A stretch of DNA of 34,100 nt from positions 1-34,100 of the forward strand of contig JAJYWN010000074.1 of the NCBI GenBank assembly GCA_021791495.1, given 5' to 3'. This DNA comes from Bacillota bacterium (GTDB lineage Bacteria > Bacillota > Sulfobacillia > JAJYWN01). Under the pieces are notes generated by a model. It did no database searches, was not told the DNA's origin, and worked only from the letters and a program-made list of their open reading frames with translations. Shown piece after piece: positions 1-34,100 of this stretch; within the stretch, counting starts at the first letter, position 1, and each line of letters opens with the position of its first letter. Position numbers and translations under genes: made by a program.

Positions 1-501
1 CGATCTGGCCAGGACGCTCCAAGGGTACTTCAGCATCCTGGTGCCGCCGTCGGGACTGCGAACTTCCATCCCTTTTTCCGTGTCCAGCTTATCAAAGCAC
101 AGCCCGGCCACCCTGCACTTAGGAGGCTTCTGCCCGATATCTTGGACGAACTCCGCGACTGCCGGGAGATCCGGAAGGGAATCCGGCGCGTTGACTAGGT
201 GCCAAAGGGTGATGAGGGTGTGGGTCTTCCCTCCGCCGTATGTAAGCTCCAGTTGCCGTACGGCCTTGTCGTTCTTGCCAGCAAGTCTCAGGACTACGTC
301 GCGCACCAATCGCCGAAGGTTATATGTGGGGTAGGTTAGCGCGAAGAAGCTCTCTGGCTTCTCGTAAACCGGGCGCTTTCCTTGCTGCATCAAGACCTCA
401 TACAGATCGGCGGCAAACATGTGGAGCGGCAACTCACCGGAACAAAGGTCATCACGAAGTCTGACTACCTCATGCCAAGGTTTCCAGGGGAAGGCGTTCA
501 C
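1..501 (-). CDS. DUF499 family AAA+ ATPase, N-terminal part (cut by window edge)
   Basis: Third gene of the helicase-methyltransferase operon; only about the first 167 residues are inside the window. The translation shows the DUF499 N-terminus: PWKPWHEVV, a segment FAADLYEVL, then the Walker A variant TYGGGKTHTL at about residue 85. DUF499 proteins are large P-loop ATPases (about 900-1200 aa) found beside DUF1156 methyltransferases, and BrxC/PglY of BREX is assigned to the same family. I chose the GTG at 501 because a GGAGG lies 8 nt upstream; the in-frame GTG at 510 would sit right on that Shine-Dalgarno sequence. The gap to the methyltransferase stop is about 22 nt, so co-transcription is very likely. 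Its role as an ATP-driven component of a DNA-modification defence complex is inferred from family and context. Confidence 0.85.
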   Translation of the reverse strand, partial: MNAFPWKPWHEVVRLRDDLCSGELPLHMFAADLYEVLMQQGKRPVYEKPESFFALTYPTYNLRRLVRDVVLRLAGKNDKAVRQLELTYGGGKTHTLITLWHLVNAPDSLPDLPAVAEFVQDIGQKPPKCRVAGLCFDKLDTEKGMEVRSPDGGTRMLKYPWSVLARS

Positions 502-523
502 AGATGGCACCTCCAGATACCTT

Positions 524-3500
524 CTACACGACCAACTCGGTCTGCACTTTCGTAGGGCCTTGACCCTGTATGTGATTGCTAAGTGACTCAAGCAGGGATC
601 GTTCTTCGCTACGGGGCTGGGACAGCTCAATTAACGACTGGAGAAGCCGCTTGAACAGCTCCTGTCGCCGCAACCCGTTCTCGTCCAAATACTCGTTCAC
701 CTTCTGAAGGTTTCCAGTCTTCCACAAGTGCATTAGGCAGTGTGCCTGGTCAATCATTGGGGCAGGTCTCCCCGAAGGGGGCCGGTAACCAAGGGTGCGG
801 CTCTTACGCTGTGACCAGGTCTTCAACCGGACCTTGCTACCTGACTTCTCCACGGGCCCCGGATCGCCGCCCTCATCGTGCCCGGTCTCATAGGCCCCAC
901 TTGAGCCTTCTTCCTTGCCATCGGTACCTGTGCCTCTGGAAAAAGCAATCAAGTCCCAGGTGCCGGCCAGTTCTCTATCGGAGATGCCGCATGAGACGGC
1001 ATAGAGGATGCATGCCCCAGCGGGAGCATCATCCAGACCGAAGTCGTGGCGGTGAAGCAGGTAATATGCAGTAGGTCCGTCTAGACGTTCCAAGGTCATG
1101 GAATCCGAATCGGCATCGTCACCCGACAGTACCCGTCCAACCACGAAGTCCACGACCATCCTCCGGACATGGTTGAGGAATTCCCCAACGGTCATGGTCG
1201 ACGACGGCTCGTCGGCTTTCCTTACCACAGGGTGCTTGCTGTAAGCTTCGAGGGCCGGCCCAGTCGCTGCCCAAACGAAGTCAGGACCTCGGATACCCGC
1301 GTCCCAGTACTCCCTGAGACGGACGTTGATATTTGCCCGCATCTCTTCGAGGACGTTGCCGTCCCACCCAGGCCGGGAGCTGTCGGGACGTTTCTTACAG
1401 ACAAGCCAAACGGAAGAAGACAATGCTGCGGAAGAGAGAGCACGCGTGCGATTACTCATCTCCGTCTGGATTGGCCAGCTGGCGTTCACGACGAACCCTG
1501 CCCTGATGATCGCAGACGCCAGTGTCTCCCAGGCATCGGGTTGCTTGTGGGCGAAGACGATGACCATCCGGCCATCTTCCCTCAATGATCGGTGACAAGC
1601 CTGGAAAGCCCGGAACATGCCCTCCTCATAGGCCGCTTTGGACTTCTGTTTGTCACCACCGTGACGGCTGGAGTCATCAATCAACTCGCCATCATTCGTC
1701 TCGTGGTCCCACTTTGGCGATAGGGGTTCGCGGAAGACCGTATCGATGTCCGGAGAAACCCCATAGAGAGAGCGGTGAAGCCAAACATAGAAGTAATCCA
1801 TCAGGTCGGAATACGGGATGGCATCATAGTAAGGCGGGTCGGTTACGACAATGTCTATAGTGCCGGAGATCTGACCAGACAACGCCGATTGATTCAGAAC
1901 TGATACGGTGGATTGGTTTGCGGCCTTGGAGGAGTGTTCAGCCACTCGCGAGACCCAATCCAGACAGCTGACGTAGTTTCCGGAAGAACTCGACAGGGGG
2001 CTGATTTCGGCAAAGTCCCAGGTAATAGGCAGTGCGAACCTAACGAATACGTTTCTGACCTTCTCCAGTGCCAAGTCCCATGTGCTTAGTGTCGAATTGC
2101 GGTCAGCAAGCTTGTCGACTGTCAGCCCGAGATACGCGGAGATAGCTTCAACCCACTTAGAAGGGTAATCTAGGGAAGCCATGGCTTCTCGGACCAAACG
2201 CGTGTGCTTTACGAGAATGCCCAAAGCGAGAAGCTGCCGGGACGAAAAAAGCCTGGACCAAGTGCTGAAGCCGTATAGTGGAACACGGAAGCCCAAGGCC
2301 TCTTTGCTTGGCAATGGTTCATCGGGCACCCCAAGAGGGATCTCCGCAAACACCCTTGTTACTCCTTGCCCAGCTTCAGTGCAAGCCTGTAGCTCCTTGG
2401 TGGTAGGTGCGCGGTATTCCTTCCCGCCCAGTCCCTCCACAATCACGGCCGTCATTTGGGTGCTCAGACGATCTGCCTGACCTTCCAGGCGGATGTCCTC
2501 CATGGTCGTGATTGTTCCGCAGTGCGGGCACTTGCCTCCGGAAGCCGACATTGTGCCAGTGTCTATACGGCTGTCTTCAATGGGCCGCCAGGAACTTGAG
2601 CCGCCGTCCGGGACCTCTGTTTCAACTCCGAAGGTGAGGGCACTGTTGGCTTGATCAGGGCGTAGGGTCAAGTGAACTCGCTTTCTGCTCTTCTTGCACA
2701 GCCACCGGGTCTTCAGCAAGGGTATGGTTGCCCGGCAGTTCTTGCACTGGACTGTTCTCGCCCAAAGATAGGCAACAGTGGGCTTTGCGACCCAACGGGG
2801 GTTCCGCTTGTCCGCCAAGTACCCTTCACTTAATTCGGCGTTCAGAGCTTGGATATCAGGTAGGCCGTCCTTTCCGGTCGGCACCAGTCGCATTGGCTGT
2901 CTTTCGAACGGCTTAGGCCATCTTGTGTCAAGTGGCTCGAAATCTGCATAGGTGGGGTAAAACCCCGCCAGTTCCCCCCGCGCATGGTCCAGCACCCATT
3001 CACCCCAGGCTCGTATATGCCAGTGGAGGTCAGCCTGGGGTGGCCATTCGCAGTCATGCTCCTCGTCCAAGAACGACCAACCAAGCTGCTCGCCTTGGCC
3101 ATGCGCATCCGTTACTGGGATCTTAACTTGCGGATGGGCCTCTCTGAACGCTTCCATGAACTCACGATTTGTGAGAATGAAGTCCGGCAGGGGCTGGGTC
3201 TTGCCAGCGAGGTCCCGAGGGTACTCCAGTGTAGCCTTCAGGAGCAACCAGGCGACTGGGTTGATGTCACCTGCGATAACGTCACAGCCCAGGCGCATGG
3301 CCTCAAGGGGTATGGCTCCGCCTCCCGCGAACGGGTCCAGGACCTTTGGAGCCCGACCTCCGTGAGCTTCGCGGATTTGCTCCCGAAACGACTCCAAGCT
3401 CTCTCTGTTCTCGGTCTCGCGGCCCCAGTGAAGAACGCCACCTTCGGTGGCATCCCTCTCTCTCTCGACAACTTGGCCGTCGGTGTGCTGTGTTTCCACC

Positions 3501-3736
3501 TTCTTGACAACCTTGCCGCCAATACGCTGGGAGAGTTCCGCGCGCTTCTCAGGTGTGCCAGGGTCCGGAAGGAGAGTGGCCAAAAGTGCGGCGCGGCATG
3601 CGGCAAGGGGACGCCGAGCGGGCCAAATATGGAGAGTAGAGATGTGGCCATGGCGCACGCTCTTCTCATGAACGGAGTCGAGAGATGCCTGCTTGAGTGG
3701 AAAAGCGTGTTCGATTAGGCGCTCGAAGTCGCTCAT
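524..3736 (-). CDS. DUF1156 / COG1743-type adenine-specific DNA methyltransferase
   Basis: A 1070-residue protein predicted to transfer a methyl group from S-adenosylmethionine to adenine in DNA. The N-terminus (ERLIEHAFPLKQASLDSVHE, then IWPARRPLAACRA) is the DUF1156 signature. The SAM-binding motif DPFAGGG is at residues 134-140 and the catalytic DPPY at 633-636. Between them are cysteine clusters (C331, C334, C347; CPHC at 403-406) that look like a zinc ribbon. The start is the ATG whose first four bases overlap the helicase stop (ATGA), which implies translational coupling; the reading frame stays open 59 codons further upstream, but that stretch lies inside the helicase gene and is not methyltransferase-like. 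The size and domain plan match PglXI-like enzymes of type 3 BREX. Target sequence is unknown. Confidence 0.93.
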   Translation of the reverse strand: MSDFERLIEHAFPLKQASLDSVHEKSVRHGHISTLHIWPARRPLAACRAALLATLLPDPGTPEKRAELSQRIGGKVVKKVETQHTDGQVVERERDATEGGVLHWGRETENRESLESFREQIREAHGGRAPKVLDPFAGGGAIPLEAMRLGCDVIAGDINPVAWLLLKATLEYPRDLAGKTQPLPDFILTNREFMEAFREAHPQVKIPVTDAHGQGEQLGWSFLDEEHDCEWPPQADLHWHIRAWGEWVLDHARGELAGFYPTYADFEPLDTRWPKPFERQPMRLVPTGKDGLPDIQALNAELSEGYLADKRNPRWVAKPTVAYLWARTVQCKNCRATIPLLKTRWLCKKSRKRVHLTLRPDQANSALTFGVETEVPDGGSSSWRPIEDSRIDTGTMSASGGKCPHCGTITTMEDIRLEGQADRLSTQMTAVIVEGLGGKEYRAPTTKELQACTEAGQGVTRVFAEIPLGVPDEPLPSKEALGFRVPLYGFSTWSRLFSSRQLLALGILVKHTRLVREAMASLDYPSKWVEAISAYLGLTVDKLADRNSTLSTWDLALEKVRNVFVRFALPITWDFAEISPLSSSSGNYVSCLDWVSRVAEHSSKAANQSTVSVLNQSALSGQISGTIDIVVTDPPYYDAIPYSDLMDYFYVWLHRSLYGVSPDIDTVFREPLSPKWDHETNDGELIDDSSRHGGDKQKSKAAYEEGMFRAFQACHRSLREDGRMVIVFAHKQPDAWETLASAIIRAGFVVNASWPIQTEMSNRTRALSSAALSSSVWLVCKKRPDSSRPGWDGNVLEEMRANINVRLREYWDAGIRGPDFVWAATGPALEAYSKHPVVRKADEPSSTMTVGEFLNHVRRMVVDFVVGRVLSGDDADSDSMTLERLDGPTAYYLLHRHDFGLDDAPAGACILYAVSCGISDRELAGTWDLIAFSRGTGTDGKEEGSSGAYETGHDEGGDPGPVEKSGSKVRLKTWSQRKSRTLGYRPPSGRPAPMIDQAHCLMHLWKTGNLQKVNEYLDENGLRRQELFKRLLQSLIELSQPRSEERSLLESLSNHIQGQGPTKVQTELVV

Positions 3737-6700
3737 TGGGTCGCCTCCGCAGCTTGGATGATCTCTCGGGGCGCGACCAGGACGCTGCCCTTGGCCTTGG
3801 CGAGAAGCGACCCAAAGGGGTCCTGGACCCGCATCAGACGTGGATTGGGGGTGGCACAATCGTAAGCGGCGTAGAGCCAGTAGGCGTGCCTCATGTTGCA
3901 GGCTTTGGCCCACTCATTAGCTGAGACCTCTACGTCGCCGGTTCCGGCACGCCCCTTGACCTCAATGGCCCGCCGTTCGTTCCCCTGCCTGATGGACAGG
4001 AGGTCGAAGCCAGGATTCTCGGGGAGCCCCGCCGCACGGGCGAGTTCGGGAGTATGGACATCAAGGACCGTGGCGCCGGCCGCCTCCTCGAAAGCGCGGG
4101 CTATCGCCATGGCAAGCAGCTCGACGTCGGCCTGGTGCTGTTCCAGGTCGGCTGGCTCGGAGGACGGGACAACCAGAGCGTGGGCGACGAAAGTCACGTC
4201 GCCGGGCGAAACCAACTCCGGTTCTCTCTCCAGGCACTCCAGAGCCAGCCGTCGCTTGTCGGCCAACTGACGCTGGAGACCCTTCACATCCTCCAGGGCC
4301 TTGGCAGCTTCGCGGTTCCCGTCGCGTGCCTTCTCCCAGTGTTTCGCCCTGGCACTGGCTAATTCGGCCTCCTGGAAGTCGAACCCCTGTCGGACAAGTT
4401 GCTGGCGGTCACGCAGCACGCGTGCCAGGCCTTCCTTCTTGTCGGCTACCATACCCTGGGCAACATTTTGGACCAAGTAAGCTCTGGCTTGCTCTCTTTC
4501 GTCTACGGCCGTGGCAGCGAGCTTTTGGGCGGGCGCCGGAATACCGTGGCCGCCTCTCAAGAGCAGAAGATGTTCCACGGGGCAGGGCGAGATCAAGCCC
4601 TCCGCATCCTGTTTTACTCCCACGAGCTGACAGGTCAGGAGTTCCTCCCTAGCCAAAGGCTCAAAGTCGGTATCCTGTTTGCGGACAACTGAAACGAGTG
4701 CAAGGTGGAAGAGGTATGGCTTCTCGGCGCCAGGGTCCACGAACACGGCACCCCGGATTCCGTCATTCGCAAGGCGGTCCCTGATGGTTGTCCGCAGGCT
4801 CTCAAAAACGGGCTCCCCGGGGCGGAGCCAGATTGCCGCGTTTGGGGCGGTGGGCCGTTGCAGGGAGAAAGCACCCCTGGTCTCTTCCGGGTACAGATCC
4901 AGCGCCGGCAACAGCGGATCCATGGCCCCTGGCCTAGCTGGTTGCATCGAGAACACGCCGGACATGTCTCCGTGGATGGCCAGGCCGAGGAACGCGGCCG
5001 CCTTCTCAACATACTGCCTGACGTATCCGGGTAACAGGTGGAAGAAGACTTCCTGCTCAGAGTCCGTGCGGAGCCGTGGCAACTCCTTGGCGACGTCCTG
5101 GCCGGCGCCGAATAGCTTCTTTTCGCGATCAATCAGTGCCTGGACCCGTCCCGCGTTCAGTCGATTGTCCAGGTCCATTTCTATCTCGGCTGTGGATCCA
5201 TCGAGTGCCCGTTCCATGTATTCCTTGATAGAGATTCCATCAAGGACGCGCCCCACGCAATCGAAAACCTTGTCCGAGTGCAACTGCGCCCTAATCTTGT
5301 CCAGCTTGTCCAGGAGAACCTTGAGGACCTTGCCCTCACGGGTGGAGGGTGCAACCAGGTTCAGGATGACGACTGGATCATGTTTCTGCCCGTACCGGTG
5401 GATTCGGCCCATCCGTTGTTCTAGCCGCGCGGGGTTCCAAGGGATGTCGTAGTTGATCATGATCCAACAGAATTGAAGGTTGATTCCTTCGCCGGCGGCG
5501 TCAGTACAAACAAGGAACCTGGCTCCGCCCTGGTTGAGAGGCTGCCGGAAGCGGTCCACTTCTTGCTCCCGCTCGGTGTAGTGCATTCCACCGTGGATCT
5601 GTGCGACTTGGTCGGTGTATCCCAAGCCGTTAAGGCGCCGGACAAGAAACTCAAGGGTATCCCGGTGTTCCGTGAAGACGATGAACTTCTCCCCGGCAAG
5701 TTTGGGGTCCAGTAGCACCTCATGGAGCTTCGAGAACTTGGATTCCTGACCCGAATCCGTTACCGCCCTAGCCAGGGAGAGAAGGGTCCGGACCTGTTCT
5801 CTTTCGGCGAGAAGGTCCGCCAGGGAAGCCGCAATCACGCCCTGAAGGAGCTTGTCCTCAGAAAGCTCACTCTCCTCGGCGCCGTGGTCGGGCGTCTCAT
5901 CCTCAGCGGTCTTGGCTTCCAGGACATCGTCACCTTCGCGAATCTTTCGCTGGGCGGCCAAGAGTTGTTCGATCGAAAGCCTCCCGTCCTGGATCTGGTC
6001 GATAAGGGCGGCTAGCTTTTCGATACGCCGTTCGAAGGAACGGAGTAGGGCATAGGTGGAACTGGCAAGGCGGCGCTGGAAGACGCTCATCGCCAGACGG
6101 GCGGCCTCGCGATTCAGGAGTTTGGCCTTGTTGTAAACGAAACGCAGGTAGTCGCTGGTTTCTTCGTAAAGGGTCTGTTCACTGACGTCGCCTTGGGTCA
6201 GGTCATACCCGAGAGTGTCCGTGATGCGCTTGGGGTACATGGGCCTGCCGTCGAGGTAGACCATCTCTTCTTTCGTCCGTCGGATGAAATGTGCTTGCCG
6301 CTGCTCCTCAGGGTAATGGGCGAACGCCTCCGGAGTGCTCAGGACTTCGGGCTCCAAGAGCTTCCAAAGGGCGAAGTAGGGGTACTCCTTGCCCATGTGT
6401 GGTGTGGCCGTCAAGAGCAGGAGATGATGCGTGCGCCATCCAAGCCGCCACTCGGGTTCCTGGGTAGACACACCGGCCAAGGCTTCGGCTAGGCGGTAGC
6501 GCTCGGTCTTCCTCACGCGCCAGTCCGGTCCCCGGTCGGCGGCGAGCTTATGGGCCTCGTCGAAGATCACCAGGTCGTAGGGGGTGACGGTGGGCTCCTG
6601 AAGCCGAGAGAACACGCGGCGGCCGGCCAAGGTGTCGATGCTCACGATTACCTGGTCGCTCTCCGGTCCAGCAAACGGGTTGTTGTCGCGGGCGTCGCTT

Positions 6701-7341
6701 CCTTCCACGATGCGGAAAGACAGGTTGAAAAGGGTCAGCAATTCGCGGTGCCAGTTTCCCACCAGACCGGCCGGGGGGACGATGAGTATCCGGCGGAGGA
6801 GTCGCCTCGATAGCATTTCGCGGATGTACAGCCCCGACATGATCGTTTTTCCGGCGCCGGCGTCATCGGCGAGAAGGAACCGGAGCCGGGACTGCTTGAG
6901 CATGTGGTCGTAGACCGCGATCCGCTGATGTGGCAGTGGGTCGATGCTAGAAATCTCGGTCGCAAAGGTGGGGTTGGCGAGGTGGCCGAATGAAAGCCGC
7001 TCGCCTTCGGCCAGGAGTTTCACGGCTTCGGGATCGGCGGTGAAATCCAAGGTCACGAGGGTCTGTTCGCGACCGGAACCGCCGGAAGTGGTGCCGTATG
7101 CGGCGACCTCTTCCCTAACCTCCCCACCGATCGTCATCTCCAGCTGCCTTAGTTGGTTCCAAGGAAGCTGCGACGGCCTGGTCTGCCCATTCTCCCACCG
7201 GTTGACCGTCACGAAGGAGACTCCAAGGCGGTCGGCCAGGGCCTGCTGGGTCAGGCCAAGCCGGCCACGAAGGCGTTTGATCTGGTTTGGGTAATCCTCG
7301 CCCGGCCTGAGCCCAAGAGGACTCCATCCTGTCATTTCCAC
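3733..7341 (-). CDS. XRE-HTH / SNF2-family helicase / DUF3883 fusion protein
   Basis: A 1202-residue fusion and the first gene of the operon. Residues about 21-68 form an XRE-type helix-turn-helix (LTQQALADRLGVSFVTVNRW). The SNF2 motor follows: Walker A-like DDAGAGKT (159-166), DEAH (261-264), TATP (311-314), CTDAAGEGINLQ (612-623) and the arginine-finger motif QRMGRIHRYGQ (642-652). The last roughly 97 residues match DUF3883, with FD near 1113 and EVK at 1127-1129, a PD-(D/E)XK-like pattern. Related helicases accompany DUF1156 methyltransferases and DUF499 ATPases in BREX-like loci. The N-terminal regulator-type domain is unusual for this family and may mean that the helicase controls its own operon, or recognises DNA. 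The GTG at 7341 has GGTGGGA upstream; the ATG at 7335 is an alternative start. Confidence 0.93.
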   Translation of the reverse strand: MEMTGWSPLGLRPGEDYPNQIKRLRGRLGLTQQALADRLGVSFVTVNRWENGQTRPSQLPWNQLRQLEMTIGGEVREEVAAYGTTSGGSGREQTLVTLDFTADPEAVKLLAEGERLSFGHLANPTFATEISSIDPLPHQRIAVYDHMLKQSRLRFLLADDAGAGKTIMSGLYIREMLSRRLLRRILIVPPAGLVGNWHRELLTLFNLSFRIVEGSDARDNNPFAGPESDQVIVSIDTLAGRRVFSRLQEPTVTPYDLVIFDEAHKLAADRGPDWRVRKTERYRLAEALAGVSTQEPEWRLGWRTHHLLLLTATPHMGKEYPYFALWKLLEPEVLSTPEAFAHYPEEQRQAHFIRRTKEEMVYLDGRPMYPKRITDTLGYDLTQGDVSEQTLYEETSDYLRFVYNKAKLLNREAARLAMSVFQRRLASSTYALLRSFERRIEKLAALIDQIQDGRLSIEQLLAAQRKIREGDDVLEAKTAEDETPDHGAEESELSEDKLLQGVIAASLADLLAEREQVRTLLSLARAVTDSGQESKFSKLHEVLLDPKLAGEKFIVFTEHRDTLEFLVRRLNGLGYTDQVAQIHGGMHYTEREQEVDRFRQPLNQGGARFLVCTDAAGEGINLQFCWIMINYDIPWNPARLEQRMGRIHRYGQKHDPVVILNLVAPSTREGKVLKVLLDKLDKIRAQLHSDKVFDCVGRVLDGISIKEYMERALDGSTAEIEMDLDNRLNAGRVQALIDREKKLFGAGQDVAKELPRLRTDSEQEVFFHLLPGYVRQYVEKAAAFLGLAIHGDMSGVFSMQPARPGAMDPLLPALDLYPEETRGAFSLQRPTAPNAAIWLRPGEPVFESLRTTIRDRLANDGIRGAVFVDPGAEKPYLFHLALVSVVRKQDTDFEPLAREELLTCQLVGVKQDAEGLISPCPVEHLLLLRGGHGIPAPAQKLAATAVDEREQARAYLVQNVAQGMVADKKEGLARVLRDRQQLVRQGFDFQEAELASARAKHWEKARDGNREAAKALEDVKGLQRQLADKRRLALECLEREPELVSPGDVTFVAHALVVPSSEPADLEQHQADVELLAMAIARAFEEAAGATVLDVHTPELARAAGLPENPGFDLLSIRQGNERRAIEVKGRAGTGDVEVSANEWAKACNMRHAYWLYAAYDCATPNPRLMRVQDPFGSLLAKAKGSVLVAPREIIQAAEATQ

Positions 7342-7401
7342 TGCATTCCCACCACGTATACCTCTTTGGCAGGTAAGTCCAGAAGACCCTGCGGCTACCA
7401 G

Positions 7402-7417
7402 TATATCACCTGATATA
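7402..7417. promoter_or_regulatory. Palindromic operator candidate upstream of the helicase operon
   Basis: Perfect inverted repeat TATATCA-CC-TGATATA, 61 bp before the helicase GTG and the only strongly AT-rich element in this intergenic space. Size and symmetry suit an XRE-type dimer, and the first gene of the operon starts with such a domain. Autoregulation is inference. Confidence 0.5.
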
Positions 7418-7482
7418 TCGCCACGCTAGAGCTGGTGGGGCGATATGACCTATTGGATGGACTCCTGTCGCCGAGGTCGTCA

Positions 7483-8220
7483 TCATAAGGGGAGCTGCTT
7501 GACCTTCAAGGCGACCACTGCTCGGTCCTCATCTCTGTGTCGAAGTAGTCTCCCAGACCGATCATGAACCAGTTCGTCGAAGCGGATCTCCAAGACACGG
7601 ATTCCGCTTCTCTCAGCCCATTTCTGGCGGGCTTCATCGTACTTGCGCCGCTGGACACTGCGCGGGACGCCGCTTATGGTCATGCGCCGATCCATGATTG
7701 CCACCTGCTGGAAGTGCTGCTTCTCCCTATACTCAACGATCAGGTTCAGCGAAGGGAAGAACGCATCTACGGGCAGGGGTCGGCGGTCGCCGCGAACTCC
7801 AGGATCACCTACCAGGTCGGGAAACGTGTGCTGCCAGGAGTAGGGCGCCGCCAGAACATCCGATACCAAGTCGAGGACGTATTTCTCGTCACTCTGTCCC
7901 CGTCTCCCCCGAGTCATGCCTCTTGAAACTCCTCGATCCTTGCCTCCCCCAGAATGCTGCAGTCTTGGCTCGACCGCCGCAGGACGCGGAATCACTGACC
8001 GCTGGCCCGTCACGCCATACGTGGCTGGGCTGACCGCGGAGTTCACCCTGAACAAGCCGGGGTACTTCTGAATTCGAGCCTGGATTTGGGACGAAGTGAC
8101 CGGTGTGCCGTCTCGTTTTGTGTAGAGACCCCGGTCTCGGACTTCTTTGGCTATCTCGCTTGCAGTAAGCCAAGACGTGCGGTCGCTCAAGACGGTGGCA
8201 ATGGCCTCATGAAGCTTCAT
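7483..8220 (-). CDS. HARE-HTH protein with restriction-endonuclease-like C-terminal domain
   Basis: A 245-residue protein. Residues 1-60 (MKLHEAIATVL, LTASEIAKEV, then SSQIQARIQKYPGLFRV) match the HARE-HTH winged helix found at the N-terminus of some restriction endonucleases and in RNA polymerase delta. The C-terminal half has VDAFFPSLNLIVEYREKQHF: an acidic D152 followed by E163 and K167, a pattern expected of PD-(D/E)XK-like nucleases. The middle (about 75-110) is basic and probably a linker. The ATG at 8220 follows AGAGGAGGG by about 10 nt. It lies on the same strand as the helicase operon but is separated from it by 141 bp that contain the palindrome. A DNA-cleaving defence role is inferred. 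Confidence 0.7.
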   Translation of the reverse strand: MKLHEAIATVLSDRTSWLTASEIAKEVRDRGLYTKRDGTPVTSSQIQARIQKYPGLFRVNSAVSPATYGVTGQRSVIPRPAAVEPRLQHSGGGKDRGVSRGMTRGRRGQSDEKYVLDLVSDVLAAPYSWQHTFPDLVGDPGVRGDRRPLPVDAFFPSLNLIVEYREKQHFQQVAIMDRRMTISGVPRSVQRRKYDEARQKWAERSGIRVLEIRFDELVHDRSGRLLRHRDEDRAVVALKVKQLPL

Positions 8221-8335
8221 AGTCGTCGACCCTCCTCTGCCCTGTTCGCCGTCAGGCGCCGAGACACATGATGTGCAATGGCCGCCCTGTCCAGGACCTT
8301 TCCACTCTGCCGGGCTCACATATTGTGGGCGAAGA

Positions 8336-9190
8336 TTAGCGCTTCTCTCCCATCGCATTTGCCCCGCCATCACGCATGTTCATGCCGAGTTTCTTCAATT
8401 CTGCTGCCAGAAACTCGGTGTCCGTTTCTGGCGAGCGCAGAATCTCGTGAATCGTGCCATCAGCAATCGCACCCCTGAAATCAAAGCCCAGATGAAGGTC
8501 GGGTGGAAAGTTCAGTGGTCTACCATTTGCGACGATGAACTGCCCAAGACCTAGGGCGGACAAGGAGATGCGAAACTCGTTCTCCTCTGAGAACCTGACA
8601 TCTTTCATGTACGTATAGGCGATGGGGTTGGGCAGGTACTCCCCGATCGCTTGTTCCGTCGCCCAATGGACATAGCGTATGTTTCCGTAATCAACTGAGA
8701 ATATCTGGCAGCACCGTTTGCCGTTGCTGAGCACCACGGCACCGCCGGACTGCAGCGTCCGGTTCAGTGTTGCGCGGAGCTTGCCGAAGACAAAGATGAC
8801 ACATACCTTACCTTTGGTGCTGTCTGTCCCGTAGTTGTCCCATATGTAGGGTAAGTTCACGAGCGAAAAGCAGCAGGCGTAGGTCCTTGCACGTGACAGA
8901 TTGTAGTAATCAGCCGCCGAGAACTGAGGAGCTTTCTCGAACCTGATGAGTTCGGACCGTCTCTTGTCGGTGGGCAACTGCTGACTGTCATGTTCGTCGG
9001 CGTCAGGACGATCATCATACCTGTCCACTCGATTGAAGTGGAGGTAGTGACTGCGGACTGACCGCAAGAAGTTTTCGACAGTCATGATCTTGTACAGGAG
9101 CTGCCCGTCAGGTGGGACCGCTAATAGACCGGCATGCGGTTCGATCTCGCCCAGTGGCACCGGGCAGACTTGAGGCTCCTTTCCACTCAT
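8336..9190 (-). CDS. DUF2971-like protein
   Basis: A 284-residue soluble protein. The segments LYKIMTVENFLRSVRSHYLHF, CFSL with YIWDNYG, and VCVIFVFGKLRATL are the pattern seen in DUF2971 proteins, which are of unknown biochemical function and often lie in defence islands. The region AYTYMKDVRFSEENEFRIS is also conserved in that family. There is no signal peptide or membrane segment. The ATG at 9190 is preferred over the one at 9205 because GAGAGG lies at a suitable distance only for the former. It lies 115 bp upstream of the HARE-HTH gene on the same strand. The function is not known. Confidence 0.65.
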   Translation of the reverse strand: MSGKEPQVCPVPLGEIEPHAGLLAVPPDGQLLYKIMTVENFLRSVRSHYLHFNRVDRYDDRPDADEHDSQQLPTDKRRSELIRFEKAPQFSAADYYNLSRARTYACCFSLVNLPYIWDNYGTDSTKGKVCVIFVFGKLRATLNRTLQSGGAVVLSNGKRCCQIFSVDYGNIRYVHWATEQAIGEYLPNPIAYTYMKDVRFSEENEFRISLSALGLGQFIVANGRPLNFPPDLHLGFDFRGAIADGTIHEILRSPETDTEFLAAELKKLGMNMRDGGANAMGEKR

Positions 9191-9375
9191 CCTACTACCT
9201 CTCATGGTCTGTCTGTTCTCCAGAGGCCGCCGTGCCCGCTTAGGATGTTGTGTCCAAAGAACGCGACGCTCCCCTGACCCAGGTCCGGTGGGGGGGATTC
9301 GCCCAGGAACACTACCATGGTTGTGGCCGGGCGATAGAGGTTTCGTAGGTCATTGTACCACATGACCTGCTTCGC

Positions 9376-10536
9376 CTACTTGTTGCCGGTAGCGGCCTTA
9401 GGACTCTCAATGGCGGCGACCGAGGGGCGCAGGCCGTATTTCTCCTCGTACCACGCCAACCAGGGCACCAGTGCGTCATCGCGTTTCTGACTTCCCTGGG
9501 CCGCCGCCAGAACGGTCTCGGTGCTTAGGGGACGGAATCGGTCCGCGAGTTCACCCTTAAGGATCTTCCGGTGGGCCTGGCCCGCATGGTCCTTTCCGGC
9601 AACGGGCGAGTCCAGTTCCCACAGATCACTGTTATCGTTGGGATACACCACTGAGAAGTCCACCCGGTGGTATCCGCCAGCCGTCTCCATCGCCCGGGCC
9701 ATGAGCTGGTTGCGCCACAGTTGGCAGAGGCTACCCTTGAAGGGGCAGGGCTCGTCGGTGCCGACGGGAGAGAGGTCGTAGACCGAATCGGGAGCCTTCG
9801 TCAGGGCCCAGTACCTGAAACCGTTCGCGGAGTGGTAGTAGCACAGGTCCGGATTGTCCCGAACGGCGCTGACGGGCTCACACTTGTGGCGATCGGTCCG
9901 GCCCTTGGACTTCGCGCCACCGCAATGGGTGAACTCGTCCTCGGTCAGTTTGTGTTCGATGAGCCAGGCGCAAGGGCGGCCTTGGGCGTCTTCGTAGAAG
10001 ATGGCCAGGTCGACGTCGGTTCCCACGTCGCGCGACGCCCCGCGGCCGCGCCCCTCGCCAAGGTGGTCCGCCACTCGGTTGACGTATTCGAACTCGTAAC
10101 CGGTGACGTGGGCGATGTTGGAGTTCAAAGCCTTGAGGATGTCGGTCCGGTATCCGCTGTGGAGGATGGGCCAGAAGAGGTTAAAGCAGGCCGCCTGGGA
10201 GCTGGCCAGGTGGCCGAAGAAGATGTGGGCCTGGATGCCGGGCCTCTCAAGGTATTGCCGGACGCTCTGGCGGATGGGTTCGTAGATGTTACGGAAGTTG
10301 CCGTCCGGGTGCCCGTCGTGGGGGAGGATCACGTCGTACGCGTGGCCCTTGTGCTCGCCGGGCTGGGAGATGCCAAGAACGTTGATCTTGTAGCCTGCCA
10401 GGTGTTCGTACATCCGCTGTTGGAAAGGGTTCAGATTCGACGGCAACCGGTAGATGGGGACCGCCTTCTTTCTTCTGGGATTCGGGCGAAGGGAAAGGTC
10501 GCAGGGGAAACAGGAAACATCTTCGCGGATAGCCAA
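9376..10536 (-). CDS. PGN_0703-type putative restriction endonuclease
   Basis: About 386 residues. It shows the hallmarks of the PGN_0703 family: GHLASSQAACFNLFWPI near residue 110, then GTDVDLAIFYED near 172-183 and AWLIEHKLTEDEFTHCGG near 190-207, giving a PD-(D/E)XK-like arrangement of D174/D176, E194 and K196. Cysteines at C205 and C219 and in CPFKGSLC further on may bind metal. I chose the TTG at 10536 because GGAGG lies 6 nt upstream; the ATG at 10599 is the longer alternative and would add 21 residues without an obvious ribosome binding site. Family members are annotated as putative nucleases; cleavage has not been shown as far as I know. Confidence 0.75.
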   Translation of the reverse strand: MAIREDVSCFPCDLSLRPNPRRKKAVPIYRLPSNLNPFQQRMYEHLAGYKINVLGISQPGEHKGHAYDVILPHDGHPDGNFRNIYEPIRQSVRQYLERPGIQAHIFFGHLASSQAACFNLFWPILHSGYRTDILKALNSNIAHVTGYEFEYVNRVADHLGEGRGRGASRDVGTDVDLAIFYEDAQGRPCAWLIEHKLTEDEFTHCGGAKSKGRTDRHKCEPVSAVRDNPDLCYYHSANGFRYWALTKAPDSVYDLSPVGTDEPCPFKGSLCQLWRNQLMARAMETAGGYHRVDFSVVYPNDNSDLWELDSPVAGKDHAGQAHRKILKGELADRFRPLSTETVLAAAQGSQKRDDALVPWLAWYEEKYGLRPSVAAIESPKAATGNK

Positions 10537-10607
10537 AGGTTTCCTCCAGACGCCGACAGTTGAATAAGCTCCTGTCAAAATGGACGGAGTCGTGAGCACT
10601 AGCGGGG

Positions 10608-11399
10608 GTGGGGGAGACAGTGAATTGCATTGAGGCCGTCCGCGAAGCGTTCCGGGGCGAAACAGGTGTCCTAAGCACGAACGATGTCATTACCAGGATA
10701 TACTCGAAACACCCGGATCGGCCTTGGAAAGAGGGCACGGTTAGGGCGCACCTTATCGGGCTCAGTGTCAATGATCCAACCAGCAGGCACTACCCCTACG
10801 CCAGGAGACACGCCTTCCTTTTCGCTCTGGGGAATGCAAGGTACCGGCTATGGAACCCCAGCGAAGACGGAACCTGGGTGGTAACGCCAGATGGAGTCCG
10901 AAGGGCGGACGATGCGGACGGGGAACTGGCGGAAGCAGCGGAAGCCGTGGCCGAGGCTCAGGACCTGGTTGAGGCCGTGAGTGAAGGGGAGACACCCCTG
11001 ATGGCCATGGAAACGTCAGTGTCCCTAGAACGTGACCTTGAGCGGAGCCTAGTAATGAACCTGTCGCTGCTGGAGCCTGGTCTGCGGCTATACCATGCCG
11101 ACGGCTTACAGGGTCATCAGTTGGACACGAACGTGGTGGGCCGGATCGACATCCTTGCCGTGGACCAGCAGGGCGAGTTCGTGGTGGTCGAGCTGAAGGC
11201 CGGAGAGGCGGACGAACGGGTCTATGGTCAGATCCTGCGCTACATGGGCTGGGTCAAGCGGGAACTCGCCGGCGGGAAGCCCGTCCGCGGAATCATTGTA
11301 GCCAACAGCTTTCACGAGCGGGCCAAATACGCCATGGAGGCAACCCCCAACATAAAGTTGGTCAGGTATGAGGTGTCTTTCAGATTCCTTGGTGCCTGA
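10608..11399 (+). CDS. NucS/DUF91-like endonuclease-domain protein
   Basis: A 263-residue protein divergent from the PGN_0703-like gene. Residues about 5-85 form an N-terminal domain (EAVREAF, STNDVITRIY, GTVRAHLIGLSVNDPTSRHY, YRLWNP) that looks like a winged helix. A glutamate/alanine-rich linker follows (about 100-135). The C-terminal domain begins ERSLVMNLSLLEPGLRLY and carries VGRIDILAVDQQGEFVVVELKAG, with D181, E195 and K197 as the nuclease triad and Q208 in QILRYMGWVK. This is the core of the NucS/DUF91 and related archaeal Holliday-junction-resolvase-like fold. The start is GTG 10608 or GTG 10620; neither has a good Shine-Dalgarno sequence. Role and DNA substrate are unknown. Confidence 0.72.
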   Translation: MGETVNCIEAVREAFRGETGVLSTNDVITRIYSKHPDRPWKEGTVRAHLIGLSVNDPTSRHYPYARRHAFLFALGNARYRLWNPSEDGTWVVTPDGVRRADDADGELAEAAEAVAEAQDLVEAVSEGETPLMAMETSVSLERDLERSLVMNLSLLEPGLRLYHADGLQGHQLDTNVVGRIDILAVDQQGEFVVVELKAGEADERVYGQILRYMGWVKRELAGGKPVRGIIVANSFHERAKYAMEATPNIKLVRYEVSFRFLGA

Positions 11400-11447
11400 T
11401 AGAAGACATGAGCACCAGAGCGGTCCGAAATGAAAGGAGCCGATACA

Positions 11448-12098
11448 ATGGCAACGATAGAGACCGTATCCCACAAAGACTCCCGGTTACCTCTGAGTGG
11501 TCTTGAGAGTGGTCACCCGCTTGTGACCCTTCAGTCAATCTGGCTCGAGGAGATCAAAAAGGATTTCTGCAGTGGCCGCATTCTCTACGAGAATGGTCTT
11601 CAGTCATGTCTCTACCACCATCTGCGGGTGACGCTGGGTCCTGACAGGGTCTATTCCGAGCCGTTCAATCGGGAAGGGGACTTGAACAACTCCGTTCCCG
11701 ACGTCGTTGTCGTGGAACAACCGTCAGAGGGGTTAGGAAGGGTGCAGCTGGTGGTCGAGGTCAAGTACCGTCCCTGGAAGGACGTGACTAAGCTTGAGTA
11801 CTTTGACGACGTCACGAAACTGACCGAGATCGCGAAGACCAGTCCCGAAAAAGCATTCCTTCTACGGCTTGACCCCACAGATGGGAAGTTCACGGGTCCA
11901 GGCTTCCACTTTACCGATGACACTTTGTACGTACTGGCCCTCATTGGGGCGCGCACAGGGCGTACCATCACTGCGATGAGATCGAATCTGTCCAAGATCT
12001 CATTCGACATGGGAGATCGGTTCTGGCTGCTGAGCGGCTGGGCCGGGACTCGTGATTTCAAGGTCTCGAAGATGCCATCCCTGGAGAACCTCGCTTAA
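11448..12098 (+). CDS. PD-(D/E)XK nuclease-like protein
   Basis: A 216-residue protein without a recognised family name. After HPLVTLQSIWLEEIKKDF comes ILYENGLQSCLYHHLR, with E48 on a helix, then NSVPDVVVVEQ with P84-D85 and LVVEVKYRPWKD with E104 and K106. This E...PD...ExK layout is the classic restriction-endonuclease core. The tail (YVLALIGARTGRTITA and onward) fits a further strand-helix unit. The ATG at 11448 follows AAAGGAG by 8 nt, so the ATG six codons upstream is not needed. It lies 48 bp after the NucS-like gene on the same strand and may be co-transcribed with it. Confidence 0.6.
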   Translation: MATIETVSHKDSRLPLSGLESGHPLVTLQSIWLEEIKKDFCSGRILYENGLQSCLYHHLRVTLGPDRVYSEPFNREGDLNNSVPDVVVVEQPSEGLGRVQLVVEVKYRPWKDVTKLEYFDDVTKLTEIAKTSPEKAFLLRLDPTDGKFTGPGFHFTDDTLYVLALIGARTGRTITAMRSNLSKISFDMGDRFWLLSGWAGTRDFKVSKMPSLENLA

Positions 12099-12367
12099 CC
12101 GACCGACTTCTGAGTATCTGAGTCGGGTATGGCTCCAAGGCACACGGAGGCTGCAACCGCCTGGTGGCGCGGCCCAAGGCTGAGGGGCACGCCCTGACGG
12201 TGTTAACCCGTAGCGTGGAGAAGGCACGGCAGTTGGAGGATGAGGCCGGGCAGCGGTAGGCGGCACGCCGGCCATCCCGGTGGGCAGCCGCGCCCGTCCA
12301 CAGTGTCACTTGCTTGACTTGCATCGGGCAGCTAGGAATCAATGGCCATGCAGGAGGTGCAGAAGTT

Positions 12368-12592
12368 GTGTTCCTGGAGACCCGCGAAGATATAAAACTG
12401 TGGATCCATGAGCGTGCACCGTACTTTCGTGATCGGCCCGGCAGCAGACTCACTCTCAGGGGGTTAAAAGAAGACATGCTTCTCTGGGCCACCGTTGTCA
12501 TTGCCTACGCAATAGGCCTGGATAACTGCATGTTTACGCATAAGGAGACCGAGAACGGCTTTGAGATCACGATCGTGAGGCCGGAGCTATGA
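12368..12592 (+). CDS. Small hypothetical protein (74 aa)
   Basis: No family recognised. The GTG at 12368 has AGGAGG 10 nt upstream, the best ribosome binding site in the neighbourhood, so translation from here is likely. The product is soluble, with charged N- and C-terminal parts (FLETREDIKLWIHERAPYF; FEITIVRPEL) and a hydrophobic central helix (DMLLWATVVIAYAIGL). About 50 bp separate it from the following GNAT gene on the same strand. Confidence 0.5.
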   Translation: MFLETREDIKLWIHERAPYFRDRPGSRLTLRGLKEDMLLWATVVIAYAIGLDNCMFTHKETENGFEITIVRPEL

Positions 12593-12644
12593 CTACTCGG
12601 CCGGCGGTTCCGGAGCTAGCAAGCGGGGAGGAAGTTGTTCACGG

Positions 12645-13685
12645 ATGATCGTACGGAAAGCCTTTGACGGATGGGCTGACCTTCAGGCCATCATCACTTC
12701 TGCCAGAAGCCAGCCAGACGTCGGCCTGCGAGTGGCGGACCTCCCGTACCGGCTCTGTTCCTGGGCCCTGGACGATCCTGCCAACGCCTCACTGTGGGTG
12801 GACGAGGAGGGACGGTTGACGGGGTGGGCGGTAATGCAGGCGCCCTTCTGGACTATTGACTACGGCTACCGGCAGCAAGATCAAGGCCTTTCCTGTGGCC
12901 AGGGCTTACATCATGCCCAAGGGCCCATCGAGGTCGACCCCCTGCACACGGCCGTCTTGTCGTGGGCCGATGCACGGGCGCGCGCCCTCCTTGGCACCGT
13001 CGGTGGCCGTCCTCGCTGGTATGCCACTGTGTTCGCCGATCAGGTGGAAAGATGTCAAGACCTTGAGCAGGCCGGTTTCGCCTCGCAGGCCCACGCTATC
13101 CCCGACCCGTGGTCGAAGGTGCTCATGCGGCGGCCGGCCAGGATGTTGGTCCCGGAAGACCGTGCGGTGCTGCCTGAAAGGGTGGCGCCCGATGGAATGC
13201 TGCCCAAAGGAGTCCCGCCTGGGCAAGGTTATCTCTCCCATGAAGGCTTCCGCCTGCGGCCCTTGGCCGGTGCCGCCGAGGTGGAGGGCCTACGTCGAGC
13301 TGCACCAGACCGTCTTCGAAAGTAAGAATATGACCAAGGCTTGGCGGGCGCGCACTCTTGACCGCCCTGAGTACCGGCCGGAGCTTGATCTTGTGGTCGA
13401 GGCGCCCGACGGCAGGTTGGCGGCGTTCGCCATTGGCTGGCTGGCCCGCACCGCCGATGGAAAGGTGCGGGGGCAGATTGAACCCTTGGGGGTGCATCCG
13501 GAATTCCGGGGGCGGGGGCTGGGGCAGGCATATTGGGCGAAGTCCTGCGGCGGATGGCCGCCTTGGGGGCCGATGACGTCTATGTCGAGACTGATAGATA
13601 CCGGGACGCCGCGTTTGCCTTGTATGAGTCGGTCGGGTTCCGCATGGTGCGGGATGTGCTGATGTACCGGAAGGACTACGCGTAA
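12645..13685 (+). pseudogene. Tandem GNAT acetyltransferase gene with two frameshifts
   Basis: The three frames together read as one protein of about 346 residues with two GNAT (acetyl-CoA-dependent N-acetyltransferase) domains. The first is in the frame starting at ATG 12645 (SLWVDEEGRLTGWAVMQ, FASQAHAIP). The frame changes at about 13286-13288, where one extra G in GAGGGCC would explain it, giving AYVELHQTVFESKNMTKAW and the acetyl-CoA loop EFRGRGLGQA. It changes again at about 13530, after which LGEVLRRMAALGADDVYVETDRY and FALYESVGF complete the fold before TAA 13683-13685. The net change is +1 then -1, so either the gene is a recent pseudogene or the sequence has two homopolymer-type errors. 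The Yip1 gene follows after 3 nt. Confidence 0.8.
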
Positions 13686-13688
13686 GCT

Positions 13689-14273
13689 GTGGGTCTTCTG
13701 CGGCTTTGGTGGGCGGGTGTCAGGAAGCCGGTCACGGCCTTCGACCTCCTGGGCACGTGGGCGGCGCCGGCCTGGGGCCTGGCCGCCGTGTTCATCCGCT
13801 ACACGATAACGGCCGTCCTCTACTGCCTGCCAATGTACCTGATGGGCCGCCACCCCTTCCTGCCATCCCGCCTGACGTTTCTGCCGTCGGACGAGCGCTA
13901 CTTCCTGGCGGAGACCTTCTTTCTGCCTTTTGTCGGTCTGGCCATCTTCCTGCTTGGGACGGCCGTGGCCTATGTGGCTATTCGCCTGACCGGAAGGCGG
14001 GTCGACTATGACCAGATCGTCAACATCGGCGGTCTGGCCGCCATCGTCACCGTGCCTTTCGTCTTGATCTGGGACTGGGTGATGGTCCTGGCAGGCGGTT
14101 GGAACGTGGTGGTGGCCGCCTTCTCTCATTCCGGTTTCTTGCTCTGGGGTGCGGGACTGGTGGGGACGGGCTATCGCCGGATTCTGGGGTTGCCGGCGGC
14201 GGGCGCGTACGCGCTGGCTTTGGGAGTGGCTATTCTGTCCGGGCCGGTGCTGGCGGGGCTGGTGGCGCGGTAG
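13689..14273 (+). CDS. Yip1-family membrane protein
   Basis: A 194-residue integral membrane protein with five likely transmembrane segments at about residues 25-50, 73-97, 110-132, 140-158 and 170-192. The N-terminus WWAGVRKPVTAFDLLGTWAAPAWGL and the polar residues between the helices fit the bacterial Yip1 domain; its function is not established. The GTG at 13689 begins 3 nt after the GNAT stop codon, which suggests translational coupling with that gene. The C-terminus reads GPVLAGLVAR; a fragment with a nearly identical translation occurs 1.9 kb downstream at 16124-16153. Confidence 0.7.
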   Translation: MGLLRLWWAGVRKPVTAFDLLGTWAAPAWGLAAVFIRYTITAVLYCLPMYLMGRHPFLPSRLTFLPSDERYFLAETFFLPFVGLAIFLLGTAVAYVAIRLTGRRVDYDQIVNIGGLAAIVTVPFVLIWDWVMVLAGGWNVVVAAFSHSGFLLWGAGLVGTGYRRILGLPAAGAYALALGVAILSGPVLAGLVAR

Positions 14274-14437
14274 GGGCGGCGGTGACATCGCCAAGGGGCG
14301 AACACCCCGGCCACATGCCGCGCCTACTCACAGGTAAGGTTTCAGCCCGTCGGCATTCTGGAAGCAGAAGGTTATACGAAGGTGACGACCAACGACATGC
14401 CTCAAAGCTCTGAGCTGTCGTTGGGAGATGAGCCGCT

Positions 14438-15061
14438 CTGGGGTCAACCTTCTTTGGGGACGAAAGTGGGAGGGGGGACGACTGGGTGTTTGTCTTGATC
14501 TCGCCCGAATATCCAGGCGATCTTGTCGTCATCATGAAGCGCTGGCGGCGGGAGTTCTTCGGTCCAGGGCGCAAGAAGAGAAGACGAAAGAGCCAGACCC
14601 CGCACGAGTACCATGACGCGGAGGCGCCCCGTGCGCAGCGGGCGTTTGTCTTGAATCAACTTGGGCGCGTTGGCGTAGGGGCTTGGGCGGCCCTGAAACG
14701 AGGATATGACTCGAGGGAGTATCCCTACGTCATCGCTGACCTCATTCGGCTGGCGGGAGTCACGGATGAGGACACGGTGGTGCTGGACGAGGTGGACAAC
14801 GGGAGACACCGTGCGGACTATAGGGAGATGATCCGGATGATAACAGGGATCCCAGCACTCCGAATCCAATGGGCCAAGTCCGTCGACCGAAAAGAGATAC
14901 AGGTTTGTGATGCTTTGGCGGGGGCAATAGGCCGGGGTTACGCGGGCTTACCGGAGTCATGCATGGGCCGAGCGGTTGGGCTGTTGGCCGTCGCTCCAGT
15001 GATCATTGGACCGAACGAATACCGCCTACGCCGTTTCGGCGGTGGCAGGCGTTGTCAGTGA
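14438..15061 (+). CDS. DUF3800 domain protein with abnormal 5' end
   Basis: DUF3800 proteins are RNase-H-fold-like proteins of unclear function, often in mobile or defence regions. The diagnostic motif GDESG is encoded at 14456-14470, followed by VFVLISPEYPGD. VVLDEVDNGRHRADYREM in the middle and IQVCDALAGAIGRGYAG near the C-terminus are the other conserved blocks. The problem is the start: between the in-frame stop at 14429-14431 and the first conventional start (GTG 14486) there is no ATG, GTG or TTG, yet the DESG motif lies there. Either CTG 14438 is used (GGGAG lies upstream), or one G too many in the GGGG run at 14440-14443 hides the true ATG at 14428. The length of about 207 residues is normal for the family. 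Confidence 0.7.
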   Translation: MGSTFFGDESGRGDDWVFVLISPEYPGDLVVIMKRWRREFFGPGRKKRRRKSQTPHEYHDAEAPRAQRAFVLNQLGRVGVGAWAALKRGYDSREYPYVIADLIRLAGVTDEDTVVLDEVDNGRHRADYREMIRMITGIPALRIQWAKSVDRKEIQVCDALAGAIGRGYAGLPESCMGRAVGLLAVAPVIIGPNEYRLRRFGGGRRCQ

Positions 15062-15275
15062 TTGTGTAACAGAAAGCGGATGCAGGTTCCAACCACACCT
15101 GGCTTATATCGCCCGAAGCGACGCCTTCAGCCAGCTATTCCTGGCCCTTGCGGGCACGAGTCTCGCCAGCCGGAGTGATTGCCGAACCTGCACGCCTCCA
15201 TCATACCTGAGTCCTCGTTCGTCGGCAAGGCGATGTCACCTCGAAAACGGAAGGATATGGAACCGGCCTCTCCAA

Positions 15276-15305
15276 TTGACGGGTGAACGGCATCGAGGAT
15301 ACGAT
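15276..15305 (+). promoter_or_regulatory. Sigma-A-type promoter for the hicB-like gene
   Basis: TTGACG at 15276-15281 and TACGAT at 15300-15305, with 18 bp between them, read towards the HicB gene. The predicted start point, about 15312, lies directly in front of the 14-bp palindrome. Confidence 0.5.
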
Positions 15306-15313
15306 TGTTCTGA

Positions 15314-15327
15314 CACCATATATGGTG
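15314..15327. promoter_or_regulatory. Palindromic operator of the hicB-like gene
   Basis: Perfect palindrome CACCATATATGGTG, 25 bp before the GTG of the HicB gene and just after the predicted -10 box. HicB antitoxins with a ribbon-helix-helix or HTH domain repress their own promoters, so this is the most likely binding site. Confidence 0.6.
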
Positions 15328-15352
15328 CGCCTGAATCAAGGGGTGGGCGAAA

Positions 15353-15847
15353 GTGGACCAGAGTATTGAGGCCCTTCTCGAACGGGAATACCCCACAAGG
15401 CTGCGGCCTCTGAGCAAAGACGAGGGAGGCGGGTGGCTTGCCGAGATCCCTGATTTGCCGGGATGCATGTCAGACGGAGAGACACAAGGCCATGCGCTTC
15501 AGAACTTGGCAGAGGCCAAGGAGACCTGGATCAGGACCGCCCTCAAGCGTGGTCTCACTATACCGCTGCCCACTAAGGAAGAGGAGTCGGAGTTGTACTC
15601 CGGGCGGCTTACACTGAGGTTGCCCAAGACTCTCCATCACAGACTCGCCGAACGTTCCAAGTCCGAAGGAATCAGCCTAAACCAGTTCATCCTCAGCATC
15701 GTGTCTGCCGATTACGGTGCCTTGCTCGGTGCGGAAAGGGAGAAGAGCCTTCAGTTGGTCCGTGAAGCGGCTGAAGAGCTGTCATACCCGACTAAGGCAG
15801 ATCCCTCGTCCGGCAGTTCTCGTGGGAAGCCCAGGCCCAATAGGTAA
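15353..15847 (+). CDS. hicB: HicB-family antitoxin with C-terminal ribbon-helix-helix domain
   Basis: A 164-residue protein. Residues about 10-65 form the HicB partial RNase-H-like fold: GGGWLAEIPDLPGCMSDGET and HALQNLAEAKETWI. Residues 80-125 (YSGRLTLRLPKTLHHRLAERS, then ISLNQFILSIVSADYG) form an Arc/MetJ-type DNA-binding domain. HicB neutralises the mRNA-cleaving toxin HicA and represses the operon. The GTG at 15353 has AGGGGTGGG upstream, and a promoter and palindrome precede it. No HicA-like gene lies on either side; the next gene downstream is an unknown 76-residue protein. The C-terminal tail from about 140 is disordered in appearance. Either this is a solitary antitoxin used as a regulator, or the downstream protein is an unusual partner. 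Confidence 0.85.
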   Translation: MDQSIEALLEREYPTRLRPLSKDEGGGWLAEIPDLPGCMSDGETQGHALQNLAEAKETWIRTALKRGLTIPLPTKEEESELYSGRLTLRLPKTLHHRLAERSKSEGISLNQFILSIVSADYGALLGAEREKSLQLVREAAEELSYPTKADPSSGSSRGKPRPNR

Positions 15848-15870
15848 GACAGAGCCATCTGGGGGGTGAC

Positions 15871-16101
15871 ATGATGCTGCTAGCTTACGAACGGGAGAGG
15901 CTCCTCATCAAAGAAGAGAACCGCGAGGAAGTGCGGGTGATCCTCGAGTACCTTGGCAGCTTCGACGTTTTGGCCCCTGAAGACGTGCAGGAGAGAAGGC
16001 GGCTGAGGTTTCGCGTAAGGGAGATGGGCGAGGACCGCATCTTCGGCCGGCTGCTGGGCGACGGCGACGAGCCATCGCCGAGGGAGGGCGGGGTACCTTG
16101 A
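15871..16101 (+). CDS. Small hypothetical protein downstream of hicB (76 aa)
   Basis: No family recognised. The ATG at 15871 follows GGGGGGTGAC and begins 23 nt after the HicB stop, so both genes are probably on one transcript. The protein is highly charged, with EREREELL-like helices (YERERLLIKEENREEVRVILEYLG) and a basic segment ERRRLRFRVREMG; there is no membrane segment. It does not resemble HicA, which has a conserved histidine and a double-stranded-RNA-binding-like fold. Its position makes it a candidate partner of the antitoxin, but this is only inference. Confidence 0.55.
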   Translation: MMLLAYERERLLIKEENREEVRVILEYLGSFDVLAPEDVQERRRLRFRVREMGEDRIFGRLLGDGDEPSPREGGVP

Positions 16102-16123
16102 AAGGTCATCCGTTGAGCTGCGC

Positions 16124-16153
16124 GGCCCGGTGCTGACTGGACTGGTGGCGCGG
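16124..16153 (+). pseudogene. Possible remnant of a Yip1 gene 3' end
   Basis: Ten codons translate to GPVLTGLVAR, differing in one residue from the C-terminus GPVLAGLVAR of the Yip1 protein ending at 14273. The surrounding sequence is not obviously related, so this may be a leftover of a duplication or a chance match. Confidence 0.25.
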
Positions 16154-16212
16154 CAACACGGCGCAGCGGCACGGTGGCGCCTGGACGGATTGGCAGAACG
16201 CTGTGGTACACC

Positions 16213-16353
16213 GTGAGCAACCGCCCTGAACAACCCGACCCCGGTTCGTCCATCTGCCGGTCATGGAAAGGACCGGATGGCAAGTGGGGGAAGGGCGAGG
16301 AGATCATCTCCAGCTTCGCCGGGGAGCCGACTCTGGACAAGGAGAAGCGGTAG
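16213..16353 (+). CDS. Candidate 46-residue protein
   Basis: Reading frame from GTG 16213 to TAG 16351-16353, with a plausible soluble composition (SSICRSWKGPDGKWGKGEEI, then SSFAGEPTLDKEKR). There is no convincing ribosome binding site, and it overlaps the 3' end of the opposite DUF6922 gene by 50 bp. It may be real, a gene remnant or chance. Confidence 0.2.
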   Translation: MSNRPEQPDPGSSICRSWKGPDGKWGKGEEIISSFAGEPTLDKEKR

Positions 16354-16888
16354 CGTGGCCGGCTGATCTGCCTACCTCACCAGCGGCAACGGATCGAAGG
16401 GCCTCCTTCACAGAGGCAGCTTCCGCCGGCGTGACCGGCTCATCATCAGTGGGTGCGTTGTAAAGTGTTCGTAGAAGCGGGTCGCGTTTTGCCTCCTCGA
16501 GAAGGACCTCGAGAAGTCGTTTGGCAAGGAGCGCCTGCCGCTCGGGCAAGGCATCCACCAGGCGGTGAAGCTCATCTCTTGATTCCAAGGTCAGCACTCC
16601 TTCCTCCCGAGTCTGCTCTGATTCCTCCCGGGTGAGGCTACGCACCTGACCTGTTGGAATCCCGAGGTAGATCGCCCAGAAACCTGCTGACTTGCGGGTC
16701 AGGCGGCGAGACTCTTGCGCGACCCTACGGATCTCGTGGCGTGGAAACCGCTGAAAAAGCCAGCGGCATGCCTCCTCGTCTCCTAGGTCCAAGACCCGCT
16801 CAATTATAAATGTTGAGTGTTCTAGGCCAAGGCTTTCTGGCCTTACGTCCCACAGCACTCGCCGCACCGACTCGGGGATTTCCCACAT
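16304..16888 (-). CDS. DUF6922 domain protein
   Basis: A 194-residue protein. The N-terminal 70 residues (VRRVLWDVRPESLGLEHSTF, IIERVLDLGDEEACRWLFQRF, then SRRLTRKSAGFWAIYLGIP) are the DUF6922 pattern; such proteins often accompany nucleotidyltransferase-type toxins, but none is adjacent here. The middle is helical and charged (SRDELHRLVDALPERQALLAKRLLEVLLEEAKRD). The ATG at 16888 follows GGTGGGGGAC at a good distance, so I prefer it to the GTG at 16903. The final 20 residues (basic, proline-rich) may reflect read-through into unrelated sequence. A promoter with an overlapping inverted repeat lies 40 bp upstream. Confidence 0.6.
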   Translation of the reverse strand: MWEIPESVRRVLWDVRPESLGLEHSTFIIERVLDLGDEEACRWLFQRFPRHEIRRVAQESRRLTRKSAGFWAIYLGIPTGQVRSLTREESEQTREEGVLTLESRDELHRLVDALPERQALLAKRLLEVLLEEAKRDPLLRTLYNAPTDDEPVTPAEAASVKEALRSVAAGEVGRSAGHATASPCPESAPRRSWR

Positions 16889-16924
16889 TGGCCCGTCCCC
16901 CACCGAATCCAGCCTGTACTTCGT

Positions 16925-16944
16925 ATTATACCATTACCTGGTAT
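16925..16944 (-). promoter_or_regulatory. -10 box with overlapping inverted repeat, DUF6922 gene
   Basis: On the minus strand TATAAT (16930-16925) lies about 37 bp before the gene. It overlaps the inverted repeat ATACCA-5 nt-TGGTAT (16928-16944), which could be a repressor site. No good -35 box is visible. Confidence 0.4.
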
Positions 16945-16984
16945 CCCCAGAAACGCCAGCCTGAACAGGGGGTCCGGCCCCAGA

Positions 16985-18238
16985 TCACTCGTCCAGAAGC
17001 TGTCGCAGAAAGTCCAGGTCAAGAAGACGAGACAGGCTAGAGGGAGACTGGCTGTGTCCGGTCACCATCAAGCGTAGGATCTTGTCCAGCGCGGCCCGGC
17101 CACTCGGCGTGCGCCAGGCTTGCCGGGGAGTGAGGCCGTCCAACTCAGCTTGGGGCTCGTCGACCCACTTACGGTAGAAATCGCGCACTACCTCAGTCGC
17201 CTTGCGGACGAGGTCCTCGTCGCCGCGACCGGCGGCTTCGTCATCATCGCAGTCAACGTCATTATCATCGTTAACGTCATCATCGGCGCCGTCGTCGGTT
17301 TCGCCGCCCTTGGGGTCGTCGTCCCCGAAAAGCTCCCTGGCAAGGGCATCGTCGAGGTCGTCGTCGCTCTCTTCCTCCAGGTCCTCCTCAAGGTCCCCCT
17401 CAAAGTCGCCCATCGCCAGATGAAGGAGGAGTTCCAGCACCAGCCGGTGGAGGGTGTGGGCCTCGGCGTTCATAATGGTGACGTGGGCGACCTGTGGTTT
17501 GGGTTGCGGGTCGCCTTGGAGAAGTCGGTCGGCGGCTTCCTCATACCATCCCTCGAAGCGTGGAAGCCACCATGGGTCCAGAGGCAGGGTGCCGGGGGCC
17601 AGGCGGTCGAAAGGCTTGGCTTTCAAGGGACGGGCATAGAGCAGGTCGCCGGGCGCAAGGTCGACGCGGGCGGATACCCAGGTGTCGGCTACCTCGGTCG
17701 TCTCGTCGGTGTAGATGTCCTTCAGCACCAGTGAGACACCGGGAAAGACGGCCTCGACCTCGAAGATGCCCCGGTAGGATGCCTGCCAGGCGGCGAGGAG
17801 GTCGCGGTGCTCTTGGGTCAGGGTGGGGCCGGCGGATGTACCAGTGGCTGCGCCGGCGGTGGTGCCTTCGGCGGCCAGAAACCGCTCGAGGTAGGTCGGC
17901 GTCGGGCCGCCGGCGCCCTCGCGGCGGGTGAAGATCAGCCAATCCAGGACGAACCTTCCGGCGTGGTCCTCACCGTCCTCCTCGGCCCGCGCCTCCGCAT
18001 CGGCGTCCAGAAGAGGTTCTTCGTTCATCCCAAGAAACGCGAGACGGGCGTCGCTAAGCTCAGCGCGGGTCAGATTCCTGTCGGTGAACTCGTGCAGCCC
18101 TACCATGAGGTCTTCGGCCAGGTCGCGGAGGCGTAGCCCCTCCTTCGTGAGCAGCGCCTCGTGACGGGCGCGGCAGCACTTCTTATACTTCTTGCCGCTA
18201 CCGCAAGGGCAGGGGCCGTTCCGGCCGAGTTTGGCCAT
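16985..18238 (-). CDS. SEC-C motif protein with long acidic segment (copy 1)
   Basis: A 417-residue protein. It opens with the zinc-binding SEC-C motif [18 protein letters not shown] (residues about 5-22), which in SecA binds SecB and ribosomes; here it is N-terminal. Residues 30-290 form an unnamed domain ([92 protein letters not shown]). About 60 residues rich in Asp and Glu follow, then a C-terminal domain (DFYRKWVDEPQAELDGLTPR, then DKILRLM) that resembles C-terminal domains of MbcA/ParS-type antitoxins. The ATG at 18238 follows GGAGGGAG by 9 nt. A shorter paralogue lies at 23400-24326. Function is unknown. Confidence 0.8.
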   Translation of the reverse strand: MAKLGRNGPCPCGSGKKYKKCCRARHEALLTKEGLRLRDLAEDLMVGLHEFTDRNLTRAELSDARLAFLGMNEEPLLDADAEARAEEDGEDHAGRFVLDWLIFTRREGAGGPTPTYLERFLAAEGTTAGAATGTSAGPTLTQEHRDLLAAWQASYRGIFEVEAVFPGVSLVLKDIYTDETTEVADTWVSARVDLAPGDLLYARPLKAKPFDRLAPGTLPLDPWWLPRFEGWYEEAADRLLQGDPQPKPQVAHVTIMNAEAHTLHRLVLELLLHLAMGDFEGDLEEDLEEESDDDLDDALARELFGDDDPKGGETDDGADDDVNDDNDVDCDDDEAAGRGDEDLVRKATEVVRDFYRKWVDEPQAELDGLTPRQAWRTPSGRAALDKILRLMVTGHSQSPSSLSRLLDLDFLRQLLDE

Positions 18239-18549
18239 GGGTGTCGCTCCCTCCACCGGATTCCACCGAAAATCACTGGTCGGATCACGTTATGGGCTTG
18301 GGCTGGGTATTCGGTATTCGGCGGGTGAAGCCTTGTTATCCTGCCGGCGGCCTCTTTGGGTAACCGGTCGCTCCTCCAAGAGATGCTTTAGCGTCACCAA
18401 CTGGGAACGGAAGCTGTTCCCGTCTTTCCCGTGTCCGGCCGACCGGCCAATTCTGCCCACGACTCTCGCCCCTTTGCCTTGGCTTACGCGCCCGACCTCG
18501 GCATTCGGCCGCAGGAAGGGCTCTGTCCTGCGGTGGGAGCTGGGGCGGC

Positions 18550-18622
18550 GCTTTTCTTTTCTTCCGCCGCCTCCTCCTCCCCCGCCTCCTCCTCCTGCTC
18601 CTCCTTTTCCTCTGCCTCTCCT
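18550..18622. repeat. Polypyrimidine tract
   Basis: About 73 nt of almost pure C/T on the plus strand, made of CTCCTC and CCG units with only a few interrupting G residues. Such tracts can form triplex DNA or are simple-sequence expansions. Confidence 0.7.
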
Positions 18623-18850
18623 CGGCAGAGCGAATGGTCGGAAAACCGGCCACTCCGCGCGGCAAATCATCCGGAAACCCGGACAGAAGGGGTAGTTATG
18701 TGAACTGGTTTCCCCCTATCGAGGCCACAGACGCCATCAAGGGAGGGAAATGTCCGGAAACCCTGACGCTCCAAGGACCACGAGTGTCCGGTTTTCCGAC
18801 CATTTGGCCCTCGACTTTACACCGTTCCTTCACAATGTCCCCCAAAAGCC
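18623..18850 (+). repeat. Intergenic hairpin repeat, copy A
   Basis: Homologous to 33666-33890. Shared blocks in the same order: CGGCAGAG, GGTCGGAAAACCGG, a stem TCCGG-AAAC-CCGGA (18670-18683), GGTAGTTATG, TGTCCGGAAACCC, and CTTCACAATGT followed by a C run. It lies between the SEC-C and glycosidase-like genes and contains no convincing gene. Confidence 0.75.
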
Positions 18851-19075
18851 CCCGGATCCGGTAGAATCAACCCGCCGTTCCAGCGCCGGCCTAGCGCCCA
18901 GGGTCGAGACGACGCTGGGCTGGCGCATTTCTTGGTCCTTCCGGGAGGCGGATGGGGAGGACCCGTCTCCTGCCGCGGCAAGGATGTCGTCCAGTAGGCG
19001 ACGAAGATGGTGGGGACGAAAGGAAACGGCAGGTCCTTTCACGGCCGCCGGAATCACAGCTTCTCGAGGTGGACC

Positions 19076-22000
19076 ATGCGTAACATCCGATCCCGCCTCC
19101 TGTTGCCGCTCGCGCTTCTAGCTGCGCTCTTGCTGAACGTGCGCGCCCCCGCCGCCTCAGCCGCCGACGCCGCTGGTGCCGCTGGTGCCACCGACGCCCC
19201 CATCCGCATCCTGGTGAACGGTCAGGAGATTCACCCGGACACCGCGGCCCAGATCGTGGACGGGCGCGTCTTGGTGCCGGCCCGCTTCATCGCCGAGCCG
19301 CTCGGCGCGAAAGTTAGCTGGGACGGAACTGCCCGGGCGGTGCTCATCACTTACGGCGATGGGTTAACTCCTGCTCAACGGTCGCCCGACCTGGCCGCCG
19401 CCGCACCCACCGCGCAGCCCGCTGCCGCCGCGCAGTCCGCTGCCGCCGCGCAGCTCGCAGGCAGTCAGGGTGGAGGTCAGGACGTCCGCCTCTTCATTAA
19501 CGGCCAGGAGATCCGCCCCGACGTGCCGCCACGCATCGTCGACGGGCGGGTCATGGTGCCGGCCCGGTTTGTCGCCGAACCCCTTGGAGCATCGGTCCGG
19601 TGGTCGGCCGCCGAGCGCACCGTGGTGATCAACGACCGTCTCTCTGGGCGCCTGGCCGCCGACGCCGCAGGCCTCTGCCCCTTCCAGCCCACCGACATCT
19701 TCTTCTTCGAGGTCTCCGACTGGGGTAACCTCGACGTCGTGAAGCGGACCCATGCCACGAACCTCGGCAGCACGCACCAGACCTTTGACCACAATAAGGT
19801 CAGTCTCGTCGAGGGAGGGGCAGCTCTCTACGCCACATCCGCCAGGCAGGCGGGTTTCCAGACCTTGATCATCCCGATAACCTCCGACTCGGCCGACTCC
19901 AAGACGGCCGGCACTCCGGACGACTGGGTTTACGACATTGATGGGAACCCAGTGGTGCCCCTGATGGACGCGAACGGGCGGCACTGGATGAGCCTGCTCA
20001 GCCCGACCTGGCAGCGGCACATCACGGACCTGGCCAAGGCTGCCGTCGATAGCGGCGTCGACGTTCTGACCATTGATACTTGGTCTTTGAACTTCGACGT
20101 GGCCAACGGCCGAACAAACGGTGACTTTTCCAAGTACAGTATGGCCGGCTTCCGTGACTACCTCCAAGGGCGATACGCCGCCGCCGAGCTGGCCGCGGCG
20201 GGCATCGCCGATATCAACGCCTTTGACTACGCCGCCTTCATCCGGGACGGGTACCGCCAGGCATACTTGACCGGCGACCGCCGCCGCGATGTCCCGTTCT
20301 ACCAGGACTTTTTGGACTTCCAGCTTGAGGCCAGCCGCAAGTTCTGGTCCGATCTGATGACCGAGGTGCGCGCCTACGCCGCCGCCCAGGGCCACAAGGT
20401 CTACTTCTCCGACAACGCCGCCGGCGATCTCACCACCAACCTGGCCCTGGCGGAGGATCTGGACGGCTTCATTTCGGAGTTCGACTTCGGCGAACCCCCC
20501 GCATCCAGGACGGTGGCCGCCCACAAGCTGGTGCGCAGCCTTGGCAAGTACTCCGGCCTGCAGACCAACTGCGCCGACGCCGCCCTCTACGCCCGCCCCG
20601 ACGTGGCCGAACTGATGAAGCTTTACACCGCCGAGGCCTACGCCTCCGGGGGCTTCACCTACGTCCCCTACGCCGACATGCTGACGGGCACCGCCAGGTG
20701 GAACCTGCACTATGCGGCGCTCGACGGTCTCTACTCCTACTACGACTTCATCGCCGGCAGCCCGTTTGTCTACGACGGCCTGACGTCCACGGCCCGCGTG
20801 GGGCTAATGTTCAACTACGCGGCGGAGAAGGGGCAGTGGTTCACCAGCAGCTCCTTCTACGGGATGGCCAATCTGCTCCAAGACGCCCACACCCAGTACG
20901 ACGTGGTGGTGGCGGGCGACGGGCGCTGGCTCCCGGACCGGCTTACCCTGGCGGAGCTGAACCGGTATGACGTTGTTATTCTGCCGAACGTCCGCACCTT
21001 GACCGAGCGCCAGAACGGCCTGCTCCTCGACTACCTTCGCCAAGGTGGGACCACTGTGACAGCCGGTGACACGCCCGCCGCCTTGGTGGAGGGAGGGGCC
21101 GCCGCGCCCGGCCTTGGACAGATCACCGTTCTTTCGGATGACATAGGGGCGGCCTACGCCGGCAGCCGGGACGCCGGGGCAGGGGCGCAGACGCAGGCGC
21201 GGGCGCGGGTGGCCGAGGCCTTGCGCGGGCTGGTGAGCGAGGATGTTCAGACGAGCGCCCCGCCCGAGGTGACCGCCCTTGCCTATGCCAAGGCGGACGG
21301 GTCGCAAATCCTCCATCTCCTCAACTACGACTTCGACCTGGCGGCCGGGCGGTTCCGCGCCCAGACCGGTCTGGAGTTCACGGTGCGGCTTGACCCCAGG
21401 ATGCTGGGGCGCGATATCGGTGTCTACTATCGCTCGCCCGACGGCGGCGGCACGCAGGAGCTGCCGTTCACGGCGAACGTGAACAGCATCAGCTTCCGTG
21501 TGCCGCGGCTGGATGTGTACGGCGTGGTCGCCATTGGGCCCAAGGGCTGGGCCCCGGCGGAGTGGCAGGTCGGCGCGCTGAGGCTGGGCGCGCCCGGCGC
21601 GCCGGAGTTGAAGGAAGCCGAAGCGCTGTTGGCTCAGGGTGACTACGGAGCCGCCGAACACACCGCCGTGCAGGCGGTGGCGGCTATGACCGGGACCAAG
21701 GCCGGCGCCGCCCTGGACAGTGCCAGAGATTCGGTGACCTGGTGGGAGCGGGCCGGCCGGACCTACCGTCTGGCCGAAGCTAAGCAGTTGGTGGCGCAGG
21801 CGGCGGACCGGTACGCGGCGGGTGAGTATCAAGGTGCTATCGACGGCGCGGAGGAAGCCTTGGCCCTGCTCCGACCGGCAGTCGACGGCGATCTGGCCGA
21901 CTGGACGGGCATCGCCGGCTTGCCGCTCACCTTTACGGCGCAGGCGGGGGCAGGCAAACCCCACATCGCGTCCATCAAGGCCATGAACGATGGCGACTGG

Positions 22001-22354
22001 CTCTACCTGGCCGTGGAGCTGACCGATACCGGCGGCGAGCCTAACCTTGACGTCGCCTTCGCGGTCTCCGGCGGAAGTGCCGCAGCCTCCGGCGGAAGTG
22101 CCGCGGTCAACGCCAATCTCTACGCGAACCGCTGGGGAGCCGGTATGGCCGCCAACGGCACCAAGATAAGCGTTACCAGCGCCGTCCGCGACGGCACCGT
22201 TGAGATCAGGATGCCTGTGGACTGGATCGGCGAGGGGCGCAACCTGGAAATCTCGGTGTTCGCGTCGTCCGGGGCAGCTGAACTGCCTTTCAGCAGCCGG
22301 GTCCAGGGGGACCGCGTTAAGAGCGATTACGTTATTGAGTTTTCGAGGGATTAG
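19076..22354 (+). CDS. Secreted glycosidase-like protein with two stalk (copper amine oxidase N-terminal) domains
   Basis: A 1092-residue exported protein. Residues 1-30 are a signal peptide (basic MRNIRSR, hydrophobic core, AASA). Two stalk domains follow at about 44-92 and 138-186, each with INGQEI or VNGQEI, DGRVLVPARF or DGRVMVPARF and AEPLGA, joined by an Ala/Gln-rich linker. Residues about 205-600 look like a TIM-barrel hydrolase (GVDVLTIDTWSLNFDV, ASRKFWSDLMTEVRAYAAAQ, DGFISEFDFGEP), then a glutaminase-like fold typical of beta-galactosidase trimerisation domains (YDVVILPNVRTLTERQ, GTTVTAGDTPA). A small helical repeat unit and a CBM9/DOMON-like domain (VDGDLADWTGIAG) end the protein. 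The ATG at 19076 has GAGGT 5 nt upstream. It probably acts on polysaccharide at the cell surface; substrate is unknown. Confidence 0.75.
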   Translation: MRNIRSRLLLPLALLAALLLNVRAPAASAADAAGAAGATDAPIRILVNGQEIHPDTAAQIVDGRVLVPARFIAEPLGAKVSWDGTARAVLITYGDGLTPAQRSPDLAAAAPTAQPAAAAQSAAAAQLAGSQGGGQDVRLFINGQEIRPDVPPRIVDGRVMVPARFVAEPLGASVRWSAAERTVVINDRLSGRLAADAAGLCPFQPTDIFFFEVSDWGNLDVVKRTHATNLGSTHQTFDHNKVSLVEGGAALYATSARQAGFQTLIIPITSDSADSKTAGTPDDWVYDIDGNPVVPLMDANGRHWMSLLSPTWQRHITDLAKAAVDSGVDVLTIDTWSLNFDVANGRTNGDFSKYSMAGFRDYLQGRYAAAELAAAGIADINAFDYAAFIRDGYRQAYLTGDRRRDVPFYQDFLDFQLEASRKFWSDLMTEVRAYAAAQGHKVYFSDNAAGDLTTNLALAEDLDGFISEFDFGEPPASRTVAAHKLVRSLGKYSGLQTNCADAALYARPDVAELMKLYTAEAYASGGFTYVPYADMLTGTARWNLHYAALDGLYSYYDFIAGSPFVYDGLTSTARVGLMFNYAAEKGQWFTSSSFYGMANLLQDAHTQYDVVVAGDGRWLPDRLTLAELNRYDVVILPNVRTLTERQNGLLLDYLRQGGTTVTAGDTPAALVEGGAAAPGLGQITVLSDDIGAAYAGSRDAGAGAQTQARARVAEALRGLVSEDVQTSAPPEVTALAYAKADGSQILHLLNYDFDLAAGRFRAQTGLEFTVRLDPRMLGRDIGVYYRSPDGGGTQELPFTANVNSISFRVPRLDVYGVVAIGPKGWAPAEWQVGALRLGAPGAPELKEAEALLAQGDYGAAEHTAVQAVAAMTGTKAGAALDSARDSVTWWERAGRTYRLAEAKQLVAQAADRYAAGEYQGAIDGAEEALALLRPAVDGDLADWTGIAGLPLTFTAQAGAGKPHIASIKAMNDGDWLYLAVELTDTGGEPNLDVAFAVSGGSAAASGGSAAVNANLYANRWGAGMAANGTKISVTSAVRDGTVEIRMPVDWIGEGRNLEISVFASSGAAELPFSSRVQGDRVKSDYVIEFSRD

Positions 22355-22391
22355 AGGGGTCTGGCCGCCAAACGTTTGGCAACCAAGGCCT

Positions 22392-22494
22392 TTATTGACC
22401 ATCCATCGTGGACAGAAACTTACGGGTGTCGGGGCACGTGATCCGGTGGGGGGGCTTCTCAGGCAAGTCTGAGAGCCCGGGAGTGATGGAATGG
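22392..22494 (+). repeat. 103-nt intergenic repeat, copy 1
   Basis: Nearly the same sequence as 33998-34100. Shared stretches include TGACCATCCATCGTGGACAG, GATCCGGTGGGG, CAGGCAAGTCTGAG and GATGGAATGG. It is non-coding and contains no recognised family. Confidence 0.8.
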
Positions 22495-22517
22495 GGGGGT
22501 ATTACCTCGGTTTGGGT

Positions 22518-22579
22518 GGCGGATGTCAATCCGTGCTACATTTTCGCGGAAAGCAGTGTGGCTGGAGTCTACATCCGCC
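22518..22579. ncRNA. Candidate structured RNA stem-loop
   Basis: GGCGGATGT (22518-22526) pairs perfectly with ACATCCGCC (22571-22579). The enclosed 44 nt can form an inner TGCT/AGCA stem. It follows repeat copy 1 directly and could be part of a larger RNA or of a mobile-element end. Confidence 0.3.
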
Positions 22580-22723
22580 GTTCCCAAGGGTCCTCCCGGG
22601 CGGTGGGGGACTGCCCGCCCGTGACGCGCTCGGGACGGACATGCGAGTGGTGGTAGCGTTTCCGCAGGTAACCTGCTTTCCTCTGGCACGGGCAACCTAC
22701 TTAGGAATCACTCTACTACAGGC

Positions 22724-23179
22724 CTAGGCAGGGTCCCAATCTTCCAGGGTAATGCTGTAAACGTCGTGGTCTTCCCAGACCCCATTGATCTGCAGGTAGA
22801 AGCGGGCCAGGCCCTCGTGGTGAAAGCCGACCTTCTCAAGGACGCGCCGCGAGGCGCGGTTACGGGGCATGACGGCGCCTTGCACGCGGTGGAGGCCGGC
22901 GTCGGTGAGGGCGAACTTGACGGCCAGGCGGACGGCCTCGGTGGCCAGTCCCCGGCCATTCTGCTGCTGGTCCAACCAATACCCGATGGTGCAGCTCCGC
23001 CAGGCGCCCCAGACCACGTTGGCCAGGTTGACCCTGCCGATCAGCTCGGCGCGGCTTTCGGCGGTGGCGCCGGTGTCGAGGAAGATTCCGAACCCGTAGC
23101 CCGTCTTGGCCGACCAGTTAGCCTTGGTCTGCGCGATGATCTCCTGCTCCGCCTCAAGGGTGAAGTGGGAGTCGGGCAT
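22724..23179 (-). pseudogene. GNAT (RimJ/RimL-type) acetyltransferase gene lacking part of the N-terminal domain
   Basis: The 151-residue reading frame holds most of a RimJ/RimL-type fold: ELIGRVNLANV, CTIGYWLDQQQNGRGLATEA with the acetyl-CoA loop, VMPRNRASRRVLEKVGF. The first strand and helix of the fold are missing. Just upstream, in another frame, ATG 23213 encodes MTTIPELRTD, the usual beginning of such enzymes, which then runs into a stop. A deletion of about 35 codons with loss of frame between these parts explains both. The frame from ATG 23179 has no ribosome binding site, whereas AGAGGGGG lies before 23213. A functional product is unlikely. Confidence 0.65.
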
Positions 23180-23399
23180 GGTCGGTGCGAAGTTCCGGTA
23201 TGGTGGTCATTGTGTGGCAGCGCCCCCTCTGGTGACTTACACACTGAAGGGGTCAAGCACAAAGCGTGTCAGAAGCACGATGCAGCCCCCCCACCAGCAG
23301 CTCAAGGCGACGCGTTTCGCCGGGGCTGGCGACAGCAAACTCACTCGCGGAGGGAGCGGCGCACTGTCTCCGGGCGACTGTCTCCTCCGCCCATGCGGA

Positions 23400-24326
23400 T
23401 CAGCCGTCCTTGGAACCGCTGCCGCCAGCCTTGGGACCCTTGACGTCATCGTCCCCGAAAAGCTCCTCGATCTCGTCGTCGAGGTCTTCATCAAGGTCTT
23501 CGTCAAGGTCGTCCTCGGGAGGATGGAAGAGGAGGTCCAGCACCAGGCGGTGGAGGGAGTGGGCTTCGGCGTTCATGAGGGCGATGTGGCCGACCAGTGG
23601 TTCGGCTTGCTGATCGCCTTGGACAACACGGTCGGCGGCTTCATCGTACCAATCGTCGAGGCGCGGAAACCACCATGGGTTCAGGAGCAGGGTGCCGGGG
23701 GCCAGGCGGTCGAAGGGCTCGGCTTTCAGGGGGCGGGCATAGAGCAGGTCGCCCGGCTGGAGGTCGAGGCTTCCGGCGCCCCAGGCGTTGGCCACCTCGA
23801 CTGCTTCCTCGGTGTAGATGTCCTCCAGCAGCAGGGAGACGCCGGGGAACACGGTCCGCACCTCGAAGATCCCCCGATAGGAAGCCTGCCAGGCGGTAAG
23901 GAGGTCGCGCTGTTCTTGGGTCAAGCCGTTGTCGGCGGCAGCCGACACCCCTCCTCCGGCAGCCAGGAATCGCTCTAGGTAAGTCGGAGCCGGGCCGCCG
24001 GCGTTCTCGCGGCGGTTGAAGATCAGCCAATCAAGGACGAACCTGCCACCGTGGTCCCCGCCATCCTCGGCTGCCCTGTCTTTCGCGTCCTCATCCAGAA
24101 GAGGGTCGTCGTTCGTCCCAAGGAACGCGATGCGGGCGGCGGTAAGCTCGACGCGGGTCAGGCTCTCGTCGGTAAAGTCGTGCAGACGCGCGATGAGGTC
24201 GAGGGCCACATCGCGAAGGCGCAGCCCCTCCTTCGTGAGCAGCGCCTCGTGGCGGGCGAGGCAGCACTTCTTATACTTCTTACCGCTACCGCAAGGGCAG
24301 GGGTCGTTCCGGCCGAATTGGGCCAT
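23400..24326 (-). CDS. SEC-C motif protein, C-terminally short paralogue (copy 2)
   Basis: A 308-residue paralogue of the protein at 16985-18238; the two agree at roughly two of three positions by eye, from the N-terminal SEC-C motif [18 protein letters not shown] through [17 protein letters not shown]. It keeps a shorter acidic stretch ([20 protein letters not shown]) but ends there with GSGSKDG, lacking the longer acidic run and the C-terminal domain of copy 1. The ATG at 24326 follows GGAGGAACG at a good distance, and the upstream 60 bp resemble those of copy 1 (both contain a CACTGATC- or CACTGGTC-type block), so the duplication included the promoter region. Function is unknown. Confidence 0.78.
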
Positions 24327-24506
24327 GGTTGTCGTTCCTCCACCGAATATCACTGATCGGCTCACGCATGTGCTTGAGCTGCATATTTGGCGGGAGAAGG
24401 CTCGTTATCATGCCACAACTGGAAACGGAAGGATATGGGGCCACCAGGGTCAAGACGGACTCCAGGAGGGCTGCGAGCTTCTTAGCTCATTGCAGAACAG
24501 AAGTAG

Positions 24507-24522
24507 ATATGATTAAATATGA
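24507..24522 (+). promoter_or_regulatory. Direct repeat in AT-rich promoter region of the DUF4258 gene
   Basis: ATATGA occurs twice with starts 10 bp apart (24507-24512, 24517-24522), one helical turn, in the only AT-rich stretch nearby and about 16 bp before the gene. A TTGCAG (24490) and TTAAAT (24513) may form a weak promoter. It is a candidate operator for the HTH protein encoded downstream. Confidence 0.35.
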
Positions 24523-24537
24523 CTGGAATGTATTAAT

Positions 24538-24864
24538 TTGAATAGAGCCGTACTGGATGCAGTCATCCGGCACGTCTTGAACGAAGTGGCGAAAGATCGG
24601 CATGCAGTCACGTGCCATGCAGCCAATAGAGCTGTCCAACGGTCCATAAAGCTTGGAGACCTGATCCAAGCAGCCAAGGACGGAACCCTTAAATGGATAT
24701 CTCACTGGGTGGACTACGCCCATGAGGAAGTCAAGCTCAAAGTGGAGTTTCGGGGTGACGCGCCAGAGAGACGCCTGCGGGCCGTTGTGGCAGTCTCTTC
24801 CGACCTGGAGACGGTGACCTTGGTTACGGTGATGGCAGTTGGCGAGGAGGATGAAACCCCTTGA
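24538..24864 (+). CDS. DUF4258 domain protein (putative toxin)
   Basis: A 108-residue protein. HAVTCHAANRAVQRSIKLGDLIQAAKDGTL is the DUF4258 core with its conserved histidine and arginines; LKVEFRG and VTLVTVMAVG are the following strands. DUF4258 proteins are related to RelE/BrnT-like toxins and are frequently encoded just before YgiT-type zinc-finger proteins, as here. The start is TTG 24538, without a strong ribosome binding site; the ORF has no earlier start. Its stop overlaps the TTG start of the next gene (TTGA), so the two are translationally coupled. Toxicity is inferred from family and gene order only. Confidence 0.75.
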   Translation: MNRAVLDAVIRHVLNEVAKDRHAVTCHAANRAVQRSIKLGDLIQAAKDGTLKWISHWVDYAHEEVKLKVEFRGDAPERRLRAVVAVSSDLETVTLVTVMAVGEEDETP

Positions 24865-25301
24865 AGTGTAGAGAATGCCGAGCCGAGATGCGGGAAGCAG
24901 TAACCGACTTTGACCTGGTGTGGAAGGGGCATGCGGTCACCTTCCACGATGTGCCTGCACTGAAGTGCGAGAAGTGCGGATACACCGTGTACAGATCACA
25001 GGTGATAGACCTCATGAGCGACTTCGTGGATGCCAAGATCGCGGCGAATCAGGAGGTTCCTGAGGTTATGACGGTCGAGGAGGCGGCGGCTTTCCTCAAA
25101 GTCAGCGAGCAGACCATCTACAGCCTCTGCAAGCTTGGCCAGATTCCGTCCGCCAAGGTGGGTAACCAGCTTCGGGTGCTGAAGCAATCTCTCATGGATC
25201 TTCTGTCGAATAAGCCGGCTCCGTCGGCGACCACGGCGACCCCGGCCACCCCGGCCACCGCCCCCACTGAAGGAAGCGAAGGAAGCCGAAACGGCACTTA
25301 G
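24861..25301 (+). CDS. YgiT-type zinc finger / excisionase-type HTH protein (putative antitoxin)
   Basis: A 146-residue protein. Residues 1-52 form a YgiT/MqsA-like zinc finger with two CxxC pairs (CREC at 3-6; CEKC near 36-39) and GYTVYR. Residues about 68-115 form a MerR/AlpA-type excisionase HTH: MTVEEAAAFLKVSEQTIYSL, then GQIPSAKVGNQLRVLKQSL. The last 25 residues are a Pro/Ala/Thr-rich tail. In MqsA the zinc finger binds the toxin and a separate HTH binds DNA; here the DNA-binding part is of another type. The TTG start overlaps the previous stop and has GAGGAGG 11 nt upstream. It probably neutralises the DUF4258 protein and represses the pair. Confidence 0.8.
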   Translation: MKCRECRAEMREAVTDFDLVWKGHAVTFHDVPALKCEKCGYTVYRSQVIDLMSDFVDAKIAANQEVPEVMTVEEAAAFLKVSEQTIYSLCKLGQIPSAKVGNQLRVLKQSLMDLLSNKPAPSATTATPATPATAPTEGSEGSRNGT

Positions 25302-25435
25302 GTAACTCAGAGCGCTTATTGCGCGATCTCAGGTCGGCGCTAGTCTGCGCTCTCCGGTATCTCACATCGGCGGGGAAGAACTTGGCTGCTTCATTGGTCT
25401 GAGCCTTGATGTGCTGCGCCAACGTCGGAGCCTGG

Positions 25436-26947
25436 CTATTCCTGCTGCCCGGTCCTGGTCTGCCCATCCGGTCTTGATCCATTTCGCGAAGACAGAGGAA
25501 GCTCCAACTGCTGTAGAGACGGCGCCACTGCCGGCACCTTCGCCGCCGCTACCCCTGGGCCGGCCAGGGTATCGCCTGGTCCACCCTGACCTGCCGCCGT
25601 GTGACCTGCAGCCCCGCTGACTTCCTCCGGCCAGCCGGGGATGATTGCGGCGAACTCCTCCTCGCAGGCGTGCAGGCGCCGGATCGAGGCCAGGATGCGC
25701 CGGGCGAAGCCGGTCCAAGCTTCCGGCACCTTCAGCACGTCCACCCACATGTGCCGGATTCTCGCCAGGAAGCGGGCCCGGCGCTGGTACTCCTCGCGGG
25801 AAGCGGCGGTGTCCAGACGTCCGAGAAGCGACTGGTAGAAGGCCAACAGTTTCTGTGGACGGTGGGCCTCAAGCTTGGCGGCGGCGTGCAAGACACCTTC
25901 CTGGCCGTCCAGCGGGCCGATGGCCTTCGGGAGGAGAGCGACGGCCTCGTCGTACTCCTTGCGGAGGATATGGATTTCCACCTGCGCCACACGGTCGAAT
26001 CCGTCAAGCTCCGCCATCAACCGCGGCTCGTAGGCCGCCCATTCCTCGGGCGTGCACAACTCCTTGAACGCCATGTATCCTTCGAGCGTCCCGTCATCGA
26101 CAAGCTGGGCGAACAGGAGGTCCACGTATTCGGCGCGGTTTCCCGCCTCCTTCGCCCGTTGGGCGAGGAAGCCCCGGAGTTCTTGCTGGCCACCGTTTCC
26201 CAGCGCCAGACCTTGGCGGGCAGTTTCGACGGCCCGCGCCCGGTCTTTCAACTCCTCCCAGTAGAAGGTGGCCAGGTCAAAGTACTCGTAGCCTGTTTCC
26301 ATGTTCTTCAGTCGCAGCTTGAGGTAGGCATCTTGGTCGCCGAGCGTATGGCGGTAGATCCCGATAGCCTCGTTCAGCAGAGTGTGACTGCCCGTCGCCA
26401 GGAAAAGCTCGGCCATGTGACGCAAATCGGACTCATCATGGCACGCGGCGTAGGCGACGTCCAGGAGCGCGTCTTCAGCAAGGAAGACCCTGGATGCCAT
26501 GTGCGAGACGGCCTTATCAAGGATGATGCGCCGGGTTTCCACCGGGACCGGGGCACCCCGGTCACGAAGGTGCTTCTGGAGCTGGGTCAGGAGTTCCAAG
26601 GTCTGACGGACTGTCTTCTCATCGGTGATGAAATACGTCTTCATCTTCCGAAGGCCCGGTTCCGCGCCTGCCCAAAGAGACAGGGCGAGCTCGGCTCTAG
26701 CGGCGGAGCGGGATGTGGAAGGAAGGTCCGGCACCCTGCCCATTAGGAACTTAAGGGCCTCCCGGCGTAGGTCCGGCCGCTTGGCGGTCAGTCGTTCCAC
26801 CAGCTGGCGCAGCACGTCGGCATTGGCGCCGTCCAAGAGGTGGTGGAAGGCGTCGCGCGCGGGGGGTGGCCCGCCGCCTTGACCCTTGGTGTTTTTCCGG
26901 TGCTCTTCTCGCCGTCCAGTCCCGCCGGTCCTGCCCGTCCCGCCCAC
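25436..26947 (-). CDS. Alpha-helical repeat protein, resembling the C-terminal part of SWIM zinc-finger proteins
   Basis: About 503 residues, nearly all helical, with TPR-like units such as EAIGIYRHTLGDQDAYLKL, FDLATFYWEELKDRARAVET, QELRGFLAQRAKEAGNRAEY and EIHILRKEYDEAVALL. The opening ARDAFHHLLDGANADVLRQL and the general plan recall the C-terminal half of SWIM-zinc-finger proteins of Bacillota, but no SWIM finger (CxCx...CxH) is present, so it may be a split or free-standing version. The last 70 residues are low-complexity (Gly/Ala/Pro, then LQQLELPLSS). The GTG at 26947 is preferred because GGAG lies 9 nt upstream; the ATG at 26956 sits directly on it. No partner gene is adjacent. Confidence 0.5.
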   Translation of the reverse strand: MGGTGRTGGTGRREEHRKNTKGQGGGPPPARDAFHHLLDGANADVLRQLVERLTAKRPDLRREALKFLMGRVPDLPSTSRSAARAELALSLWAGAEPGLRKMKTYFITDEKTVRQTLELLTQLQKHLRDRGAPVPVETRRIILDKAVSHMASRVFLAEDALLDVAYAACHDESDLRHMAELFLATGSHTLLNEAIGIYRHTLGDQDAYLKLRLKNMETGYEYFDLATFYWEELKDRARAVETARQGLALGNGGQQELRGFLAQRAKEAGNRAEYVDLLFAQLVDDGTLEGYMAFKELCTPEEWAAYEPRLMAELDGFDRVAQVEIHILRKEYDEAVALLPKAIGPLDGQEGVLHAAAKLEAHRPQKLLAFYQSLLGRLDTAASREEYQRRARFLARIRHMWVDVLKVPEAWTGFARRILASIRRLHACEEEFAAIIPGWPEEVSGAAGHTAAGQGGPGDTLAGPGVAAAKVPAVAPSLQQLELPLSSRNGSRPDGQTRTGQQE

Positions 26948-27158
26948 GACCCTCATCTCCTTCGCCTTCCGATACGGGTAAGTTCCACAGCTGCCTTTCT
27001 CTACGACCTGGGATTGGTATTCGGCGGCGGGGAGGGCCTCATCCTGCGGCGGAGGCCCAGGAACCCTGTTCGACCGGGCAGCAAACCGGATTTTCCGGAT
27101 AACTGCACCAATGTCCCACCTTTCGCGGAAGGGACATCGAAGCCCGTGGCCAATCTAG

Positions 27159-28816
27159 AATCGGGACAGCCTACCGATTCGGGGAACATGCACTTGGATT
27201 GTTCCTTTGTACTATCCCATCTTCTTTCCAGCTACGTACGCGGATAGGCCGGTCCTCGTCATCTGGGCTCCAGGAGGGGACAACCGGCCGTACCAGGCAC
27301 CGCAAGACGTCAACGCCGACAAGTCCGAACTGGAGTACTATGTTCGATGGGGCTCGGAGACAATCATAGCCCGCGGGCAGCTTCTGAATCAGCTGATGGC
27401 AGCCACGGCCAGGATCCCGTTTGATGACCGGAGGAGTCAAGGCGCCAGGGTCGAGGACCTCTCCCCAACCCTTGTGCGCCGGTATCTATACGATGTTCGC
27501 AGCGACCTTGTGGCCGAAGCAGGCCGTGGACGACAGGGACCTCTATCGCAAGCTCCGGATCGTCACACCGGTGAACAGCCATGAGATACCTCGGAACATA
27601 GGGCTGCTGCTATTCAACCCGGAACCCGACCGGTTCTTTGGTGGCGCCCGCATTGACGTCGTGCAATTCGGTGACGACGCTGGTGGCGACTTGATAGAAG
27701 AGAAGGTGTTCCGGGGCCCGTTACAAGACCAAATCCGAGCGGTCCTCGATTACCTGCGGACCTTCGGGACCACCATGGTGCAGAAAGTCAGAGGCCAGGC
27801 GGAGGCCGAGCGGACGGTACCGTATCCCTATGAGGCCATGGGGGAGGCTGTGGTCAATGCGGTGTACCACAGGGGCTACGACGAACCCACCGACCCAATC
27901 AAGATATATCTCTACCCGGACCGGATGGAGATAACCAGTTACCCAGGCCCTGTACCAGGCCCCCCGGTTCCGGCGAGGAACCGCCGCATCGGCGAGTTCC
28001 TCAAGGAGCTCAGGCTTGCGGAGGGAAGGGGGACTGGGATACCCAAGATCCGGCGGAAGATGAGCGAGAATGGCTCACCCGAAGCGGTTTTCGATTTCGA
28101 TGAGAACCGAACGTATTTCCGCGTCATACTGCCCGTTCACCCGCGATACCAGACCATCCATGCCTTGAGGGAGGCGGGGCACCTGTGGGCCACGGGTGAG
28201 AAGACAGCTGCGGTCAATCACCTGAGGAGGGCGTTCGAGAAGCAGCCAACATCCGGGGCGCTCACAGCCCAACTGATCGAATACGGTCTCGGCCTCAATG
28301 ACGAGGGACTTGCCGAGGCGACTTTGGCTAGGTTCGAGGAGCAGAAGGTGCCGACCGATCGGTCGCTCCCCTACCTCCCCTGACCGGCGTCCCGACGAGA
28401 CACTGGAGGCCGCCATCCTGCATAAGCGCATCCATGATTACGAGGGGGCGCACCGCCTGTTCGCGGAAGCCTATTCACTCAGTCCTAATGATGTAAAGAT
28501 CATTCATGAGTTTGCTCAGACGAAGATGAACCTGGCCCGATCCATGTGGCGCGGAGACCATGCAGTTAGGAGAAGGCTCAACCTTGAGGCGGTCGAGCTG
28601 CTGAGGAAGGCTTTGCAGTTAGCCGACAACCGGACCCGTGAGGCGCGGTGTTGGTATGACCTGGCAAGGACCTTGGACTCGCTTCGAGACTCCAACAGTG
28701 AGATTGAGGCCGCATTCCTTCGCGCTCGGTCTTTACTGCCCGAGGAACCACGGTTCACAGACGCCTACGAGGCCTGGAAATCCAAACGGCAGTCATCGCA
28801 GAGGAGGCAGCCCTAG
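27159..28816 (+). pseudogene. Decayed Schlafen/RecG-like (AlbA_2 / HATPase_c_4) gene with TPR tail
   Basis: Three frames read in order give one protein. The first (after the stop at 27156-27158) has PVLVIWAPGGDNRPYQAPQD and YYVRWGSETI, then RIPFDDRRSQGA. A +1 shift near 27525 leads to RNIGLLLFNPEPDRFFGGAR, NAVYHRGYDEPTDPI, RNRRIGEFLKELRLAEGRGT and DFDENRTYFRVILPVHP, the typical C-terminal part of RecG-like DNA-binding proteins. A further +1 shift near 28375, at a C run, leads to TPR-like helices ending at 28816. The usual N-terminal AlbA_2 domain of about 70 residues is missing. The genes of this family are associated with regulation or defence; this copy is almost certainly non-functional unless the indels are sequencing errors. 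Confidence 0.78.
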
Positions 28817-28828
28817 GGGGAGTCGCGC

Positions 28829-28888
28829 ATGCAGTCGGGCTACTACTTCTAGGATGGTGCCAAGGTCCGCCTCTGGCCTTTCGGCCCC
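28829..28888 (+). pseudogene. 5' fragment of a GNAT gene
   Basis: About 60 nt closely match the start of the intact GNAT gene at 31251, including part of the leader: MQSGYYF-stop-DGAKVRLWPFGP against MQSSRYFWEGAKVRLRPFSP. Tryptophan codon 8 has become TAG, and the similarity ends after 20 codons. It is a duplication remnant. Confidence 0.65.
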
Positions 28889-28925
28889 CGCCGCAACCTC
28901 AGTTGCGTCGGGGCGCCCGGAGTTG

Positions 28926-29639
28926 CTAGAGGCGCCGATTCCAGAACATGTAGGCCACCTGCCAGATCACCAGCACGGCGCCGGCCTCCACGAACGACCG
29001 CACCGGATAGGTGTGGTAGAGGAGGATTTCGGCCGCCGACCCCACCGTCAGCAGACCAATGATGGTAACGCCGACGGCGGTGTGCGCCGACCGCATGGCC
29101 ACCAGTTGGTGCCGCTCGTCGTTGACGCGGCGGAAATCTCCCGACTCCAGTGCCTTGGCTTTCTCCTCTGAGGGCATCACCCATGCGAGCAGGAGGAAGA
29201 AGGCCGATACGACGGCGCCCACCGCCATCAGCGCCAGGTCGGCCACGGCGGCGACCAAGGTGGCTCCGGCAGCCATCCGGTGCCAGACGCCCCACCCGAA
29301 GATGCCAAGGTACCAGATGCCGCAGGCCGTGGATAGCAGGCGGTTCCGCTGGAAGGCACCGGGGGCGGCGCGGCCGCCGCGGTCCTTGCGCACGATGAGC
29401 TTCTCCCACGCCCAGGGGAAAGTCAGGTTGAAAAGGATGAGGAAGATGACCACCGGCAGCACCGTGCGGCGCCAGAACTCAAGGGAGGTGAAGACGGCCC
29501 CCACGGCGGCGGAGGCGGGGGTGCCGGCGCTCATCTCGGGAATGGCCTGCATGAGGCCTATGATGATGACTACCGCGACGAGGGAAGCCAGCATCGCGCG
29601 GGACGATGGTCTCCGGACAGGGCTGGTGTGGTCAAACAT
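28926..29639 (-). CDS. Six-TM membrane protein in operon with XRE regulator
   Basis: A 237-residue integral membrane protein with about six hydrophobic segments (near residues 15-34, 58-76, 98-118, 125-155, 187-210, 217-234) and a charged loop WEKLIVRKDRGGRAAPG. No named family is certain; small XRE regulators are often paired with DUF2178- or DUF3796-type membrane proteins, which this resembles in layout. The ATG at 29639 follows AGGAGGAG by 7 nt, a site that lies in the end of the regulator gene 14 nt upstream, so the two are co-transcribed and probably co-translated. The real role is unknown. Confidence 0.65.
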   Translation of the reverse strand: MFDHTSPVRRPSSRAMLASLVAVVIIIGLMQAIPEMSAGTPASAAVGAVFTSLEFWRRTVLPVVIFLILFNLTFPWAWEKLIVRKDRGGRAAPGAFQRNRLLSTACGIWYLGIFGWGVWHRMAAGATLVAAVADLALMAVGAVVSAFFLLLAWVMPSEEKAKALESGDFRRVNDERHQLVAMRSAHTAVGVTIIGLLTVGSAAEILLYHTYPVRSFVEAGAVLVIWQVAYMFWNRRL

Positions 29640-29653
29640 GGACGTCTCCTCCT

Positions 29654-29896
29654 CTACAAGGGTTGCCCGGGCTCGGCGGTGGCGGCATCCGCGGCTGCGG
29701 CTTCGGCCGCGCATAGGAAGACTTCCTCAATGGTCTTGCCGAAGGCGTGGGCGATGCGGAAGGCCAGCATGATTGAGGGGTTGTAGCGGCCCGTCTCGAT
29801 CGAGATGATGGTCTGGCGCGACACTCCCACCAGGGCACCCAGTTCCTCCTGCGTCCACCCGCGCTCCGAGCGCAGCTCCTTGACCTGATTGAGCAA
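29654..29896 (-). CDS. XRE-family transcriptional regulator
   Basis: An 80-residue protein, almost entirely an HTH of the YozG/short-XRE type: [39 protein letters not shown], then [20 protein letters not shown]. The last 20 residues are Ala/Glu-rich. The start is TTG 29896 with AAGGGATGGG upstream; no in-frame ATG is available. It lies first in an operon with the membrane protein and has a strong promoter and a palindrome between promoter and gene, so autorepression is likely. Confidence 0.85.
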
Positions 29897-29945
29897 GTCA
29901 TACCCATCCCTTCAGCCACCGGCACGCCCGACAGCGTTCGGTGAT

Positions 29946-29965
29946 ATGTAAAGGTAACTTTACAT
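29946..29965. promoter_or_regulatory. Operator palindrome of the XRE operon
   Basis: Perfect inverted repeat ATGTAAAG-GTAA-CTTTACAT just downstream of the predicted start point. A further half site CTTTACAT occurs at 30010-30017, upstream of the -35 box, so a dimer at each position could bracket the promoter. Confidence 0.7.
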
Positions 29966-29975
29966 CCACGACATG

Positions 29976-30004
29976 AGCATACAGTGGAGCCGTGGTGATG
30001 TCAA
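29976..30004 (-). promoter_or_regulatory. Sigma-A promoter of the XRE operon
   Basis: On the minus strand TTGACA (30004-29999), a 17-bp spacer and TATGCT (29981-29976). The predicted start is near 29969, about 70 bp before the regulator's TTG codon. Confidence 0.7.
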
Positions 30005-30077
30005 GCGACCTTTACATTTTCCTGTAGCGAGACGGAGGTGCAGTCCGAGATGTGCTGGTCTACCGCAAGGATCACGC

Positions 30078-30590
30078 TTAGGCCGTTCCCGGTCCCATGA
30101 GAAGCATCACCAGTGCCGTCAACAGGCCGATCAGGAGCGGAACCCCGACCACGACCCAATAGGCTCTGCGCTTCGGTTCGGGCCGGCCGACGTAGAGGAG
30201 GAACGCCGCTGCTACGAGCGGGATCCCGATCTGGAGTGTCCAGAAGGTCTCCATCAACCTGCCCGCAAACAAGTGGCGGACCACGCCGAAGCCCACCACG
30301 AACAGCCCCGGAAGCACCAGAATGACCGCCCCAATTCTCGGTCTGGTGATGGCCAAGAGACCAATGGAGAGCACGACCGCCAGTTGGAGGAAATGACCGA
30401 GGAAGCTGGGGAGTCCATCTGTGATTCCCTCGCCGAACGCGAAATGGGCAAAGAGGCTGACGATCAAGGTAACGAGCGCGACCCCGATCCACCCCAGGGT
30501 GTTGGCGCGCCTGTCCGTCTTCCCTTGCGGGGTAGAAGGGGTGGAAGGGGCTACTGGGCCGGTGCCGGGGCCTGGTCCGGTCACTGTCAC
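30078..30590 (-). CDS. Multi-pass membrane protein (170 aa)
   Basis: No family recognised. After a Pro/Gly/Thr-rich cytoplasmic-looking N-terminus of about 30 residues (TVTGPGPGTGPVAPSTPSTP) come about five hydrophobic segments: TLGWIGVALVTLIVSLFAHF, SFLGHFLQLAVVLSIGLLAI, IGAVILVLPGLFVVGFGVVR, LQIGIPLVAAAFLLYVG and AYWVVVGVPLLIGLLTALVM. The GTG at 30590 follows GAGGAGG by 8 nt and is preferred over the TTG at 30614. It is transcribed towards the XRE operon promoter but ends before it, so it is a separate unit. Confidence 0.6.
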   Translation of the reverse strand: MTVTGPGPGTGPVAPSTPSTPQGKTDRRANTLGWIGVALVTLIVSLFAHFAFGEGITDGLPSFLGHFLQLAVVLSIGLLAITRPRIGAVILVLPGLFVVGFGVVRHLFAGRLMETFWTLQIGIPLVAAAFLLYVGRPEPKRRAYWVVVGVPLLIGLLTALVMLLMGPGTA

Positions 30591-30714
30591 GGTTCGCACC
30601 TCCTCAGAATACAAAGCGTCGCGGCCGAGGGTTCATGCGTCATAACGAGTTTCGTTACTTACGGACGAGATTCCCCCCGGGCTCCCTCTTACTCCCTCTT
30701 AGAGACTATGCATC

Positions 30715-30760
30715 GAGGCGGCACAGGGGACCGCCCGCCGGTGGTCCCCTGCGCCGCCTC
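30715..30760. other. Long GC-rich hairpin
   Basis: GAGGCGGC-A-CAGGGGACC (30715-30732) pairs with GGTCCCCTG-C-GCCGCCTC (30743-30760): 17 base pairs with one mismatch and a 10-nt loop. No U-tract follows on either strand, so it is not a typical intrinsic terminator. It lies downstream of the small-peptide gene and upstream of the membrane protein gene. Confidence 0.6.
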
Positions 30761-30809
30761 GTGCGGCAGGTCTTTGGTCTTTGGTCTTCGGGTTTCGAAT
30801 TGGGTTAGG

Positions 30810-30974
30810 CTAGTTAGCCAAAGGAAGACCCGCCACGGACGACTGGATAGCACCGCCGGAGACCGATGCCAGGTCGGACTGGGGCAATTGTCCAGTGAGA
30901 AGGGGCAGCGTGGCCAGTGTGACCGTCGCTATCAGGATCATGGAGACGAGAATGTTGGCGATCTTCTTGGACAT
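30810..30974 (-). CDS. 54-residue membrane-anchored or secreted peptide with double-glycine-like motif
   Basis: ATG 30974 to TAG 30812-30810. The ribosome binding site AAGGAGGTC is among the strongest in the window, 12 nt upstream. The peptide begins MSKKIANILVSMILIATVTL, a basic start plus hydrophobic helix like a signal peptide or anchor. It then has LPQSDLASVSGG followed by AIQSSVAGLPLAN. The segment LPQSDLASVSGG fits the spacing of the bacteriocin leader consensus LSxxELxxIxGG (hydrophobic at -12, -7 and -4, GG at -2/-1). A hydrophobic helix before such a motif is not typical of class II bacteriocins, and no transporter or peptidase gene is nearby, so this remains a candidate. Confidence 0.6.
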   Translation of the reverse strand: MSKKIANILVSMILIATVTLATLPLLTGQLPQSDLASVSGGAIQSSVAGLPLAN

Positions 30975-31250
30975 GGTTTCTTCTGACCTCCTTCATTTTG
31001 CCTGGGGCTTCGCACCGCCCAGGGCAACAGGATGCCCGGTGCTGTGTAACAGCCTTGCAATAGGGTCTGTGCGGAGAGCGCACGGAGTGGCTTCGATATG
31101 CTTCCTGAACCGGTTCGTGGAGTGGGTCCGTTTTTGCCCCTCCGGCGGTTGAATACGGGGGGGACGCCGGAAGGTTTCGCCTTTGCGCACCCTGCAGTAA
31201 GATTAAGGAGCGGGAGACAGGAGAGGGACATGTGAGGGAGGAGCCACGCT

Positions 31251-31829
31251 ATGCAGTCAAGCCGCTATTTCTGGGAAGGAGCCAAGGTCCGCCTCCGGCC
31301 CTTCAGCCCCGACGACTGGCGGGAGTGGCTGGACGATTTCTCCGACAGCCGCGCCATCTGGGACCTGGAGGGTGGCGCCGAGCTGCCGAAATCGGAGGCC
31401 ATGGCCAAGGCCAAGTACGCCGAATGGGCAGACTTCGGCGACACCTCGAAGCACGTCATGTTCGCCGTGGAAACCCTTGCCGGAGAGCTGGTGGGTGGCA
31501 TCGCCATGCACTCCAGGAGCGAGAAGAACGGGACTTTCAGCTTTGGCATCAGGATCAACCAGAAACACCGTCGACAAGGGTATGGCGAAGACGCCCTCCG
31601 CCTGCTCCTCCGCTACGGGTTCCATGAGTTGCGCTACCAAAAGTGCAACTCGGCTTGCGTGGAGAGGAATGAGGGTTCCATCCGGCTCCATAGGAAGCTG
31701 GGCTTCGTTGACGAAGGGCGGCGGCGCCGGAGTGTCTACATGGATGGGCAGTTCCACGATGACCTGCTGTTCGGCTTGACCAGGGAGGAGTTCGACGAGA
31801 ACGAGAGCCAGAGCAAGGGGAATGTGTAA
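31251..31829 (+). CDS. GNAT acetyltransferase (RimJ/RimL type)
   Basis: A 192-residue acetyltransferase that would transfer an acetyl group from acetyl-CoA to an amine of a protein or small molecule. VRLRPFSPDDWREWLDDF is the first strand and helix; FSFGIRINQKHRRQGYGEDALRLLL contains the pyrophosphate-binding loop (QKHRRQGYG); NSACVERNEGSIRLHRKLGF with FVDEGRRRRSVYMDG and DDLLFGL completes the fold. The ATG at 31251 follows AGGGAGGAG by 9 nt. The C-terminus has an acidic tail. A 60-nt remnant of a copy of its 5' end lies at 28829. The substrate is unknown. Confidence 0.88.
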   Translation: MQSSRYFWEGAKVRLRPFSPDDWREWLDDFSDSRAIWDLEGGAELPKSEAMAKAKYAEWADFGDTSKHVMFAVETLAGELVGGIAMHSRSEKNGTFSFGIRINQKHRRQGYGEDALRLLLRYGFHELRYQKCNSACVERNEGSIRLHRKLGFVDEGRRRRSVYMDGQFHDDLLFGLTREEFDENESQSKGNV

Positions 31830-31867
31830 GCCCGAGGATGTCGTCGGGGCGCGGGCCACGGGCGTGC

Positions 31868-32473
31868 CTACACCCCTGACGGCTCCTTGACCGCATCCGC
31901 AACCTGTTGGGCGGCCGCGTGGAGCCTTGCCAGTATGGCTGGATGACTGACGAGCCGATCTCGGAGGGAGTTCAAGCCGTAATCAGATGGCACGATAGAT
32001 TCGTGAAAGATCAGCGGGCGGCTTCCGCCTGCCAGACTGTGCCTGATGACCGTTTGGGACACGTCGCCGGCTTTTGTCCCCAGGGGTTCGGAAATGGTGA
32101 CTGCCGCGACCACGCCGTCCTTTGTCGCCAGCGCTTCTGGCTGGTGATGGAGCAGCGCATGGTAGCGCTGACGGAAAGCGACCCACGTGGCCGGGGGCAT
32201 CCCTCCATAGGCTGGGACGAAGTAGACCAGGACCTTGGAGGCGAGGGCAAGGCGCCAAAGGGCTACGACATCATCACTGATGGGACACATGTATCCAGAC
32301 TCCTTGCCGAGAAGGCACTCGTACCGGCAGCCGTTACAGGGTTCCACCTTGTAGCGGGCTACCTCGATGATCTGTATCTTGTCCTCGGCTTCCGGACAGA
32401 GCCGGAACACTTCGGCCAAGAGCTCGCTCGCCAGGTCAGAGAGGTTTCCCCCCGTCCGGGCGCTAAATACCAT
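31868..32473 (-). CDS. Flavodoxin-fold NAD(P)H-dependent FMN reductase / iron-sulfur-flavoprotein-like
   Basis: About 201 residues. MVFSARTGGNLSDLASELL is the FMN phosphate-binding loop of NADPH-dependent FMN reductases; LASKVLVYFVPAYGGMPPAT is the second flavin contact. EPCNGCRYEC with a further YMC gives four cysteines (C46, C49, C53, C63 from this start), as in iron-sulfur flavoproteins, though the spacing differs from the usual one. The first beta strand (LLSLLG) is encoded upstream of the ATG at 32473. No ATG, GTG or TTG lies between it and the preceding stop, but CTG 32491 has GGGGAG 7 nt upstream and may be the true start. Last gene of a run with the deaminase. Confidence 0.72.
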   Translation of the reverse strand: MVFSARTGGNLSDLASELLAEVFRLCPEAEDKIQIIEVARYKVEPCNGCRYECLLGKESGYMCPISDDVVALWRLALASKVLVYFVPAYGGMPPATWVAFRQRYHALLHHQPEALATKDGVVAAVTISEPLGTKAGDVSQTVIRHSLAGGSRPLIFHESIVPSDYGLNSLRDRLVSHPAILARLHAAAQQVADAVKEPSGV

Positions 32474-32516
32474 GCCGAGTAAGCTGAGCAGGAGAGTCTC
32501 CCCTCTCTTTGGCGTG

Positions 32517-33158
32517 CTACCGAACCTGACGCAGCCTGGCTTCCAGTCGGTCCATGACCCGTTCGGCCGAGGCACCGGTGGCGGCCATGTCCCGCAACTC
32601 ACCCGACTCGAACAGCGCCTCGCCCAGCCGCACCCCGCGCGGAATCACTTGCCGCCACCGCTCCACGAACTCCTGGACTCGACCGGAGCCGTCATGGAGC
32701 GCGAACTCAACATGGGTGGCGGCGATGATAGCCTCAAGGTCAGCCTCCCCTGGCCCGCTGGCCACGACCGGTTTCCTGCTCAGGTAGGGTGTGGTACCGA
32801 GCATATTGCTGCTGCCGGCCACCGGGTCGCGGCAGGCGAACTTGAGGCGGCGGACGCCGGACATGTACAGGGCGCCCATGCACAGCGGGCATGGTTCGAC
32901 CAGGGCATACAAGGTGCACGGGTGCGGGTTGAGGTGGGCGTAATCGAAGGACATCAAGACCTCGAGTTCGGCGTGGGCGAGGGGATTGGGCGCCTCGTGC
33001 CGGATGCGGTTGCGGCCGCGCGCCACCACCTGCCCCAAGGGGTCGACGACCACCGCGCCGAAGGGTTGGGCGCCGACCCTGTAGGCCTCCCATGCCTCCG
33101 TCAGGCATTCGCGCCAGGGCTGCTCAAGGCTTGCCCACAGCGTTCCCGTCCCCGTCAC
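32517..33158 (-). CDS. Nucleoside/cytidine-deaminase-like zinc enzyme
   Basis: A 213-residue protein of the CMP/dCMP and guanine deaminase fold. QPFGAVVVDPLGQVVARGRN leads to the zinc-binding HAE at residues 62-64 (NPLAHAELEVL) and PCPLC with C90 and C93 (EPCPLCMGALYMSGV), all zinc ligands and the catalytic glutamate being present. The C-terminal 70 residues (FVERWRQVIPRGVRLGEALF and on) extend beyond the usual 150-residue fold. The GTG start overlaps the stop of the preceding DUF6794 gene (GTGA). It should deaminate a nucleobase or nucleoside, possibly guanine or cytosine; the substrate cannot be told from sequence alone. Confidence 0.88.
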   Translation of the reverse strand: MTGTGTLWASLEQPWRECLTEAWEAYRVGAQPFGAVVVDPLGQVVARGRNRIRHEAPNPLAHAELEVLMSFDYAHLNPHPCTLYALVEPCPLCMGALYMSGVRRLKFACRDPVAGSSNMLGTTPYLSRKPVVASGPGEADLEAIIAATHVEFALHDGSGRVQEFVERWRQVIPRGVRLGEALFESGELRDMAATGASAERVMDRLEARLRQVR

Positions 33159-33499
33159 GGCTGATGTTCCTGCTCATGGAGCCGCTTCCACAGGGCTTCC
33201 ATGATGACGCCGGACGCGTGGTCGGGTTCCTTGAACCAGTCTCCGCAGCACTCCGTCAAGAGCGCCTCGTTCCCCTGCCACAGGCCGAAGTTGTTTCTGA
33301 TCCACAGGCCGAGGCTGAAATGGAACCTGGTCATGTCCTGCGGCCGCTCAAGGCCCCGGATCGTCTGGAGATCGCCTTCGCTAAGTTTGGTGAGCAGGAC
33401 GTTCACGGCGCCGGCAATGGTCTTGGGCCAGCCGCTTCTGTCGACCCTCGGTCGTTGCCCGATGCCTGGCGGCGCATTTCTCGGGTCCTGGTTCTCCAT
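33155..33499 (-). CDS. DUF6794 domain protein
   Basis: A 114-residue protein. GWPKTIAGAVNVLLTKLSEG, DLQTIRGLERPQDMTRFHFS, LGLWIRNNFGLWQGNEALLT and HASGVIMEALWKRL match DUF6794, whose members are small soluble proteins of unknown function, common in Bacillota and Bacteroidota. The ATG at 33499 follows GGGGAGG by 8 nt, so the frame upstream to 33535 is not needed. First gene of the run with the deaminase and flavoprotein; its stop overlaps the deaminase start. Confidence 0.8.
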   Translation of the reverse strand: MENQDPRNAPPGIGQRPRVDRSGWPKTIAGAVNVLLTKLSEGDLQTIRGLERPQDMTRFHFSLGLWIRNNFGLWQGNEALLTECCGDWFKEPDHASGVIMEALWKRLHEQEHQP

Positions 33500-33665
33500 T
33501 GATCCTACCTCCCCAGTGGCCACGTCTGAGACCAAACCTCGTCTCTCCCCGGCTGCATCGTTCTCTCTGGGGCGGCAAACCCCTGCCTGTCTTCAAAGAG
33601 TAGGGAGGCGCGACGGGCGCACCCCATGCGCCCACCCGGTAACCCGCTCCCCTCCCACTCCCAAT

Positions 33666-33890
33666 CGGCAGAGGCAAAAGGTCGGAAAACCGGATACTCG
33701 GTGGTGACAGACCGTCCGGAAACCCGGACAAAACAGGTAGTTATGCAAACTCCTCCCCCCTGCCGGGGCCCAAAACCCCCTCCAAGGGTGGGAAGTGTCC
33801 GGAAACCCGGACAGTTTGGGGAGCGCGAGCGTCCGGAAAGTCTACCATGTAGCCCCCAACTTTGCGCCTCTTCTTCACAATGTTCCCCAA
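33666..33890 (+). repeat. Intergenic hairpin repeat, copy B
   Basis: Homologous to 18623-18850. It has two perfect stem-loops GTCCGG-AAAC-CCGGAC, at 33714-33729 and 33797-33812, the block GGTCGGAAAACCGG near the start, GGTAGTTATG between the stems, and CTTCACAATGTTCCCC near the end. Confidence 0.75.
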
Positions 33891-33997
33891 TCGAGTTTGT
33901 GGGGGCCAGAAACGAGGCGTCAGCCGGGCATACTAGACCATTGTCCTCGAAGTCCTGATAGCCTTGGGAGTCTGGGATCACGGGCTCTACAGTGCCA

Positions 33998-34100
33998 TTA
34001 CTGACCATCCATCGTGGACAGAAGTTTGCGGGCACGTACGGGCACATGATCCGGTGGGGTCTTCCCAGGCAAGTCTGAGCACCCGAGGATGATGGAATGG
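33998..34100 (+). repeat. 103-nt intergenic repeat, copy 2 (cut by window edge)
   Basis: Second copy of the sequence at 22392-22494, including TGACCATCCATCGTGGACAG and GATGGAATGG. It may continue beyond the window. Confidence 0.8.

Follow-up and report, generated by a model that had tools for sequence, protein, structure and literature searches.

In the operon analysed here, the SNF2 motor-nuclease of a restriction-type defence system carries an N-terminal XRE-type helix-turn-helix (HTH) domain, and comparison with related loci strongly supports the reading that this domain controls its own operon through a palindrome in front of the first gene. The weapon would thus very probably control its own production. 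The operon lies at the start of the window, i.e., the whole stretch of 34,100 nucleotides under analysis, which begins at the end of contig C32 in a genome of 81 contigs and 4.2 Mb that is 97% complete. Its genes and their parts are as follows:

3733-7341, minus strand: hmaA, encoding an XRE HTH, an SNF2 motor and a DUF3883/NOV_C PD-(D/E)XK nuclease (1202 aa; GTG at 7341, stop at 3733)
7168-7281, minus strand: XRE-type HTH of HmaA, HTH_3 (PF01381), residues 21-58, E 1.1e-11
5389-6888, minus strand: SNF2/SF2 motor of HmaA, residues 152-651, Pfam SNF2-rel_dom and Helicase_C
3850-4122, minus strand: NOV_C/DUF3883 nuclease-like domain of HmaA, residues 1074-1164, PF13020, E 2.8e-13
524-3736, minus strand: hmaB, encoding a DUF1156 adenine methyltransferase (1070 aa; ATG at 3736; PF06634, E 2.2e-18)
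1-501, minus strand: 5' part of hmaC, encoding a DUF499 AAA+ ATPase (GTG at 501; best PADLOC match HmaC)

The first-pass annotation had described these genes as one tight operon and its helicase as beginning with an XRE HTH and ending in DUF3883. Both descriptions stand, as the ATGA overlap at the hmaA/hmaB junction (3736-3733) and the gap of 22 nt from the hmaB stop to the hmaC start are exact, and Pfam places HTH_3 and NOV_C at the two ends of HmaA. The contig end breaks off hmaC at base 1, and the remainder of the gene opens contig C50 of the same genome (L034:1-2943), giving a joined product of ~1103 aa with a PF04465 (DUF499) match in the C50 portion; the window end and the C50 end share ~125 nt, with a discrepancy of 4 nt at the extreme tip. 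In the relatives, hmaA stands first and hmaB and hmaC follow on the same strand wherever they were found, except for one locus with a stray match. This gene order was rejected as a trait of the HTH-bearing systems, since HTH-less loci likewise place hmaA before hmaB.

The operon is a Hma system, equivalent to the Type-1-like BREX-related ("BR") systems, and belongs to restriction-type defence against phages. It unites an HmaA-like SNF2 helicase, an HmaB-like DUF1156 methyltransferase and an HmaC-like DUF499 ATPase, and the best PADLOC matches of the first two products are HmaA (E 1.2e-147, residues 98-1157) and HmaB (E 8.9e-116). The earlier label "BREX-like" gives way to this assignment, because HmaA, HmaB and HmaC came out as the top library matches, and because PglZ (PF08665), the defining component of BREX, has no match in the 97% complete genome, while two control genomes were positive; membership in BREX was rejected on this ground. 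DUF3780, a gene of BR Type-2, was without a match in this genome, as in every control genome under the same search.

The operon was mentioned in 2013 as a fusion between an SNF2 helicase and DUF3883, "a novel REase domain", together with HEPN-DUF499 (PMC3710099), and again in 2020 (PMC7641849), while the name Hma comes from PADLOC (PMC8565338, as cited by PMC12839542). In 2026, these DUF499-centred systems were recast as BREX-related systems, and that paper ascribes to the BR Type-1 helicase a Tudor domain, an SNF2 core, an inactive REase and an alpha+beta domain, followed by a C-terminal active REase in 79% of taxa, and to the BR Type-2 helicase an HKD nuclease in place of the Tudor domain (PMC12839542). 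In the HmaA of the window, an XRE HTH occupies the position where the Tudor domain is expected and, therefore, the system is filed as a variant of Hma/BR Type-1. Pfam found no PLD domain in HmaA, and its N-terminus is HTH_3, so that it carries no N-terminal HKD/PLD nuclease.

Further genes were noticed on the two contigs:

9376-10599, minus strand: PD-(D/E)XK nuclease of the REase-ARP family (PF22558)
27421-28383, plus strand: HATPase_c_4 (recG C-terminal-like) match, a domain often found with AlbA_2
19007-22354, plus strand: large ORF whose product has a copper amine oxidase N-terminal-type domain; long open frames overlap it on the opposite strand
L034 (contig C50) 3115-8739, downstream of hmaC: a ParA-like ATPase, an AAA_23 protein and a protein with a Cap4 nuclease domain

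The REase-ARP nuclease suggests a wider defence island, which the three genes past hmaC continue on C50. In the relatives, the hmaA-hmaB junction is often a slot for varied, effector-like cargo genes (for example in L061, L068, L076, L080, L100, L101, L119, L121, L122 and L125), which include a SMODS nucleotidyltransferase, a caspase, an SDH protease, Schlafen AlbA_2 and AbiEii, as well as an AAA protein with an OLD-like TOPRIM, a DUF4143 ATPase and Hypoth_Ymh; the junction in the window holds no cargo gene. Some of these may match the auxiliary effectors described in PMC12839542.

The recognition-helix region of the HTH of HmaA reads SFVTVNRWENG and is near-invariant among relatives, the N, R, W, E and N of its NRWEN core being invariant in an alignment of 18 sequences; the HTH block is modelled as four helices (block pLDDT 70-84), and its PDB relatives include the P22 C2 and 434 repressors. 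Sequence and model alike predict an XRE-type HTH fold with a conserved recognition helix. At the other end, the G, F and D as well as the E, V and K of the NOV_C motif GFD...EVK are invariant in the same 18 sequences, and the alpha/beta domain that contains it is well predicted in the structure model, in keeping with a predicted C-terminal PD-(D/E)XK nuclease. Between them lies the motor, for which RapA (Swi2/Snf2), a protein that recycles RNA polymerase, is the top PDB relative in sequence and one of the best in structure. However, the structural match starts only at model residue ~91-94, and the N-terminal region of RapA has no counterpart in HmaA. Since the full-length model has a pTM of 0.41 and its structure matches are dominated by the motor, only domain-level statements are drawn from it.

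The fusion had first been regarded as potentially new. It is not peculiar to this genome, since it marks one widespread clade, but no description of a Hma/BR helicase with an XRE or HTH fusion was found, including in the main text of PMC12839542. HTH-bearing HmaA homologues align with the protein from residue ~15, whereas HTH-less ones align only from residue ~98 and have a different N-terminal stretch of ~70 residues, described as Tudor in PMC12839542. Judged from these alignments, the XRE HTH has replaced the Tudor-like domain found at the N-terminus of other HmaA proteins. A scan for relatives of the HTH-bearing N-terminus returned 397 places encoding them, of which 80 were retained. A tree was built from 107 motor sequences by a quick method, with the N-terminal domain left out, and contains some long branches; in it, all 74 HTH-bearing HmaA proteins fall into one fully supported group of 75, in which HTH-less members are under-sampled because the HTH-bearing loci were retrieved via HTH-derived patterns. 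The sole HTH-less member, L039, represents a secondary loss of the HTH inside the clade, as a single case, and the sister of the group, L046, is HTH-less as well. The clade includes Bacillota, Planctomycetota, Myxococcota, Pseudomonadota, Acidobacteriota, Chloroflexota, Latescibacterota and Armatimonadota together with a Methanomassiliicoccaceae archaeon (locus L123), a distribution that probably reflects spread by transfer.

The evidence for a regulatory role of the HTH comes from the DNA in front of hmaA, where two overlapping elements were recognized:

7402-7417: candidate operator palindrome TATATCACCTGATATA, located 61-76 nt ahead of the hmaA start
7400-7408, minus strand: extended -10-like sequence TGATATACT formed by the right arm of the palindrome, as read from the sequence

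The palindrome is unique in the 4.2-Mb genome. The degenerate motif TATNNCANNTGNNATA, which was read from the upstream DNA of 11 HTH-bearing loci and fixed before new loci were tested, has exactly one match there, and none of 200 shuffles of the upstream region of hmaA in the window matches the motif equally well. A copy with one mismatch, GATGTCACCTGCGATA, lies at 3263-3278 within hmaB; the chance mean is 0.13 such copies per window, and it was treated as chance. When 250 bp upstream of the HTH were scanned allowing at most one mismatch, the motif was present in 64 of the 79 fetched HTH-bearing relatives versus 3 of 2262 control windows, and in a count over 80 loci the true motif scored 65 and its reversed version 4. 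With the four loci that duplicate the discovery set left out, the motif occurs in 61 of the 75 held-out loci, as 50 distinct site sequences, against 0.77% expected from dinucleotide shuffles. The other 15 of the 79 have only matches with at least two mismatches inside the scanned 250 bp; in L062, one of these 15, a perfect site lies just past this limit. The site accompanies the system across phyla and in the archaeal locus, and no motif with up to one mismatch precedes any of the 29 HTH-less HmaA loci, L039 included.

This conservation before HTH-bearing relatives and absence before HTH-less ones points to HTH-mediated autoregulation. The first-pass annotation had suggested that the motor enzyme could repress its own operon; the association of site and HTH strongly supports the autoregulatory part, of which repression is the most likely form. 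That the HTH binds the palindrome and that this binding represses is, as a joint claim, considered likely. HmaA, the first gene product and SNF2 motor-nuclease, would then double as the transcription regulator of the operon: its XRE domain would bind as a dimer to the 16-bp palindrome in the hmaA promoter, and HmaA in this position would block RNA polymerase and keep expression low through negative autoregulation.

The geometry of the promoters, whose positions in all loci are consensus matches and not mapped transcript starts, bears on the sign of this control. Approximately half of the loci have a TTGAC-like -35 followed, after 10-11 nt, by the palindrome, whose right arm serves as the -10, usually TGnTATA; in most others (about 24 loci) the palindrome ends 3-9 nt ahead of the -35, with a spacing spread over 19-25 nt. 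In the window, TGATATACT shares the offset of +12 with the -10 of about half of the relatives, and no -35 consensus was seen beside it. Because the extended -10-like sequence lies inside the palindrome of the window, binding should block RNA polymerase and, more generally, a palindrome on the -10 would be expected to repress. Since an extended -10 coincides with the right arm at about half of the loci, the motif might be thought to reflect conservation of the promoter itself (extended -10 TGnTATAAT plus an AT-rich flank) with no operator involved. However, the left arm is conserved equally, many loci have the palindrome apart from a separate -10, and the motif is absent from HTH-less homologues and random windows, so that this reading was rejected as having almost no likelihood.

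Some observations weigh against, or limit, the reading of HTH-mediated repression. In about half of the relatives the site precedes the -35, a position also open to an activator, the site in the window has a poor -35, and the joint loss of HTH and operator is known from the single case of L039. Many relatives (L055-L134) have CACRCGAT as a second element at a distance of 14-18 bp from the palindrome, in a direction fixed relative to the palindrome, the pair occurring in both orientations relative to the gene. It is correctly oriented in 50 of 71 loci versus 5 of 71 for the wrong-orientation control, and exact copies occur in 26 of 79 HTH-bearing upstream regions, in none of 29 HTH-less ones and in 1.4% of control windows; the rows of its logo were chosen for the element and, therefore, only placement and orientation count as evidence. 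The site in the window has no clear copy of this companion. An earlier statement that the -35 is always sandwiched by palindrome and CACRCGAT was withdrawn, because the palindrome sits on the -10 in several of the loci whose CACRCGAT lies downstream.

An alternative is a switch similar to the C proteins of Type II restriction systems, in which the HTH activates from the palindrome when scarce and represses via the second element when abundant, so that restriction would set in late when the operon reaches a new cell. The ~24 loci with a palindrome 3-9 bp upstream of the -35, many with CACRCGAT in the spacer, speak for it, as does a C protein-endonuclease fusion that activates its own promoter (PMC3850674). 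Nevertheless, this explanation is held to be improbable: activation is unlikely from a palindrome that overlaps the -10, as it does at about half of the loci and, judged by its offset, in the window, and the upstream sites vary by 7 nt in spacing without phasing, which on these consensus promoters would argue against a simple activator.

A different protein could also bind the palindrome, namely a host regulator, HmaB or HmaC, the HTH of HmaA serving to steer the motor to invading DNA. HTH-like domains are also described in BR HmaB and HmaC (PMC12839542), and the HTH of HmaA stands in for a putatively mark-reading Tudor domain. Yet HTH-less systems mostly have hmaB downstream of hmaA but lack the site (none of 29 loci), and a host regulator would have to be common to many phyla and an archaeon, which makes this alternative very unlikely.

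Under autoregulation by HmaA, DNA engaged by the enzyme might, speculatively, titrate it off the operator and so induce the system; such a release upon engagement of invading DNA is possible but unsupported. A more elaborate proposal has HmaA act as both sensor and switch, leaving the operator on unmodified invader DNA to induce operon and cargo genes, with palindrome and CACRCGAT read by the assembled Hma complex and not by HmaA alone; taken as a whole, it is judged unlikely.

Self-regulating restriction enzymes are already known. The SsoII, EcoRII, ScrFI and Ecl18kI methyltransferases repress their own promoters through an N-terminal HTH at an overlapping operator (PMC3874152). They share with HmaA a restriction-system enzyme with an N-terminal HTH and repression of its own promoter (proposed here), but there the regulator is a protective methylase, whereas here it is the motor-nuclease effector and its promoter leads the whole operon. 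In the C protein-endonuclease fusion CR.NsoJS138I, too, a restriction nuclease is joined to a small HTH regulator that targets its own promoter (PMC3850674); this enzyme is of Type IIP and its C protein activates, whereas HmaA is an SNF2 motor-nuclease of a multi-subunit system with another site that often overlaps the -10. With Hma/BR Type-1, as described in PMC8565338 and PMC12839542, the operon shares the helicase-nuclease, the DUF1156 methyltransferase and the DUF499 ATPase in the order A-B-C, and an SNF2 helicase with a C-terminal DUF3883/PD-(D/E)XK; it differs in the XRE HTH that replaces the Tudor-like domain and in the conserved candidate operator, neither of which was found in the texts searched. 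The apparent novelty lies in the placement of the regulator on the SNF2 motor-nuclease within a multi-subunit defence operon, together with an operator conserved across phyla.

For many defence systems, little is known about how they are regulated, and regulators such as BrxR, CapW, RptR and the C proteins are mostly encoded by separate genes. Here, one large and widely transferred clade appears to have built the regulator into the effector. The conserved site offers a ready list of sites and a means of predicting and tuning Hma expression, as well as a direct way to ask whether a restriction motor reports infection to its own promoter.
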